Assembly (NCBI GenBank): GCA_945862265.1
Contig: CAMAXP010000010.1
Coordinates: 1 to 64,000 of the forward strand
Length of the DNA: 64,000 nt
Direction: 5' to 3'
DNA from: Bordetella parapertussis
GTDB taxonomy: Bacteria; Pseudomonadota; Gammaproteobacteria; Burkholderiales; SG8-39
In this document: positions 1 to 64,000 of the stretch, one piece after another
Layout: each line of letters begins with the position of its first letter
How positions within the stretch are numbered: the stretch's first letter is position 1
Notes under the pieces: model-generated
What the model was told of the DNA's origin: nothing
Databases searched by the model: none
Seen by the model: the letters and a program-made list of their open reading frames with translations, nothing else
Translations under genes and position numbers: made by a program

Positions 1-50
1 GGCAACTTGCCCAGAGTGCTTATCAACCTTGCCAATTCCCTCGTCCTCAT
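1..50 (-). CDS. Possible 5' end of a divergent gene, cut by the window edge
   Basis: An ATG at position 50 on the reverse strand is preceded by an AGGAG-type ribosome binding site about 8 bases upstream and stays open for 16 codons to the window edge, reading MRTRELARLISTLGKLP. The fragment is too short to assign. It could be the start of a regulator or transposase-like protein transcribed away from the Bug gene. The rest of positions 51-172 holds the Bug ribosome binding site and nothing else recognised. Confidence 0.22.
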   Translation of the reverse strand, partial: MRTRELARLISTLGKL

Positions 51-172
51 CTCGCGGCTCCTGGTCCAGCGCCTCTGCGCCACACTGCCAGTTTCCGCCC
101 CCACAGGCTCACCAGATGAGCTACCAACATTATTCGCTATATGAGCCTACAAAAAAGAGTCAGGAGACGAGA

Positions 173-1129
173 ATGAGAATCCCCGCTGGCGCGGCACTGT
201 TGTTTGCGACCGCCACTGCATTTGCGCAAGGTTTCCCGACCAAGGCCGTCACGCTGCTGGTGCCTTTTGCGCCTGGTGGCGGCAGCGACACGGTCGCGCG
301 CACCATCCAGGCCAAGCTCGCCGAGAAGCTCGGACAGCCGGTGCTGGTCGAGAACCGCACCGGTGCGTCCGGCGCGATCGCCACTGCGGCCGTGGCCAAG
401 GCCCCGCCAGACGGGCACACACTGTTCCTGTCGTGGGACACGCACGCGATCAACCCGGTGATCATGAAGGACCTGCCCTACGACACCTTCAAGGATTTCG
501 TGCCGGTTACGCTGCTGGCGCGCCTGCCGCTCGTGATGGGCGTCTGGTCCGGGCTGCCGGCCAACACCATGGCGGAGTTCATTGCGCTGGCCAAGCGCCA
601 GCCGGGCAAGCTGAACTACGCATCGGTCGGCACCGCCAGTTCCAACCGGCTCTACTCCGAGTACATGCACAGCCTCGCGGGCATCGAGCTCGCGCACATC
701 CCCTACAAAGGCGGCGGGCCGTCCATCCAGGCCATGCTGACCGGCGAGGTGGCCTACAGCCTGCTGTCGTTTGCTTCGCAGAAGGGCTACTTCCAGAGCG
801 GGCGGTTGAAGGCCTTTGCAGTCACCGGCGCCAAGCGCATGGCCGACCTGCCGGATGTGCCGACGCTGATCGAGAGCGGGTTCCCGGGCATGGAGGTCTA
901 CGGCTGGATCGGGATCTTCGCTCCGGCAGGCACGCCCGAGGCGGTGGTCGCGCGGCTCAACCGCGACTTCATCGCCACCATCCAGGATGCCGACGTGGCG
1001 AAGCGGCTCGCCGCCGCCGGGGTGGATGCGGCCGGCAGCACACCGGCGGAACTCGATCGGTGGGTGCGGTCCGAGTATGACAAATGGTCGAAGTTCGTGA
1101 AGTCGTCGAACCTGAGCTTCAAGGAGTAG
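173..1129 (+). CDS. Bug-family tripartite tricarboxylate transporter substrate-binding protein
   Basis: Periplasmic receptor of the Bug (BugT/TctC) family, which binds small organic acids for tripartite tricarboxylate transporters; many betaproteobacterial members are orphans. The product is 318 residues, the usual length. It opens with a signal peptide ending near FAQG, followed by the family pattern FPTKAVTLLVPFAPGG, the NRTGASG loop, PPDGHTL, IPYKGGGPS and the C-terminal FAPAGTPEAVV segment. The ATG at 173 was chosen over an in-frame ATG at 29 because AGGAGA lies just upstream and the signal peptide starts there. No membrane subunits (TctA/TctB) are nearby, so the ligand cannot be inferred. 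The next gene begins 123 bases downstream and is unrelated in function. Confidence 0.9.
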   Translation: MRIPAGAALLFATATAFAQGFPTKAVTLLVPFAPGGGSDTVARTIQAKLAEKLGQPVLVENRTGASGAIATAAVAKAPPDGHTLFLSWDTHAINPVIMKDLPYDTFKDFVPVTLLARLPLVMGVWSGLPANTMAEFIALAKRQPGKLNYASVGTASSNRLYSEYMHSLAGIELAHIPYKGGGPSIQAMLTGEVAYSLLSFASQKGYFQSGRLKAFAVTGAKRMADLPDVPTLIESGFPGMEVYGWIGIFAPAGTPEAVVARLNRDFIATIQDADVAKRLAAAGVDAAGSTPAELDRWVRSEYDKWSKFVKSSNLSFKE

Positions 1130-1206
1130 TGCAGGCGTGCACTAAGGCGGTGCGCCGGGAGAGGGCAGGCGAGCCTCCCGGGGCTGAATGGCCCCCTACC
1201 GCGTAG

Positions 1207-1228
1207 CACAGTTATTGCTGATACTGTG
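1207..1228. promoter_or_regulatory. Inverted repeat upstream of the ATP-grasp/transglutaminase cluster
   Basis: CACAGT and ACTGTG face each other across 10 bases, ending 24 bases before the GTG start at 1253. The arms are perfect but short. Position suggests an operator for the cluster, but a 6-base dyad can arise by chance, so this is only a candidate. Confidence 0.25.
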
Positions 1229-1252
1229 GGTAAGTCCTGAGGAGTTGCCCCG

Positions 1253-4200
1253 GTGTCCATTCACGTCTGCCTGAACCACGTCACCCATTACAAGTACGAC
1301 CGGCCGGTCAACCTCGGCCCGCAGGTGGTCCGCCTGCGGCCGGCGCCACACTCGAGAACGCCGATCCTGTCGTACTCACTCAAGGTCGAGCCAGGCAAGC
1401 ACTTCATCAACTGGCAGCAGGATCCGCAATCCAATTACCTCGCGCGCTTGGTGTTCCCCGAGCAGACGAAGGAGCTGCGGATCGAAGTCGACCTCGTCGC
1501 CGAACTCTCGGTCATCAACCCGTTCGACTTCTTCCTAGAGCCGCTCGCCGAAAAATTCCCGTTCGCCTACAAAGACCCGATGCTCCTGCACGAGTTGGCG
1601 CCGTACATGGTGAAGCTCGAGCCCACACCACTGTTCGCGAAGTACCTCGCGGAGACTCCCAGGAAGCCGACGCCGACGATCGACTTCCTGGTTGCGCTGA
1701 TCCAGGGCCTGCAGCAAGACATCAAGTACCTCATTCGCATGGAGCCCGGCGTGCAGACGCCGGAGGCGACGCTCTCCAACGCGAGCGGCTCGTGCCGAGA
1801 CACCGGCTGGCTGCTGGTGCAGCTGTTGAGGCACCTTGGCCTCGCCGCGCGGTTCGTGTCCGGCTACCTGATCCAGCTCAAACCCGATGTGAAATCGCTC
1901 GACGGCCCTTCCGGCACGGAAGTGGATTTCACCGACCTGCACGCCTGGTGCGAGGTCTACCTGCCGGGGGCGGGCTGGATCGGCCTCGACCCGACTTCGG
2001 GCCTGTTTGCGGGCGAGGGCCATATCCCGTTGGCCTGCTCGCCGGAGCCAGGCAGCGCCGCGCCGATCACCGGTTTGACCGACAAGTGCGAGACCGAGTT
2101 CACGCACACGATGAAGGTTGTGCGGGTGTGGGAAGCGCCGCGGGTAACGAAGCCGTATACGGAAGAGCAGTGGGCGGAGATCGAAGCGCTGGGCGACCGG
2201 ATCGACACGGACCTTGCCGCAGAGGACGTGCGGCTCACGATGGGGGGCGAGCCGACTTTCGTTTCGGCCGACGATCGCGATGGGGCGGAGTGGAATACCG
2301 ACGCCGATTCCCCGCCGGGCAAGCCCGTGAAGCGCAGGCTCGGCGCGAGCCTGCTGGCCAAACTCAAGGCGCGTTACGCCCCCAAGGGCCTGCTGCATTA
2401 CGGACAGGGCAAGTGGTACCCGGGCGAGCAGCTGCCGCGCTGGTCGTTGTCTCTTTTCTGGAGGAAGGACAAGGAGCCCGTTTGGCAGGTTGCGAAGCTG
2501 CTTGCCGACGAGTCGGTCAACTACGGTGCGAACGAAGGGACGTCGAAGACATTCCTCTCTGCGCTGGCCTCGAGGTTGTCCCTCGATTCGCGCTACGTCT
2601 TCCCGGCGTTCGAGGACGTCTGGTACTACCTCTGGAAGGAACGCAAGCTTCCCACCAATGTCGACCCGTTCAACTCCAAGCTCGACAACGCCCTGGAACG
2701 CGCGCGCCTCGGCAAGGTGTTCACGCAGGGACTCGACAAGGTGGTCGGCCACGTGCTGCCGGTGCAGCGCAGCGGTACGCCGGAAGTCCGCTGGCAGAGC
2801 GGGCCGTGGTTCCTGCGGGCCGAGCGGTGCTACCTGATCCCCGGCGATTCGCCGCTGGGCCTGCGCCTGCCGCTCGACTCGCAGCCCTGGGTCTCGAATG
2901 CCGACTACCCGTGGATCCACCAGATCGACCCGACGCAGCGCTTCGCCCCGCTGCCGGCCTGGAGCCAGATCACGCAGCTCTTCGAATCGCCGGAGGTCGC
3001 CCGTGCGCGCATACAGGCACGCACGCTGACGCAGACGCAGGTCCGGCAAGGCCAGTCGCAGTCCTCCGGCGCCGGCAAGCCCGGCAACGCGAAGGCCGCA
3101 CCAGCCCCCGACGCGCTGCCCGCGCGCATGCAGTCGGCCGGCTGGATCACGCGCACAGCCATCTGCGTGGAGTCGCGGAACGGCGTGCTCTACATCTTCA
3201 TGCCGCCGGTGAGCCTGCTCGAGGACTACCTCGAACTGGTCGCGGCGGTCGAGGCCACGGCCGCCGAACTGAAGATGCCGGTTGTGCTTGAGGGTTACGA
3301 GCCGCCGCGCGATCCCCGGCTCGAGACGCTGCGAATCACGCCTGACCCGGGCGTGCTGGAAGTCAACGTGCAGCCCACGCGCACCTGGCGCGAGCTGGTC
3401 GACAACACCACCTTCCTGTACGACGCAGCGCACGTTACCCGCCTCACGACCGAAAAGTTCATGCTCGACGGCCGTCATACCGGCACGGGCGGCGGCAACC
3501 ATTTTGTGCTGGGCGGAGCGACCACCAACGACTCGCCTTTCCTGAGAAGGCCGGACGTCCTCGCCAGCCTGATCGCCTATTGGCACAACCACCCTTCGCT
3601 GTCCTACCTGTTCTCGGGGATGTTCGTGGGTCCGACGAGCCAGGCGCCGCGGATAGACGAGGCGAGGAACGATTCGGTGTACGAGATCGAGATCGCGTTC
3701 CGCGAGATCTTCCGGCTGGAGGGCGAGGGCGCTGCTTTGCCCTGGTTGGTCGACCGCATCCTCAGGAATCTTCTGATCGACTCCTCGGGCAATACGCACC
3801 GCTCCGAATTCTGCATTGACAAGCTCTACTCGCCGGACTCATCAACGGGGCGGCTGGGCCTGTTGGAGCTGCGGGCGTTCGAGATGCCGCCGCATGCGCG
3901 GATGTCGCTCACCCAGCAGTTGCTCCTGCGCGCGCTGATTGCCCGCTTCTGGCGCCGCCCGTACCGACCTGCGCGCCTCAAGCGCTGGGGGACGGAACTG
4001 CACGACCGGTTCATGCTGCCGCACTTCATCTGGCAGGACTTCTGCGACGTGATCGCCGAGACCAAGGAGGCGGGCTTCCCGCTGCGCGCAGACTGGTTCG
4101 CGCCGCACCTCGAATTCCGTTTCCCGCGCTATGGGGAGTTCTCCGCCATGGGCGCGAAGGTTGAACTGCGCTTCGCGCTCGAACCCTGGCACGTGATGGG

Positions 4201-4657
4201 CGAGGAGGGCGCGCAGGCGGGCACCGTCCGGTATGTGGATTCTTCCGTCGAGCGACTGCAGGTGCATGCCACCGGCCTCGTCGGCGACCGGCACGTGCTG
4301 ACCTGCAACGGGCGCCCCGTGCCTCTCGCGCCAACGGGAGATGTCGGCGAATCCGTGGGTGGTGTGCGCTATCGCGCCTGGGCGCCCCCTTCGGCATTGC
4401 ATCCGACCATTCCCGTGCATGCGCCGCTGGTGTTCGACCTTGTCGACACATGGATGGGCCGCAGCATGGGGGGCTGCCAGTACCATGTCGCGCATCCGGG
4501 CGGGCGCAACTTCGAGGACTTCCCGGTCAACGCCTACGCGGCGGAGGGACGCAGGCTCGCGCGATTCTTCCGCATGGGCCATACGCCTGGACAGGTCAAG
4601 GTCCTCGATGAGCCGCGCAACCCGAATTTCCCGTTTACCCTCGACCTGCGGCGTTAG
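1253..4657 (+). CDS. Transglutaminase-like plus DUF2126 (circularly permuted ATP-grasp-like) protein
   Basis: A 1134-residue two-part protein. The N-terminus is a bacterial transglutaminase N domain followed by a transglutaminase-like core with a visible Cys-His-Asp triad: C181 (SGSCRDTGW), H230 (DLHAWCEVY) and D246 (GLDPTSG). From about residue 320 to the end it matches DUF2126 (COG4196), with LTMGGEPTFV at the start, NVQPTRTWRELV and GGGNHFVLGG in the middle and WMGRSMGGCQYHV near the end. A linker rich in Gln, Ser and Ala lies around residues 590-625. The GTG start is supported by TGAGGAG about 10 bases upstream. The gene heads a cluster with a cp-ATP-grasp/alpha-E protein and a second transglutaminase. 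The family is widespread but has no demonstrated reaction; amide-bond formation or cleavage is predicted from domain content. Confidence 0.88.
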   Translation: MSIHVCLNHVTHYKYDRPVNLGPQVVRLRPAPHSRTPILSYSLKVEPGKHFINWQQDPQSNYLARLVFPEQTKELRIEVDLVAELSVINPFDFFLEPLAEKFPFAYKDPMLLHELAPYMVKLEPTPLFAKYLAETPRKPTPTIDFLVALIQGLQQDIKYLIRMEPGVQTPEATLSNASGSCRDTGWLLVQLLRHLGLAARFVSGYLIQLKPDVKSLDGPSGTEVDFTDLHAWCEVYLPGAGWIGLDPTSGLFAGEGHIPLACSPEPGSAAPITGLTDKCETEFTHTMKVVRVWEAPRVTKPYTEEQWAEIEALGDRIDTDLAAEDVRLTMGGEPTFVSADDRDGAEWNTDADSPPGKPVKRRLGASLLAKLKARYAPKGLLHYGQGKWYPGEQLPRWSLSLFWRKDKEPVWQVAKLLADESVNYGANEGTSKTFLSALASRLSLDSRYVFPAFEDVWYYLWKERKLPTNVDPFNSKLDNALERARLGKVFTQGLDKVVGHVLPVQRSGTPEVRWQSGPWFLRAERCYLIPGDSPLGLRLPLDSQPWVSNADYPWIHQIDPTQRFAPLPAWSQITQLFESPEVARARIQARTLTQTQVRQGQSQSSGAGKPGNAKAAPAPDALPARMQSAGWITRTAICVESRNGVLYIFMPPVSLLEDYLELVAAVEATAAELKMPVVLEGYEPPRDPRLETLRITPDPGVLEVNVQPTRTWRELVDNTTFLYDAAHVTRLTTEKFMLDGRHTGTGGGNHFVLGGATTNDSPFLRRPDVLASLIAYWHNHPSLSYLFSGMFVGPTSQAPRIDEARNDSVYEIEIAFREIFRLEGEGAALPWLVDRILRNLLIDSSGNTHRSEFCIDKLYSPDSSTGRLGLLELRAFEMPPHARMSLTQQLLLRALIARFWRRPYRPARLKRWGTELHDRFMLPHFIWQDFCDVIAETKEAGFPLRADWFAPHLEFRFPRYGEFSAMGAKVELRFALEPWHVMGEEGAQAGTVRYVDSSVERLQVHATGLVGDRHVLTCNGRPVPLAPTGDVGESVGGVRYRAWAPPSALHPTIPVHAPLVFDLVDTWMGRSMGGCQYHVAHPGGRNFEDFPVNAYAAEGRRLARFFRMGHTPGQVKVLDEPRNPNFPFTLDLRR

Positions 4658-4707
4658 GCGGGAGTTACTGCGCTAAACTGCGGCACCCCTTAATTCCTTG
4701 GCGCTCC

Positions 4708-7188
4708 ATGCCCAGGCAGCTGCTGTCCGCTTACCCGCCGGCTTCCGCCCGGTACGACGAGATGCTCGATGCCGGCCGCGAACCCCGCGAGCACTGGCAT
4801 TCGATGTTTGAGCAACTCTCGTCCGCCCCGCCCGAACTGATGCGCGAGCGATTGCAGTCGGTGCAGCGACAGGTCAGCGAGAACGGCATCACCTACAACG
4901 TCTACGCGGATGCGCAGGGTGCCGACCGCCCGTGGGAGCTCGACGTGCTGCCGCTGATCCTGCCGCACGAGGAGTGGCGCACGATCGAGCGTGCGGTCAT
5001 GCAGCGCGCGACGTTGCTGAACAAGATCCTGCTGGACGTGTACGGCAGCCAGTACCTGCTCCAGCAGGGGCTGCTCCCGCCTGCGCTCGTGCATGGGCAC
5101 GCGGGGTTCCTGCGTCCCGCGCACGGCGTGCCTGCCCAGGGGGGCACCATGCTACATATGTACGCCGCAGACCTCGCGCGATCGCCCGACGGGCAGTGGT
5201 GGGTGGTGGCGGACCGCACCCAGGCGCCCTCGGGCGCGGGCTATGCGCTGGAGAACCGGCTCATCATCTCGCGCGTGTTCCCGGACTTGTTCCGCGATCT
5301 CAAGGTGCAGCACCTTGCGAGTTTCTTCGCGGCGTTGCGCGACAGCCTTGCGCACTGGGCGCCGCACGACGACGAAGCGCCCCTGGTCGTGCTGCTGACC
5401 CCGGGACCGTACAACGAAACCTATTTCGAGCACGCGTACCTCGCGCGCTATCTCGGCTTCCCCCTGGTCGAAGGCCACGACCTCACCGTGCGCAATGGCT
5501 GCGTCTGGCGGAAGACGCTGTCGGGGCTGCAACGGGTGCACGCGATCCTGCGCAGGCTGGATGACGATTTCTGCGACCCGCTCGAGCTCACCGGAGACTC
5601 GACCCTTGGCGTGGCCGGGCTTGCCGACGCCGCGCGCCGCGGCAATGTGCTCCTCGCAAACGCGCTGGGCTCCAACCTGCTTGAGTCCGGCGCGCTGCTG
5701 GGCTTCCTGCCGGACTTGTCGAGGAAGCTGCTTGGCGAGGACCTGCAAATGCCCTCGGTGGCCACCTGGTGGTGCGGCCAGCCGGACGCGCTGGAGGAGG
5801 CGATCGAGAAGCTCGACCAGCTCGTGATCAAGCCGGCCTTCCCGCAATTGCGCATGGAGGCCGTGTTCGGTGACGACCTGACCGACGCGCAGCGCGCGGA
5901 CCTTGTCGCGAGGATGCGCGCCAAGCCGCAGAATTTTGTCGCGCAGGAGCTGGTGCAGCTGTCGCAGGCGCCGGTGTGGGATCGCCAGCATCCGAGGCGG
6001 TTGCTGGCACGGGCGATCGGCATGCGTGTATTTGCCTGCGCGACGCCGAACGGCTACGTGGTGATGCCGGGCGGGCTCACCCGGGTGGCTACCGGTCCCA
6101 GCGCCCGGGTGATATCGATGCAGCGCGGTGGCGCGTCCAAGGACACCTGGGTGCTCGCCGCCGGTCCCGTCAATACCTTCAGCCTGTTGCGCCGCTCGAC
6201 CGGCTCGCAGGACCTCGTCAGGAGCGGCGCCAACCTGACCAGCCGGGTGGTGGAGAACCTGTACTGGTTCGGGCGTTATGCGGAGCGCTGCGACAACACC
6301 GCGCGCCTGCTCCGCCTCGCCCTGGAGAGGATGATCGACGCGGTGCCGAATGCAAATGACGCAGGATGGATGAGCATCACGAGCCTGCTGCGCAGGGCGG
6401 AGATCCTCGAGGATGAGGACGACCTGGACGACGTTGCACTGGTTCGGGCGCTGCGGGCCGCGATCGTCGACGAGGAGCGGCAGGGCCTCGCGGGCAACCT
6501 GCGACAGCTGTTCCGGGTGGCATCCCAGCTGCGCGAGAGGCTGTCGCTCGACAACTGGCGCACCGTGAACAAGCTGGCCCAGGATTTCGCGGAAAGGAAG
6601 GCGCATTCCCTTGCACTGTCCGATGCGCTGTCGGAAATCGACCGGACCGTGGTCGCGCTGATGACCTTGTCCGGGTTCGCGCTGGACGGCATGACGCGCG
6701 ACCAGGGCTGGCGGTTCCTGTCGATCGGGCGACGCATCGAACGGATGCAGTTCCAATGCGCGGCCCTTCTGCAGGCGATGGCCATGCCGCCGGATGGCAC
6801 GGCCGGGCCCGAACTCGACTGGCTGCTGGCGCTGGGGGACAGCACCATTACCTATCGCTCCCGGTACATGGCGCGCCCGGAGTGGATGCCTGTGCTGGAC
6901 CTGTTGGTGCGGGACGACAGCAATCCGCGTTCGGTGGCTTTCCAGCTGAAGGGGTTGCACGACTATCTCGCGCGGTTGGGCACGGCGCTGGGACCCTGCG
7001 GTGCAGACTTGCTGGTTCCCTCGGTGCAGGGACTGGCCGGGCTTGATGCCGACCGCGACCTGGAACACGGCAGCCCCAGGCTGGTTGTGCTGCTTGAGGG
7101 GCTGCAGGAGGCGAGCATTACGCTTTCCGAGCAACTCGGGTTGCGCTTCTTCAGCCACTCTGTGCTCCGCCAGACCTATGCGACCTGA
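4708..7188 (+). CDS. Circularly permuted ATP-grasp fused to alpha-E domain protein
   Basis: An 826-residue fusion of two proteins that are separate in many genomes: a circularly permuted type 2 ATP-grasp (COG2308) at about residues 1-500 and an alpha-E domain (COG2307, DUF403) from about 510 to the end. ATP-grasp signatures include TPGPYNETYFEH, LVEGHDLTVRNG and VIKPAFPQ. The alpha-E part starts with SRVVENLYWFGRYAER and is mostly alpha-helical. ATP-grasp enzymes usually ligate a carboxylate to an amine through an acyl phosphate, so a peptide or amide ligase role is a family-based prediction. The gene lies 50 bases after the DUF2126 protein and 9 bases before the transglutaminase, indicating an operon. 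The ATG at 4708 follows a TAAACT element at 4674-4679 that could be an internal promoter -10. Confidence 0.88.
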   Translation: MPRQLLSAYPPASARYDEMLDAGREPREHWHSMFEQLSSAPPELMRERLQSVQRQVSENGITYNVYADAQGADRPWELDVLPLILPHEEWRTIERAVMQRATLLNKILLDVYGSQYLLQQGLLPPALVHGHAGFLRPAHGVPAQGGTMLHMYAADLARSPDGQWWVVADRTQAPSGAGYALENRLIISRVFPDLFRDLKVQHLASFFAALRDSLAHWAPHDDEAPLVVLLTPGPYNETYFEHAYLARYLGFPLVEGHDLTVRNGCVWRKTLSGLQRVHAILRRLDDDFCDPLELTGDSTLGVAGLADAARRGNVLLANALGSNLLESGALLGFLPDLSRKLLGEDLQMPSVATWWCGQPDALEEAIEKLDQLVIKPAFPQLRMEAVFGDDLTDAQRADLVARMRAKPQNFVAQELVQLSQAPVWDRQHPRRLLARAIGMRVFACATPNGYVVMPGGLTRVATGPSARVISMQRGGASKDTWVLAAGPVNTFSLLRRSTGSQDLVRSGANLTSRVVENLYWFGRYAERCDNTARLLRLALERMIDAVPNANDAGWMSITSLLRRAEILEDEDDLDDVALVRALRAAIVDEERQGLAGNLRQLFRVASQLRERLSLDNWRTVNKLAQDFAERKAHSLALSDALSEIDRTVVALMTLSGFALDGMTRDQGWRFLSIGRRIERMQFQCAALLQAMAMPPDGTAGPELDWLLALGDSTITYRSRYMARPEWMPVLDLLVRDDSNPRSVAFQLKGLHDYLARLGTALGPCGADLLVPSVQGLAGLDADRDLEHGSPRLVVLLEGLQEASITLSEQLGLRFFSHSVLRQTYAT

Positions 7189-7197
7189 GCCAGCGGC

Positions 7198-8142
7198 ATG
7201 AGCGAAGCGCGCTACAGCGTGATCCACGAAACCCGCTATGTCTATGAGAGCCGGGTTGCGGTCGCGCAGCAACTGCTGCACCTTACGCCGCGCGAGCTGC
7301 CCTGGCAGCGGTGCGTTTCTCACCGGATCGACATCGACCCGCAGCCGAGCGAATCCATCGAGCACCTCGACTATTTTGGCAACGCGGTGCGCCATGCGGT
7401 ACTGGACTCCCCCCATGACGCGCTGACCGTGCGCGCAGAGTCCGAAGTCGGCGTGTCATGGCGCACAGGGGGGCGCGTGCCGGACGGATCGCCGGGCTGG
7501 GAAGTCGTGCGCGACCGGCTGCTTGCTGCAGCCGACCCCGCGCAGCTCGAGGCCGCGGAGTTCCTCTTCGAGTCCCCGCACATCCGCTTCAGTGCCGGCC
7601 TGGCCGACTACGTCGCACCATGTTTCCCACCGGGGCGGCCGTTTCTCGAAGGCGTGATGGAACTCAATCATCGCATCCACACGGAATTCGCATTCGACAG
7701 CAGCGCCACGAGCGTTTCGACCCCGCTTGCAAAGGTGCTGCAGCTGCGGCGTGGGGTCTGCCAGGACTTCGCCCACCTCATGACGGGGTGTCTGCGAGTG
7801 CTTGGGCTGCCGGCTCGGTACGTGAGCGGCTATATCCTGACCACGCCGCCCCCGGGGCATGTGAAGCTCATCGGCTCCGATGCTTCGCACGCGTGGGTCT
7901 CAGTGTTCTGTCCGCAGGCGGGCTGGGTGGACTTCGACCCGACCAACGACCTCGTGGTCGACAACGAGCACATCACGCTGGCCTGGGGAAGGGACTTCAG
8001 CGACGTCGCGCCCATGCGTGGAGTCATCCTCGGTGGCGGAGAGCAGGCGCTGGAAGTGCATGTGACCGTTGCGCAGGCGGGTGAGCCGCTTGCCTTGGCG
8101 CCAGGCCGGCCGCTGGCCCAGCGGCAGGGACAATCGCCGTGA
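7198..8142 (+). CDS. Transglutaminase-like cysteine protease family protein
   Basis: A 314-residue transglutaminase-family protein (COG1305) with an N-terminal bacterial transglutaminase beta domain and a papain-like core. The triad is visible as C188 (RRGVCQDFAH), H231 (DASHAWVSV) and D247 (VDFDPTND). It begins 9 bases after the ATP-grasp/alpha-E gene and its stop overlaps the next gene by 4 bases (GTGA). In the family-level model the ATP-grasp enzyme makes an amide or peptide bond and transglutaminase-like enzymes cleave or exchange it. No signal peptide is evident, so action in the cytoplasm is likely. The presence of a second, independent triad in the first gene of the cluster means two such activities may exist side by side. 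Confidence 0.88.
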   Translation: MSEARYSVIHETRYVYESRVAVAQQLLHLTPRELPWQRCVSHRIDIDPQPSESIEHLDYFGNAVRHAVLDSPHDALTVRAESEVGVSWRTGGRVPDGSPGWEVVRDRLLAAADPAQLEAAEFLFESPHIRFSAGLADYVAPCFPPGRPFLEGVMELNHRIHTEFAFDSSATSVSTPLAKVLQLRRGVCQDFAHLMTGCLRVLGLPARYVSGYILTTPPPGHVKLIGSDASHAWVSVFCPQAGWVDFDPTNDLVVDNEHITLAWGRDFSDVAPMRGVILGGGEQALEVHVTVAQAGEPLALAPGRPLAQRQGQSP

Positions 8143-8387
8143 GCCGCGTCTTCATCCTTGTCGTCGTCGTGCTGGTGTTCTTCTGGTTGCTCAGGCGCGC
8201 GCTGGGCAGCCGCAAGCAGGACGACCGCCCGCCGGCGCCGAAGCCGCGAGTGGAGACGGCCGACCTCGTGTCGTGCGCGCATTGCGGCGTACACCTGCCG
8301 AAGAACGAGGCTGTTGCCGCGGTCGACGGCGGCGCTGCCGACCAGTTCTTCTGCAGCGAAGACCACCGCCGGCGCGGGAAGCGCTAG
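8139..8387 (+). CDS. PP0621-family small membrane-anchored zinc-ribbon protein
   Basis: An 82-residue protein with one N-terminal membrane segment (about residues 4-20, FILVVVVLVFFWLL) and a small metal-binding-like motif, CAHCGVHLP followed by FCSEDHRR, giving four potential ligands. It matches the PP0621 family of unknown function. The GTG start overlaps the stop of the transglutaminase gene (GTGA), and the kinase gene starts 8 bases after its stop. In Burkholderiales such a gene often precedes the kinase/regulator pair, so it may belong with those rather than with the ATP-grasp cluster. Confidence 0.8.
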   Translation: MSRVFILVVVVLVFFWLLRRALGSRKQDDRPPAPKPRVETADLVSCAHCGVHLPKNEAVAAVDGGAADQFFCSEDHRRRGKR

Positions 8388-8395
8388 GGGGGCGG

Positions 8396-9994
8396 GTGGC
8401 CGAATACCAACCCAGTCTCGCGACCGTCAAGGTGCCGGATTCGTTCTGGGTATCGCTCCGCTACTTCAACGTATACCGGATCGCCGTGGTGGCGGTGTTC
8501 CTCGGCACGGCGCTCTTCTATCACGACGAACTGCCGATCGGGCAGCACAACCTGCCGCTCTTCCTGTACGCGTGCGGCGCGTACCTCCTGGTGGCGTGCG
8601 TGTTCCAGGCGGCGATGTTCCTGTTGCGCGAGCGGTTCAACCTGCAGCTTTCGCTGCACGTGTGCGCGGACATCCTCGCCATCACGGTCCTAATGTACGC
8701 CAGCGGCGGCATCAAGAGCGGCCTGGGGGTCATGCTCCTGATCTCGCTCACCGGCGCGGCACTGGTCGCCCCGCGACGCCTCACCTACCTGTATGCAGCG
8801 CTGGCGGCCATTGCGGCCCTGCTCGAGCAGGGCTACTGGGTGCTCGTGTTCGACTGGCCCACCAGCAACTTCCTGCAGCCGGGGCTGCTCTCCATCGGCT
8901 ACTTTGCCACCGCCGGCATCACCAGCCAGTTGGCGCAACGTGTGGTCGCGAACGAAACCCTGGCGCGCCAGCGAGGCCGTGCGCTGCAGTCGCAGCAGCG
9001 CGTGAACCAGCTCGTCCTTGCCGACATGCAGGATGGCGTGCTGGTCCTCGACCAGTCCGGCAGGGTCGCACAGGCCAATCCACAGGTGGCACGCCTGCTG
9101 GGGGTTGAGCGGCTGGTTGGCGGGGCGCTGGCGGACCTCATCCCCGAGGCAACCGCCCGTTGGGTTTCCTGGCGCAGGGGTGCGCCCGGGCGCGGCCCGG
9201 TACTTCCAGCGACGCTGGATGTCACCGCCCGGGGAAGGGACATGCGGTTGAGGTTTATCGATGCCGGCACCGAAGAGGAGTTTACGGTGGTCTTCGTCGA
9301 GGACCTGACCCGGCTGCGAGAGCAGGCGCAGCAGCTCAAGCTTGCAGCGCTGGGCCGGCTCACGGCGAACATCGCGCATGAAATCCGCAACCCGCTTTCG
9401 GCGATCAGCCATGCCGCGGAGTTGCTGGGCGAGGACGACGGGGGCGGTGACAAGCCGCGCCTGACCCGCATCATCCGCGACAACACGCTGCGTCTCGACC
9501 GTCTCGTCTCCGATGTGCTGCAACTCAACCGCCGTGACCGCGTGGAGGCGGAAAGCATTCACCTGAACCGCTGGCTTGAAGGGTTCCTGGACGAGTTCAC
9601 GCGCAATGAGTCGGTAATGCCGGACCGGCTCGCGCTGGAGATCAGTCGCGAAACCTGGATCCGCTTCGACAGAGGGCACCTGCACCAGGTGTTGTGGAAC
9701 CTGATGCGCAATGCAGCGCGCCACGCCACGGGCGGCCCGGGTGCGGTGCGCCTCGAGGTCACGGTCGTGGCCAATCAAGTAGAATTGAACGTGATCGACG
9801 ATGGTGAGGGCGTGTCGAAGGAGAATCAGGCCCAGCTGTTCGAGCCGTTCTTCACGACCTACAGCGCGGGTACCGGCCTGGGCCTGTACCTGGCCCGGGA
9901 GCTGTGCGGCGCCAATGGTGCCGTACTCGACTACGTCGACGACACAGCGGGCGGGCATTTCAGGATCGTGTGCGAGGAGGCGTTGACCGCATGA
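8396..9994 (+). CDS. pilS: PilS-like membrane sensor histidine kinase
   Basis: A 532-residue two-component sensor. The N-terminal 180 residues hold about six membrane segments, then a PAS-like region (QDGVLVLDQSGRV), a HisKA dimerisation domain with phospho-accepting H328 in NIAHEIRNPLSAI, and a HATPase domain with N-box NLMRNAARHA and G boxes DDGEGV and GTGLGLY. This is the PilS architecture. The GTG at 8396 was chosen because it starts the membrane domain directly; longer in-frame extensions run back over the upstream genes. The stop overlaps the regulator start (ATGA). No pilin gene is in the window, so the target (pilA or something else) is not shown and the symbol is by homology and order only. 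Confidence 0.8.
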   Translation: MAEYQPSLATVKVPDSFWVSLRYFNVYRIAVVAVFLGTALFYHDELPIGQHNLPLFLYACGAYLLVACVFQAAMFLLRERFNLQLSLHVCADILAITVLMYASGGIKSGLGVMLLISLTGAALVAPRRLTYLYAALAAIAALLEQGYWVLVFDWPTSNFLQPGLLSIGYFATAGITSQLAQRVVANETLARQRGRALQSQQRVNQLVLADMQDGVLVLDQSGRVAQANPQVARLLGVERLVGGALADLIPEATARWVSWRRGAPGRGPVLPATLDVTARGRDMRLRFIDAGTEEEFTVVFVEDLTRLREQAQQLKLAALGRLTANIAHEIRNPLSAISHAAELLGEDDGGGDKPRLTRIIRDNTLRLDRLVSDVLQLNRRDRVEAESIHLNRWLEGFLDEFTRNESVMPDRLALEISRETWIRFDRGHLHQVLWNLMRNAARHATGGPGAVRLEVTVVANQVELNVIDDGEGVSKENQAQLFEPFFTTYSAGTGLGLYLARELCGANGAVLDYVDDTAGGHFRIVCEEALTA

Positions 9995-11391
9995 AAAAAG
10001 CGGATCGGATCACGGCGCCCCGCGAAAGCCGAGTGCTGGTGGTGGACGATGAGCCTGATATCCGCGAGCTCCTCGAGCTCACCCTCATAAAGATGGGCAT
10101 CGGCGTCGCACTGGCCGGCTCGGTCGGTGAAGCCAAGGCGCGCCTTCAGGAGTCGCGCTTCGACCTGTGCCTGACGGACATGAGGTTGCCGGATGGCGAG
10201 GGGCTCGAACTGGTGCGCCACATTGCCACCCTCGGATTCGACCTCCCGGTGGCGGTGATTACGGCTTTTGGCAGTACGGAGAACGCGGTCGCTGCGCTAA
10301 AGGCGGGCGCGTTCGATTACGTTTCCAAACCGGTCGCGCTCGAGCAGTTGCGCGCGCTGGTCAAATCGGCGCTGTCCCTGCCCGGGCTGGAAGGCGGCAG
10401 GCACCTGGAAGGCCAGCAATTGCTTGGAGACAGCGCGCCGCTCAGGCAGGTGCGCGAACTGGTCGGCAAGCTCGCCCGAACGCAGGCGCCGGTCTACATA
10501 TCGGGCGAATCCGGCAGCGGCAAGGAGCTCGCCGCCCGCCTGATCCATGGCAACGGCGCGCGGCGCGAGAAGCCCTTCATCCCGGTGAATTGCGGTGCGA
10601 TTCCCGAGAACCTGATGGAAAGCGAGTTCTTCGGGCACCGCAAGGGTGCCTTTACCGGCGCGGACGAGGAGCGCGATGGCTTTTTCCAGGCTGCTAACGG
10701 CGGGACGCTGTTCCTCGACGAAGTGGCAGACCTGCCCCTGGCGATGCAGGTCAAGCTGCTGCGCGCGATCCAGGAAAAGCGTGTGCGCAAGCTGGGATCC
10801 ACGGTCGAGGACGTGGTCGACGTGCGCATCCTGTCCGCCACCCATCAGGACCTGGCGGCGCTGGTCGAGGCGCGGCGCTTTCGGCAGGACCTTTTCTACC
10901 GGCTGAACGTGATCGAGCTGAAGATGCCGGCGCTGCGCGAGTGTCGCGAGGACATCGGGAGTATTTCGGAGGCGATCCTGGCGCGCCTGGCGGTCAACTC
11001 CGGGGGCGTACCGGCCCGGCTTTCGCCTGCGGCCCTTGAGGCGCTGGCGCGGTATGGATTCCCGGGCAACATCCGCGAACTCGAGAACGTTCTGGAGCGG
11101 GCAACCGCATTGTCGGGCATGGCCGAGATCGGCCCTGGGGACCTGATGCTCGGGCCGGTTGCCGAGGAGGCTGAAGTCGAGGTGAGCGGCGGCTTGCGCG
11201 AGGCTGCGGGCCTGCCCAGCCTGCCCTTGCCGGACTACCTGGATCGCGTTGAGCGCGAGGCGATCACCCAGGCGCTGGCGCGCACGGGATTCAACCGAAC
11301 GGCGGCCGCCAAGCTCCTCGGCGTCACGTTTCGCGCCCTCCGCTACCGCATGCAGCGGCTCGATATCCGCGAGCCCGACGACGCCGCGTGA
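9991..11391 (+). CDS. pilR: PilR-like sigma-54-dependent response regulator
   Basis: A 466-residue NtrC-family activator. The receiver domain (about 10-125) has VLVVDDEPD, phosphorylatable D63 and the conserved Lys in YVSKPV. The AAA+ domain has Walker A GESGSGKE and the sigma-54 contact loop GAFTGA at residues 219-224. The C-terminus carries a Fis-type helix-turn-helix (NRTAAAKLLGVTFRALRYRM). It starts inside the stop of the kinase gene and ends inside the start of ampD (GTGA), so the three genes are probably translationally coupled. It should activate sigma-54 promoters on phosphorylation by the adjacent kinase; targets are not visible here. Confidence 0.85.
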   Translation: MKKADRITAPRESRVLVVDDEPDIRELLELTLIKMGIGVALAGSVGEAKARLQESRFDLCLTDMRLPDGEGLELVRHIATLGFDLPVAVITAFGSTENAVAALKAGAFDYVSKPVALEQLRALVKSALSLPGLEGGRHLEGQQLLGDSAPLRQVRELVGKLARTQAPVYISGESGSGKELAARLIHGNGARREKPFIPVNCGAIPENLMESEFFGHRKGAFTGADEERDGFFQAANGGTLFLDEVADLPLAMQVKLLRAIQEKRVRKLGSTVEDVVDVRILSATHQDLAALVEARRFRQDLFYRLNVIELKMPALRECREDIGSISEAILARLAVNSGGVPARLSPAALEALARYGFPGNIRELENVLERATALSGMAEIGPGDLMLGPVAEEAEVEVSGGLREAAGLPSLPLPDYLDRVEREAITQALARTGFNRTAAAKLLGVTFRALRYRMQRLDIREPDDAA

Positions 11392-11930
11392 CTGTCCTGC
11401 CCGAAGGTATCGTCGCCGGAGCGCGCTACGTTGCTTCGCCCAACTGCGACGAGCGCCCGGCGGGTATGCCCGCAACTCTCCTGGTCGTGCATTCGATCAG
11501 TCTTCCGCCCGGGAGGTTCGGTGGCGACTCGGTAGAGCGGCTCTTCACGAATACGCTGGATGAGTCGGCCGATCCGTATTTCGCGGGATTGCGGGGGCTG
11601 AAGGTTTCTGCGCATTTTTTTGTGCGCCGCGATGGCTCGCTCGTCCAATTCGTGCCGGTCTGGCGCCGTGCGTGGCACGCCGGCGCTTGCACCTGGCGCG
11701 GCCGCAGCCGATGCAATGATTTTTCGATAGGCGTGGAACTTGAGGGCACTGACGACGGCCCGTTCGAGCCTGCGCAGTACGACACGCTCGCTCGCCTGGT
11801 GCGTACGCTGCAGGCCGTCCTTCCTCTTTCCGATGTCGCTGCGCACAGCGACATCGCGCCTTCGCGAAAGACTGATCCCGGCCCGTTGTTTGACTGGCCG
11901 CGACTCCTTTCCTCTCTTTCCGCCGACTGA
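11388..11930 (+). CDS. ampD: 1,6-anhydro-N-acetylmuramyl-L-alanine amidase AmpD
   Basis: A 180-residue cytosolic zinc amidase that removes the stem peptide from 1,6-anhydroMurNAc during cell-wall recycling and so also controls AmpR-type beta-lactamase induction in species that have it. The amidase_2 fold is recognised by LLVVHSISLPPG at the start and AAHSDIAPSRKTDPGPLFDW at the end. Zinc ligands are H35, H153 and D163, with K161 also in place. The GTG start overlaps the stop of the response regulator by 4 bases. No ampE is present. Length is normal for the family. Confidence 0.9.
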   Translation: MTVLPEGIVAGARYVASPNCDERPAGMPATLLVVHSISLPPGRFGGDSVERLFTNTLDESADPYFAGLRGLKVSAHFFVRRDGSLVQFVPVWRRAWHAGACTWRGRSRCNDFSIGVELEGTDDGPFEPAQYDTLARLVRTLQAVLPLSDVAAHSDIAPSRKTDPGPLFDWPRLLSSLSAD

Positions 11931-12000
11931 ATTCCGGGACATCGCGCCGCGTGAACTGTGTCACGCGCGGTGTCGTCACGCTTTGATTGTAAAAAAGATC

Positions 12001-12029
12001 TTGCAATGTAAAAATGCGCGCACTAGAAT
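12001..12029 (+). promoter_or_regulatory. Sigma-70-type promoter of nrdAB
   Basis: TTGCAA at 12001-12006 and TAGAAT at 12024-12029 are separated by 17 bases, giving a good -10 and a moderate -35. The -10 lies inside the upstream NrdR-like box. The start codon of nrdA is about 70 bases downstream. A second, weaker -35-like TTGATT sits at 11983-11988. Confidence 0.6.
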
Positions 12030-12066
12030 TAGTTCGGATCAGGCGGCTAAGCACTAGATCTTGTGG
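12020..12066 (+). promoter_or_regulatory. Tandem NrdR-box pair
   Basis: Two 16-base elements resemble the NrdR box consensus (ACACTATATATAGTGT-like). Box 2 at 12051-12066 reads GCACTAGATCTTGTGG and is a clear imperfect palindrome. Box 1 at 12020-12035 reads GCACTAGAATTAGTTC and is weaker in its right half. Their starts are 31 bases apart, about three helical turns, matching the spacing known for NrdR box pairs. Box 1 covers the -10 element and box 2 lies near or after the expected transcript start, so binding should repress nrdAB when dATP is high. NrdR itself is not encoded in the window. Confidence 0.68.
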
Positions 12067-12101
12067 TTTTTTTAAAAAGAAAGATTAGAGGAGAAGAGCA
12101 C

Positions 12102-14960
<2,859 letters not shown>

Positions 14961-14986
14961 CAACTCGAGCGTGAGGAGAAGACGCC

Positions 14987-16126
14987 ATGTTGAATTTTGA
15001 GGAAGAAGGCCAGATGAATGCCGTCCCCGGGCTTGCGATCGCCCCGGCGACCGGATTCATGCCTGCTGGCGCGCCTGGCGCGCAAGAGGCCCCGGTGGGC
15101 AATGCATTCCGCCGGATCCGCGTCGAAGACAAGCAGATCATCAATTCCAAGGCCGACGTCAACCAGCTCGTGCCGTTCAAGTACAAATGGGCGTGGGAAA
15201 AGTACCTCGCCGCCTGCGCCAACCACTGGATGCCGCAGGAAGTGAACATGAGCCGCGACATCGCCCTGTGGAAGTCGGCAGACGGCCTGACCGAAGACGA
15301 GCGCAGGCTCGTGAAGCGCAACCTCGGCTTCTTCGTGACTGCAGACTCCCTTGCCGCGAATAACATCGTCCTTGGGACCTACCGCCACATCACAGCCCCG
15401 GAGTGCCGCCAGTACCTGCTGCGCCAGGCGTTCGAAGAGGCCATCCACACCCACGCCTACCAGTACATCGTAGAGAGCCTCGGCCTCGACGAAGGCGAGG
15501 TCTTCAACGCGTACCACGAGGTGTCGTCCATCCGCGAGAAGGACGAGTTCCTGATCCCGTTCATCGACACCCTGACTGATCCGGCCTTCAAGACCGGCAC
15601 GCAGCAAAGCGACCAGGACCTCCTCAAGAGCCTGATCGTGTTCGCCTGCATCATGGAGGGCCTGTTCTTCTACGTCGGTTTCGCGCAAATCCTCGCCCTG
15701 GGCCGCCAGAACAAGATGACCGGCGCTGCCGAGCAGTACCAGTACATCCTGCGCGACGAGTCGATGCACTGCAATTTCGGCATCGACCTGATCAACCAGA
15801 TCAAGATGGAAAATCCGCACCTGTGGACCCCGGCGTTCAGGGAGGAGATCCAGGGCATCTTCCACAAGGCTGTCGAGCTCGAGTACCGCTACGCTGAGGA
15901 CACCATGCCGCGCGGTGTGCTGGGGCTCAATGCACCTATGTTCAAGGAATACCTGCGATTCATCGCGAACCGCCGCTGCCAGCAGATCGGCCTCGACGCG
16001 CAGTTCCCCGGGGCGAGCAACCCGTTCCCGTGGATGAGTGAAATGACAGACCTGAAGAAGGAACGAAACTTCTTCGAGACAAGGGTGATCGAGTATCAGA
16101 CGGGCGGGGCGTTGAACTGGGACTGA
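14987..16126 (+). CDS. nrdB: Class Ia ribonucleoside-diphosphate reductase, beta subunit
   Basis: A 379-residue diiron protein that generates the tyrosyl radical for NrdA. Ligands are visible in the expected order: D120 (FFVTADS), E151 and H154 (EEAIHTHAY), a Glu in CIMEGLFFY, and Glu/His in [11 protein letters not shown]158 sits four residues after H154, the position of the stable radical tyrosine, so this is class Ia rather than a metal-only variant. It starts 26 bases after nrdA with GTGAGGAGAAG upstream, and is almost certainly cotranscribed and under the same NrdR control. An internal ATG at 15014 is an alternative start. Confidence 0.93.
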
Positions 16127-16172
16127 ACAAGACGGCTTTGTCCCGGACCCGGGCAACAGGAGACAGCAGACG

Positions 16173-16421
16173 ATGCACAAGGTAACGGCATGCAAGGCGG
16201 AAGACGACTACAAACTCTGGCTTCGTTTCGACGACGGCCTTGAGGGGAGCGTGTTCCTCGGTAACCTGCTCGAGATCGGCGCATTCAAATTGTGGCGCGA
16301 CGTGCGGGAGTTCGAGAAGGTGGTGGTCGACCCGGATTCGGCCACGGTGACCTGGGAAGGCGGTATCCGGCTTGACCCGGAGATCCTCTACCGGGACGTG
16401 CTTGCGAAGAGCGCGAAGTGA
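16173..16421 (+). CDS. DUF2442 domain protein
   Basis: An 82-residue protein of the DUF2442 family: a short beta-rich fold with YKLWLRFDDGLEG near the start and an IRLDPEILY segment near the C-terminus. The family is often found beside toxin-antitoxin DUF4160 genes, but no DUF4160 partner is present here. It starts 46 bases after nrdB with CAGGAGA upstream and may be read through from the nrd operon. Function unknown. Confidence 0.75.
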   Translation: MHKVTACKAEDDYKLWLRFDDGLEGSVFLGNLLEIGAFKLWRDVREFEKVVVDPDSATVTWEGGIRLDPEILYRDVLAKSAK

Positions 16422-16542
16422 GCAGATGCGTGAGAACGTGCGTCAAAGGATTCAATCTGCACGGCCGTCAGGCCGGGCGGTTGGATAGTCTGGCCCATTT
16501 GGACCGGACTCTTTCTGTGCAATCACTTGATAGGAGCTAGTC

Positions 16543-16908
16543 ATGGCAAAAGCCAAGAAGAAAGCTGCGAAGAAAACGGCGAAGAAAGCGACGAAGAAGA
16601 AGGCCACCAAGAAGAAGGCTGCGAAAAAGAAGAAAGCGGCTAAAAAACCCGCTAAGAAAAAAGCTAAACCAGCAGGTAAAAAAAAGAAAGCCGCAAAAAA
16701 AAAGAAAGCAGCAGCTAAAAAGAAGAAGCCAGCGGCAGTAAAGCCGGCTAAAGCTGCAAAGAAAGTGGCTAAGAAACCTGCAAAAAAGGCTATTCAGGTG
16801 GCAACGACGGCTCCAGCAGCACGGCCGTCGACCGTTGCGATTCCCGGCGCGCGTACCGCGCTGAATCCAGCAGCTGCCTGGCCTTTCCCAACCGGTTCCC
16901 GGCCGTAA
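16543..16908 (+). CDS. Lysine/alanine-rich histone H1-like DNA-binding protein
   Basis: A 121-residue protein whose first 85 residues are almost only Lys, Ala, Thr and Pro in KKAAKK-type repeats, like the C-terminal tail of eukaryotic H1 and bacterial H1-like nucleoid proteins. The last 37 residues are different: a neutral tail ending LNPAAAWPFPTGSRP, which resembles the end of H1-like proteins in Burkholderiales. The Lys tract uses many AAA codons and is poorer in G and C than its neighbours. A TAGGAGC ribosome binding site precedes the ATG. Expected role is non-specific DNA binding and nucleoid organisation. The stop codon lies in the loop of a strong hairpin. Confidence 0.82.
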   Translation: MAKAKKKAAKKTAKKATKKKATKKKAAKKKKAAKKPAKKKAKPAGKKKKAAKKKKAAAKKKKPAAVKPAKAAKKVAKKPAKKAIQVATTAPAARPSTVAIPGARTALNPAAAWPFPTGSRP

Positions 16909-17050
16909 CCAGGAACCGGAGGGGAAGGTGGCCCAGGGCGTAAGCTCCGGGCCTGGCCCTCGAAGCTCTGCGGACCGCCTCGGTCGCGTCGTAGCACCGG
17001 GCGACCAAGGCTGGTCCGCGAGTCTTCATTCTTCCGGTCGAAGGACTCGC
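16880..17050. other. Cluster of consecutive strong hairpins, possible structured RNA
   Basis: The stretch between the H1-like gene and the transglycosylase (16909-17411) holds no recognised gene. It contains: a hairpin with CCGGTTCC (16892-16899) and GGAACCGG (16912-16919) that extends imperfectly to 16880 and 16933; a weaker CCAGG/CCTGG stem at about 16933-16957; a long stem of GCGGACC and GGTCGC (16970-16987) with GCGACC and GGTCCGC (17001-17019), extended by GAAG/CTTC to 16962 and 17027; and GCGAGTCTTC (17018-17027) with GAAGGACTCGC (17040-17050). The last two share bases 17018-17027 and so partly compete. None has a clear U tract. Whether it is RNA-level or DNA-level structure is unknown. 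Confidence 0.5.
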
Positions 17051-17171
17051 CCGGAATCAACTGACGATCCCATTTTAGCGGTCTTCGGTCTTCGCAACAA
17101 AGAAAATTACAGGTTTTTTAAAGTCAATTTTTCGATGCGCAACAAGGGTTTGCGTAAAAGAGGTGAAGTTA

Positions 17172-17201
17172 TTGACTAATTGAGGTTTTTTCCTATACAA
17201 T
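17172..17201 (+). promoter_or_regulatory. Sigma-70-type promoter before the lytic transglycosylase
   Basis: TTGACT at 17172-17177 is followed by TATACA/TACAAT (17194-17201), giving 16 or 18 base spacing depending on the -10 register. The surrounding DNA is AT-rich, unlike most of the window. It would produce a leader of about 200 bases ahead of the gene at 17412; no gene or clear riboswitch was recognised in that leader (17202-17411). Confidence 0.65.
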
Positions 17202-17411
17202 GATGTCCGTTGCGTTGCACCACGCGCGCCCAAGTTCAGCTTACCGGTACTTCGCCCCAAGGCAATCCCAGCCTTGCAGGAGGCAGGACCGGACGGATTC
17301 CCGGCACTTCCGACCGGATCCAATGACCCCATCGCCCATTCCCCACCGCACCCTGCGGAGTCGGGATTGCTTGGTGCGGGATGCTGAGTGTGGCGCCTCA
17401 GGAGGTACATG

Positions 17412-18125
17412 ATGGAAGCAATGAATTCAGCGTTAGATGCACGGATTGAATCGCAAAAACTGCCAGCGGGTGCTCGGGCAATATCTCGTGCCTGGTCCGT
17501 GGCGCAGGCTGTGCTGGCACTGGTGGGGTTGGTCGTAGTGATTGCTGCTGTCCATCCAGCCACTCGCGAGATGGTTCTTGCGCAGGCGGCACTGGCGCTC
17601 AATGCCACAGAGCCCTCGGGAGCGAACTTCGCCACAGGCTCGATCGAGCCGACTGCGGACTCACCGGGAGGGCGCGAACAGCGCGCGGTGGCCGAAATGC
17701 TGGCCAAGCGCTACCGTGTGGCACAGGAGGCGGTGGGCGGGTTTGTCGCAACGGCCTATCGCGCCGGCCGGGAAACCGCGGTGGATCCGCTCCTCATTCT
17801 CGCGGTGATTTCGGTCGAGTCCCGCTTCAACCCGGTGGCCGAGAGCTCGTTCGGTGCCAAGGGCCTCATGCAGATCATTCCCAAGTTCCACAAGGACAAG
17901 CTTGTGGAGCACGGAGGCGACGATGCCCTGCTCGATCCGGAGGTCAACATCCAGGTCGGGGCGCAAGTTCTGCGCGAATACATCCGCCGCTTCGGTGGCA
18001 CCGAGAGCGCACTGCAGGCCTATGCAGGGGCGATTGAAGAGCCTAATGCAATGTATGCAAAGCAGGTCCTCTTGGAGCGTACCCGCCTTGAGCAGGCGGT
18101 GAGCAGGTTGCGCCGGGCCGGCTAG
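17412..18125 (+). CDS. Membrane-anchored lytic transglycosylase (SLT domain)
   Basis: A 237-residue protein with one N-terminal membrane segment (about 28-48) and a C-terminal soluble lytic transglycosylase domain. Catalytic Glu is E136 in VISVESRFNP, followed by the family motif GAKGLMQIIP and a later YAGAI-type segment. It should cleave the MurNAc-GlcNAc bond of peptidoglycan with formation of 1,6-anhydroMurNAc, from the outer face of the inner membrane. AGGAGGT lies 6 bases before the ATG at 17412; the ATG at 17409 is too close to it. The stop overlaps the stop of the convergent aminotransferase in a CTAG palindrome. AmpD, which processes the product of such enzymes, is encoded 6 kb upstream. 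Confidence 0.85.
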   Translation: MEAMNSALDARIESQKLPAGARAISRAWSVAQAVLALVGLVVVIAAVHPATREMVLAQAALALNATEPSGANFATGSIEPTADSPGGREQRAVAEMLAKRYRVAQEAVGGFVATAYRAGRETAVDPLLILAVISVESRFNPVAESSFGAKGLMQIIPKFHKDKLVEHGGDDALLDPEVNIQVGAQVLREYIRRFGGTESALQAYAGAIEEPNAMYAKQVLLERTRLEQAVSRLRRAG

Positions 18126-19321
18126 CCGCCGCAGGTTCGGTGGATCCGCGAGATCCCCTCTTCCAGTTGTTCCATGCTGCGGGTGTAGGCGAACCGCACG
18201 AACCGCTGCGTAGCGTTTTCGCCGAAGTCATTGCCGGGGGTGGCGGCCACTCCCGCCCTTTCCAGCAGGACGTCGAACGCGAATCGCTTGGCGTCGGTGT
18301 GGAACGCTGAGCAGTCTGCGAATACGTAGAACGCGCCATCGGGATGCGCGGGGACGGCTAGGCCTGCCGACTCAAGCGCCGGCACGAAGTAATCCCTCCG
18401 CCTGCGGAACTCTCCCCTGCGCCCTTCCAATATGGCGATGGTTTCGGGCAGGAACGCGGCCAGCGCTGCGTGCTGTGACAGGGACGGGGGGCAGATGAAG
18501 AAGTGCTGCGCGAGCTTTTCGAACGCCCGAAGCAACCCTTGGGGCAGCACAGCCCAGCCCAGCCGCCAGCCGGTCATGCAGAAATACTTCGAGAAGCTGT
18601 TGATCACCACGACGTTGCCCGGCAGTTCAAGCGCGGTGTGCATGTCCTCGGTGTAGACCAGTCCGTGGTAGATCTCGTCGGCGATCAGCACGCCGCCGCG
18701 GGCATCGACGAAGGCCGCGATCCGGGCCAGCTCCGCCGGGTCGATCAGTGTCCCGGTGGGATTCGAAGGCGACCCGAGGATCATCGCCTTGGTGCGGGGC
18801 CCCCAAAGGCGCTCGACCTGTGCGAGGGTGGGCTGGAAGCGTGCGGCGCCGCTGACCGGGATGGCGCGCGCCACGCCTTCGAACGCGCGCACGAAATGAC
18901 GATAGCAGGGGTAGCCCGGATCCGGCACGAGGACTTCGTCGCCGGGGTCGATCAGCGCGGCGAGGGTGAGCAGAAGCGCGCCCGAAGCGCCGGCCGTCAC
19001 CGCTACCCTGCCAGGATCGACCGGGACGCCGTACCGCTGCCCGTAGAAACCGGCGATCGCCTCGCGCAGGTCGGTCAGTCCTAGGGCGGAGGTGTACGCG
19101 CTCAGCCCGTCGCGCATCGCACGCGTGCCCGCTTCGACGACCGGCGCCGGCGCAGTGAAGTCGGGCTCGCCGATCTCCATGCGTACGATGTGGCGGCCGG
19201 AGCGCTCCAGGTCGTTCGCTCGCGCGAGGATTTCCATGACTTCGAACGGTTGGATCTCGGCGGTGCGGGCGGCCGCAACCAGTCGTTCGTGGGATCCTGC
19301 AGCAAGCTTTGGGGTGTGCAT
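18122..19321 (-). CDS. Pyridoxal-phosphate-dependent aminotransferase, class I/II
   Basis: A 399-residue fold-type I aminotransferase. The PLP Schiff-base lysine is K245 in SFSKYFCMTGWRLGW, with GSPSNPTGT, DEIYHGLVY and the N-terminal MEIGEPDF as further signatures. It resembles the aspartate/aromatic aminotransferase group with broad specificity; the substrate cannot be fixed from sequence. It is transcribed alone, divergent from the malic enzyme gene across 128 bases, and converges tail to tail with the transglycosylase (overlap of three bases). Confidence 0.88.
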   Translation of the reverse strand: MHTPKLAAGSHERLVAAARTAEIQPFEVMEILARANDLERSGRHIVRMEIGEPDFTAPAPVVEAGTRAMRDGLSAYTSALGLTDLREAIAGFYGQRYGVPVDPGRVAVTAGASGALLLTLAALIDPGDEVLVPDPGYPCYRHFVRAFEGVARAIPVSGAARFQPTLAQVERLWGPRTKAMILGSPSNPTGTLIDPAELARIAAFVDARGGVLIADEIYHGLVYTEDMHTALELPGNVVVINSFSKYFCMTGWRLGWAVLPQGLLRAFEKLAQHFFICPPSLSQHAALAAFLPETIAILEGRRGEFRRRRDYFVPALESAGLAVPAHPDGAFYVFADCSAFHTDAKRFAFDVLLERAGVAATPGNDFGENATQRFVRFAYTRSMEQLEEGISRIHRTCGG

Positions 19322-19397
19322 TGTTTGGTGCTTCGAAGTGGTGCGCGATTATACGGAGGCTTCGTCCTGCCTGACCGTGTGCGATGACCTGCGGGGG

Positions 19398-19403
19398 TAT
19401 AAT
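19398..19403 (+). promoter_or_regulatory. Candidate -10 element for the malic enzyme gene
   Basis: A perfect TATAAT sits about 47 bases before the TTG start at 19450. No good -35 lies at 16-18 bases; the nearest candidate, CTGACC at 19371-19376, is 21 bases away. An activator may be needed, or the match may be chance. Confidence 0.35.
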
Positions 19404-19449
19404 TTAAGAGTGAAAACGTCGGCCTCCCGCCGATGGCAAGGAGCCTGCA

Positions 19450-21744
19450 TTGGAAGACGAGCTGAAGAAAAGCGCGCTGGAATACCACCGCCTGCCGCGC
19501 CCGGGCAAGATCTCGATCTTGCCGACCAAGCAGCTTACCAACCAGCGTGACCTGGCGCTTGCCTATACACCAGGCGTGGCGGCGGCCTGCGAGGAAATCG
19601 TGCGCGATCCGCGCGAGGCGATCAACCTCACGTCGCGCGGAAACCTCATCGGGGTGATCACCAACGGCACCGCCGTCCTCGGCCTCGGCGCAATCGGGCC
19701 GCTGGCGGCCAAGCCGGTGATGGAAGGCAAGGCTGTCCTCTTCAAGAGGTTCGCCGGCATCGACGTTTTCGACATCGAGATCGACGAACGCGACCCCGAC
19801 AAGCTTGTCGACGTGATCGCCGCACTCGAGCCCACGTTCGGCGGCATCAACCTTGAAGACATCAAGGCACCGGAGTGCTTCTATGTCGAAAGGAAGCTCC
19901 GGGAGAGGATGAAGATCCCGGTATTCCACGACGACCAGCATGGCACCGCGATCACGGTCTGCGCGGCGATCATCAACGGTCTGAAGGTCGGCGGCAAGGA
20001 GATCGACAAGGTCAAACTGGTGACGTCCGGCGCCGGTGCTGCGGCGCTCGCGTGCCTCGACCTGCTGGTAAAGCTCGGCATGCCTGTGGAGAACATCTAC
20101 GTCACCGACATCGAGGGCGTGGTCTACACCGGCCGCAAGACGCTCATGGATCCGGACAAGGAGCGTTTTGCCAAGGATGTGAAGGCCAGGACGCTCGGCG
20201 AGATCATCGACGGCGCGGACGTGTTCCTCGGCCTGTCGGCTGGCGGCGTACTCAAGCAGGACATGGTCAAGCGCATGGCGCCCAGGCCGTTGATCCTCGC
20301 GTTGGCAAACCCCGAGCCCGAGATCCTCCCGGAGCTGGTGAAAGAGGTGCGCCAGGATGCGATCATGGCCACCGGCCGCTCGGATTACCCGAACCAGGTG
20401 AACAACGTACTGTGCTTCCCGTTCATCTTCCGCGGGGCCCTGGACGTCGGGGCGACGAGCATCACCTCGGAGATGGAACTGGCCGCGGTCCGGGCCATCG
20501 CCGAACTCGCCCAGGCGGAGGGGTCGGACGTCGTAGCCCTCGCCTACGGCGGCGAGGATTTGAAGTTCGGCCCCGAATACCTGATCCCGCGGCCCTTCGA
20601 CCCGCGCCTGATTGCGATGATTGCCCCGGCTGTCGCGCAGGCAGCCATGGACAGTGGCGTCGCGACGCGGCCGATCGAGAGCATCGATGCTTACCGCGAC
20701 TCGCTTGCCCAGTTCGTCTATCACTCCGGCCTGATCATGAAGCCGTTGTTCGCCGGGGCGAAGGCGTCGCCCAAGCGTATCGTCTACGCAGAGGGCGAGG
20801 ACGAGCGCGTGCTGCGTGCTGTCCAGGTTGTGGTGGATGAAGGCCTGGCGCATCCCGTCCTCATCGGCCGGCCGACCGTGATCGAGCGCCGGTTGGAGCA
20901 GTTCGGGTTGCGCATCCGTGCCGGCAGGGACTATTCGCTGATCAACCCCGACAGCGATCCGCGCTATCGCGACTACTGGACGACCTATCACCGGCTTGCC
21001 GAACGCAAGGGGGTGTCACAGGAGTACGCAAAGATCGAGATGCGCCGCCGGCATACCCTGATCGGGTCGATGATGATCTACAAGGGCGAAGCCGACGGCA
21101 TGCTGTGCGGCACGTTCGGAACCCACGCGCTGCACCTGAAGTACATCGACCAGGTGATCGGACTGCGCCAGGGAGTGAAGAATTTCGCGGCGATGAACGC
21201 ACTCATGCTGCCCGACCGCACGGTGTTCATCTGCGATACCTACGTGACTGCGGATCCGAGCGCCGAGAACATCGCCGAGATGACGATCCTCGCCGCAGAG
21301 GAGGTCCGCCGGTTCGGCATCCAACCCAAGGTCGCGCTCCTGTCGGCGTCGAACTTCGGTTCGGTTGAACTGCCCTCCGCCCGCAAGATGCAGCAGGCGC
21401 TGGCGATCCTGAGGGAAACCGCACCGGAACTCGAGGTCGAAGGCGAGATGCACGGTGATGCCGCGATTTCGGCCGATATCCGCATGAAGGTGTTCCCGAA
21501 CTCGCGGCTCAAGGGCGAAGCCAACCTGCTCATCATGCCGACGCTGGATGCGGCCAACATCGCCTTCAACCTGCTGAAGACCTCGGCGGGCGGCGGCGTC
21601 ACGATCGGGCCGATCCTGCTGGGTGCGGCGCGGGCGGTCCACATCGTGACTCCTTCGGCGACGGTTCGCAGGATCGTCAACATGACGGCGCTCACGGTGG
21701 TGGACGCGAACGCCCCCCGCGGCGCGGAACAAACGCTGTTTTGA
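19450..21744 (+). CDS. maeB: NADP-dependent malic enzyme with C-terminal phosphotransacetylase domain
   Basis: A 764-residue MaeB-type fusion that converts malate to pyruvate and CO2 with reduction of NADP. The malic domain (about 1-430) carries [30 protein letters not shown] and the nucleotide-binding [13 protein letters not shown]. The C-terminal 330 residues are a phosphotransacetylase-like domain ([25 protein letters not shown]) that usually acts as a regulatory acetyl-CoA sensor. Start is a TTG at 19450 with AAGGAG upstream; no better start fits the conserved N-terminus. Patatin follows after 22 bases. Confidence 0.92.
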
Positions 21745-21766
21745 GCGGGAGCTGGCGCCTGAACCG

Positions 21767-22957
21767 ATGAGCACCGCCGGCAGCGCAAGCCCATCCCCTG
21801 CGGACAACGTCACTGCGTTCAGGTCGCGGCCCAAGGCTGGACTCGTGCTGACCGGGGGCGGCGCGCGCGCCGCCTACCAGGTCGGCGTGATCAAGGCGGT
21901 GCGCGACATCCTCGGCAACCCGGTCAGGAACCCGTTCCCGATCCTCGTCGGGACCTCAGCGGGCGCGATCAACGTAGCCACCCTGGCCGTATACGCCGAG
22001 AATTTTTCGCGGGGCGTGGCCAACCTGCTCGAGGTGTGGGAGAACATGCATGTGGACCATGTCTACAAGGCGGATTTCCCCAGCATCATGCGCAGCGGGG
22101 CGAAATGGCTGGGCTCTTTGATGCTCCTCTCGCGCCGCACCCCGATTTCGCTTCTCGACAATGCGCCGCTGGCAGATATGCTGTCCCGGACGCTGCCATT
22201 CGAGCGCATCCAGCAGAACATCGACAGCGGCGCGCTGTATGCGGTATCCGTGACCGCATCGGGCTACACATCGGGGCAGAGTGTTTCCTTCTTCCAAGGG
22301 GGCTCTGGCACCGAGGGCTGGGAGCGCAACCAGCGCATTGGGGCTGCAGTAACGCTGAAGCTCGAGTACCTGCTCGCGAGCGCATCGCTGCCGTTCATTT
22401 TCCCTGCGGTCAAAGTCCACCGCGAATATTTTGGCGACGGCTCGATGCGCCAGATCGCACCGATCAGCCCGGCGCTGCACCTCGGCGCCGACCGCGTCCT
22501 CGTGGTGGGCACCGGCCGGCAGACGCTGGACACGGCGCGCAGCCGTTCCAACGTGTATCCGTCGCTCGCGCAGATCGCGGGCCACGCGCTGAACAGCATC
22601 TTCCTCGACAGCCTGTCGGTGGACCTCGAGCGCCTGGAGCGGATCAACCGCACGGTGAGCCTGATCCCGCCGGAGCGGCTCGCCGAGGGCAACCTGCCGC
22701 TGCGGCCGATCAAGGTGCTGTTCATCTCGCCGAGCCAGCCGATCGAACGGATCGCGGCCCGGTTCATCCACGAATTGCCGCGCGCAGTGCGTTTCATCCT
22801 GCGTCCGACGGGGGCGCTGAACCGCTCGGGGTCGAACCTTGCGAGTTACCTGCTGTTCGAGGAGTCCTTTTGCCGAGCGCTGGTGGACCTCGGGTACCAG
22901 GACACGGAAGCGCGCGCACAGGAAGTGCGCGATTTTTTCGAAGGCACGATGCATTAG
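21767..22957 (+). CDS. Patatin-like phospholipase
   Basis: A 396-residue patatin-family lipid acyl hydrolase. The oxyanion loop is LTGGGARAAYQVG, the nucleophile is S64 in GTSAG, and the dyad Asp is D224 in YFGDGS. No signal peptide is seen, so it probably acts in the cytoplasm on membrane lipids or, given the next gene, on lipid inclusions. It is followed after 11 bases by a PhaM-like gene and then FIST, suggesting one transcript. The link to polyhydroxyalkanoate granules is by context only. Confidence 0.87.
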   Translation: MSTAGSASPSPADNVTAFRSRPKAGLVLTGGGARAAYQVGVIKAVRDILGNPVRNPFPILVGTSAGAINVATLAVYAENFSRGVANLLEVWENMHVDHVYKADFPSIMRSGAKWLGSLMLLSRRTPISLLDNAPLADMLSRTLPFERIQQNIDSGALYAVSVTASGYTSGQSVSFFQGGSGTEGWERNQRIGAAVTLKLEYLLASASLPFIFPAVKVHREYFGDGSMRQIAPISPALHLGADRVLVVGTGRQTLDTARSRSNVYPSLAQIAGHALNSIFLDSLSVDLERLERINRTVSLIPPERLAEGNLPLRPIKVLFISPSQPIERIAARFIHELPRAVRFILRPTGALNRSGSNLASYLLFEESFCRALVDLGYQDTEARAQEVRDFFEGTMH

Positions 22958-22968
22958 AGGAGCCGGTC

Positions 22969-23385
22969 ATGGCCGACCCGATGGGCAGTGGCAGCGGTGG
23001 TGGCGCGCAGGATCCGTTCGAGATGTTCAGGCGCTTGTGGGCGCCGCTCGGCCTGCCCGTTCCGGGCATGTCGATGCCGACGCTGGATCCCGCTGAGGTC
23101 GAGAAGCGCATCGCGGACCTCAAGTCGGTGGAAACGTGGCTGGGCATGAACCTCAACATGGTGAAGATGGCGATCCAGGGCCTCGAAATACAGAAGGTCG
23201 CGCTGGACGCGATGAAGGCGAACGCCGGTGCTGCCAGCAATGCGGCCGGTGCGTCGCCTGACGCGGGCAATCCGCTGGCCAATCCAATGCTCTGGCCCTG
23301 GGCGATGATGCAGGGTGCGGTGACCGGCTCGGAGCCCGCGGATCCCAAGCCGACCGAGGGCAAGGGGCGCAAAGGGGGAAAATGA
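22969..23385 (+). CDS. phaM: PhaM-family polyhydroxyalkanoate granule regulator
   Basis: A 138-residue protein with the PhaM core: a PFEMFRRLWAP start, then an amphipathic helix LGMNLNMVKMAIQGLEIQK, and a basic GKGRKGGK tail. In Cupriavidus-type bacteria PhaM binds PHA synthase and DNA through its basic tail, placing granules near the nucleoid. The ATG at 22969 has AGAGGAG upstream. Its stop overlaps the FIST start (ATGA). No phaC is present in the window, so the PHA role is by family. Confidence 0.8.
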   Translation: MADPMGSGSGGGAQDPFEMFRRLWAPLGLPVPGMSMPTLDPAEVEKRIADLKSVETWLGMNLNMVKMAIQGLEIQKVALDAMKANAGAASNAAGASPDAGNPLANPMLWPWAMMQGAVTGSEPADPKPTEGKGRKGGK

Positions 23386-24485
23386 AAAGGGGCTATCGCT
23401 ACGCGCATTCGAACGGCGCCGACTGGCAGGAATGCGTCGCCCGCTGCGCGCAGGCGCTTGGCGCGCCGGGGGGCGGGCTCGGGTTCATGTACTTCACCGA
23501 ACCGCTGATGCCGCATGCCGCAGAGATTCTGGAGACGCTGCGGGAACTGACCGGGGTGCAGGACTGGGTGGGAAGCGTCGGAATCGGTGTCATCGCCACC
23601 GGCACGGAGTACCTCGACGAGCCGGCACTTGTGGTGATGGTCGCCGATATTGCGGCCGAGAGTTACGGGGTCTTTTCCGGCAAGCGTCGCGCACCCCAGC
23701 CCGGCGGCCGGACGCCGAAAGGGGCGATGGCCGCGCAGTTCGGCGTGGTCCACGGCGATCCACAGACGCCGGACATGCCCGACCTGATCGGGGACATGGC
23801 GGGGCGGGTCGGCAGCGGGTATCTCGTCGGCGGGCTGTCGAGCGCCAGCGGCGGGACCGCCCAGGTTGCCAACGACGTGCTGAGCGGTGGCTTGTCGGGT
23901 GTAGTGCTTGCGTCCGACGTAGTGGTGGCGACGCGCCACACCCAGGGCTGTACGCCGCTGCCCGCGCGGCACGTGGTCACAGAATGCGAGGACAACATCA
24001 TCGTCTCCCTCGACGGACGCCCTGCACTGGATGTCTTCAGGGATGCAGTGGGTGAACTTCTCGGCCGTGACCTGCGGCGCGCGGCCGAGGTCATGCACGT
24101 GGGCTTGCCTGTCCGTGGATCGGATACCGGGGACTATGTGGTGCGCAACCTCCTTGGCATCGATCCGAAGAACAAGCTGATCGCGGTCGGCGACCTGCCT
24201 GAAATCGGTTCCACCCTGCTGTTTTGCAAGCGCGATGCGCAGACTGCGCGTGAAGACCTGGCGCGCATCCTCACCGACCTCAAGCGCGAGGCGCCGGCGC
24301 CTCGCGGAGCGCTTTATTTCTCGTGCATCGGACGCGGCGAGCACCTGTTCGGGAGGCGCGGGGCCGAGCTGGAGCAGATCCGCGATGCCATTGGCGATGT
24401 TCCGCTGGTAGGATTCTTCTGCAACGGGGAAATTTCCCACGATAGGCTGTATGGTTATACCGGCGTGTTGACGCTGTTCCAGTAA
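23382..24485 (+). CDS. FIST-domain sensory protein
   Basis: A 367-residue protein with FIST N and FIST C domains over nearly its full length. The N part shows VGSVGIGVIATGTEY, and the C part ends with FFCNGEISHDRLYGYTGVLTLF, typical of the family. FIST proteins are predicted small-ligand (possibly amino acid) sensors and often join kinases, chemoreceptors or cyclases; here the domain stands alone. The start overlaps the phaM stop by 4 bases, implying coupled translation. No membrane segment is visible. Confidence 0.82.
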   Translation: MKRGYRYAHSNGADWQECVARCAQALGAPGGGLGFMYFTEPLMPHAAEILETLRELTGVQDWVGSVGIGVIATGTEYLDEPALVVMVADIAAESYGVFSGKRRAPQPGGRTPKGAMAAQFGVVHGDPQTPDMPDLIGDMAGRVGSGYLVGGLSSASGGTAQVANDVLSGGLSGVVLASDVVVATRHTQGCTPLPARHVVTECEDNIIVSLDGRPALDVFRDAVGELLGRDLRRAAEVMHVGLPVRGSDTGDYVVRNLLGIDPKNKLIAVGDLPEIGSTLLFCKRDAQTAREDLARILTDLKREAPAPRGALYFSCIGRGEHLFGRRGAELEQIRDAIGDVPLVGFFCNGEISHDRLYGYTGVLTLFQ

Positions 24486-24517
24486 CGTTCCAATCAAGGC
24501 AATCCACGGAGAAGACG

Positions 24518-25492
24518 ATGTCGAAGGCAATCAGGTTCCACAAGACGGGCGGTCCCGAAGTCATGCAACTGGAGGAGGTGGCAGTCGGCGAGCCGGCGGC
24601 CGGCCAGGTGCGCATCCGCCACACGGCGATCGGCGTGAATTTCATCGATACCTACCACCGTTCCGGCCTCTATCCCATGCCCATGCCCTCGGGCCTGGGG
24701 TCGGAAGGCGCCGGCGTGGTCGAGGCGCTGGGGCCCGGCGTCACCGGCCTGAAAGTGGGCGATCGCGTTGCCTATACCGGCAACCCGATCGGTTCCTATG
24801 CGGAGACGCGCCTGTACGCAGCCGACCGGCTGGTCACGATCCCGGCGGGGATTACCGACCAGCAGGCCGCCTCGATGATGCTCAAGGGCATGACGGTCCA
24901 GTACCTGATCCACAGCACCTACAAGGTGAAGGCGGGCGACACGGTGCTGTGGCACGCCGCCGCGGGTGGCGTGGGCCTCATCGCCTGCCAGTGGCTCACC
25001 TCCATGGGCGTGACCGTGATCGGCACGGCCGGCTCCGACGAGAAGACCGCGCTGGCGAAAAAGGCCGGCTGCGCCCACGTGATCAACTACTCGACCGAAA
25101 ACTTCACGCAGCGGGTCAAGGAGATCACCGGCGGCAAGGGCGTGCCGGTGGTCTACGACTCGGTCGGCAAGAGCACCTGGGAGGGGTCGCTCGACTGCCT
25201 GCAGCCGCGCGGGATGATGGTGTCCTTCGGCAATGCCTCGGGCGCGGTCGCGCCAGTGGCCATCGGCATCCTGGCGGCCAAGGGTTCGCTGTACCTCACG
25301 CGCCCGACCCTTCTGCACTACACGGCGTCCCGCGCCGACCTCGACGCCGTGGCCAAGTCGCTGTTTGACGTTGTTTCTTCGGGCAAGGTGAAGATCGAGG
25401 TTACCGGCACGTACAAGCTCGCCGATGCCGCCCAGGCGCACCGCGACCTCGAAGGCCGCAAGACCACGGGTTCGATCATCCTCGAGCCCTGA
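24518..25492 (+). CDS. Zinc-free quinone oxidoreductase (MDR superfamily)
   Basis: A 324-residue NADPH:quinone reductase of the QOR type. It has FHKTGGPEVMQLEE at the start, GVNFIDTYHRSG, and the dinucleotide-binding AAAGGVGLIACQWL. Zinc-binding cysteines of alcohol dehydrogenases are absent. It should reduce quinones or alpha,beta-unsaturated carbonyls with NADPH in the cytosol. AGAAGACG before the ATG is a modest ribosome binding site. It lies 32 bases after FIST and may share its transcript. Confidence 0.88.
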   Translation: MSKAIRFHKTGGPEVMQLEEVAVGEPAAGQVRIRHTAIGVNFIDTYHRSGLYPMPMPSGLGSEGAGVVEALGPGVTGLKVGDRVAYTGNPIGSYAETRLYAADRLVTIPAGITDQQAASMMLKGMTVQYLIHSTYKVKAGDTVLWHAAAGGVGLIACQWLTSMGVTVIGTAGSDEKTALAKKAGCAHVINYSTENFTQRVKEITGGKGVPVVYDSVGKSTWEGSLDCLQPRGMMVSFGNASGAVAPVAIGILAAKGSLYLTRPTLLHYTASRADLDAVAKSLFDVVSSGKVKIEVTGTYKLADAAQAHRDLEGRKTTGSIILEP

Positions 25493-25560
25493 ACCCCTGA
25501 CAGCCTACGCAGTAGAATCGGCGCAGGAGAAGATAAACGGATTTACCAGGAGGAGGGCCC

Positions 25561-26550
25561 ATGAAAAGCAGACTGATGGTAGTGGCCGGCCTTGCCGCGC
25601 TGTTCGCGGCAGGCGGGGTGTATGCGCAGCAAAAGCTCAAGTTTGCGCACGTGTATGAAACCAGCGAGCCTTACCACACCGCTGCAGTATGGGCGGCCGG
25701 CGAGATCGCGAAGCGGACGTCGAACCGTTACACGGTGGAAGTGTTCCCGGCCTCGTCGCTCGGCAAGGAGACGGACATCAACCAGGGGCTGACTCTGGGG
25801 ACGGTGGACATCATCTACACAGGCCAGCTGTTCGCGGGCCGGAGCTACGGCCCGATCTCGATCGGCGGGGCGCCTTTCGTGTTCCGTGACTTCGATCACT
25901 GGAAGAAGTTCTCCACCTCGAAGCTGTTCGACGAACTTGCCGATGGCTACGCGAAGGGCACCAGCGGCAACAAGGTCGTTGCGATCACGTACTACGGCGA
26001 CCGCCAGACCACCTCGAACAAGGCCCTGAACAAGCCGGAAGACATGAAGGGCCTGAAGATCCGCGTGCCGGACGCCCCCCTCTACACGCTGTTCCCGCGT
26101 GCCGTGGGCGCGAACCCGACGCCGATCGCGTTTGCCGAGGTGTACCTCGCCCTGCAGAACAAGACGGTCGATGCCCAGGAAAACCCGTTGCCGACGATCG
26201 ACGCCAAGAAGTTCTACGAGGTGCAGTCGCACATCAACCTCACCGCGCACATCACCGACGCGCTCCTGACCATTGTGGGCGGGCCGCTGTGGGCGAAGCT
26301 GTCGGACGCGGACAAGAAGGCGTTCTCGGACGTGTTCCGCGAGGCGGCGGGACGCGCGACGGGCGAGATCATCGACAGCGAGAAGAAGCTCGTCGGCGAG
26401 TTCGAGAAGCGCGGCAAGACCGTGGTGCGCGTCGACCGCAAGCCGTTTATCGCAGCGGTGCAGAAGTACTACAAGGATGGCAAGCAACCCGACGGCAGCG
26501 CGCTGCCCTGGGGCAAGGACGTGTACGACAAGCTGCAGGCGATCAAGTAA
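25561..26550 (+). CDS. TRAP transporter substrate-binding protein (DctP family), orphan
   Basis: A 329-residue periplasmic receptor with a signal peptide ending at VYAQ and the DctP fold: LKFAHVYETSEPYH, KVVAITYYGDRQTTS, and the ligand-carboxylate arginine region LKIRVPDAPLY, followed by AFAEVYLALQNKTVDAQENPL. TRAP receptors feed carboxylates such as C4-dicarboxylates to a DctQM membrane pair. No DctQ or DctM gene is in the window, so partners must lie elsewhere. CAGGAGGAG lies just before the ATG, a very strong ribosome binding site. A terminator follows, so the gene ends its transcript. Confidence 0.9.
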   Translation: MKSRLMVVAGLAALFAAGGVYAQQKLKFAHVYETSEPYHTAAVWAAGEIAKRTSNRYTVEVFPASSLGKETDINQGLTLGTVDIIYTGQLFAGRSYGPISIGGAPFVFRDFDHWKKFSTSKLFDELADGYAKGTSGNKVVAITYYGDRQTTSNKALNKPEDMKGLKIRVPDAPLYTLFPRAVGANPTPIAFAEVYLALQNKTVDAQENPLPTIDAKKFYEVQSHINLTAHITDALLTIVGGPLWAKLSDADKKAFSDVFREAAGRATGEIIDSEKKLVGEFEKRGKTVVRVDRKPFIAAVQKYYKDGKQPDGSALPWGKDVYDKLQAIK

Positions 26551-26569
26551 GGCATTGCCGCAGTCCGCG

Positions 26570-26607
26570 ACGCCGTGGCCGCCAAAGGTCACGGCGTTTT
26601 CGTTTTT
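26570..26607 (+). terminator. Rho-independent terminator after the TRAP receptor
   Basis: ACGCCGTGGCC at 26570-26580 pairs with GGTCACGGCGT at 26587-26597 (one G-U pair) around a 6-base loop and is followed by TTTCGTTTTT. This is a classical intrinsic terminator 20 bases after the stop. Confidence 0.82.
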
Positions 26608-26627
26608 CGTGTCACTGAAGGGATTGC

Positions 26628-27239
26628 ATGGCCGTTGATTTTTCCAACCCGGACCTGACTTGGCTGAGGCAGTATTTCAGCCAGGCGCGGTCTCCTGAAG
26701 GCACGCTTTACGGCGACCAGGATGCGCGTCCGGCTGCGGAAGGCCTGCGCGAGGCATCGGTGCTGGTGCCGATCGTGGCGCGGCAGGACCAGCCGACCGT
26801 GCTTTTCACCCAACGCACCGCGCACCTCAAGAGCCATTCCGGGCAGATCAGCTTTCCCGGCGGGCGCACCGAGGCGGACGACGAGGGACCCGAGGGAACG
26901 GCGTTGCGTGAAACCTGGGAGGAGGTAGGGTTGCCACCAGGGCGTGTGGAGTTGCTGGGGCGCCTTTCCGAATACCACACACGCACGGGCTACCGGATTA
27001 CCCCGGTGGTTGGGATAGTGCAGCCGCCGTTCGACCTCAAGCCGGACGCCAACGAGGTGGCTGAAGTGTTCGAGGTGCCGCTCGCCTTCCTGCTCGACGA
27101 ACGCAACCACCAGCGCCACACACGCGAGCATGAAGGCCAGCAGCGGGCCTATTTCGCCATTCCCTATCGCGAACGGTATATCTGGGGGGCGACCGCCGGC
27201 ATGCTCGTTAACCTGCACCGCTACCTGTCGGCAGGCTAG
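26628..27239 (+). CDS. Nudix hydrolase, CoA pyrophosphatase type
   Basis: A 203-residue Nudix protein that probably splits CoA and its derivatives into phosphopantetheine and 3',5'-ADP. It carries the CoA-pyrophosphatase signature LKSHSGQISFPGG (about 67-79) directly before the Nudix box at 79-102 (RETWEEVGL at its end). The one-residue longer spacing in the box is normal for this subfamily. It starts 21 bases beyond the upstream terminator with its own GAAGGGA site. Confidence 0.88.
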   Translation: MAVDFSNPDLTWLRQYFSQARSPEGTLYGDQDARPAAEGLREASVLVPIVARQDQPTVLFTQRTAHLKSHSGQISFPGGRTEADDEGPEGTALRETWEEVGLPPGRVELLGRLSEYHTRTGYRITPVVGIVQPPFDLKPDANEVAEVFEVPLAFLLDERNHQRHTREHEGQQRAYFAIPYRERYIWGATAGMLVNLHRYLSAG

Positions 27240-27318
27240 GGCCGGGTCGCCTTGGGCGCCGGGGCACTATGCTATCTTGCGCATTGCCTGATCCCGGCCA
27301 CTCGAACCCCGCATCTCC

Positions 27319-28227
27319 ATGAGCGTCATCGCCATCGTCGTCGCACTCCTGCTGGAGCAATGGCGGCCCCTCGTCGAGCGCAAGACCTACCACGCGTTGC
27401 TTGCGCGATGGGCCAACTGGCTCGAAGGCACCTTCAATGCGGGCGAGTCGCGCCACGGGCGGATTGCATGGGGTGTGGCTGCGGCACCCCTCGCGCTCGG
27501 ATCGCTTGTGCTCCATTACGTGTTGCTGTGGGCCCACCCGTTCCTCGCGCTCGCACTGAATGTCATTGCGCTCTATGTCACGCTCGGGTTCCGGCAGTTC
27601 AGCCACTCCTTCACCGGCATCCAGCTTGCGGTGAAGGCAGACGACCTGGATCTTGCACGGGAACTCATAGGCAAGTGGCGCGGCGAGGCCGCGGGGCATC
27701 GCACCAAGGAGGAAGTCGTGCGCCTCGCCGTCGAGGAAGCGCTTGTCGCCTCGCACAGGCACGTGTTCGCGGTGCTCTTCTGGTTCATGGTGATGCCGGG
27801 GCCCAGCGGCGCGATCCTCTATCGCCTGGCCGGATTCCTCGCGCGCCGATGGCAAGGGCAGGGAGCATTTGGGGCCTTCGCGGTGCGAGTCCACCAGTGG
27901 ATGGAGTGGCCCGCGGTACGGTTGACCGCAATAGTATTTGCCGTGGTTGGCGACTTCGAAGACGCCATCTACTGCTGGCGCACGCAGGCCATGACCTGGG
28001 CCGACCCGCGCATCGGCATCGTGCTTGCAGCGGGCGCCGGGGCGCTGGGCGTTCGGTTGGGCATGCCGCTCGCCTATCCCGATGGGACGGTCGAGTCGCG
28101 TACGGAACTGGGGCAGGGGGAGAGCGCGGACGCCTCTTTCCTGGACAGCACGGTCGGCTTGCTGTGGCGCTCGCTCGTCGTCTGGGTGTTCGTCCTTGCG
28201 GTGCTCAGCGTCGCGCGGGTCTTCTAG
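27319..28227 (+). CDS. CobD/CbiB-family membrane protein
   Basis: A 302-residue integral membrane protein of the CobD/CbiB (adenosylcobinamide-phosphate synthase) family, with about five hydrophobic segments and conserved pieces FRQFSHSFTGI, VVGDFEDAIYCW and FAVLFWFM. In Burkholderiales this paralogue is commonly found away from cobalamin genes, and none is nearby here, so a true cobamide role is uncertain. Its stop codon overlaps the stop of a converging gene remnant at 28224-28227. Confidence 0.8.
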   Translation: MSVIAIVVALLLEQWRPLVERKTYHALLARWANWLEGTFNAGESRHGRIAWGVAAAPLALGSLVLHYVLLWAHPFLALALNVIALYVTLGFRQFSHSFTGIQLAVKADDLDLARELIGKWRGEAAGHRTKEEVVRLAVEEALVASHRHVFAVLFWFMVMPGPSGAILYRLAGFLARRWQGQGAFGAFAVRVHQWMEWPAVRLTAIVFAVVGDFEDAIYCWRTQAMTWADPRIGIVLAAGAGALGVRLGMPLAYPDGTVESRTELGQGESADASFLDSTVGLLWRSLVVWVFVLAVLSVARVF

Positions 28228-28339
28228 GGGCGCGGTTCGTGCCCGCAGTTCCAGCACTGGGTGAACTGCGCCTCCTGGATCTCCCCGCAGCCGCAGTGCC
28301 AGAGTCAGGCAAGCTCGGCGAGGCGAATACGCGCTTCAT
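28224..28339 (-). pseudogene. Internally deleted remnant of a DUF2007-type zinc-ribbon gene
   Basis: On the reverse strand an ATG at 28339 overlaps the rsgA stop (ATGA) and reads MKRVFASPSLPD, like the start of DUF2007 proteins. A second frame beginning at about 28301 reads WHCGCGEIQEAQFTQCWNCG and runs to a stop at 28224; this is the zinc-ribbon tail seen at the C-terminus of the same kind of protein. The two pieces touch but lie in different frames, and the roughly 50-residue middle is missing. The simplest reading is an out-of-frame internal deletion of a gene that was coupled to rsgA. The protein can no longer be made as a unit. Confidence 0.58.
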
Positions 28340-29229
28340 CGCCGAGGGCCGGCCGATTCTTCGGACAGCACGATGCGCTGGTAGATCGCGAGGCGCCTCG
28401 CGTGGATTGCACCGGTTTCCGCTGCCTGCCGGAGGGCGCAGCCCGGCTCGTTCAGGTGGCGGCAGTTCTGGAACCGGCACTCGCCCCGGAAGGGGGTGAA
28501 TTCACGGAATCCCGCGGCGATGTTCAGGTAGTCCATGCCGGCCAGGCCGAACTCGGCCAGGCCGGGCGAATCGATGATCTCCGTCCCGGGTGATACCGGG
28601 TAGAGGCGGGAGCTGGTGGTCGTCTGCTTGCCTGCATCGAGGAAGGCGGAAATCTCGCGAATCTTTACTTCCGCATCGGGCACCAGTGCCTTTACCAGGG
28701 TCGATTTCCCCATGCCCGACTGTCCGGTGAGCAGGCTGCGGAACCCCTGCAGGTAGGGGCGCAGCGGCTCCACGTCGACCCGTCCGGCAATCTCGACCAG
28801 CGTGTAGCCCAGGCCCCGGAACGGGGCGAGCACGGCCATGGCACGCTCACGTTGCTCGACGAGGTCGAACTTGTTCAGCACGATGATCGAGGGCAGGCCG
28901 GCCTGCTCGGCCACCACGAGCATCCGGCAGATCAGTTCGTCGGAGAACGAGGGTTCGCAGGCGACCAGGATGACCACTTGCGTGAAATTTGCCGCGAGCA
29001 CCTTGCGGCGGTAGTGGACTGCGCGGGCGAACTCGGTGGCGCGTGGGGTGACCACTTCGATCACGCCCTGGTCGGCAGAACTGCGCGCCACCTCGACGCG
29101 GTCCCCGCAAACCGGTTGCATCTGGCGCCCGCGCACCTGGCAGCGCAGCAGCTCGCCATCATCGATCCGGGCGAGGCATTCGCGGCCGTACCCTGCCACT
29201 ACGGTGGCGTGGAGCAACGCTTCGCTCAC
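28336..29229 (-). CDS. rsgA: Ribosome small-subunit-dependent GTPase RsgA
   Basis: A 297-residue circularly permuted GTPase that assists late 30S maturation. An OB fold (about 1-70) is followed by GTPase motifs in permuted order: NKFD at 119-122 (G4), GQSGMGKS at 169-176 (G1) and DSPG at 220-223 (G3). The C-terminal zinc knuckle uses C251, C256, H258 and C264. Length is near normal. It is the third gene of a reverse-strand run after the M48 protease and the pterin dehydratase. The stop at 28336-28338 overlaps the start of the DUF2007 remnant. Confidence 0.93.
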   Translation of the reverse strand: MSEALLHATVVAGYGRECLARIDDGELLRCQVRGRQMQPVCGDRVEVARSSADQGVIEVVTPRATEFARAVHYRRKVLAANFTQVVILVACEPSFSDELICRMLVVAEQAGLPSIIVLNKFDLVEQRERAMAVLAPFRGLGYTLVEIAGRVDVEPLRPYLQGFRSLLTGQSGMGKSTLVKALVPDAEVKIREISAFLDAGKQTTTSSRLYPVSPGTEIIDSPGLAEFGLAGMDYLNIAAGFREFTPFRGECRFQNCRHLNEPGCALRQAAETGAIHARRLAIYQRIVLSEESAGPRR

Positions 29230-29248
29230 GCCGTCCTGCCGCAGGGGG

Positions 29249-29584
29249 TCAAAGCGTGTAGAGCGCGTCGCATTTGGCCGCGCAGATGAAGTCGTTTTCA
29301 GAGAGGCCGCCGATGGCGTGGGTGATGTACTCCACCCGGCACTTGTTGTATCCCACCTGCAGGTCGGGATGGTGGTCTTCGCGATGGGATATCCACGCCA
29401 GCGCGTTCACGAAGGCCATGGTCTGGTAATAGTTCGTGAACGGATAGAGCTTGACGAGGGTGTTGTTCTCGATGATCCACCCCTTCAGGGATTTCAGCAT
29501 CGTGCGCGCTTCGTCGTCGCTGTAGGGCGACACCCCGCCCTCACAGGGCACGCACCTTCGCTTCGCCAGGTCCTCGGCGCTCAT
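29249..29584 (-). CDS. phhB: 4a-hydroxytetrahydrobiopterin dehydratase (pterin-4a-carbinolamine dehydratase)
   Basis: A 111-residue protein with the PCD signature EDHHPDLQVGYNKCRVEYITHA, whose histidines form the active site. It dehydrates 4a-hydroxytetrahydropterin and so recycles the cofactor of aromatic amino acid hydroxylases. An N-terminal extension has CVPCEGG, common in betaproteobacterial members. The ATG at 29584 overlaps the stop of the M48 gene (ATGA). No phenylalanine hydroxylase is in the window. rsgA follows after 19 bases. Confidence 0.9.
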   Translation of the reverse strand: MSAEDLAKRRCVPCEGGVSPYSDDEARTMLKSLKGWIIENNTLVKLYPFTNYYQTMAFVNALAWISHREDHHPDLQVGYNKCRVEYITHAIGGLSENDFICAAKCDALYTL

Positions 29585-30846
29585 GCGGGAGCGGCCTGCT
29601 GCAGGCGTGCAATGCGCGTGGCTGCGGGCGGATGCGAATCGTAGAAAGCCGAATGCAGCGGGTCCGGCGTGAGCGTCGCCGCGTTGTCCTGGTAGAGCTT
29701 CACCAGTGCGTGCACGAGGTCGCCCGGGTTTGCGTGCAGCGCGGCGTAGGCATCGGCCTCGAACTCGTGCTTCCTGGAATAGAGGCTGGTGAGCGGCTGC
29801 AGGAAGAACGTGAATACCGGCACCACGAGGAAAAAGAGCACAAGCCCCATCGCCGTGCCCTGCGAGTGCACGTTGAGGCCTTCGTAGAACCAGGCCTCGC
29901 CGATCAGGCGACCCAGCACCCACAGCATCCCGAGGCTCATCGTGAACAGGATGGCGACTCGCTTCCAGACGTGGTGGCGCTTGAAGTGCCCCAGTTCGTG
30001 CGCGAGCACCGCTTCGACTTCGGCGGGCGCGAGGCGCGTGAGCAGCGTGTCGAACAGCACGATGCGCTTGGCTGCGCCGAATCCCGTGAAATAGGCGTTG
30101 CCATGGGATGATCGCTTGGACCCGTCCATCACGTAGAGGCCCTGCGCCTTGAAGCCGCAGCGTGAGAGCAGCTGCCCGATGCGCTCGGTGAGGGAGGGAT
30201 CTGAAAGCGGCGTGAAACGATTGAAGAACGGTGCGATGAAGGTCGGGTAGAGCATCAGGATGAGCAGGTTGAACCCTATCCAGGCCAGCCAGACGTAGAG
30301 CCACCACATCTCCCCCATCCGTGCCATCAGCCACAGCACCAGGAGCAGGAGAGGTACGCCGAGCGCCGCCCCGAGAACGGTCTGCTTGGCGAGGTCGATG
30401 AGGAACAGTCTGAGCGTCATCCGGTTGAACCCGAACTTCGCTTCGACCACGAACGTCCGGTAAAGCGTCAGCGGCAGGTCGATGATCGACAGGAGGAGGA
30501 CGAGGCTCATTGCCAGTGCCACGCCGTGCCAGTACCCGGCGGGGTCGAGCGAGCGCGCCCAGAGGCCGGAGAGTCCCTCCAGACCCCCGCCCAGCGTAAG
30601 CAGCAGCAGCACCGCTACGCCAAGGGCGACATCGGCAATGCCGAGCCGGGTCTTCGCGATGCTGTAGTCAGCCGCTTTCTGATGTGCCGGCAGGGTGATG
30701 GTGGAGGCAAAGCTCTCCGGCACGCTGTCCCGGTGCCGGTGCACGTGACCGACCTGGCGCAGCGCCAGCCAGAGCCGGGTCGCGGTCGCGAGCGCCAGCG
30801 CGACTAGGAACGCGACGGTGAATTCATTGGGGGTGAAGGATTCCAT
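29581..30846 (-). CDS. M48 family membrane metalloprotease (Ste24-like)
   Basis: A 421-residue integral membrane protease with about six membrane segments, an N-terminal CAAX-peptidase M48_N region and the zinc site HELGH at 283-287, with the third ligand in KHEFEADAYA. These features match Ste24/HtpX-like endopeptidases that act on membrane proteins at the inner membrane. It is the first gene of a reverse-strand set (M48, phhB, rsgA) and is divergent from orn across 55 bases, which must hold both promoters. Confidence 0.9.
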   Translation of the reverse strand: MESFTPNEFTVAFLVALALATATRLWLALRQVGHVHRHRDSVPESFASTITLPAHQKAADYSIAKTRLGIADVALGVAVLLLLTLGGGLEGLSGLWARSLDPAGYWHGVALAMSLVLLLSIIDLPLTLYRTFVVEAKFGFNRMTLRLFLIDLAKQTVLGAALGVPLLLLVLWLMARMGEMWWLYVWLAWIGFNLLILMLYPTFIAPFFNRFTPLSDPSLTERIGQLLSRCGFKAQGLYVMDGSKRSSHGNAYFTGFGAAKRIVLFDTLLTRLAPAEVEAVLAHELGHFKRHHVWKRVAILFTMSLGMLWVLGRLIGEAWFYEGLNVHSQGTAMGLVLFFLVVPVFTFFLQPLTSLYSRKHEFEADAYAALHANPGDLVHALVKLYQDNAATLTPDPLHSAFYDSHPPAATRIARLQQAAPA

Positions 30847-30901
30847 GAGCGTGAGAGAATACCGTGTAATCGTGATGCCAGAAAGGTAGAGGGAGGTGAG
30901 G

Positions 30902-31447
30902 ATGGCGCAGGATCAGAACAACCTCGTGTGGCTGGACATGGAAATGACCGGCCTCCTGCCGGATACGGATCGCATCATCGAGATCGCGCTGGTCGTGACC
31001 GACTCGCAGCTCAACATCGTGGCCGAGGGGCCGGTCCTGGTGGTGCACCAGCCCGACTCGGTGCTGGACGGCATGGACGGGTGGAACAAGTCGACGCACG
31101 CCAAGTCGGGCCTGATCGACAAGGTGAAGGCGTCAACGCTCGATGAGGCAGCCGTGGAGGCGCAGGTGCTGGCTTTCATGAAGGAGCACGTGCCCTCGGG
31201 CATCTCGCCGATGTGCGGCAACTCGATCGGCCAGGACCGGCGCTTCATGGCACGCTGGATGCCCAAGCTCGAGGCCTACTTCCATTACCGCAACCTGGAC
31301 GTGAGCACGCTCAAGGAACTGGTGCGGCGCTGGAAGCCTGAAGTGGCCAAGGGCATGGTGAAGCACAACAAGCACGAGGCCCTGGCCGACATCCTCGAGT
31401 CGATCGAGGAGCTGAAGTACTACCGCCGGACGGTGATGACGATCTGA
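30902..31447 (+). CDS. orn: Oligoribonuclease
   Basis: A 181-residue DEDDh 3'-5' exonuclease that degrades 2-5 nt RNA, including pGpG from c-di-GMP breakdown. Exo I is WLDMEMTG with D12 and E14; the Exo III region ends [11 protein letters not shown] with the catalytic His and Asp. The ATG at 30902 has GGGAGGTGAGG upstream; a GTG two codons earlier overlaps that site and is less likely. Confidence 0.93.
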
Positions 31448-31526
31448 AAGCCCGGAATTTATTTTACTAGAATGGCTCCAGGAGACGCTCTCCGGGTAGT
31501 ATCAATACTAAAAATAGAATCTCTGC

Positions 31527-32072
31527 CTAGCGGCGACCCTTGCCGCCGGCCGTCTTCCTGGCGCCCTTGCGCGCCGCGGCAGGCTTTTTCGCCGCAACCT
31601 TTCGCGCCTTCGCCGGGCCGACTTCCACGATCATCTCGATCTCGACCGGGATGCCCATGGGGAGCGAATTCATGCCGACCGCCGAGCGCGCGTGGCGGCC
31701 GCGCTCGCCGAATATCTCGACGAACAGGTCCGAGGCGCCGTTGATCACCTTGGGCGGGTCGATGAACTCCGGCACGCAGTTGACCATGCCGAGCACTTTC
31801 ACGATTCTCTTCACGCGATCGAGGCTGCCGAGTTCGGCTTTCATCACCGCGATCAGGTCGAGGCCGGTGGTGCGCGCGTGCTGGTAGCCCTGCTCGATGG
31901 TGAAGTCCCGGCCGAGCTTGCCCGACGGGCGCTTGCCATCCACTGCAAGCGGTCCCTTGCCTGCGAGGAACAGCAGGTTCCCGGTCTGCACGGCATTGAC
32001 GTAACTGGCCGACGGGGACGACACCGCCGGCAGGGTGATGCCGAGTTCCTTGAGTTTCTTTTCAGCGCTCAT
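31527..32072 (-). CDS. RidA-family protein with a basic C-terminal tail
   Basis: A 181-residue protein with a RidA/YjgF domain in the first 153 residues (NLLFLAGKGPL, ARSAVGMNSLPMGIPVEIE) and then a 28-residue tail of Ala, Lys and Arg (for example AKKPAAARKGARK). The RidA domain belongs to the longer subgroup in which enamine deaminase activity is not certain. The tail resembles H1-like proteins and may bind nucleic acid. It follows the FAD oxidoreductase by 10 bases and probably shares its transcript. The 79 bases between it and orn contain a short palindrome (TAGTAT-CA-ATACTA). Confidence 0.85.
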   Translation of the reverse strand: MSAEKKLKELGITLPAVSSPSASYVNAVQTGNLLFLAGKGPLAVDGKRPSGKLGRDFTIEQGYQHARTTGLDLIAVMKAELGSLDRVKRIVKVLGMVNCVPEFIDPPKVINGASDLFVEIFGERGRHARSAVGMNSLPMGIPVEIEMIVEVGPAKARKVAAKKPAAARKGARKTAGGKGRR

Positions 32073-32082
32073 CGGGTTGTCC

Positions 32083-33471
32083 TCAGTTCATCGGGATCAG
32101 CTTGCCCGGATTCATCAGGTTGTCCGGGTCGAAGAGGCGCTTGATGTCGCGCATGATCTCGATCGCCTCGCCGTGCTCCTCGACGAGCGATTCCTGCTTG
32201 CCGAGGCCGATGCCATGCTCGCCGGTGCAGGTGCCTTCCATCTCGATGGCACGCCTGACCAGGCGCTTGTTGAACGCCTTGGCCTGCTCCAGTTCGGCCG
32301 GATTGTTCGGGTCTACCAGGAACATCAGGTGGAAGTTTCCATCGCCCACATGGCCCATCAGCGGCACCGGGGCAACATAGCTTTTCACGTCCTCCATCGA
32401 CTCGGCCACGCACTCGGCGAGGCGCGAGATCGGCACGCAGACATCCGTGGACACCGAGCGCGAGCCGGGCCGCAACTGCAGGCAGGCAAAGTAGGCGGTG
32501 TGGCGCGCTTCCCACAGCCTGGTGCGGTCCTCGGGCTTGGTCGCCCAGATGAAGTCCATGCCGCCGTTTTCCTTGGCGATCTCCTGCACCATCTCGGCCT
32601 GCTCGACCACCGACGCGGCCGTGCCGTGGAATTCGAAGAACAGCGTCGGGGCCACGCGGTAGTTGGTCTTGCTGTACTTGTTGATCGCGGTGATCGAGTT
32701 CTCGCAGACGATCTCCGAGCGTGCTATGGGGACGCCGGCCTGGATCACCTGGATCACGGTCTTGGTGCAGCCGTCGATCGAATCGAACGCACACACTGCG
32801 GCCGACATGGCCTCCTGCACGGCGTAGAGCTTGACGGTGACCTCGGTGATGATGCCGAGGGTGCCCTCGGAGCCGATGAAGAGGCGGGTCAGGTCGTAGC
32901 CCGCTGCCGATTTCTTCGCCCGGCTGGAGGTGCGGATGATGCGGCCGTCGGCGAGCACCACGGTCAGGGCGAGTACGTTCTCGCGCATCGTCCCGTAGCG
33001 CACTGCGTTCGTGCCCGAAGCTCGCGTGGCCGCCATGCCGCCCAGCGTCGCGTCGGCACCCGGGTCGACTGGGAAGAAGAGGCCGGTGTGGCGGATGTGC
33101 TCGTTCAGCGCCTTGCGGGTCACGCCGGCCTGGACGACCGCGTCGAGGTCTTCTTCGTGCACTGCGAGCACCTTGTTCATCTGCGACAGGTCGATGCAGA
33201 CGCCGCCCTCGACCGCAAGGGTGTGGCCTTCGAGCGAAGTGCCCACGCCGTAAGGGATCATCGGCACGCCGTGCCGGCGGCAGATGTTCACGACATCGCG
33301 TACTTCCTCCGTGGTGTGCGGGAAGACCACGGCATCAGGCGGGGCGATCGGGAAGTAGGACTCGTCCTTGCCGTGGTGCTCGCGGATGCCCATGGATGTG
33401 GTCAGCCGGTCGCCCAGCAGCGCCTGCAGTTCCGCGACCACGCTCTGGTCGAATTCACGGGGCTTGTTCAC
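32083..33471 (-). CDS. FAD-binding oxidoreductase, D-lactate dehydrogenase/GlcD type
   Basis: A 462-residue flavoprotein with an FAD_binding_4 (PCMH) domain (VVFPHTTEEVRDVV, IPYGVGTSLEGHT, IGSEGTLGIITEV) and an FAD-linked oxidase C-terminal domain with GHVGDGNFH and GEHGIGLGK. The family oxidises D-2-hydroxyacids such as D-lactate or glycolate with transfer of electrons to quinone or cytochrome c. No glcE/glcF genes follow, so single-subunit D-lactate dehydrogenase is more likely than glycolate oxidase. It precedes RidA by 10 bases. Confidence 0.88.
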   Translation of the reverse strand: MNKPREFDQSVVAELQALLGDRLTTSMGIREHHGKDESYFPIAPPDAVVFPHTTEEVRDVVNICRRHGVPMIPYGVGTSLEGHTLAVEGGVCIDLSQMNKVLAVHEEDLDAVVQAGVTRKALNEHIRHTGLFFPVDPGADATLGGMAATRASGTNAVRYGTMRENVLALTVVLADGRIIRTSSRAKKSAAGYDLTRLFIGSEGTLGIITEVTVKLYAVQEAMSAAVCAFDSIDGCTKTVIQVIQAGVPIARSEIVCENSITAINKYSKTNYRVAPTLFFEFHGTAASVVEQAEMVQEIAKENGGMDFIWATKPEDRTRLWEARHTAYFACLQLRPGSRSVSTDVCVPISRLAECVAESMEDVKSYVAPVPLMGHVGDGNFHLMFLVDPNNPAELEQAKAFNKRLVRRAIEMEGTCTGEHGIGLGKQESLVEEHGEAIEIMRDIKRLFDPDNLMNPGKLIPMN

Positions 33472-33537
33472 GATTGCCTCCTCTTTGGCGTTGAACGTCG
33501 CGCGGCGCGCGTTCCAACGCGTTGCTCTGGCTACGAA

Positions 33538-33744
33538 CTATTTTAGCTTGATCTCGCCCTCGAACTGCACCTTCAGCCCGAGTTCCGGGATCTCCAGGAC
33601 CATGCGGGCCGTCAGGGCTTCATCGCCCTTCAGGCGGCCGGATTCGAGTGCCTTGCCTACGGCCTGCTCGATTTCACGCTGCGAATTGACCCCGACCGTC
33701 TTCAGGAATTTCCGGATGCCGAGGTTGAATGTTTCGTGGTCCAT
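33538..33744 (-). CDS. DUF6494 family protein
   Basis: A 68-residue protein beginning MDHETFNLGIRKFLKTVGV and ending in a short beta segment, LKVQFEGEIKLK. It matches the DUF6494 family of small uncharacterised proteobacterial proteins. It starts 18 bases after the pgi stop and is read in the same direction, with AGGAACACGC upstream. Function unknown. Confidence 0.75.
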   Translation of the reverse strand: MDHETFNLGIRKFLKTVGVNSQREIEQAVGKALESGRLKGDEALTARMVLEIPELGLKVQFEGEIKLK

Positions 33745-33762
33745 GCGTGTTCCTCCGTGAGT

Positions 33763-35268
33763 TCAATGCGGCTCGTCGCCGTCGAGTCGTGCCAGGATCT
33801 GCGAAGCCATGGTCTTGCCGTATTCGACACCCCATTGGTCGAAGCTGTCGATGTCCCAGACCACGCCCTGCACGAACACCTTGTGCTCGTAGAGCGCGAT
33901 CAGGCGCCCGAGGTTGCGGGGGTCGAGGCGCTCGAGCCGCAACATCGACGAAGACCGGTCGCCCGCATAGCGCCGGTAGGGTTCGAGCGCAGCGTCGGTG
34001 CGGCCCAGCGCGAGGACTTCGGCCTGCGCGTCAGCGTTGGCCAACAGTATCCGGTGGCGGACCGGGTCGTAGCGCCCCTCGCCCGCGACGATGAAATCCG
34101 TCGGTACCGGCACCGTGCCCTGGTGGAGCAGCTGGTGAAAGGAATGCTGGCCCACGGTTCCGGCCGCGCCCCAGAGGACTGGTGCGGTTGCATAGTCGAT
34201 GGGTTCGCCGGCGCGATTGACCGACTTGCCGTTGGATTCCATTTCCAGCTGCTGCAGGTAGGCGGGGACCTGTGCGAGTGGTTGGGCATAGGGCAGCACT
34301 GCATGGGTCTGGCAGCCGTTGAAATTGATATGCCAGATGCCGAAGAGCGCCATCAGGGCCGGGATGTTTTCTTCCATCGGGGCGGAGGCGAAGTGCGCGT
34401 CGGCCTCGGCGGCGCCAGCGAGGAATTCGGAGAACTGCTCGGGGCCGATGGCCAGCATCAGCGTGATCCCGACGCAGGACCAGATCGAATAGCGCCCGCC
34501 GACCCAATCCCAGGTCGGCAGGATGTTTACCGCCGGCACGCCGAAGGCTTGCGCTGCCGGCACGTTCGCAGTGGCGGCGATGAAGTGGGTTCCGAGGTCG
34601 GCGCCGGCGGGCAGGTTTGTGCGGAGCCAGCTCTTCGCCTCAGTGCCATTGGCGAGCGTCTCCTGAGTGGTGAAGCTCTTTGAGGCGAGGACGAACAGGG
34701 TCCGTTCGGCATCACATCGCGCCAGGACCCGGCCGAGTTCCGATGGGTCGATGTTCGCCACGCAGTCGAAGGCGAGCGACGTGGTACGGTATTCGTCGAG
34801 CGCGTCGAGCGCCATGCGCGGACCGAGATCGGAACCGCCGATGCCCACGTGGACGATGTGGCCGATGGTCTTGCCGGTGGCGCCCTTCCATTGCCCGGCG
34901 CGCAAGCGCGTCGCCATTCCTGATGCAGAGCGAAGGGCGTCCTGGACCTCGGCGGGGGCGGCGAGGCCGCGGCGCAGCGCGACGTGCAAGGCCGGGCGGT
35001 TCTCCGTGGTGTTGACGACTTCGCCGGCCAGCATGCGATCACGCCAGCCGGACCAGTCCTGCTGTTCGGCGAGGCGGGCCAGCAGCACGAGCGTCTCCGC
35101 TGTCACTTTCTGGCGGGACCAATCCAGTTTAATTCCCGCGCCACGCGTGATGCAGCGGCCGGCCCGGCCGGGATCCTCGGCGAGCAGGCGCGCGAGGGTG
35201 GTTGAGCGCATGGCGCTGGCATGGGTCTGGAGCGCGCGCCAGGCAGTGGTCTGGGTGAGGGTGCTCAT
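33763..35268 (-). CDS. pgi: Glucose-6-phosphate isomerase
   Basis: A 501-residue phosphoglucose isomerase, somewhat shorter than the common 545. Signatures are VGIGGSDLGPRMA, VASKSFTTQETLANG, WVGGRYSIWS and GTVGQHSFHQLLHQGT, covering the sugar-phosphate site and catalytic Glu/His/Lys regions. It interconverts glucose-6-P and fructose-6-P. The start overlaps the stop of the GT39 gene (ATGA). Confidence 0.93.
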   Translation of the reverse strand: MSTLTQTTAWRALQTHASAMRSTTLARLLAEDPGRAGRCITRGAGIKLDWSRQKVTAETLVLLARLAEQQDWSGWRDRMLAGEVVNTTENRPALHVALRRGLAAPAEVQDALRSASGMATRLRAGQWKGATGKTIGHIVHVGIGGSDLGPRMALDALDEYRTTSLAFDCVANIDPSELGRVLARCDAERTLFVLASKSFTTQETLANGTEAKSWLRTNLPAGADLGTHFIAATANVPAAQAFGVPAVNILPTWDWVGGRYSIWSCVGITLMLAIGPEQFSEFLAGAAEADAHFASAPMEENIPALMALFGIWHINFNGCQTHAVLPYAQPLAQVPAYLQQLEMESNGKSVNRAGEPIDYATAPVLWGAAGTVGQHSFHQLLHQGTVPVPTDFIVAGEGRYDPVRHRILLANADAQAEVLALGRTDAALEPYRRYAGDRSSSMLRLERLDPRNLGRLIALYEHKVFVQGVVWDIDSFDQWGVEYGKTMASQILARLDGDEPH

Positions 35269-36923
35269 GGAGCTTTCCGGTACAGGCGGTAGCGCTCTGC
35301 CTTATCGCCAGCGCGACCGAATTCGGCAATCCGGGTCCAGCCTGCTCCCGGGGCGTCCCGCTCGTGTTTCGGGCTGCCCTGGATTAAAAGGTAGCTACAC
35401 TTCGACTCGGCCTCGGCGCCACGGATGCGCAGGCCCGCATGGTAGCTGAGCGCTGCGCGCTGCGGCACGCCGAGATTGCGCCCGGCCACGCACTCCTTGC
35501 CCCCGGGCAGTTTCGCCTTCAATTGCACCGCCACGGACCGGTAGGTCTTGAGATGGTCGGCCCAGGGCATCCACAGCGTCGCAAACGTGCCCCAGAGCAA
35601 CGCCACGCCGGCCGCCCAGCGCGTGGCGCTGCGCGACGGCGCCGGGGGCAGCCGCAATACAAGCAGCAGCCACAGGACCGTCAGCGCGAGCGCCGCGGCA
35701 AACGGCAGCCAGGAGAATTGCGGCGTGAAGCCCGGCGCGAGCTTGGCGAAGTTGTTGGCGATCTTGGGGGGCCAGCCGGTCATCATGGCCAGGTAGCCGA
35801 CCCAGATGATGAAGGCGAAGACGCCGAAGGTCATCACGCCAAACCAGTCGAGCGCCGCGGCCGCCCCCCGGCGCAGCGTGGGCAGGCCATGGGCCGCAAA
35901 CAGGACCAGCGGGGGCAGCGTGGCCAGCAGGTTGATGTCCTGCTTCGGGCCGAACCAGGCGACACCCAGGAACAGCAGCGCGAATGCGACCAGGGGGGTG
36001 AACAGCCGCGGCGCGCGCAGGACCTTGCGCCGCGCCCAGAGCGTCCAGAGCGCCAGGGGCCACAGTGGCCAGAGGAACCAGGCCGAGATCCCGAAGAAGT
36101 AGCTCAGGTTGCCGCCAAAGGCGCCGCGCGGCGTGGTGGCAATCGTCAGCCAGTCGGCATAGAGCGCCGCGGAATGCGCGCGCAGCGCCAAGGGCCAACT
36201 CGCCGCGATGGCGACTCCGACAATCGCGCCGGCGGTGAGGAACTTCGCGCGACCCGGTGTGGGCGGCCCGCTGCTGGCAACATGGGAGATCAGGGCCGCC
36301 GCGAGCAAGGCAGTGGGCGTGGCAAATCCGGTGGAGAGAAAGGCCACCCCGAGTGCCGCGCCAAACGCCGTGCCGTTGAGCAGCGGGCTGCCTTTGGTGT
36401 GGGACAGGGCGCCGAAGGCGGCGCTGCACGCGGCAAGGGTGGCAAGCTCGGGAATGGCCTCGTGGGCGTGCACCATCAGGCCGATCGTGCCGATCAGCAG
36501 CAGCACGGATGCGGCGCTTACCGTTCCCGTGTCCTCGTCCTGTGCCGGGGCGCGAGCGGCGGCATGCAGGAAGGCGCAGGCGGCCAGGACAGCGAGGCCG
36601 CTGGCGACGCGTACCGCGTCATGGAAGGGCATGAGGAGCGCGGCCGGCTTGGCCAGCATCAGCGCCAGCCAGTGAAACAGCGGCGGATCTTCCAGCCAGG
36701 GTTCCCCGGCTATGCGGGGCACCAGCCAGTCCCCCGACAACTGCATCTGGTGGATGATTTCGACACCGATCGCGTCGAACGACTTCCAGGGTTCGTGCGC
36801 AAACAGGCCAGGCAGGACGAACGCTAGGGTCAGCAGGGCGAGCAGGCCGCGCGAGGGAGGCAGGGCGATCAGGGCGCGCAGCGCGCTCACGGGGGGCTCA
36901 CTCGATGCGGCTTGCTGGGTCAT
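35265..36923 (-). CDS. Glycosyltransferase family 39 (ArnT-like) membrane protein
   Basis: A 552-residue polytopic protein with about 11-12 membrane segments and a PMT_2-type first periplasmic loop (EPWKSFDAIGVEII, GDWLVPRIAG, EDPPLFHW), as in ArnT and related lipid-linked sugar transferases. It probably moves a sugar from a polyprenyl carrier to a lipid or protein on the periplasmic side. The acceptor is unknown. It heads the pgi-containing run. Confidence 0.82.
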   Translation of the reverse strand: MTQQAASSEPPVSALRALIALPPSRGLLALLTLAFVLPGLFAHEPWKSFDAIGVEIIHQMQLSGDWLVPRIAGEPWLEDPPLFHWLALMLAKPAALLMPFHDAVRVASGLAVLAACAFLHAAARAPAQDEDTGTVSAASVLLLIGTIGLMVHAHEAIPELATLAACSAAFGALSHTKGSPLLNGTAFGAALGVAFLSTGFATPTALLAAALISHVASSGPPTPGRAKFLTAGAIVGVAIAASWPLALRAHSAALYADWLTIATTPRGAFGGNLSYFFGISAWFLWPLWPLALWTLWARRKVLRAPRLFTPLVAFALLFLGVAWFGPKQDINLLATLPPLVLFAAHGLPTLRRGAAAALDWFGVMTFGVFAFIIWVGYLAMMTGWPPKIANNFAKLAPGFTPQFSWLPFAAALALTVLWLLLVLRLPPAPSRSATRWAAGVALLWGTFATLWMPWADHLKTYRSVAVQLKAKLPGGKECVAGRNLGVPQRAALSYHAGLRIRGAEAESKCSYLLIQGSPKHERDAPGAGWTRIAEFGRAGDKAERYRLYRKAP

Positions 36924-36979
36924 CCGGGGATTTTACCATCCGGGATCCCGTAGAAATAATTAACCTTTTGTTTTGCAAA

Positions 36980-37013
36980 AGAAAAAGCCCCCGGACTTGG
37001 GCCGCGGGGGCTT
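36980..37013 (-). terminator. Rho-independent terminator of rpmE
   Basis: On the reverse strand AAGCCCCCG (37013-37005) pairs with CGGGGGCTT (36993-36985) and is followed by TTTC and a T-rich run. It lies 24 bases after the L31 stop and also separates it from GT39. Confidence 0.8.
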
Positions 37014-37036
37014 CTGTTGCCTTGCGGGCAGGACGC

Positions 37037-37303
37037 TCAGGCGGCGGGCTTCGCCTTCGTGGCGTAGCGGCGCTTGAATTTCTCGATGCGGCCGGCCGTG
37101 TCGACGATCTTCTGCTTGCCGGTGTAGAACGGGTGCGACTCGGAGGAGATTTCGATCTTGAGCAGCGGATACTCGGCTCCATCGGTCCACTTCATGGTCT
37201 CGCGACCCTTGGTGTCGATGCAGGAACGGGTCAGGAACGAGAAATTGCAGCTCGTGTCGAGGAAGATGACGTCTTTGTATTCGGGGTGGCCGGCGGTTTT
37301 CAT
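37037..37303 (-). CDS. rpmE2: 50S ribosomal protein L31, type B
   Basis: An 88-residue L31 of the zinc-free type [14 protein letters not shown] at the start and [24 protein letters not shown] in the centre, without the CxxC pair of type A. Type B L31 is often induced under zinc limitation when type A also exists; whether a second copy exists here is not known. The ATG at 37303 has AGAGGA upstream; an earlier in-frame ATG at 37348 lies inside the leader and does not match the family. Its own strong promoter and terminator flank it. Confidence 0.92.
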
Positions 37304-37319
37304 TCGGAATCCTCTGGTT

Positions 37320-37391
37320 GCTGCGGGAATTTGCCGCAGCGGGCTCAAAATTTGAGCCGCGAATTATACGTAAATCAGGGGTTTATGGCAA
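37320..37391 (-). promoter_or_regulatory. rpmE2 promoter and palindromic leader
   Basis: On the reverse strand TTGCCA (37391-37386) and TATAAT (37368-37363) are 17 bases apart, a near-consensus sigma-70 promoter placed right after the rho stop. Around the expected start lies a perfect palindrome GGCTCAAA-T-TTTGAGCC (37358-37342), and just before the ribosome binding site a second hairpin GCTGCGG/CCGCAGC (37340-37320). The palindrome could be an operator or an RNA stem used in L31 feedback. Confidence 0.65.
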
Positions 37392-37407
37392 TCCCTGGGA
37401 TCCCGCC

Positions 37408-38667
<1,260 letters not shown>

Positions 38668-38823
38668 GGCGAACGCCGAAAAGGAATGAAACGTGGACTG
38701 CGGAGAGCTTCGGAGGGGGGAGCACCGGAACCGGGTGCTGGGACCTGCCAGGTTACAAGCTTGCGGCCGCGCCGGAGGTGGATTTCAAGCGGCGCGACGA
38801 TTCAGTGCTTAAGCGTAAGACCT

Positions 38824-39153
38824 TTAGATATTGCTGTCAAGGAACGCCGTGAGCTGCGACTTGGAGAGCGCACCCACCTTTGTGGCCTCGACGTTGCCGT
38901 TCTTGAAGAGCATCAGCGTCGGGATGCCGCGGATGCCGAATTTCGCCGGCACGGCCTGGTTCTCGTCGACGTTGATCTTGGCGATCTTGACGCGGCCTTC
39001 GTAGTCCTTCGCGATTTCCTCGAGGATCGGGGCGATCGATTTGCAGGGGCCACACCATTCCGCCCAGTAGTCCAGCAGGACGGGAACATCGGACTTCAGG
39101 ACATCGGGCTCGAAACTGGCGTCGGTAACGTGTTGTATGGAAGAACTGCTCAT
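38824..39153 (-). CDS. trxA: Thioredoxin
   Basis: A 109-residue thioredoxin with the redox motif WCGPC (C34 and C37), LLDYWAEW before it and the cis-Pro loop [11 protein letters not shown]. It is a general cytosolic disulfide reductase and an electron donor for ribonucleotide reductase (nrdAB lies 23 kb away). It is divergent from fdxA; the 175 bases between them must contain both promoters. Confidence 0.95.
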
Positions 39154-39328
39154 ATTTCCTCAGGGGTACGGTTAGGAGGGCGGCGTAGGTGGATCGGGGT
39201 TGGAACCCCCAGCTTGCCGCAAGGCATGGCCCAATTATGGGGGCGACCCTCAGGAACGCAAGGGCACATGCTAAACTGCGGATTCATAACCTTATTTCCT
39301 TTCCCACTTCCGGATTTTCACCCCTGCA

Positions 39329-39652
39329 ATGGCCTTTGTCGTCACTGAATCGTGCATCAAGTGCAAGTACACCGACTGCGTGGACGTGTGTCCCGTGGAC
39401 TGTTTTCGCGAAGGGCCGAACATGCTGGTCATCGACCCGGACGAATGCATCGACTGCACGCTGTGCGTGCCGGAATGCCCGGTTGAGGCGATCTTTGCCG
39501 AAGACGACGTGCCGGATACCCAGCAGGGATTCATCGCCCTGAATGCCGAGTTGGCCAAAACGTGGAAGCCCCTCATCGAGCGCAAGGACGCGCCGGCCGA
39601 TGCGGACGAGTGGGTCAAGGTCAAGGACAAGAAGGGCCTGCTCGAGCGCTAG
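39329..39652 (+). CDS. fdxA: Ferredoxin FdxA (3Fe-4S/4Fe-4S)
   Basis: A 107-residue seven-iron ferredoxin. Cysteines C9, C17 and C50 match the 3Fe-4S ligands and C21, C40, C43 and C46 the 4Fe-4S ligands of Azotobacter FdI, with the two free cysteines also retained (C12, C25). It carries low-potential electrons in the cytosol; the partner is unknown. The gene stands alone and converges with the HAD hydrolase. Confidence 0.93.
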
Positions 39653-39693
39653 GTTTTCGCCAGCGCCGGAGTTTCCCGAGAGCGCGATCACGA

Positions 39694-39722
39694 CGTCGTT
39701 TCCATCCAACTGAAAAACGACG
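39694..39722. terminator. Possible hairpin between convergent fdxA and HAD genes
   Basis: CGTCGTTT and AAACGACG form a perfect 8-base stem around 13 bases in the middle of the 94-base gap between two converging genes. Neither strand has a T tract after the stem, so intrinsic termination is doubtful. Confidence 0.3.
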
Positions 39723-39746
39723 AAATGAAAAAGTAGCAGGCTCCCC

Positions 39747-40442
39747 CTATGCCCCGAGCCGCGTCGCGAGCTCGGGGAAATCCTCCAGCACCATGGTGTG
39801 CGCAGGGTTCGGCACGGGATCCGGCGGTCCGCCGGGTCCCCATTCATTCGGGCGTTTCACAAAAGCCGTCTTGTATCCGCATCCCAGCGCTGCGTTCAGG
39901 TCGAAGTTGTGACACGCCACCATGAGAATTTCCGACGGATCGAGCTGCAGCCATTTTGCCGCGGTCATGTAGGCCTCGGGACGGGTCTTGTACATGCCGA
40001 TCATCTCGCACGAAATGATCGCATCCCAGTCGATGCCGTTCCTTTTCGAGACGTCGACCACGAGCGACGTAGTGAGCAGGGTGAAGGACGCCACCACGTA
40101 TTTTTTTCTCAGGCGTGCGAGGGCTGCAGGGAAATCGGGCCATGCGTCGAGCGCATGCCACGTGCGCCAGATCCCGTCGCGATCCTCAGCCGTCAGCGCT
40201 TCCAGCTTGTGATCGGCCAGGACCGCATCGAGCACGCGCCTGTGGACATCGTCGAAATTGAATGCCGGACGGACCTGTCCGGTGATTGCCTGCAGGGACC
40301 GGCGCCGGTAGTCGTTTGTGACCGCCGCCCAGTCCGCCGTGAGTCCGTGTCTGGCACCGGCCGCCGCCAACGCCCGGCTGATTCCGCCGTGCCAGTCGAG
40401 GATGGTGCCGCCGGTGTCGAACGTGAGTGCCTTGATTTCCAT
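39747..40442 (-). CDS. HAD-superfamily hydrolase, haloacid dehalogenase type II-like
   Basis: A 231-residue HAD protein. Motif I is ALTFDTGGTILDW with the nucleophilic Asp; motif II lies near FTLLTTSL, the Lys region at MYKTRPEAY and motif III in VACHNFDLNAAL. The pattern resembles haloacid dehalogenase type II proteins, though the second Asp of motif I is replaced by Gly, as in dehalogenases. The substrate is not known. Start at 40442 has GAGAGG upstream and fits motif I; a longer start at 40472 overlaps the upstream region. Confidence 0.82.
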   Translation of the reverse strand: MEIKALTFDTGGTILDWHGGISRALAAAGARHGLTADWAAVTNDYRRRSLQAITGQVRPAFNFDDVHRRVLDAVLADHKLEALTAEDRDGIWRTWHALDAWPDFPAALARLRKKYVVASFTLLTTSLVVDVSKRNGIDWDAIISCEMIGMYKTRPEAYMTAAKWLQLDPSEILMVACHNFDLNAALGCGYKTAFVKRPNEWGPGGPPDPVPNPAHTMVLEDFPELATRLGA

Positions 40443-40452
40443 TCTTCGCCTC

Positions 40453-40653
40453 TCAGGGATTACGCCCGCCATCGTCGTCCGGGCCGGGATACAGCGGCGC
40501 GGCGCGATGCAGGAAGTCCAGCTGCTTGCGCACGCGCGAGCAGGAAGTGCAGATGAGCAGGTGCAGGCGCAGCGACGCGCGCTGCCCCAGGCCGAGGTCC
40601 CGGTCCAGTCCCTGCGACATCAGCCGGCTGGCCTCCTTGCAGCTGATCATCAT
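40453..40653 (-). CDS. Zinc-finger anti-sigma factor
   Basis: A 66-residue protein with the anti-sigma zinc motif H31-x3-C35-x2-C38 and an upstream C5, as in soluble ZAS (zf-HC2) proteins. It has no membrane segment. Its ATG overlaps the stop of the sigma factor gene (ATGA), the usual sigma/anti-sigma order. It should hold the sigma factor inactive until an oxidative or other signal releases it. Confidence 0.82.
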   Translation of the reverse strand: MMISCKEASRLMSQGLDRDLGLGQRASLRLHLLICTSCSRVRKQLDFLHRAAPLYPGPDDDGGRNP

Positions 40654-41231
40654 CGGCCACCCGCCGCGATCCAGTTGCGCTCGAGGCATTCGCGCAGCTT
40701 CATCCGCGCACGGTACAGCAGCACCCAGCAGTTCGAGTCGCTGATCGACAGGGTCGCGCAGATTTCCCCGGTGTCCAGGCCCATCACCTCACGCATCGCG
40801 AAGGCCTGGGCGGTCGCTTTGGGCAGGCTCTCGAGGCACTCCTGCAGCACATCGAAGAACCGCTGCCGCGACAGCGTTTCTTCCGGGTTTCCCCAGTCCG
40901 CCGGAGTGTCCGCGTAGTGGCCGTCCGGCTTGAACAGGACGTCCATGTCCCCGGGCGAGCTCTCGTGCTGGTCGAGGTCCAGGCTTTGTTCGCGGCTGGT
41001 CTTGCGGATCGAGTCGATGATCTTGTGCTTGAGGATCCCGATCAGCCAGGTGCGCACCGACGAGCCGCCGGCAAATCCCTGCGCGCCCCGGATGGCCGCG
41101 ACCATGGTCTCCTGAACCGCATCCTCGGCCTGGGCGTGGTTGCGCAGCTGCAGCATCGCGTACTTCAGAAGCTGGGGACGGTGCTTGTCCAGGTCCCGGG
41201 CGTCCAGCGGGCCTCGCGAATCCAGTGCCAT
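40650..41231 (-). CDS. ECF-type RNA polymerase sigma factor
   Basis: A 193-residue sigma-70-family ECF factor with region 2 (LLKYAMLQLRNHAQAEDAVQ, VRTWLIGILKHKIID) and region 4 (LESLPKATAQAFAMREVMG, then a helix-turn-helix ending NCWVLLYRARMKLRECL). An acidic linker separates them. It is paired with a zinc anti-sigma. No ribosome binding site is obvious before the ATG. The regulon is not visible. Confidence 0.87.
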   Translation of the reverse strand: MALDSRGPLDARDLDKHRPQLLKYAMLQLRNHAQAEDAVQETMVAAIRGAQGFAGGSSVRTWLIGILKHKIIDSIRKTSREQSLDLDQHESSPGDMDVLFKPDGHYADTPADWGNPEETLSRQRFFDVLQECLESLPKATAQAFAMREVMGLDTGEICATLSISDSNCWVLLYRARMKLRECLERNWIAAGGR

Positions 41232-41324
41232 TGGCGGGGACCGTCTTGGGGTGTGAATTGCGCGAATCTATGGCTTCGCCCGGTGAAACGCAAGCGGCGC
41301 GGCCGTCCTGCGCCATTGCCCGGC

Positions 41325-42713
41325 TCACGCGATCACCGCGAGGTCCAGCGTGCTGTCGACGCCCGCAACGTTGCGTCCGGTGCGTCTTTCACGCGCCCGG
41401 GTGTCGTCGTAGCCCTGACTGACCGCGGATTTCACCGCCGTGGCGGTGGTCAGGGCGAGAACATTCTCGGCCTTGGTGTGGTTCTGCAGCTTGGCCGCCC
41501 GGTTCACCGGGTCGCCAATGACCGCGTATTCGAGCCGTCCCTCGTCCCCGATTGCGCCGCAGGTCACGGTGCCGACAGCGATGCCGATCCCCACGCCCGG
41601 AGCGGGCAAGCCCTCGGCACTGCGGGTCCCGGCCCAGGCGCCCATGGCGTCGATGAGTTGCTCTGCGGTGCGCATCGCGTCGGCTGCGTAAGTGGTTGTC
41701 ATCCGCGTGGCGCCGAAAGTGACCATGATCCCGTCGCCCAGGTAGGTGGTTATGCTGCCGCCGTTCCTGCGGATCACCGGCACCGCGATGCGCTGGTACT
41801 CCCCCAGCAAGGCGATCAACTCCTGCGGCGGGAGGGTGGATGCAAGCCGCGTGAATCCGCGCATGTCCACGAACATCGCCGCGGCCTCGGCCTGCCGGCC
41901 CTGCCCGGGCTGGAGGATCTCGTCGGAGCCGACGATCGTCGCGGCGATCTCCGGGGAGAAGAAGCGCGACAGTTGCGCGGCGGCGGCCTGCTCCGCGACC
42001 GAACGATGCAGCAGAGACCGGGCGCGGGCCGCGGCGATGGCGAGCAGGGCCGAGACCATGAGTATGGAAATGATCTTGTCCACTTCGCCGCCGATCAGAA
42101 TGTGGAGTGACGTCATGTAGGCGACGTAGTCGCGTGTGATCAGTTCACGGCCGCCCGGCGCCATGATGGCAATCGCCACCAGGATGATCCAGCCGGCGGC
42201 GGCCGAGACGCCGGCGAACAGCACGTAGATCGGCGCGAGGCTGAGGGCCCTCAGCGCGATGAAGATGAACACGTACAGCACGGTAGGGGCCTTGAGGTAG
42301 AAGGCGGCAGGCTGGCCGTACTGGATATGGAAACTCCAGATGGTCACCATCAGCACCGACACATCCACTACCACCGAGCACATCAGCATCGGATGGCCCA
42401 GCTTGTTGCGGTAGGCGAGGTAGAGGCGCCAGGCGGTGAACGCGGCATAGATGCCGAGCGCCCAGGGCACCGGGCGCAGGATCGTGTCTTCGGAAAAGGT
42501 CTTGCGCGAAAGGGTGTAGAACACCGCAAAGACGAAAACCAGGCTCGCCTGGATCCATCCGGCGAGGATCTCGTTGCGCTGGCGATGCCGGTCCAGGTCG
42601 CGCTGCACGTGGCTGGGCAGGTCGCCGAGCTCGGCCCCGGTCAGCCAGTCGCGCGCCCGGCTCCAGAGGCCGGGCAGCGTCCCTGACAGCCGGACCGGTG
42701 GATTTGCAATCAT
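41325..42713 (-). CDS. Membrane class III adenylate/guanylate cyclase
   Basis: A 462-residue protein with about six N-terminal membrane segments (about residues 50-245) and a cytosolic class III cyclase domain. Metal-binding Asp residues are in MFVDMRGFT and TYLGDGIMVTFG; the transition-state Asn/Arg are in VIGDPVNRAAKLQ. It should make cAMP or cGMP; substrate-specifying residues cannot be settled by eye. It lies upstream of the ECF sigma gene on the same strand with a 93-base gap. Confidence 0.87.
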   Translation of the reverse strand: MIANPPVRLSGTLPGLWSRARDWLTGAELGDLPSHVQRDLDRHRQRNEILAGWIQASLVFVFAVFYTLSRKTFSEDTILRPVPWALGIYAAFTAWRLYLAYRNKLGHPMLMCSVVVDVSVLMVTIWSFHIQYGQPAAFYLKAPTVLYVFIFIALRALSLAPIYVLFAGVSAAAGWIILVAIAIMAPGGRELITRDYVAYMTSLHILIGGEVDKIISILMVSALLAIAAARARSLLHRSVAEQAAAAQLSRFFSPEIAATIVGSDEILQPGQGRQAEAAAMFVDMRGFTRLASTLPPQELIALLGEYQRIAVPVIRRNGGSITTYLGDGIMVTFGATRMTTTYAADAMRTAEQLIDAMGAWAGTRSAEGLPAPGVGIGIAVGTVTCGAIGDEGRLEYAVIGDPVNRAAKLQNHTKAENVLALTTATAVKSAVSQGYDDTRARERRTGRNVAGVDSTLDLAVIA

Positions 42714-42878
42714 TCGTCAACCTCCGTTTCACCGGGTAGTCGGGACTGCGGCCGCATTCCTTACACCCGGGCCGGTGTGTGCGGCGCGCAAATCTGCTAT
42801 ATCTCGTACCGGTCGAGGAGGGGAAATTCCCATGCGCGCGGTGCCGGCGCGTTTCAACAGGATGGGGGAGCATCAGTC

Positions 42879-43163
42879 ATGCCGAAAGCACTCTGGAACG
42901 AGAAGGTCATCGCGCAATCCGAGCGTGTCGAGACCGTCGAGGGAAATACCTATTTCCCGCCGGGCGCGATCAGCAAGGAGCACCTCGGGCCGAGCGACAC
43001 GCACACGAACTGCCACTGGAAGGGCATTGCCAGCTATTACGACGTCATCGTCGACGGCAAGGTGAACAAGGACGCCGCCTGGTACTACCCCGATCCCAAG
43101 CCCGAGGCGATGCACATCAAGGACCACATCGCGTTCTGGCGCGGTGTCAAAGTAGAGGAGTAA
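42879..43163 (+). CDS. DUF427 domain protein
   Basis: A 94-residue protein of the DUF427 family, with NTYFPPGAI, TNCHWKGIASYYDV and AWYYPDPKPEA, forming a small single-domain beta fold. Many members sit beside redox or AhpD-like genes; here an AhpD-like gene follows after 6 bases. GGGGGAG precedes the ATG at 42879, which fits the family start. Function unknown. Confidence 0.85.
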   Translation: MPKALWNEKVIAQSERVETVEGNTYFPPGAISKEHLGPSDTHTNCHWKGIASYYDVIVDGKVNKDAAWYYPDPKPEAMHIKDHIAFWRGVKVEE

Positions 43164-43169
43164 GCACGC

Positions 43170-43610
43170 ATGAAACCCAGGATCGAAATGCACACCGCGG
43201 CCCCGGCCGCTTACGCCGCGATGCGAGCGCTGTCAGCGTTCACAGGCACCTGCGGGCTGGAGCCTTCTCTGCTCGAACTCGTCAAGACGCGCGCCTCGCA
43301 GATCAACGGCTGCGCCTACTGCATCCAGATGCACACCCGCGATGCGCGCAAGGCCGGTGAGTCGGACGAGCGGCTGCACCTCCTTGCAGTGTGGCGGGAG
43401 ACTGTAATCTACACGCCTCGCGAGCGGGCCGCCCTCGCCTGGACCGAGTCGCTCACGCTGCTCACGGAGGGGCACGCGCCGGACGCCGTGTATGCCGAGG
43501 TTCGCGCGCAGTTCAGCGAGGAGGAATTGACGAACCTGTCGCTTGCCATCGCCACAATCAACGCCTGGAACCGCCTCGCCGTGGGACTGCGTTTCGTGCC
43601 CAAGCCCTAA
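43170..43610 (+). CDS. Carboxymuconolactone decarboxylase/AhpD-like protein
   Basis: A 146-residue AhpD-fold protein with the peroxidatic motif C48-x2-C51-x3-H55 (GCAYCIQMH) in an all-helical domain. Such proteins act as alkylhydroperoxidases or thiol-disulfide partners rather than true decarboxylases when CxxC is present. It follows DUF427 in an apparent operon. Its stop is one base before the start of a HemD-like remnant. Confidence 0.88.
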   Translation: MKPRIEMHTAAPAAYAAMRALSAFTGTCGLEPSLLELVKTRASQINGCAYCIQMHTRDARKAGESDERLHLLAVWRETVIYTPRERAALAWTESLTLLTEGHAPDAVYAEVRAQFSEEELTNLSLAIATINAWNRLAVGLRFVPKP

Positions 43611-43611
43611 C

Positions 43612-43726
43612 GTGGGTGCAAAGACCGTCGCGATCCTCGAGTCCCGCTCAGGCGCGCAACTGGCTCCAGACCGGCGTCGGCACGCGGGCGCTGTTCGAAG
43701 CCACCGACGCACTCGGCCGCGCAGGC
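43612..43726 (+). pseudogene. Internally deleted remnant of a uroporphyrinogen-III synthase-like gene
   Basis: A GTG at 43612 opens VGAKTVAILESRSGAQL, like the N-terminus of HemD-like proteins in Burkholderiales. From about 43661 a different frame reads LQTGVGTRALFEATDALGRAGL, like a later conserved segment of the same family (about residue 60 onwards). The intervening residues are missing and everything after about 43726 is replaced by the convergent Bug gene. It lies directly after the AhpD-like gene, where an intact gene would have formed the third member of the operon. Identification rests on pattern memory of the family and needs a search. Confidence 0.5.
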
Positions 43727-44692
43727 CTATTCCGCCTTCAGGCCGGAGGCTTTCACCACGCGCGTCCATTTGGCGAGTTCGTCCTTGACGTAAGCCGAGA
43801 ACTGCTCCGGGGTGTTGGTGACCGCCTCGGCGCCCTGGCTCGCAAGCCGCTCGCGCAAGTCCTGAGCGCGCATCGCCTTGACGGTCTCCACGTTGAGGGC
43901 GGTAACAACGGCGGCCGGCGTTCCAGCAGGCGCGAAGAATCCGAACCACGCGCTGACCTCGAAGCCGGGCACGCCCGATTCGGCCACGGTCGGCACGCCG
44001 GGCAGGGCCGCGGAGCGTTCCATGCCCGTCACTGCGAGCGCGCGCGCGGCGCCGGACTTGACGTGCGACTGGGCGGTGAGCACGAGGTCGAACATCAGGT
44101 TCACCTGTCCCGCCAGCAGGTCGTTCAGCGCAGGCGCGCTGCCCCTGTACGGGATGTGGACCATGAAGGTGCCGGTCATGCTCTTGAACAACTCGCCGGC
44201 CAGGTGGTTCGAGGTGCCGTTGCCCGCCGAGGAAAAGTTGAGCGAGCCGGGTTTCACCTTGGCGAGCGCAACGAGTTCCCGCACGTTTTTCGCGGGCAGC
44301 GAAGGGTGGGCCAGCAGCGCGAAAGGAAGCGAGGCGACCAGCGAGACCGGCGCGAAGTCCTTTACCGGGTCGTACTTGAGGCCGGGCGTGAGCGCGGGAT
44401 TGATCGCATGGGAGCTGACCGTGCCGAGCATTATCGTGTAGCCATCCGGCGCGGACTTCGCGGTGGCTTCGGCGCCGATCGCGGTGCCCGCGCCGGGCCG
44501 GTTGTCGATGACGACGGATTGCCCGAGGCCGTCGGAAAGCTTCTGCCCGATTGCGCGCGCGAGGATATCCGCCGAGCCGCCGGGCGGGTAGGGCACGATG
44601 AGCTTTACCGGCTTGGACGGCCATGCCTGTGCGAACGCGCTGCCTGTGCCGGCAGCGAGGGCGAAGAGTAAGGCGAGTGCCAGTGCTTTCAT
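43727..44692 (-). CDS. Bug-family tripartite tricarboxylate transporter substrate-binding protein
   Basis: A 321-residue Bug receptor: signal peptide ending SAFAQ, WPSKPVKLIVPYPPGG, NRPGAGT, APDGYTI, IPYRGSAPAL and FFAPAGTPAAVV in order. The ATG at 44692 overlaps the stop of the diiron protein gene (ATGA), so translation is coupled to an enzyme gene, which suggests that the receptor ligand is related to that enzyme. Its 3' end cuts into the HemD-like remnant. Confidence 0.9.
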   Translation of the reverse strand: MKALALALLFALAAGTGSAFAQAWPSKPVKLIVPYPPGGSADILARAIGQKLSDGLGQSVVIDNRPGAGTAIGAEATAKSAPDGYTIMLGTVSSHAINPALTPGLKYDPVKDFAPVSLVASLPFALLAHPSLPAKNVRELVALAKVKPGSLNFSSAGNGTSNHLAGELFKSMTGTFMVHIPYRGSAPALNDLLAGQVNLMFDLVLTAQSHVKSGAARALAVTGMERSAALPGVPTVAESGVPGFEVSAWFGFFAPAGTPAAVVTALNVETVKAMRAQDLRERLASQGAEAVTNTPEQFSAYVKDELAKWTRVVKASGLKAE

Positions 44693-45615
44693 GCGGCGGC
44701 CTTCTGCGGTCCGTCCACTTCCGGGATCGCCGGGATGGGCACGTTCCATGGCGCGACGTCCTCGCGGATCTTGTCGAGCGCCGCCTTGATGATGCCCATT
44801 TCCTGGTCCGGGTGCGTCGCGCCCAGGCCGTATTCGGCCGCCAGCGCGCGGTTGCGCGAAGAGCGCTTCCTCTCGTCCTCGGGGAGGTTGACGACGGCGT
44901 AGACGCCATTGAGGAGGGACCCGCGCAGTTTCTTCGAGACCTTTGCGCCAAGCATGGTTTTCTCCTCGGTCGACAATTGCGAGAAGAACCGCCGCATCAC
45001 GATGCGACCGAACTGTATGTGCCGCGCTTCGTCGCGCAGGATCAGCCGGCAGGACTCCTTGATCGATTCGAAGCGCGCATTTTCGTAGCGTGCCTGCAGG
45101 AGTTCGCCCGAGAGCTGCTCGAACAGCGTGTTGACGGCGAGCCCGCCGAAGAACGACATGGCTTTCTCATCCCGTTCGTCGTGGAACTTCGGGATGATGG
45201 TCTGGAAGTAGTCGGCACGCGGTATCGGCTCGTAGTCAGCCACTTTGCCTCCGATCGCCCGTGCAACGCGCCACGACGACTCGTGGTGGCGCAGTTCCTC
45301 GGCGATGAAGTTGACGATGTGCTGCTTCACTTCGAACGGCTGGTGCGAGGAAACGGCTTCGCGGTAGCGCTCCGCGCCGTAGGGCGTCGCGCCGTGCTCC
45401 ATCCATGCCCGCAGGCTCCACCATTCCGCCCCGGCACGGCGGACCTCGTCGGGGAGGTTGGCATTGCTGATGTCTGAATAGTCGATCTTTGCCGGGTCCC
45501 AGGCGAGGTCGCGTGCCTGCTGGCACAGCTGCCAGACCTCGGGCAGTTGCATCTCGGCAACGATCGGGTACGGATTGGGGTTCTGGACGATCTCTTCGAG
45601 CATTGAGGGTTGCAT
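44689..45615 (-). CDS. Ferritin-like diiron protein, possible oxygenase
   Basis: A 308-residue helical protein with a ferritin-like diiron pattern: an E-E-x-x-H segment at E106-H110 (AEELRHHE) and D195-E196-x-x-H199 (RDEARHIQFG), with further Glu residues near 166-171. This resembles AurF-like or R2-like diiron proteins. The ATG at 45615 has GGGAGAG before it; a GTG at 45627 is a longer option. It starts a reverse-strand pair with the Bug gene. Substrate unknown. Confidence 0.72.
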   Translation of the reverse strand: MQPSMLEEIVQNPNPYPIVAEMQLPEVWQLCQQARDLAWDPAKIDYSDISNANLPDEVRRAGAEWWSLRAWMEHGATPYGAERYREAVSSHQPFEVKQHIVNFIAEELRHHESSWRVARAIGGKVADYEPIPRADYFQTIIPKFHDERDEKAMSFFGGLAVNTLFEQLSGELLQARYENARFESIKESCRLILRDEARHIQFGRIVMRRFFSQLSTEEKTMLGAKVSKKLRGSLLNGVYAVVNLPEDERKRSSRNRALAAEYGLGATHPDQEMGIIKAALDKIREDVAPWNVPIPAIPEVDGPQKAAA

Positions 45616-45698
45616 GGCCTCTCCCACGTCAATTGGCAGTGGCTGATTCTAGCCCGACGATGCAGTGGGCGCTTCGCGCGCGAGATATCATCCTCCCC

Positions 45699-48374
45699 AT
45701 GCCTGCCGTCCAATTGACCAAGCCTGAACTGCTGGAGCGCCTTGCGGCCGGGCACGCGGTGCGGATGACGGTCGTGACACCCAACCAGCGCCTTGCGCAG
45801 GAACTCGGCCGGGCATTCGATCGCTTCCAGCTGGAGCGGGGTCTCGCGCTCTGGGATGCGCCGGACATCCTGCCGCTGAACGCGTTTGTTGCACGCGCCT
45901 ACGACGATGCCTTGTACTCGGAGCGAGCCGCCGCCCTGCCGCTCCTGCTTGCGCCAGCGCAAGAGCAGGCGCTCTGGGAGGAGGTTGTCGGGGGAACGGA
46001 CGGCGGGGCCGGTCTGCTTGCATTGCCGCAGGCCGCGGCTGCCGCCCGCGATGCGTGGAAGACGGCGCACGAATGGCGCATCCTCCCCGCCCTCAGGGAC
46101 GCCCGGCTGAACGAGGATTGCGAGGCATTTGCAGCATGGGCTGAGAGGTACGAGCGCGTCACCCGGCGGGACGGGCACACCGATGCGGCGCGATTGCCCG
46201 ACCTCGTTGCGGGATTGCTGGGCGAGGCCGTCATCCGCAAGCCGGCCGCGCTGGTGCGCTACGGCTTTGACATCGTTACCGCGCAGCAGGACGCGTTCTT
46301 CGAGGCCCTGGCAGCCCGGGGCTGCGACATTGTCGCGTGTGCCCCACCCGCGCGAGATGCAAAGGTCAGTCGAGTGCCCTGTGTCGATGCGCGCGACGAG
46401 ATCCTGCATGCTGCGCGTTGGGCGCGCCAAAGGCTCGAGGCGGGGCCGAATGCGCGCATTGGCGTCGTGGTGCCCGGGCTCGAAAGGCAGCGCAATGCGG
46501 TACGGCGCATCTTTGCCCAGACGATGGGCGCCGCCCAAGTGCAGCCGTTCAACATTTCCCTCGGGGAGCCGCTGGCCGACTACCCGCTGGTGGATGCCGC
46601 ATTGCTTGTGCTGGCGGCTACGGGCCGGGAATTCACGTTCGAGCGTGCGAGCGCGCTTGTGCGCTCGCCGTTTATCGCCGGGGCGGGGGATGAACTCGCA
46701 CAACGCGCCCGCCTGGACGCAGCCTTGGGCCGGCGCGCCGAACCGGGCCTGACGCTCGATCGCCTGGTGACGCTGGCCGGCGGGCAAGGGCTGGCCCCGG
46801 GGTTGGTGCAGCTGCTGGCCCGACTTGCCGAATTTCGCAAGGATCGCCTGTTTGGCGTGCAGTCCCCGTCCGAGTGGGGTCTTGCGTTCTCGGACGCGCT
46901 TAAACTGGTCGGGTTTCCCGGCGGGCGAGCGCTCGATTCGACCGAGTACCAGGCGCTCAAGAAGTGGCACGCCGTGCTTGCCCAGTTCGCGCAGCTCGAG
47001 CGCGTAGTGCCAAGGATGGGCCATGGCGAGGCCGTGGCGCGGCTGCGCCGCATCGCGGCCGATACTTCCTTCCAGCCCGAATCGCCGGACGTGCCGATCC
47101 AGGTCCTGGGCGTGCTCGAATCGGCCGGCTGCGAGTTCGACCATCTCTGGGTCATGGGGTTGAGCGCGGACGCCTGGCCACTGGCCGCACGCCCGACACC
47201 CTTCCTGCCGCTTGCGTTGCAACGCGCAGCCGGTCTTCCGGAATCTTCGGCCGAGGCCTCGCTCGCCCTCGACCGGCGCATCACTGAGGGCTGGCTCACG
47301 GCTGCGGGGGAGGTCGTGATTTCCCATCCCACTCGCGAGGCCGACCGGGCGCTGGCGCCGAGTCCGCTCATCGCTGCAATTGCGGAAAGCGATCTCCAGT
47401 TGACTGCGTATCCCTCCTGGCGCGACGTGTTGTTTGCGAGCCGAAAAATCGAACGGATTGCTGATGCCCAGGCGCCGGCATTCCCCTCGCGGGAAGCGAG
47501 GGGAGGTAGCGCGTTGATTCGCGACCAGGCTGCGTGCCCCTTCCGGGCCTTCGCGCTTCACCGCCTGGGATCGGAAGCGCTCGAGGCGCCGCATGCGGGC
47601 CTCGATGCGCTGGAGCGTGGATCCCTCGTGCACAGGGTGCTAGCCCGTGCCTGGGAACAGCTCGAGACCAAGCATGCGTTGGACACCCTCCCCGACGAAG
47701 AGCTGCGCATGTTGCTGGCCGCTGCGGCAGACGAGGCGGTGGCGCGCCAAAAGCGCGATCGTCCCGCTACGCTCGGGGGACGCTTTGCGGACGTCGAAAG
47801 GCGTCGCCTTGCCCGTCTCGCTTTCGACTGGCTCCAGCTCGAAAAAGTGCGCGGCGATTTCAGCGTATTTGCAATCGAGGACAAGCGATCGATTGCCATC
47901 GGAGGGCTGCAGCTCAACGGGCGGCTGGACCGGGTGGACGAGTCCCCGGACGGGCAGCGCGTTGTCATCGACTACAAGACGCGCGCGCCTGCGGCGGGAA
48001 CCTGGCTGGGCGAGCGTCCCGATGAACCGCAACTGCCGCTCTACCTGGTCGCGGCGGAACCGGGCGCCACTGCGATTGCGTTCGCGCAGGTCAGGGCCAA
48101 TGACATGAAGTTCGTGGCGCTGGCCGCCGGCAAGGGCATCCTGCCGGGCGCACGCACGCTGCCCGATGGCCGGCTCAAGCGCGCCGCCGAGTCCTGGGAG
48201 GCGCAGCTTGCCGCGTGGCGTGAGGAACTCGAGCGCCTCGCCAGCGACTTCGCTGCAGGGCGGGCAGGCGTTTACCCGAAGCCCGGTGCCTGCGAATACT
48301 GCGACCAGAAACCCCTGTGCCGCATCCACGAGCGGGTAGGCGGGCTCGCGGAGGATGGCGAGGAGGCCGCATGA
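45699..48374 (+). CDS. AddB-type PD-(D/E)XK nuclease of double-strand break repair
   Basis: An 891-residue protein of the AddB/RexB type. The N-terminal two thirds are a degenerate helicase-like region; the C-terminus is a RecB-like nuclease with D758 and K760 in VIDYKT and the preceding GRLDRVDE. An iron-sulfur cluster is predicted from C613 (ACPFRAF) and C865-x2-C868-x5-C874, the AddB arrangement. It should resect broken DNA ends with the helicase encoded next. The ATG at 45699 was chosen; upstream extension overlaps the diiron gene start region. The stop overlaps the partner start (ATGA). Confidence 0.82.
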   Translation: MPAVQLTKPELLERLAAGHAVRMTVVTPNQRLAQELGRAFDRFQLERGLALWDAPDILPLNAFVARAYDDALYSERAAALPLLLAPAQEQALWEEVVGGTDGGAGLLALPQAAAAARDAWKTAHEWRILPALRDARLNEDCEAFAAWAERYERVTRRDGHTDAARLPDLVAGLLGEAVIRKPAALVRYGFDIVTAQQDAFFEALAARGCDIVACAPPARDAKVSRVPCVDARDEILHAARWARQRLEAGPNARIGVVVPGLERQRNAVRRIFAQTMGAAQVQPFNISLGEPLADYPLVDAALLVLAATGREFTFERASALVRSPFIAGAGDELAQRARLDAALGRRAEPGLTLDRLVTLAGGQGLAPGLVQLLARLAEFRKDRLFGVQSPSEWGLAFSDALKLVGFPGGRALDSTEYQALKKWHAVLAQFAQLERVVPRMGHGEAVARLRRIAADTSFQPESPDVPIQVLGVLESAGCEFDHLWVMGLSADAWPLAARPTPFLPLALQRAAGLPESSAEASLALDRRITEGWLTAAGEVVISHPTREADRALAPSPLIAAIAESDLQLTAYPSWRDVLFASRKIERIADAQAPAFPSREARGGSALIRDQAACPFRAFALHRLGSEALEAPHAGLDALERGSLVHRVLARAWEQLETKHALDTLPDEELRMLLAAAADEAVARQKRDRPATLGGRFADVERRRLARLAFDWLQLEKVRGDFSVFAIEDKRSIAIGGLQLNGRLDRVDESPDGQRVVIDYKTRAPAAGTWLGERPDEPQLPLYLVAAEPGATAIAFAQVRANDMKFVALAAGKGILPGARTLPDGRLKRAAESWEAQLAAWREELERLASDFAAGRAGVYPKPGACEYCDQKPLCRIHERVGGLAEDGEEAA

Positions 48375-51300
48375 CGGCACAGCTGCCCCCGGATGCCGCT
48401 GAGCGTGCCCGCGCGCTGGACCCCCGGCGCTCCTTCATCGTCCAGGCGCCGGCCGGCTCCGGCAAGACCGAACTGCTGATCCGGCGATATCTCGCATTGC
48501 TCGCGGTGGTGGACGATCCCGAGGAAATCGTCGCGATCACGTTTACCCGCAAGGCTGCAGCCGAAATGCGCCAGCGGGTCCTGAAAAAGCTCGAAGAGGC
48601 GGGCGATCCGCTTGCGCAGAATCCCGCTCGGCTGCGTATCCAGACGATCGATTCGCTGTGCGCCTCGCTCACCCGCCAGATGCCGATGCTCTCGAAGTTC
48701 GGCGCGCAGCCTGAAAGCATCGACGACGCGCGGGAGCTCTACGACGAGGCCGCGCTTGCGACCATCGCGCTTGTCGAAAGCGCCGCGGCCGAGGATACCC
48801 CCGGCCGGCGCGTTGCACAGCAGGTGGAGCGCCTCCTCGAGCATCTCGACAATGACGTTGGCCGGGTACGGGGGCTGCTGTCCGACATGCTCGCGCGCCG
48901 TGACCACTGGGTTCGCCACCTCGCGCGCATGGAGCGCACCGACCTGGAGTCCGCGCTTGAGGCAGAGCGCCTGCGCGTTGTCTCGCATGCGCAAGCGCTC
49001 TACCCGGGGACGGACCCCGGGGATCCGGATGCTTGGAAGGCACTTGCCGAGTCCCTGCTGACCAAGGAAGGCGGGTGGCGCAAGCGCTCTGCAGAGGCCA
49101 AGCGCTATGCCGAAGAAGGGGCCGTGCGCGAACCCCTGCGCACGATCCTTCAGGCGGTGCTGGCCCTGCCGCCTGCACAGTATTCGGACGAGCAGGCTGC
49201 CGTGCTCGCCGCCATCGGTGCGGTGCTGCCGCACGCCATTGCGCAGCTCAAGCTCGTTTTCCAGGCGCGCGGCCAGGTGGATTTCACGGAGATCTCCCAG
49301 TGCGCGCTGCGTGCGCTGGGTGCGGAAGGCGAACCCACCGACCTGGCGCTCGCGCTCGACTACCGTATCCGCCACCTGCTGATCGACGAGTTCCAGGACA
49401 CATCCATCAGCCAGTACGAACTGGTGTCCAGGCTCACCGAGGGCTGGGAACCGGAGGACGGGCGCACCTTGCTTGCGGTCGGCGATCCGATGCAGTCGAT
49501 CTACCGTTTCCGCGAGGCGGAGGTGGGCCTCTTCCTGCAGGCCAGGGGCACGGGAATCGGCTCGGTCGCATTGGAGCCGCTTGAGCTGCGCGCAAACTTC
49601 CGTTCGCAGGCGGGCATTGTGCAGTGGGTCAATTCGGCCTTCGCGCGGGTGATGCCGGCAAGGGAGGATGCGGTCACCGGGGCTGTGGCCTATGCCGCAT
49701 CGGTGCCCGTGCATCCTGCGTTGCAGGGCGAGGCGGTGACGGTGCATCCTTTCTTTGACAAGGACTATGCCGGGGAGGCTGCCAGGGTCGTCGAGCTGGT
49801 GCGCAAGACGCAAGCCGAGGATTCCGTCGCCACGATAGCCATCCTCGTGCGCACTCGGAGCCACCTCGCCGAGATCGTGCCGCAGCTCCAATCCGCCGGC
49901 CTCGCGTTTCGTGCCGTGGAGATCGAAGCGCTCGCAGAACGACCGGTCGTCCAGGACCTGCTCGCGCTCACGCGTGCGTTGTCGCATCCGGCCGACCGGC
50001 TGGCCTGGCTCTCGGTGCTGCGTGCGCCGTGGTGCGGGCTCATGCTCGAAGACCTTGCCGGCCTCGCGGAGGGCGCCGAGCACACCGTATTCGAACTGAT
50101 GCAGGACGCCGATCGCGTGGCGCGTTTGTCGTCCGACGGCTGCATGCGTCTCGAGCGCGTCCGGGCCATCCTGCTTCCGTGCGTTGCGAACCGGTTGCGG
50201 TCGACGCTGCGCGACAGCGTGGAGGCAGCGTGGCTCGCGCTCGGCGGACCGGCCTGCGTCGAGGATCAGACGGACCTGGAAGACGCGGGAATCTACCTTG
50301 ACCACCTTGAGGCGCACGAGCGGGCGGGCGCGGTGGAGGCCTCGTTCGAGGCGGGACTGGAAAAACTCTTTGCGCTTGCCGATGTGCACGCCGACGAACA
50401 CCTGCAAATCATGACGATGCACAAGGCGAAGGGCCTTGAGTTCGATCACGTGATCCTGCCTGGTCTCGCGCGTATGCCACGCAATGACGACAAGAAGCTG
50501 CTCCTCTGGGCCGAGACGGCCGCGCAAGCGAGATCCGGACTGCTGCTTGCGCCGATCCAGGAGGCCGGGGCCGAGACGGATCCGATCTACGCCTGGCTGC
50601 AGCGCCTCGATTCGGAGAAGTCCGCGCTCGAGTCTGCGCGCCTTCTGTACGTTGCAGCCACGCGTGCAAGACAGCGCCTTCATCTTCTTGGGGACGTGCG
50701 CCTCAAGGATGGTGCGGTCCGCCTGCCGGCTTCCAATACCCTGCTCGGGAAACTCTGGCCGGTGGTGGGGGACGCATTCGACCGGGCTGTGCCTTTGCAC
50801 GCGGCGCAAGTGCCTGCAACAGACAGCGCTTCCGGCCTGCCAGACCAGTCGCTCGTGCGCATGTCAGCCGCATGGAGCATGCCGGCCATGCCTGCGGGCG
50901 CGCAGTGGGCGGCCCCGGCCGAGGAGGCTCGGGTGCAGGACGACATCGAATTCTCCTGGGCCGGCGAGACGGCCCGCCATGTGGGATCGGTCGTGCATCG
51001 CTGGCTGCAGCGGATTGCCGAGGACGGGCTCCACGGCTGGGATGCCGCTCGTGTGGCCTCGCTGGCCGCGCAGTTTGGGAAGGAACTGGCCGCGCGCGGC
51101 GTGGCGCCGGGCGAAATCGTGGCCGCGCGCGAAATCGTGGTCGCTGCGCTTTCGGGTGCGGTGCTCGATGAGCGCGGTCGCTGGCTGCTCGGGCCGAGGG
51201 ACGAAGGCGCCAGCGAATTGCGGTTGCGCACATTCCGGGATGGCCGGTTGCGCACGCTTGTGATCGACCGGACATTTGTCGTGGATGGAAAGCGCTGGAT

Positions 51301-51469
51301 CGTCGACTACAAGACCAGTCGCCACGAGGGCGCCGGGCTCGAAGCCTTCCTGGAAAGGGAGAAGGAGCGCTATGCGCCCCAGCTGGCCCGCTATGCCGCA
51401 GCATTGGGCGGGACGCGCCTGGGCCTGTATTTCCCGATGTTGCGGGGCTGGAAAGCCTGGGATGGCTGA
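48371..51469 (+). CDS. AddA-type UvrD helicase-nuclease
   Basis: A 1032-residue superfamily 1A helicase with a C-terminal nuclease. Walker A is APAGSGKTE with K32, motif Ia ITFTRKAAAEM, Walker B LLIDEFQDTS, motif IV/V MTMHKAKGLEFDHVI, and motif VI LLYVAATRARQRLHLL. The C-terminal PD-(D/E)XK site has D979 and K981 in IVDYKTS. With AddB it would form the AddAB complex, the functional counterpart of RecBCD, and feed RecA. The overlap ATGA with the upstream gene supports equal production of both subunits. Confidence 0.87.
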   Translation: MTAQLPPDAAERARALDPRRSFIVQAPAGSGKTELLIRRYLALLAVVDDPEEIVAITFTRKAAAEMRQRVLKKLEEAGDPLAQNPARLRIQTIDSLCASLTRQMPMLSKFGAQPESIDDARELYDEAALATIALVESAAAEDTPGRRVAQQVERLLEHLDNDVGRVRGLLSDMLARRDHWVRHLARMERTDLESALEAERLRVVSHAQALYPGTDPGDPDAWKALAESLLTKEGGWRKRSAEAKRYAEEGAVREPLRTILQAVLALPPAQYSDEQAAVLAAIGAVLPHAIAQLKLVFQARGQVDFTEISQCALRALGAEGEPTDLALALDYRIRHLLIDEFQDTSISQYELVSRLTEGWEPEDGRTLLAVGDPMQSIYRFREAEVGLFLQARGTGIGSVALEPLELRANFRSQAGIVQWVNSAFARVMPAREDAVTGAVAYAASVPVHPALQGEAVTVHPFFDKDYAGEAARVVELVRKTQAEDSVATIAILVRTRSHLAEIVPQLQSAGLAFRAVEIEALAERPVVQDLLALTRALSHPADRLAWLSVLRAPWCGLMLEDLAGLAEGAEHTVFELMQDADRVARLSSDGCMRLERVRAILLPCVANRLRSTLRDSVEAAWLALGGPACVEDQTDLEDAGIYLDHLEAHERAGAVEASFEAGLEKLFALADVHADEHLQIMTMHKAKGLEFDHVILPGLARMPRNDDKKLLLWAETAAQARSGLLLAPIQEAGAETDPIYAWLQRLDSEKSALESARLLYVAATRARQRLHLLGDVRLKDGAVRLPASNTLLGKLWPVVGDAFDRAVPLHAAQVPATDSASGLPDQSLVRMSAAWSMPAMPAGAQWAAPAEEARVQDDIEFSWAGETARHVGSVVHRWLQRIAEDGLHGWDAARVASLAAQFGKELAARGVAPGEIVAAREIVVAALSGAVLDERGRWLLGPRDEGASELRLRTFRDGRLRTLVIDRTFVVDGKRWIVDYKTSRHEGAGLEAFLEREKERYAPQLARYAAALGGTRLGLYFPMLRGWKAWDG

Positions 51470-51510
51470 GCGGAAAAAGCGCATAATGGTGCAGCGCGGA
51501 GACCAGACTC

Positions 51511-52290
51511 ATGCTTAGGTCAGCCCTTATCCTCCTTGCCGCGATCCTCGCGGGATGCTCCACCAATCTGGTGACCGGGCGGGACCAGATCGTCGCCATC
51601 CCGGCAGTGCAGGCGCACGCGTCGATCGGCTACGCGCTGTCCTCGGGCGCACAGAAAATCGCGGGCCTGCCGTGCGGCGAGGTGTGTCGTGACCAAGTAC
51701 GCGCAGCGGCGTTTGCATTGCAGGCGGCCCGTGTCGGGGAGGGTCTGCAGCAGGCGGCACGCCGCATGGCGCCTGACCTGTTCGAGCGCATCGAGTCTTT
51801 CGAGATTGGCGTGCAGGCGAGCCTTGGGGTAGCCAGTGGATCAAGCGCGCGTGGGCAGATCGCGCTCGGCGCCGGACTTGCCCGCCTCGAGCCGAGCGAC
51901 GACGTGACCGCGTTCCTCATCGCGCGCGAGATGGCCCACGTGATCGCGCGCCATGACGAGGAGGATTCCGGCGCACGCATGTTCTCGTCGGGGGTCACAA
52001 CGCTGATCCCGGGCTACAACCTCATAGCCAAGCTGATCGCATCGGTGCTCGGGTCGGGGGCGATGGTGCGCAGCTGGGCGCTCCAGCAGCGTCGCGAGGC
52101 GGACGAAATCGCGATTGCGCTGCTCGAGCTCACCGGGCGTTCCGCGGGGCGCATTGCGCAGGGCCTGGCCTCGGGCATCGATGCCGGGCAACTGGCCGAA
52201 GACGACTGGGCCGTGAGGTACCGGGAATCCGCCGAGCGCCTAGTGCTGCTCTCGCAACTGCCTCCCCGGTACGCGGAGTTCGGGGAGTAG
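51511..52290 (+). CDS. M48-like lipoprotein with degenerate metal site
   Basis: A 259-residue predicted lipoprotein: hydrophobic start and lipobox LAGC with C16 as lipidation site. The body resembles periplasmic M48 (Oma1/YggG-like) peptidases, including the READE third-ligand region. At the zinc motif, the expected HExxH reads R139-E140-M-A-H143 (IAREMAHVIARHD), so the first His is Arg. Zinc binding and catalysis are therefore doubtful and the protein may be a pseudo-protease. A CATAAT element at 51483-51488 may be its promoter -10. It follows AddA by 41 bases. Confidence 0.72.
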   Translation: MLRSALILLAAILAGCSTNLVTGRDQIVAIPAVQAHASIGYALSSGAQKIAGLPCGEVCRDQVRAAAFALQAARVGEGLQQAARRMAPDLFERIESFEIGVQASLGVASGSSARGQIALGAGLARLEPSDDVTAFLIAREMAHVIARHDEEDSGARMFSSGVTTLIPGYNLIAKLIASVLGSGAMVRSWALQQRREADEIAIALLELTGRSAGRIAQGLASGIDAGQLAEDDWAVRYRESAERLVLLSQLPPRYAEFGE

Positions 52291-52376
52291 GGGCAAGCGA
52301 CCCTGGTCGCGTCAAGGCCATCAATTCGCAGCGGCAGGCTTTTCCCCGGCGGAACTCGGGGATAATCCCATCTATC

Positions 52377-53612
52377 ATGAAACGCGAAAACCTTTCCCGC
52401 GCGCAGAGCTGGGCCATCCTCGGCGGGGCGGCCGTGATGCTGAGCCTTGCAATGGGCATGCGCCAAAGCTGGGGCCTCTTCCAGCCCCACATGATCCGCG
52501 ACATCGGCATCACGGCCGCGGACTTCTCCCTCGCGATAGCGATCCAGAACATCGTATGGGGTATCACGCAGCCATTCGTCGGGATGTTTGCCGACCGCCA
52601 CGGAGTCCGCCCGGTCGTGCTGGCCGGCGTCACCATTTACGCGCTGGGCATCGTGATCAGCATCTTCGCGCACTCCGTATTCGTGTTTACGTTCGGTGCC
52701 GGGATATGCATCGGCCTGGCGCTTTCCTGTACCGCGTCAAACATCGCGATGAACGTCACCGCGCGCACAGCCACGCCCGCCAAGCGCATGGTCGCGATGG
52801 GCACCGTATCGGCAATCGGGTCGCTCGGCCTGACCATTGCCTCGCCCCTCGCGCAGACGCTGATCACCACCAGTGGCTGGCAGGTGGCGATGGTGGGCTT
52901 CCTCGCGCTCGTCGTGGTCATGGTGCCGGCGGCCTTTTTTGCGGGCGGCGCCGACAAGATCGAGACGGAGGTGTCCACGGGCGTGCCCCAGTCGGTGAGC
53001 CAGGCCGTCAGGGAGGCCATGGGCCACTCGGGTTACGTGGTGCTCGCCGTGGCGTTTTTCGTGTGCGGCCTGCAGTTGGTGTTCATTACGACGCACCTGC
53101 CTACCTACCTGGCGATCTGCGGCATGGATCCCTCGGTGGGCGCGAATGCGCTTGCGCTGGTCGGCCTGTTCAACGTGATCGGGTCCTACCTGTTCGGCTG
53201 GCTTGGCGGGCTCTACTCGAAGCGCATGCTGCTGGGTGGCATCTACGTGCTGCGGTCGCTGTGCATCACGGCGTATTTCCTTGTGCCGCCAACGCCGACC
53301 TCGACGCTGGTGTTCGCTGCAGCCATGGGCACTCTGTGGCTGGGGGTGGTGCCGCTCGTGAGCGGGCTGGTGGTGCACCTCTTCGGCCTGCGCTACATGG
53401 CCACGCTGTCGGGAATCGCGTTCTTCAGCCACCAGGTCGGGTCGTTTTTCGGTGCCTGGGGCGGCGGGCTCATCTACAGCACGCTCGGCAATTACGATCG
53501 CGCATGGCAGGGCGCTGTGGCCATCGGCATCCTCGCCGGCCTCTTCCAGATGACCATGAACGTGCGCCCTTCGGCGCGCATTGCGGCAGAGCGGGGCGCG
53601 GTAGCCGCCTAG
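52377..53612 (+). CDS. MFS transporter
   Basis: A 411-residue transporter with 12 predicted membrane segments and MFS signature GMFADRHGVRPVV in the first cytoplasmic loop. It resembles the monocarboxylate/oxalate-formate-type MFS group found near catabolic genes. Substrate unknown. The ATG at 52377 lies after a GATAAT element. It converges with the SMP-30 gene across 111 bases that contain an AT-rich patch and a small ATTTAT/ATAAAT dyad. Confidence 0.87.
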   Translation: MKRENLSRAQSWAILGGAAVMLSLAMGMRQSWGLFQPHMIRDIGITAADFSLAIAIQNIVWGITQPFVGMFADRHGVRPVVLAGVTIYALGIVISIFAHSVFVFTFGAGICIGLALSCTASNIAMNVTARTATPAKRMVAMGTVSAIGSLGLTIASPLAQTLITTSGWQVAMVGFLALVVVMVPAAFFAGGADKIETEVSTGVPQSVSQAVREAMGHSGYVVLAVAFFVCGLQLVFITTHLPTYLAICGMDPSVGANALALVGLFNVIGSYLFGWLGGLYSKRMLLGGIYVLRSLCITAYFLVPPTPTSTLVFAAAMGTLWLGVVPLVSGLVVHLFGLRYMATLSGIAFFSHQVGSFFGAWGGGLIYSTLGNYDRAWQGAVAIGILAGLFQMTMNVRPSARIAAERGAVAA

Positions 53613-53723
53613 GCTGCAGTCGAGCACCCTTTCACCGAAGGTTTCGCCGGGCCTTCCAGGCCGATTTATTTGCCATAAATAGAAAAATTACAATGGCCAG
53701 GTGCCTCGAGGCGTTGCGCCCGA

Positions 53724-54647
53724 CTAGGCGTGCGAGTAAAGCGGCAGGCCCGCTGACGGCAGGTCGGCCTCGAGGATCGAGCCGGTTTCGGATTCGGTCA
53801 GCACCAGGGTCGAAGTGCCGGGCCTGAAAGCGACGTTGGTCACCGCTGGACCCGCCGGGCTGCGCACGAAATGCGTGACCTCGCCACGGGGGTTGAGCAC
53901 GAACGCTCCGCCCAGGCTTGCGTGCGCGACCACCAGCCGGCCGTCCGCCGCCATCGCCATCCCGTCCGGGCCACTGGTGCCGAAGAACGTGCGGAACGCC
54001 CCCACCTTTGAAATCGAGCCGTCGGCGAGCAGGGGGCCGCGCCACACCGCATTGCCGCGGGTGACCGCCACAAACAGCGTCCGCCCGCGGGCGTCGAGCG
54101 CGATACCGTTGGGGCTGGGCACGGTGTGCAGCAGCAGGTCGAGCCGGCCGTCGGGTCGCAAGCGGTAGACCCGCCCGGTGGGGTCGTGCAGCCCGGTCTG
54201 TCCCTGGTCGGTGAAGTAGCAGGTGCCTTCGGCATCGAAGGTGAGGTCGTTCAGTCCCTTGAACGATTCGCTGTTGCGGTGGCCCTTGATCGTTTCGGGC
54301 GTGCCTTTCGCGGGGTCGATCCGGAGCAGCCCGCGGCGATAGTCGGTCACCCAAAGGCTGCCGTCACGATGGATGGCGATACCGTTGGGCCAGCCGTTTT
54401 CGTACTCGGCCACCAGCGCCCAGTCGAGCGCCGGCGAAATGCGGAAAATGCGCCCGCTCGGGATGTCGGTGATGTAGAGGTTGCCCGCCCGGTCGAAGGC
54501 GGGGCCTTCGATGAAGCTGTCGGTGAGCAGCCCGGGTTTGTTCGCGTTCGCCCAGTCGGAGGGTTCCGGCCGGCGCAGCCGGTCCGGCATCCTGGTGAGG
54601 ACGCGCGCCTCGATGACTTCAGGCGCGGTGAAGGACAGGTTCCACAT
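53724..54647 (-). CDS. SMP-30/gluconolactonase family lactonase
   Basis: A 307-residue six-bladed beta-propeller of the SMP-30 family: EGPAFDRAGNLYITDI, NGIAIHRDGSLWVTDY, LNDLTFDAEGTCYFTD and PNGIALDARGRTLFV mark blades and metal-ligand regions. The family hydrolyses sugar or other lactones with a divalent metal. The ATG at 54647 overlaps the stop of the upstream Bug gene (ATGA). No signal peptide, so it is cytosolic. With the Bug receptor it suggests uptake and hydrolysis of a lactone-type or acid substrate. Confidence 0.87.
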   Translation of the reverse strand: MWNLSFTAPEVIEARVLTRMPDRLRRPEPSDWANANKPGLLTDSFIEGPAFDRAGNLYITDIPSGRIFRISPALDWALVAEYENGWPNGIAIHRDGSLWVTDYRRGLLRIDPAKGTPETIKGHRNSESFKGLNDLTFDAEGTCYFTDQGQTGLHDPTGRVYRLRPDGRLDLLLHTVPSPNGIALDARGRTLFVAVTRGNAVWRGPLLADGSISKVGAFRTFFGTSGPDGMAMAADGRLVVAHASLGGAFVLNPRGEVTHFVRSPAGPAVTNVAFRPGTSTLVLTESETGSILEADLPSAGLPLYSHA

Positions 54648-55624
54648 CAGTCGACACGTGCTCCCGAAGCCTTCACGATCGGCGCCCACTTGGCGACTTC
54701 GCCGCGGATATGCGCGTTTGCCTCTTCCGGCGTGCCGGGTGCCGGCTCGGCGCCCACGCCGAGGAATTTCTCGCGGGTCTCGGCGCTCTGCAGCACCTTG
54801 AGCATTTCGGCGTTGAGCCGGGCGACGATCTCGCGCGGCGTGGCCGCCGGCACGAGCAGCGCCCACCAGGAGTTGGCTTCGAATCCCGGGAGGCCTGACT
54901 CGGCGAACGTCGGCGCGTTCGGCATGGCGCCCGAGCGCTTGGCGCTGGTCACGCCTATCACCTTCAGCCGTCCCCCCGAGACATTGGTCTGCACCGAGGG
55001 GATGTTGTCCATCAGCAGTTGCACATGGCCGCCGACCACGTCGACCATCGCCGGGCCCGCGCCCTTGTATGGGATGTGCGTCATCTGGATGCCGGCGAGG
55101 TTCTTGAACAATTCGGTGGACAGGTGCGGCGTCGTGCCGCTGCCCGGCGTAGCGAAGCTGAGCGAGCCCGGTTTCGTCTTCGCCAGCGCAATGAGTTCCT
55201 GCACGGTATTGGCCGGCACCGCGGGATGGGCCACAAGGATGTTGGGGATGGCCGCGATCATCGTCACTGCCGCCAGGTCCTTGACCGTGTCATAGGGCAG
55301 CTTCGAGTAAAGCGTGGCATTGATCGCCATCGTCGTCGATGCCGACAGCAGGATCGTGTAACCGTCGGGCGGTGCCTTGGCTGTGAGTTCGGTGGCGAGT
55401 GTCGTACCGGCCCCGGCGCGAAAATCGATCACCACCGGCTGGCCGAGTCCTTCGCCAAGCTTCGGGGCGATCATCCGGCCCAGCACATCACCCGTGCCGC
55501 CTGCGGGGAAAGGGATGACAAGGCGCAGTGGCTTGGAGGGGAAGGGTTGGGCCTGAGCGGCGCAAGCAAAGACGGCGATCGTCAGGGCTGCCGTTCCGGC
55601 CAGAATGCGTGCTATTTTTGTCAT
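54647..55624 (-). CDS. Bug-family tripartite tricarboxylate transporter substrate-binding protein
   Basis: A 325-residue Bug receptor with signal peptide ending CAAQAQ, then FPSKPLRLVIPFPAGG, a FRAGAGT loop, PPDGYTI, IPYKGAGPAM and LVPAATPREIV. GGAGG precedes the ATG at 55624. It is coupled by a 4-base overlap to the SMP-30 lactonase. It is divergent from a degraded Bug copy starting 34 bases away. Confidence 0.9.
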   Translation of the reverse strand: MTKIARILAGTAALTIAVFACAAQAQPFPSKPLRLVIPFPAGGTGDVLGRMIAPKLGEGLGQPVVIDFRAGAGTTLATELTAKAPPDGYTILLSASTTMAINATLYSKLPYDTVKDLAAVTMIAAIPNILVAHPAVPANTVQELIALAKTKPGSLSFATPGSGTTPHLSTELFKNLAGIQMTHIPYKGAGPAMVDVVGGHVQLLMDNIPSVQTNVSGGRLKVIGVTSAKRSGAMPNAPTFAESGLPGFEANSWWALLVPAATPREIVARLNAEMLKVLQSAETREKFLGVGAEPAPGTPEEANAHIRGEVAKWAPIVKASGARVD

Positions 55625-55657
55625 GTTGCCTCCTTGCGAACAGGATACCGGAAATCC

Positions 55658-55812
55658 ATGTCGTGCCTGAAGCCCTTCCTGCTGTGCGTGCTGTCTGGCG
55701 TCAGTTCCTCGGCGATCGGCCTGACCTGCCCACCATGGCGGAGGCGGGGCTGCCGGGATTCGAGGCCGCCGCCGTCTATGCGCTATCCAGGGCCGCCCTT
55801 GCTTTTGCCTAA
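55658..55812 (+). pseudogene. Internally deleted Bug receptor remnant
   Basis: An ATG at 55658 reads MSCLKPFLLCVLSGVSSSA, a signal-peptide start similar to that of the intact Bug gene at 59335 (MSACFKPW). About 20 codons later another frame reads GDRPDLPTMAEAGLPGFEAA, a segment normally found near residue 230 of Bug proteins, and ends at a stop at 55812. Some 200 residues between are missing and the C-terminus is truncated. It is non-functional. Confidence 0.65.
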
Positions 55813-55853
55813 GTCCGGCCGCAAGTGCACACTTGGGGCGCGGGAGGCGATGG

Positions 55854-56429
55854 ATGTCGAAGAAGCGGAAAGTCGTCTGGAGCAAGAAGGTCGTGGCGGT
55901 GATGTGCTCGCCGCTGTTCTTCGTTGCCAGTCTTGCAGGCGGAACCCTGCTGGGCGCGGGTCCGCTCGAGTCGGTCGGCGGCCGGGAGATGGCGCGCGGC
56001 GACCGCCCCGACCTGCGGATGGCAATCGTGGCTACCGTGCCGGATCCTGCAAGCCCCGGGGCGGTGCGTGTCGAGCAGGTGGCACTTGCGGCGTTGCCGT
56101 TGTTCAAGGAGAAGAGCCCCGGCTTCAGCCTGCTCCCGCCGCACGCCGAGGGCCGCATCGAGAACCCCTTTTCCGGGGCAGTCACTGAATACAAGGTTCT
56201 GCCCGTGGACGGCGGCACGCTGGTGGAGACGACTTTCAGGCAGGAACTGGTTCGTGTGCGCGCGCGCTACCTTGCCACGCGCACCGAGGTGAAACCGCTT
56301 TACACGCATTCCGGGTCGGCGATCGGCGCGCTGCTGCTCGGGCTCGGCCTCGCCTCCGTTCTGGCGATGATCGGGCGGGTAATGAAATATTCGATCCAGC
56401 ACCGGGAGGCGCGGGGGCGGTTGGGGTAG
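55854..56429 (+). CDS. Hypothetical protein with two membrane segments
   Basis: A 191-residue protein beginning MSKKRKVVWSKK, with a membrane segment at about 16-36 and another near the C-terminus (about 154-177). The loop between is about 115 residues and probably periplasmic. GGAGG lies 7 bases before the ATG. It was not recognised as any known family. It ends 17 bases before the enolase-superfamily gene, so the two could share a transcript. Confidence 0.65.
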   Translation: MSKKRKVVWSKKVVAVMCSPLFFVASLAGGTLLGAGPLESVGGREMARGDRPDLRMAIVATVPDPASPGAVRVEQVALAALPLFKEKSPGFSLLPPHAEGRIENPFSGAVTEYKVLPVDGGTLVETTFRQELVRVRARYLATRTEVKPLYTHSGSAIGALLLGLGLASVLAMIGRVMKYSIQHREARGRLG

Positions 56430-56446
56430 CGGAGTAAACTCCGCGG

Positions 56447-57556
56447 ATGAAAATCACCGACCTCACACTTACCCTCTTCGCCTGGGACGACATTCCCGTC
56501 CTGAGCTACGGTGCCCACAGCGGCACGCTCCAGCAGGGCAGCAAGCTCGGACTGCTCGCGATTGAAACCGACGCTGGCATTACGGGCCACGCTTTCCTCG
56601 GCTCGGCCATGTATCCGGCCGACATGGACGCTGCGGCCCTGATCCGCTTCCTCAAGCCCATCGTGCTCGGGCAGGACCCGATGAACCGCGAGCTGCTGAA
56701 CCAGCGCATGTGGAAGCGCGGCCGCAACACCAGCGTGCGCTCGATCGGGGCAATTGACGTTGCGCTTTGGGACATTGCCGGCAAGGCGGCGAACCTGCCG
56801 ATCTACCAGATGCTTGGCGCCTACCGCGACCGCATTCCCGCCTATGCGAGCTCCGCGGTGCTCTCCGGCCCGCAAGCCTATGCCGAGGAGGCAGTGAAGT
56901 TCCGCGATGCCGGCTGGGCGGCGTACAAGATCCATCCCCGCCAGGTCTGGAAGGAAGACATCGTCACCTGCGAGGCGGTGCGCAAGGCCGTCGGCCCGGA
57001 TTACACGCTGATGCTGGATTCGACCTGGGCCTACCAGTACGACGTCGCGCTGCGCGTTGGCCTCGCGATCCAGGACCTCGGTTTCTTCTGGTACGAGGAT
57101 CCGCTCGCCGACCAGGACATCTACAACTACGTGAAGCTGCGCGAGAAGCTGTCGATCCCCATCATGGCCACCGAGTACCCGGCCGGCGGACTTGAGTCCT
57201 ACGCGCAATGGATCACCGAGAAAGCCACGGACTACCTGCGCGGCGATGTTGCCGTAAAGGGCGGCATCACCACGCTGATGAAAACCGCGCATCTCGCCGA
57301 GGCGTTCCACATGAACTACGAAATCCACCACGGCGGAAATTCGCTCAACAACGTGGCGAACCTGCATGTGGCGATGGCGATCCGCAACACCCAGTTCTTC
57401 GAAGTGCTGCTCCCGGACGCGGCGCAGAAGTACGGTCTCGTGCAGGACATCGAGATCGGTAAGGACGGCTATGTGCAGGCCCCCGTAGGGCCGGGGCTGG
57501 GCGCGCAGATCGACTTCGACCTGATCAAGCGCAAGACCGTGGCGGTGCTGGCCTAG
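56447..57556 (+). CDS. Enolase-superfamily enzyme (mandelate racemase/muconate lactonizing type)
   Basis: A 369-residue enolase-superfamily protein. Metal ligands D191 (LMLDSTW), E217 (FWYEDPL) and E243 (ATEYPAGG) are present. The general base region K161-x-H163 (YKIHPRQ) replaces the KxK of mandelate racemase, while the D267/H294 pair on the other face matches its spacing. Such enzymes remove an alpha-proton from a carboxylate; a dehydratase of a sugar acid or related hydroxyacid is more likely than racemisation because the second Lys is missing. It lies in the catabolic region next to Bug and lactonase genes. Confidence 0.82.
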   Translation: MKITDLTLTLFAWDDIPVLSYGAHSGTLQQGSKLGLLAIETDAGITGHAFLGSAMYPADMDAAALIRFLKPIVLGQDPMNRELLNQRMWKRGRNTSVRSIGAIDVALWDIAGKAANLPIYQMLGAYRDRIPAYASSAVLSGPQAYAEEAVKFRDAGWAAYKIHPRQVWKEDIVTCEAVRKAVGPDYTLMLDSTWAYQYDVALRVGLAIQDLGFFWYEDPLADQDIYNYVKLREKLSIPIMATEYPAGGLESYAQWITEKATDYLRGDVAVKGGITTLMKTAHLAEAFHMNYEIHHGGNSLNNVANLHVAMAIRNTQFFEVLLPDAAQKYGLVQDIEIGKDGYVQAPVGPGLGAQIDFDLIKRKTVAVLA

Positions 57557-57638
57557 GGTTTTCCCTCGCTTTCTCAATTTCCCGGGCATGCCCATCCGCG
57601 CTGCGCAATCCGCATGTTGAAATGCCTGTCGTAACAAG

Positions 57639-57682
57639 TTGACTTCAGGGGAGGGCGCTCCTAGTCTGGGTCACGACAGACT
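57639..57682 (+). promoter_or_regulatory. Promoter-like element and palindrome before the ABM/Rieske operon
   Basis: TTGACT at 57639-57644 is followed 17 bases later by a weak -10, TAGTCT (57662-57667). Overlapping it is a perfect dyad AGTCTG-N8-CAGACT (57663-57682), well placed for a repressor. The remaining bases between 57557 and 57638 show nothing recognised. Confidence 0.4.
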
Positions 57683-57695
57683 CAAGGAGACAACA

Positions 57696-57800
57696 ATGCA
57701 CGCAGAGGCATTGCCTGAACTGGGAACCAGGGCGCTTGTGCCGCTGTGTTCGACTGCACAGCACTATCCCGACAAGCCTATGGTAGGAGCAGAACAATGA
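57696..57800 (+). CDS. Small ORF coupled to the ABM monooxygenase
   Basis: A 34-codon ORF with a strong AAGGAGA ribosome binding site 7 bases before the ATG. Its stop overlaps the next start (ATGA at 57797-57800). The peptide contains AQHYPDKP, which recalls the region after the signal peptide of Bug proteins (YPDKPIR), so it may be another receptor relic. Alternatively it is a leader peptide that couples translation of the operon. No function is known. Confidence 0.4.
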   Translation: MHAEALPELGTRALVPLCSTAQHYPDKPMVGAEQ

Positions 57801-58105
57801 TTCACGTAATTGCAGTCATCACGGCCAAACCCGGCATGCGCGACACGATCCTCACGCACTTTCGCGCCAACGTCCCCGCGGTGAAAGCCGAGCAGGGCTG
57901 CATCGAGTACGGCGCGGCCGTCGATGCCGAGAACGCGCTTGCCTTCCAGACCAAGTACGGCCCGGATACCTTCCTCGTCATTGAGAAGTGGGAAAGCATG
58001 GACGCGCTGAAGGCCCATGCCGCCGCACCGCACATGGCAGCCTACGGCGCCAAGACCAAGGAATTCATCGCCAGCCGGGTCATCCACATCCTGCAGCCGG
58101 CCTGA
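57797..58105 (+). CDS. Antibiotic biosynthesis monooxygenase-type quinol monooxygenase
   Basis: A 102-residue ABM (YgiN-like) protein: MIHVIAVITAKPG at the start, EQGCIEYGAAVD in the middle and FLVIEKWESMDALKAH near the end, the family's ferredoxin-like dimer pattern. Members oxidise quinols or polycyclic phenols without cofactors, or act as dimerising helpers. TAGGAGC lies upstream of the ATG at 57797. It starts an operon with the Rieske oxygenase 15 bases downstream. Confidence 0.85.
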   Translation: MIHVIAVITAKPGMRDTILTHFRANVPAVKAEQGCIEYGAAVDAENALAFQTKYGPDTFLVIEKWESMDALKAHAAAPHMAAYGAKTKEFIASRVIHILQPA

Positions 58106-58120
58106 CGCGTCGTTTCAAGC

Positions 58121-59314
58121 ATGAGCACAGAAGAGCGTTCGTCTGCGCGGTCGGAGCAATTCAGGCTCCTCACGCAGACCACCCGCGGTACGCCCATGGG
58201 GAGCCTGCTGCGGCTGTTCTGGCATCCGGTCTCCCTTTGCAAGGACCTCGAGACCGGCAAGGCGAAGCCGGTGCGCATCCTTGGCGAGGACCTCACGCTC
58301 TATCGCGGTGCGAGCGGCGCACCCTACCTGGTGGGCGGCATGTGCCGCCATCGGGTGACGGCACTTCATACGGGCTGGGTGGAAGGCGAGCGCATCCGCT
58401 GCATGTACCACGGCTGGCAGTACGACGGCAGCGGCGCATGCACGGAACGCCCGGCGGAAAAGGAGGCGAGCGTCCCGGCCAGTTGCAGGATTCCCGGCTA
58501 CCCGGTGCGCGAGTACTGCGGCCTGGTCTTCGCGTACCTGGGCGACGGTCCGGCGCCGGAGTTTGACCTGCCGCGCAAAGACGCCTTCGAGGAGGGCGAC
58601 CCGCTGATTGCTGCGACTGAAGAGCAATGGGACATGAACTGGTTCCAGCAGATCGAGAATTCGTTGGACGCGTGCCATGTGAGCTTCGTGCACCGGACGC
58701 TGCGCGTGGGCGATTTCGCAGGCGCGGTCACCGCTGCGATTCCAGACCTGTCCTACCTGGAGACCGAGGCGGGCATCGAGCAGACGGCCACGCGCTCCAA
58801 GGACAACGTGAGGAAAAGCGACTGGACTTTCCCGAACAACAATCACGTTGTGGTTCCCGGCCTCGCGCCCGGCGACCCGTGGATCGACTTCGTCATCTGG
58901 ATGGTGCCCAACGACGACACGCACGCCACCCGCTTTACGCTGTACGCGATGTCGTCGGCCAATGCGGAGGCCAACCGCCGGTTCGGCGAGTACTTCTCGA
59001 AGTACGGGACTTACAACGCCGCCGAGCATTACGACGAGCTGTTCCACCAGGGCAAGGCGCCGCCCGCCGAGGATTACCTCGCCGGGCTGATCTCCGCGCA
59101 GGACTACCTCGCGCAGCGCGGGCAGGGCACGATTGCCGACCGCGACAATGAACTGCTCGGCCGCTCGGACCTCGGTGTGCAGACGCTGCGCCGCATCTTC
59201 TGGCGTGAGCTGAAGGCGATTCGCGAAGGCAAGCCGACCAAGCAATGGAGGAAGCGCGCCCATGTCGGCGCGCTGCCGGTCCAGCCGGGCGAAACCGCAG
59301 CGTCCTCCAAGTAA
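58121..59314 (+). CDS. Rieske aromatic ring-hydroxylating oxygenase, alpha subunit
   Basis: A 397-residue non-heme iron oxygenase. The Rieske [2Fe-2S] site is C75-x-H77 and C94-x2-H97. The mononuclear iron motif is N180-x2-D183-x2-H186-x4-H191 (ENSLDACHVSFVH). Architecture and length match the phthalate-type single-component group, which hydroxylates or demethylates aromatic rings. No reductase or ferredoxin subunit is adjacent; electrons must come from a reductase elsewhere. Its neighbours (ABM, Bug, acyl ligase) support aromatic-acid catabolism. Confidence 0.88.
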   Translation: MSTEERSSARSEQFRLLTQTTRGTPMGSLLRLFWHPVSLCKDLETGKAKPVRILGEDLTLYRGASGAPYLVGGMCRHRVTALHTGWVEGERIRCMYHGWQYDGSGACTERPAEKEASVPASCRIPGYPVREYCGLVFAYLGDGPAPEFDLPRKDAFEEGDPLIAATEEQWDMNWFQQIENSLDACHVSFVHRTLRVGDFAGAVTAAIPDLSYLETEAGIEQTATRSKDNVRKSDWTFPNNNHVVVPGLAPGDPWIDFVIWMVPNDDTHATRFTLYAMSSANAEANRRFGEYFSKYGTYNAAEHYDELFHQGKAPPAEDYLAGLISAQDYLAQRGQGTIADRDNELLGRSDLGVQTLRRIFWRELKAIREGKPTKQWRKRAHVGALPVQPGETAASSK

Positions 59315-59334
59315 CCACACCCGGAACCGAACCC

Positions 59335-60315
59335 ATGTCCGCCTGCTTCAAGCCCTGGATTGGCCTCGCCTCAGCACTGCTTCTCGTTTCATCCGCGTAT
59401 TCGCAGGACGATCCTGCGCGCGCCTATCCCTCCAGGCCGGTCAAGCTGATCGTTGCCTACGCCGTGGGCGGAGGTACCGACATCATGGCGCGGCTCGCCG
59501 CCAAGGAATTGTCCACGGCGTTCGGGCAGCCGGTGGTGGTGGAGAATCGTCCTGGCACCCTTGCCCTGGCCGGCACCGAACTCGCGGCCAAGTCGCCCCC
59601 GGATGGCTACACGCTGCTTGCCACGCCGTCGGGACCGCTCACCATGAACCCTATCGTGCGTGCGCAGCTGCCTTACTCTCCGCTGCGGGATTTCGCTCCG
59701 ATCTCGATCCTCGGCAAGCTCCCGTTCATCCTGGCGGTGAACGCCTCGCTGCCGGTGAATTCCGTGAAGGAGCTCGTGGAGTACGCGAAGGGCCGGCCCA
59801 ACGAAGTCAGCTACGGCGCGGCCGGTCCGCTGTTCCAGCTCGGCGTTGAACTGCTCAAGCAGAAAACCGGCACGAATTTCCTGCACATCCCCTACAAAAG
59901 CAGCGGCGACGGCGTGACCGCGCTGCTGTCCAACCAGGTGACGATGGTGTTGCTGGATACACCTCCGCTGGCGGGGCCGATCAGGGGGGGCAAAGTGCGC
60001 GCGCTGGCCTTCGCCAACGACAAGCGCAGCGCCTCCTTTCCTGACCTGCCCACCACCGCCGAAGCGGGCTTCGAGGGCATGGAGGTCTACACCTGGGTCG
60101 GGCTTATGGCGCCGGCCGGCACACCTGTGGCGATCGTCAAGAAGCTCGAGGCCGAGATGATCCGCATCTCCAGGCTGCCCGAGCTGCGCGAGCGCTTCCA
60201 GTCCATGGGCGTGGAGCCGATGGGCACTACGTCCGAGGAATTCCGCAGGATCATTGTCGAGGAAGGCAAACGCTGGTCCGGCGTGGCGAGCGCGGCGGGA
60301 ATCAAGGCCGAGTAG
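59335..60315 (+). CDS. Bug-family tripartite tricarboxylate transporter substrate-binding protein
   Basis: A 326-residue Bug receptor with signal peptide ending SAYSQ, YPSRPVKLIVAYAVGGGTD, NRPGTLA, PPDGYTL, IPYKSSGDGV and LMAPAGTPVAIV. The ATG at 59335 is 20 bases after the Rieske stop, so it is probably cotranscribed and its ligand is likely the Rieske substrate or a relative. It is the nearest match by eye to the signal peptide of the remnant at 55658. Confidence 0.9.
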   Translation: MSACFKPWIGLASALLLVSSAYSQDDPARAYPSRPVKLIVAYAVGGGTDIMARLAAKELSTAFGQPVVVENRPGTLALAGTELAAKSPPDGYTLLATPSGPLTMNPIVRAQLPYSPLRDFAPISILGKLPFILAVNASLPVNSVKELVEYAKGRPNEVSYGAAGPLFQLGVELLKQKTGTNFLHIPYKSSGDGVTALLSNQVTMVLLDTPPLAGPIRGGKVRALAFANDKRSASFPDLPTTAEAGFEGMEVYTWVGLMAPAGTPVAIVKKLEAEMIRISRLPELRERFQSMGVEPMGTTSEEFRRIIVEEGKRWSGVASAAGIKAE

Positions 60316-60343
60316 TCCGGCAATCACACCTGAACGCGGTCCT

Positions 60344-61304
60344 ATGATGCATCGCATGCTCAGCTTTACCGCGTCGCTGGCTGTCGCGCTGTTATGTTCG
60401 AGCGCCAACGCCCAGTTCCCGTCGAAGCCGATCCGCCTGCTGGTGCCTTTCCCTGCAGGGGGAGTCGTCGACTCGGCGAGCCGTGTGCTGGCGCAGGCGA
60501 TGTCGCAGGCGCTGGGCCAGCAGGTGGTTGTCGACAACCGGCCCGGCGCGGACGGCGCTATCGCCGGAGGGCTGCTGACGAAATCTGCACCCGACGGCTA
60601 TACCCTGTTCTTTGCTTCCAACACCGCAATGAACGCCGTGCCCGCGATGCGCAAGCTTCCCCCGTATGACCCGCGCGGATTTCACACCGGTCTCGATGAT
60701 CGGGCGCATCGGCATCTACCTTTTCGTGAACCGCGACTTGCCCGTACGCACGCTTGCCGAGCTTGTCGACCATGCACGGGCCAACCCGGGCAAGCTCAAT
60801 TACGGCACCGGTCACGCGACCAGCATCCTCGCAACGGCTCAGCTGATGTCGCTTTCCAAGACAAGCATGATGCAGGTCCCGTACAAGGGTGACGGCCCGG
60901 TAATGACAGACCTGCTCGGCGGGCGGCTGCACCTTTCGATCGCCAGCCCCGTGCCTGGGGTCAGCCTCGCCCGGGAGGGCAAGGTACGCGCGCTTGCCAC
61001 GCTCCTGCCCAAGCGCAGTCCGAACCTGCCGGACGTGCCCACGATGGCCGAGGCGGGCTTTCCGGAATACTCGCTCGTCGCCTGGGGCGGGCTGTTCGGC
61101 CCCGCAGGCATGTCGCGCGATGTCGTGGAGCGCCTGTCCCGCGAAGTGAATTCCGTACTGAAGCGTCCCGAAGTCATCGAGGCGCTGGCGCGGCAGAACT
61201 TCGAACCCGAAGGCTCCACGCCCGAGGAGTTCGCCGCCTTCATGAAGGTGCAGGTCGACACCTGGGCGCGGGCGGTGCGCGAAGCCGGTATCCAGCCCGA
61301 TTAA
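60344..61304 (+). pseudogene. Frameshifted Bug receptor gene
   Basis: A Bug gene split by a frameshift. The first frame starts MMHRMLSFTASL, has a signal peptide and FPSKPIRLLVPFPAGG, and runs in register to PPYDPR; it then goes out of frame to a stop at 60892. The second frame resumes at once with ADFTPVSMIGRIG and continues normally to 61304, ending GIQPD. The shift lies in a CGCGCG-like run at 60672-60678 and is best explained by loss of two bases (GC). If real, the receptor is lost; if a sequencing error, the gene would encode about 320 residues. Confidence 0.8.
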
Positions 61305-61314
61305 GCAGTCGGAA

Positions 61315-62979
61315 ATGATCCTTGTCCCGAAGGAGCGCATTGCCGAGTACAGCGCGCGTGGCTGGTGGGGGCGGCGCCGTATTCACGACGTCTATGCGGA
61401 GGCGCTGCGGGCACACCCCGGTACGGATGCCCTGGTGGATCCGCCCAACCGTACCGAAGTCGTGGACGGGGCGCCGCGCCGACTGACCTGGCGCGAGCTT
61501 GACGCCGAAGTGCTGCGATTCGCCACGCTGTTCCTCGAGCTGGGACTGGCCAAGGACGACATAGTCTGCGTGCAACTGCCGAACTGCGTGGAACTGCCGG
61601 CGATTTACCTCGCGTGCCTGAAGCTCGGCCTGATCATCACGCCCGTCCCGGTGCAGTACCGCGAGCACGAACTCACGCACATCCTCGGCCTGACGCGCCC
61701 CGCGGCGCTGGTCAGTGCAGAGCGGATCCTGCGCCACGGCCACGCGGCAATGATGCGCGACCTGGCGGCCCGCCACCCTTCCGTCCGGGTGGTCGTCGCC
61801 ATCGACGCGCTGCCGCCCATAGTGGCGGACGCCGAGAGCGTCGCGCGGCACGAACGGCAGCACCCGGTGGACGCCGACGAAGTCGCCAGCATCTGCTGGA
61901 CCTCCGGTACCGAAGGCGTGCCCAAAGGGGTGCCGCGCAGCCACAACGAGTGGCTCGGTTTCCCGGAGGCCATCATCCTGTCTGGCGGCCTGGCGCCAGG
62001 CTGCCACCTGCTGAATGCTTTTCCGCTGGTCAACATGGCCGGGATCGCAGGCCAGTTCCTGCCGTGGCTCACCACTGGCGGGAAGCTGGTGCTCCATCAT
62101 CCCTTCCACCTGCCGACATTCCTTGCCCAGGTGCGCGACGAGGCGGTCCAGTACACGGTTGTTGCACCCCCGATCCTTGCGGCACTGGCACAGAACCCGG
62201 ACCTCATGAAAGACATTCCGCTGCGTGCGATCGGGTCCGCCAGCGGGCCGTTGGCCGAGTGGACGGCGCGCGTCTTCAGTGAGCGCTATGGCATCGATGT
62301 GATCAACTATTTCGGCAGCAACGAAGGCGCTTCCCTGACCTCGAGTGCGCTTGACCTGCCCGACCCGGTGCAAAGGGCGAGCTATTTCCCGCGCTTCGGC
62401 GTCGACGGGTACGACTGGAAGCTGCCGGTGGCCCGGCGGGTGCGTACGCGCCTGGTCGACCCCGACAGGGGCGAGGACATCACCGTTCCGGGGCGGCCTG
62501 GCGAACTGCGAGCGACCGGGCCGTCCGTCTTCTCGGGCTATTTCCGTGCGCCCGAGATGACGGCGAAGGCGTTCGATGACCGCGGTTACTACCGGAGCGG
62601 CGACCTGTTCGAGATCGCCGGCGAGCGCAATGAGCTTTACCGGTTCGTCGGGCGCCTCAAGGACATTATCGTGCGCGGCGGCTTCAATATTTCCTCCGAG
62701 GAGATCGAAGCGCTGCTTCTCGCACACCCCAAGGTGCGTGAAGCCGCTGTCGTAGGCTATCCCGACGATGTGATGGGCGAGAGGGTTTGCGCTGTCGTCG
62801 CCACGCATGAAGGACAGTCGCTCTCGCTGCCCGAACTGGTCGAGTTTTTGCGCACTGAAAAGCGGATCGCCGCCTACAAGCTGCCCGAGCGGCTGATGCC
62901 GGTGGATGCGCTGCCCCGCAACCCGGTCGGCAAGCTCCTGAAGCGCGAGTTGCGGCGGCTGGTGGCCGAGGCAGCGTAA
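61315..62979 (+). CDS. Acyl-AMP ligase (aryl-acid or fatty-acid CoA ligase family)
   Basis: A 554-residue ANL-superfamily adenylating enzyme. ATP P-loop WTSGTEGVPKGV, the A5 motif FGSNEG, A7 RSGDLFE, A8 GRLKDIIVRGGFNISSEEIE and the C-terminal catalytic Lys in NPVGKLLKRE are all present. The start (ERIAEYSARGWWG) resembles 2,3-dihydroxybenzoate-AMP ligases, but context favours CoA activation of an aromatic acid for degradation. It begins 10 bases after the frameshifted Bug gene and ends the operon; 123 bases separate it from the next gene. Confidence 0.87.
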   Translation: MILVPKERIAEYSARGWWGRRRIHDVYAEALRAHPGTDALVDPPNRTEVVDGAPRRLTWRELDAEVLRFATLFLELGLAKDDIVCVQLPNCVELPAIYLACLKLGLIITPVPVQYREHELTHILGLTRPAALVSAERILRHGHAAMMRDLAARHPSVRVVVAIDALPPIVADAESVARHERQHPVDADEVASICWTSGTEGVPKGVPRSHNEWLGFPEAIILSGGLAPGCHLLNAFPLVNMAGIAGQFLPWLTTGGKLVLHHPFHLPTFLAQVRDEAVQYTVVAPPILAALAQNPDLMKDIPLRAIGSASGPLAEWTARVFSERYGIDVINYFGSNEGASLTSSALDLPDPVQRASYFPRFGVDGYDWKLPVARRVRTRLVDPDRGEDITVPGRPGELRATGPSVFSGYFRAPEMTAKAFDDRGYYRSGDLFEIAGERNELYRFVGRLKDIIVRGGFNISSEEIEALLLAHPKVREAAVVGYPDDVMGERVCAVVATHEGQSLSLPELVEFLRTEKRIAAYKLPERLMPVDALPRNPVGKLLKRELRRLVAEAA

Positions 62980-63102
62980 CCGGCGGGGGGCTGTAATCCG
63001 CAGAGCGAAATCGAAGCCGCCGGGATTCCAGTTCTGTTAAACCATAGGGATCCACCCGCCGGTCCGCGAGGCCCGGCGACCCTAATGTGCCTGGAGAAAG
63101 CC

Positions 63103-64000
63103 ATGAGTGAAGCAGTCACCTACACCGTGCATGACGGCGTCGCCGTCATCGCCATGAACAACCCCCCCGTCAACGGCCTGGGCAGCGTGCTGCGGCCCGG
63201 CATCATGGACGGCCTGCAGAAGGCGGCGGCCGACCCGGCCGTGAAGGCGCTGGTGATCATGGGCACCGCCAAGGCCTTTTCCGGCGGCGCCGACATCCGC
63301 GAGTTCAACACGCCCAAGTCGACGATGTCGCCGACCATGGCCGAGATCCAGGTGGTGCAGGACGGGTTCACCAAGCCGCTGGTCGCGGCGATCAGCGGGT
63401 TTGCGCTGGGCGGCGGGCTGGAGCTCGCACTGGCCTGCCACTACCGCGTGGCGGCGCCCAAGTCGTCGCTGGGCCTGCCGGAGGTGAAACTCGGCCTCCT
63501 GCCGGGCGCGGGCGGCACGCAGCGCCTGCCCCGCATCGTGGGCGCCACCGAGGCGCTCAAGATGATGACCACGGGCAATCCGGTGACAACCGAGAAGGCG
63601 CTGGAGCTGGGGTTGATCGAGGCAATCGTCACCGGCGACCTGCTGGAGGGCGCGGTTGCGTTCGCGAATAAACTCGTGGCTGACGGCAAGGGGCCGCGCC
63701 GCGTGCGCGATCAGTCGGTGCGGGTCGACGGGGACCCAAAGGCGTTTTTCGAGACGGCACGCGTCGAAGTCGAGAAAGCCGCACGCGGTTTCCCGGCGCC
63801 GCTGCAGATCCTGGGGTGCGTCGAGGCGGCCGCCACGCTGCCTTTCGACGAAGGCAAGCAGGAGGAGCGCCGGCGCTTCCAGATCCTGGTGGACGGCACC
63901 GAGTCGAAGGCCCTGCGCCACATGTTCTTTGCCGAGCGGCAGACGACCAAGATCCCCGACGTGCCCGAGGACACGCCGGTGCGCAAGTTCGACACCGCCG
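63103..64000 (+). CDS. Enoyl-CoA hydratase/3-hydroxyacyl-CoA dehydrogenase, 5' part, cut by the window edge
   Basis: The first 299 codons of a FadJ/FadB-like fusion. The crotonase domain shows FSGGADIREF (oxyanion hole), ALGGGLELALACHYR and LPEVKLGLLPGAGGTQRLPR with the catalytic Glu. After residue 190 a linker leads towards the expected NAD-dependent dehydrogenase domain, which lies outside the window. It would hydrate enoyl-CoA and oxidise 3-hydroxyacyl-CoA in beta-oxidation. The ATG at 63103 has GGAGAAAG upstream. It probably processes CoA thioesters made by the upstream ligase. Confidence 0.88.
   Translation, partial: MSEAVTYTVHDGVAVIAMNNPPVNGLGSVLRPGIMDGLQKAAADPAVKALVIMGTAKAFSGGADIREFNTPKSTMSPTMAEIQVVQDGFTKPLVAAISGFALGGGLELALACHYRVAAPKSSLGLPEVKLGLLPGAGGTQRLPRIVGATEALKMMTTGNPVTTEKALELGLIEAIVTGDLLEGAVAFANKLVADGKGPRRVRDQSVRVDGDPKAFFETARVEVEKAARGFPAPLQILGCVEAAATLPFDEGKQEERRRFQILVDGTESKALRHMFFAERQTTKIPDVPEDTPVRKFDTA

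Follow-up and report, generated by a model that had tools for sequence, protein, structure and literature searches.

The window, a stretch of 64,000 nucleotides, carries two pieces that resemble the ends of a DUF2007 gene (Pfam: PF09413). They lie on the minus strand from position 28339 down to 28224, between rsgA and a convergent cobD gene. All the genes around them, namely Nudix, CobD, RsgA, pterin dehydratase and M48 peptidase, are matched to their families and are intact. The features of the locus are given below, where G004, G002 and G003 are genomes of the same genus that carry the intact DUF2007 gene.

28336..29229, minus strand: intact rsgA gene for the small ribosomal subunit biogenesis GTPase, 297 aa (Pfam: PF03193, E 4.4e-44; TIGR00157 over cut-off)
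28304..28339, minus strand: head of the DUF2007 gene, 12 codons, MKRVFASPSLPD, aligning with the starts of the intact G004, G002 and G003 genes at the same ATGA/GTGA overlap
28302..28304, minus strand: putative deletion junction region, net 196 bases missing relative to G004
28224..28301, minus strand: tail of the DUF2007 gene, 25 codons with a four-cysteine (zinc-ribbon-like) end and the stop TAG, out of frame with the head and lacking a usual start codon (49.6 bits to the profile of the relatives; G004 protein match E 3.6e-10)
28205..28339, minus strand: present reading from the old start by translation, 44 codons, overlapping the 3' end of cobD in antisense orientation
27319..28227, plus strand: intact convergent gene of the CobD/CbiB family, 302 aa (Pfam: PF03186, E 3.2e-28; NF005792 over cut-off)

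The head begins with an ATG (28339-28337) overlapping the stop TGA of rsgA (28338-28336), and 10 of its 12 residues are identical to G004. After residue 12 the old frame continues into 32 residues unrelated to DUF2007 and stops at 28205. The tail, WHCGCGEIQEAQFTQCWNCGHEPRP followed by TAG, is found at 28301-28224 and begins at an offset of 38 from the ATG, so that its frame differs from that of the head. In the tail's own frame a TGA lies one codon ahead of its TGG, and no ATG, GTG or TTG was found inside the tail (28301-28224) in this frame. The C-terminal four-cysteine stretch is present, zinc-ribbon-like by sequence, with the cysteine pattern CGC...CWNC as compared to CGC...CWRC in G004. 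The 66 positions of the PF09413 domain are not found in one open frame in the window, where the core is missing.

The first cysteine pair of the tail (28287-28295), compared with the DUF2007 proteins of loci L049-L051, is CxC in this genus and CxxC, one residue longer, in loci L052 and L054. The stop of the remnant, TAG at 28226-28224, and the CobD stop, TAG at 28225-28227, share the palindrome CTAG. The convergent stops overlap in the same way beside the intact gene of G002 (locus L036) and lie apart in G004. The overlap had been pointed out in the initial annotation and is indeed there, yet it is not damage, and we rejected CTAG as a deletion scar because the intact G002 gene has it too.

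Our sample of the genus comprises five genomes, three of which (G004, G002 and G003) have DUF2007 between rsgA and cobD. These intact orthologues in the same slot are 101-103 aa long; their start codons overlap the rsgA stop (ATGA or GTGA) and their first residues are similar to the head, which bears out the proposal that the ATGA overlap in the window marks the original start. In G001, which belongs to the same genus, the stops of rsgA and cobD overlap and the searches yielded no DUF2007. The window's closest relative is G004, with 91% identity in RsgA and 86% in CobD; the two are sisters in the CobD tree with a support of 100/95. PF09413 hits the G004 protein with 54.1 bits and covers its residues 1-67. 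Head and tail align to both ends of the intact relatives' gene. Relative to G004, which serves as the reference for the net loss, the window is short of a net 196 bases at this place, which is one more than 65 codons and not a multiple of three. Missing are residues 13 to about 77 and hence most of the PF09413 domain. With this net loss, and with head and tail in different frames, the reading frame is destroyed. The initial annotation had described a head and a zinc-ribbon-like tail within 116 bases in different frames, and translation, profile score and the G004 alignment all agree with this; its view that the two are the ends of one DUF2007 protein whose core is gone fits the comparison with G004.

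We built a profile from five relatives, with the window excluded, and ran it on the tail, on 3990 six-frame chunks of the window and on 1000 shuffles of the gap. The tail scored 49.6 bits (50.5 in the window-wide run), the best score outside the tail was 8.2 bits and the best of the shuffles 7.8 bits. The head by itself scored only 1.4 bits; what speaks for it is its position at the rsgA stop, where the gene of the relatives starts too. Searching the window's own genome with the intact G004 protein found the remnant (E 3.6e-10), which was the only match. Furthermore, no PF09413 match over the cut-off of 25.7 bits was present in this 4.63 Mb assembly, which is 97.47% complete, the best match having 14.6 bits (E 0.158). 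A second copy elsewhere is thus rejected for the assembled part of the genome, and an intact copy is absent from the assembly, as expected for a pseudogene.

DUF2007 proteins are described in Pfam as 'Putative prokaryotic signal transducing protein' (PF09413). The G004 protein belongs with them by its domain match, whereas the window retains only 12 domain residues and a separate, out-of-frame cysteine-rich end. Structure prediction for the G004 protein (mean pLDDT 78.3, pTM 0.57, from five sequences) gives a beta-alpha-beta domain with a small cysteine-rich end behind it; the core elements, at residues 2-67, fall mostly inside the stretch missing from the window. With the G004 protein as query, the best PDB chain by sequence had E 0.21 and NCBIfam gave no match; Foldseek with the G004 model gave nothing at E 0.001 or better. 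A second fold comparison aligned the model to type III secretion ring proteins with Z up to 8.8, and to 2HFV (protein RPA1041), which we take to be a solved DUF2007 member, with Z 7.4 and rmsd 4.3 over 69 residues, below the ring proteins. We read these matches as the common ferredoxin-like arrangement, which points to no function. In the excerpts of the literature searched, DUF2007 appears as one name in lists of domains, and the literature searched had no mention of 'prokaryotic signal transducing protein' or of rsgA together with a pseudogene and gene loss.

Across the family, PF09413 was found over the cut-off in 74 of the 98 genomes. From these 98 genomes we inspected 69 cobD loci, 43 of which have rsgA facing cobD. 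An intact DUF2007 gene lies between the two genes in 25 of the 43 loci (gap of 243-553 bases); together with the three same-genus genomes in which both halves align, this is the outcome that the initial annotation had proposed to look for, a DUF2007 gene after rsgA in relatives. No intact gene was found in the other 18 (gap of -20 to 169 bases), among which the window is the only locus with recognisable remains (43.6 bits, E 7e-15). We looked for remains on the rsgA strand, in open stretches of at least 15 residues, over the interval that begins 60 bases ahead of the rsgA stop and extends 10 bases beyond that of cobD, and found none in the other 17 loci (0.2 bits or less, E 0.27 or worse). Over all 69 cobD loci, 42 scored at least 93 bits, 26 at most 2.7 bits and the window alone was intermediate. 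Two of the 18 genomes without the gene in the slot match DUF2007 elsewhere, G016 over and G029 under the cut-off.

The loci from genomes having DUF2007 were our own choice. Of the family genomes, 23 lack a PF09413 match at E 0.001; the 69 loci take in all 20 of them in which cobD was matched, but not G103, G111 and G115, in which it was not. No rsgA is visible at 26 of the 69 loci, partly because they are short pieces (e.g. G090, G091 and G071), and these were excluded from the 43. For these 26 loci, 'no DUF2007' means none within 1.3 kb of cobD; G005, G030, G008, G071 and G012 have DUF2007 farther away or elsewhere.

On the CobD tree of the 43 loci, presence and absence of the gene need at least 11 state changes, and well-supported branches force eight of these. 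There is hardly any clustering of the states: as few changes sufficed in 34-35 of 500 shuffles. With all 69 loci the tree gives 17 changes, though with faulty labels, owing to the 26 loci without visible rsgA. These trees count changes and not their direction, so that gain and loss are not told apart; the window's case is one of loss because both gene ends are present and the window sits among intact relatives.

The family also varies in rsgA itself. With the window's RsgA as query, 41 of the 98 family genomes, among them G011, G006, G036, G108, G005 and G012, stayed without a match at E 1e-10; some of the 41 are incomplete. We searched 18 of these 41 again with PF03193 and found none over the cut-off, in many genomes from 98 of the first-look candidates; all four relatives having rsgA that were searched in this way were matched. 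At loci L004, L015 and L017 DUF2007 stands immediately after the pterin dehydratase gene and before cobD, an arrangement that looks like a clean excision of rsgA.

The tail has changed little. Over the 20 codons compared with G004, 5 of 60 bases differ, among them 3 of 20 third positions; the third positions differing from G004 are 120 of 298 in rsgA and 120 of 300 in cobD. Such a small difference suggests that selection acted on the tail until recently, a weak dating by sequence comparison, given how short the stretch is and that intact relatives conserve it well too. With three relatives standing in for the ancestor, at most one base, by eye, is shared at the two ends of the missing stretch, which gives no support for a deletion between direct repeats; a repeat search of the window itself is uninformative on this point because one copy would be gone. 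The erosion of inactive genes by small deletions (deletional bias) is described as general in bacteria (PMC5447742). The window resembles such eroding pseudogenes in having an intact orthologue in close relatives, an internal deletion, a frameshift and other lineages without visible remains; it differs in that its remaining ends are little decayed, and otherwise in nothing notable.

We conclude, with a probability of about 0.92, that the DUF2007 remnant is a pseudogene made by internal deletion. In the ancestor, rsgA would have been followed by a DUF2007 gene that began at the rsgA stop codon and coded for a ferredoxin-like domain and a four-cysteine end, and cobD would have lain beyond it in convergent orientation. 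Residues 13 to about 77 would then have been lost by an internal deletion (196 bases net against G004), putting head and tail out of frame with each other. There was probably one such event, in which, to judge from the relatives as proxies for the ancestor, no long repeat took part, and the peptide now read from the old start presumably does nothing. The loss was probably tolerated as the gene is expendable, which we infer because it is missing from the slot in many other lineages of the family. Speaking for a pseudogene are the intact orthologues, the aligned ends, the frame break, the lack of another copy over the cut-off and the neighbour genes in frame. On the other side, the tail is hardly decayed, which may reflect a recent deletion but may also reflect an artefact or a tail still in use; moreover, the junction rests on one assembly and the head is too short to score alone.

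The organism might instead have an intact gene from which around 200 bases were dropped in assembly. Such an artefact would fit a genome in 105 contigs, an almost undecayed tail and a junction known from assembled sequence alone. However, the missing stretch in the intact relatives has no long repeat at its ends, by eye, to invite a collapse, the neighbour genes are in frame, the gene is at no other place in the assembly and the 17 other inspected genomes also have no gene in the slot; we therefore consider it quite improbable. Alternatively, the shortened gene could still work, with translation of the four-cysteine tail depending on frameshifting or on re-initiation downstream of rsgA. The tail has indeed kept its four cysteines and most of its sequence, but the in-frame TGA just ahead of the tail and the lack of any ATG, GTG or TTG within it speak against this. 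With no tail-only relative near cobD among the 69 loci either, as no other score was intermediate, we rejected a functional short or tail-only gene, for which the chances are very slim. That the pieces resemble DUF2007 by chance and the gene was never here is ruled out for practical purposes despite the 1.4 bits of the head, given that the tail reaches 49.6-50.5 bits while other places in the window stay at or below 8.2 and the shuffles at or below 7.8, and given the equal place, order and start overlap in three relatives.

As a pseudogene, the remnant is by itself of little consequence, being one more dead gene: the gene loss here is ordinary, apparently caught early in its decay. It is conceivable, though we consider it unlikely, that selection has repeatedly removed DUF2007 from between rsgA and cobD in this family of largely uncultured Betaproteobacteria, with the window as a loss that has just begun. 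If this were true, the lineages without DUF2007 would share a trait revealing its role. In any case, the locus shows that DUF2007, a domain of unknown function present in most of the family (74 of 98 genomes), can be lost. This genome and G004 form a closely matched pair which, in addition to other pairs with and without the gene, can be used for seeking the function of DUF2007.
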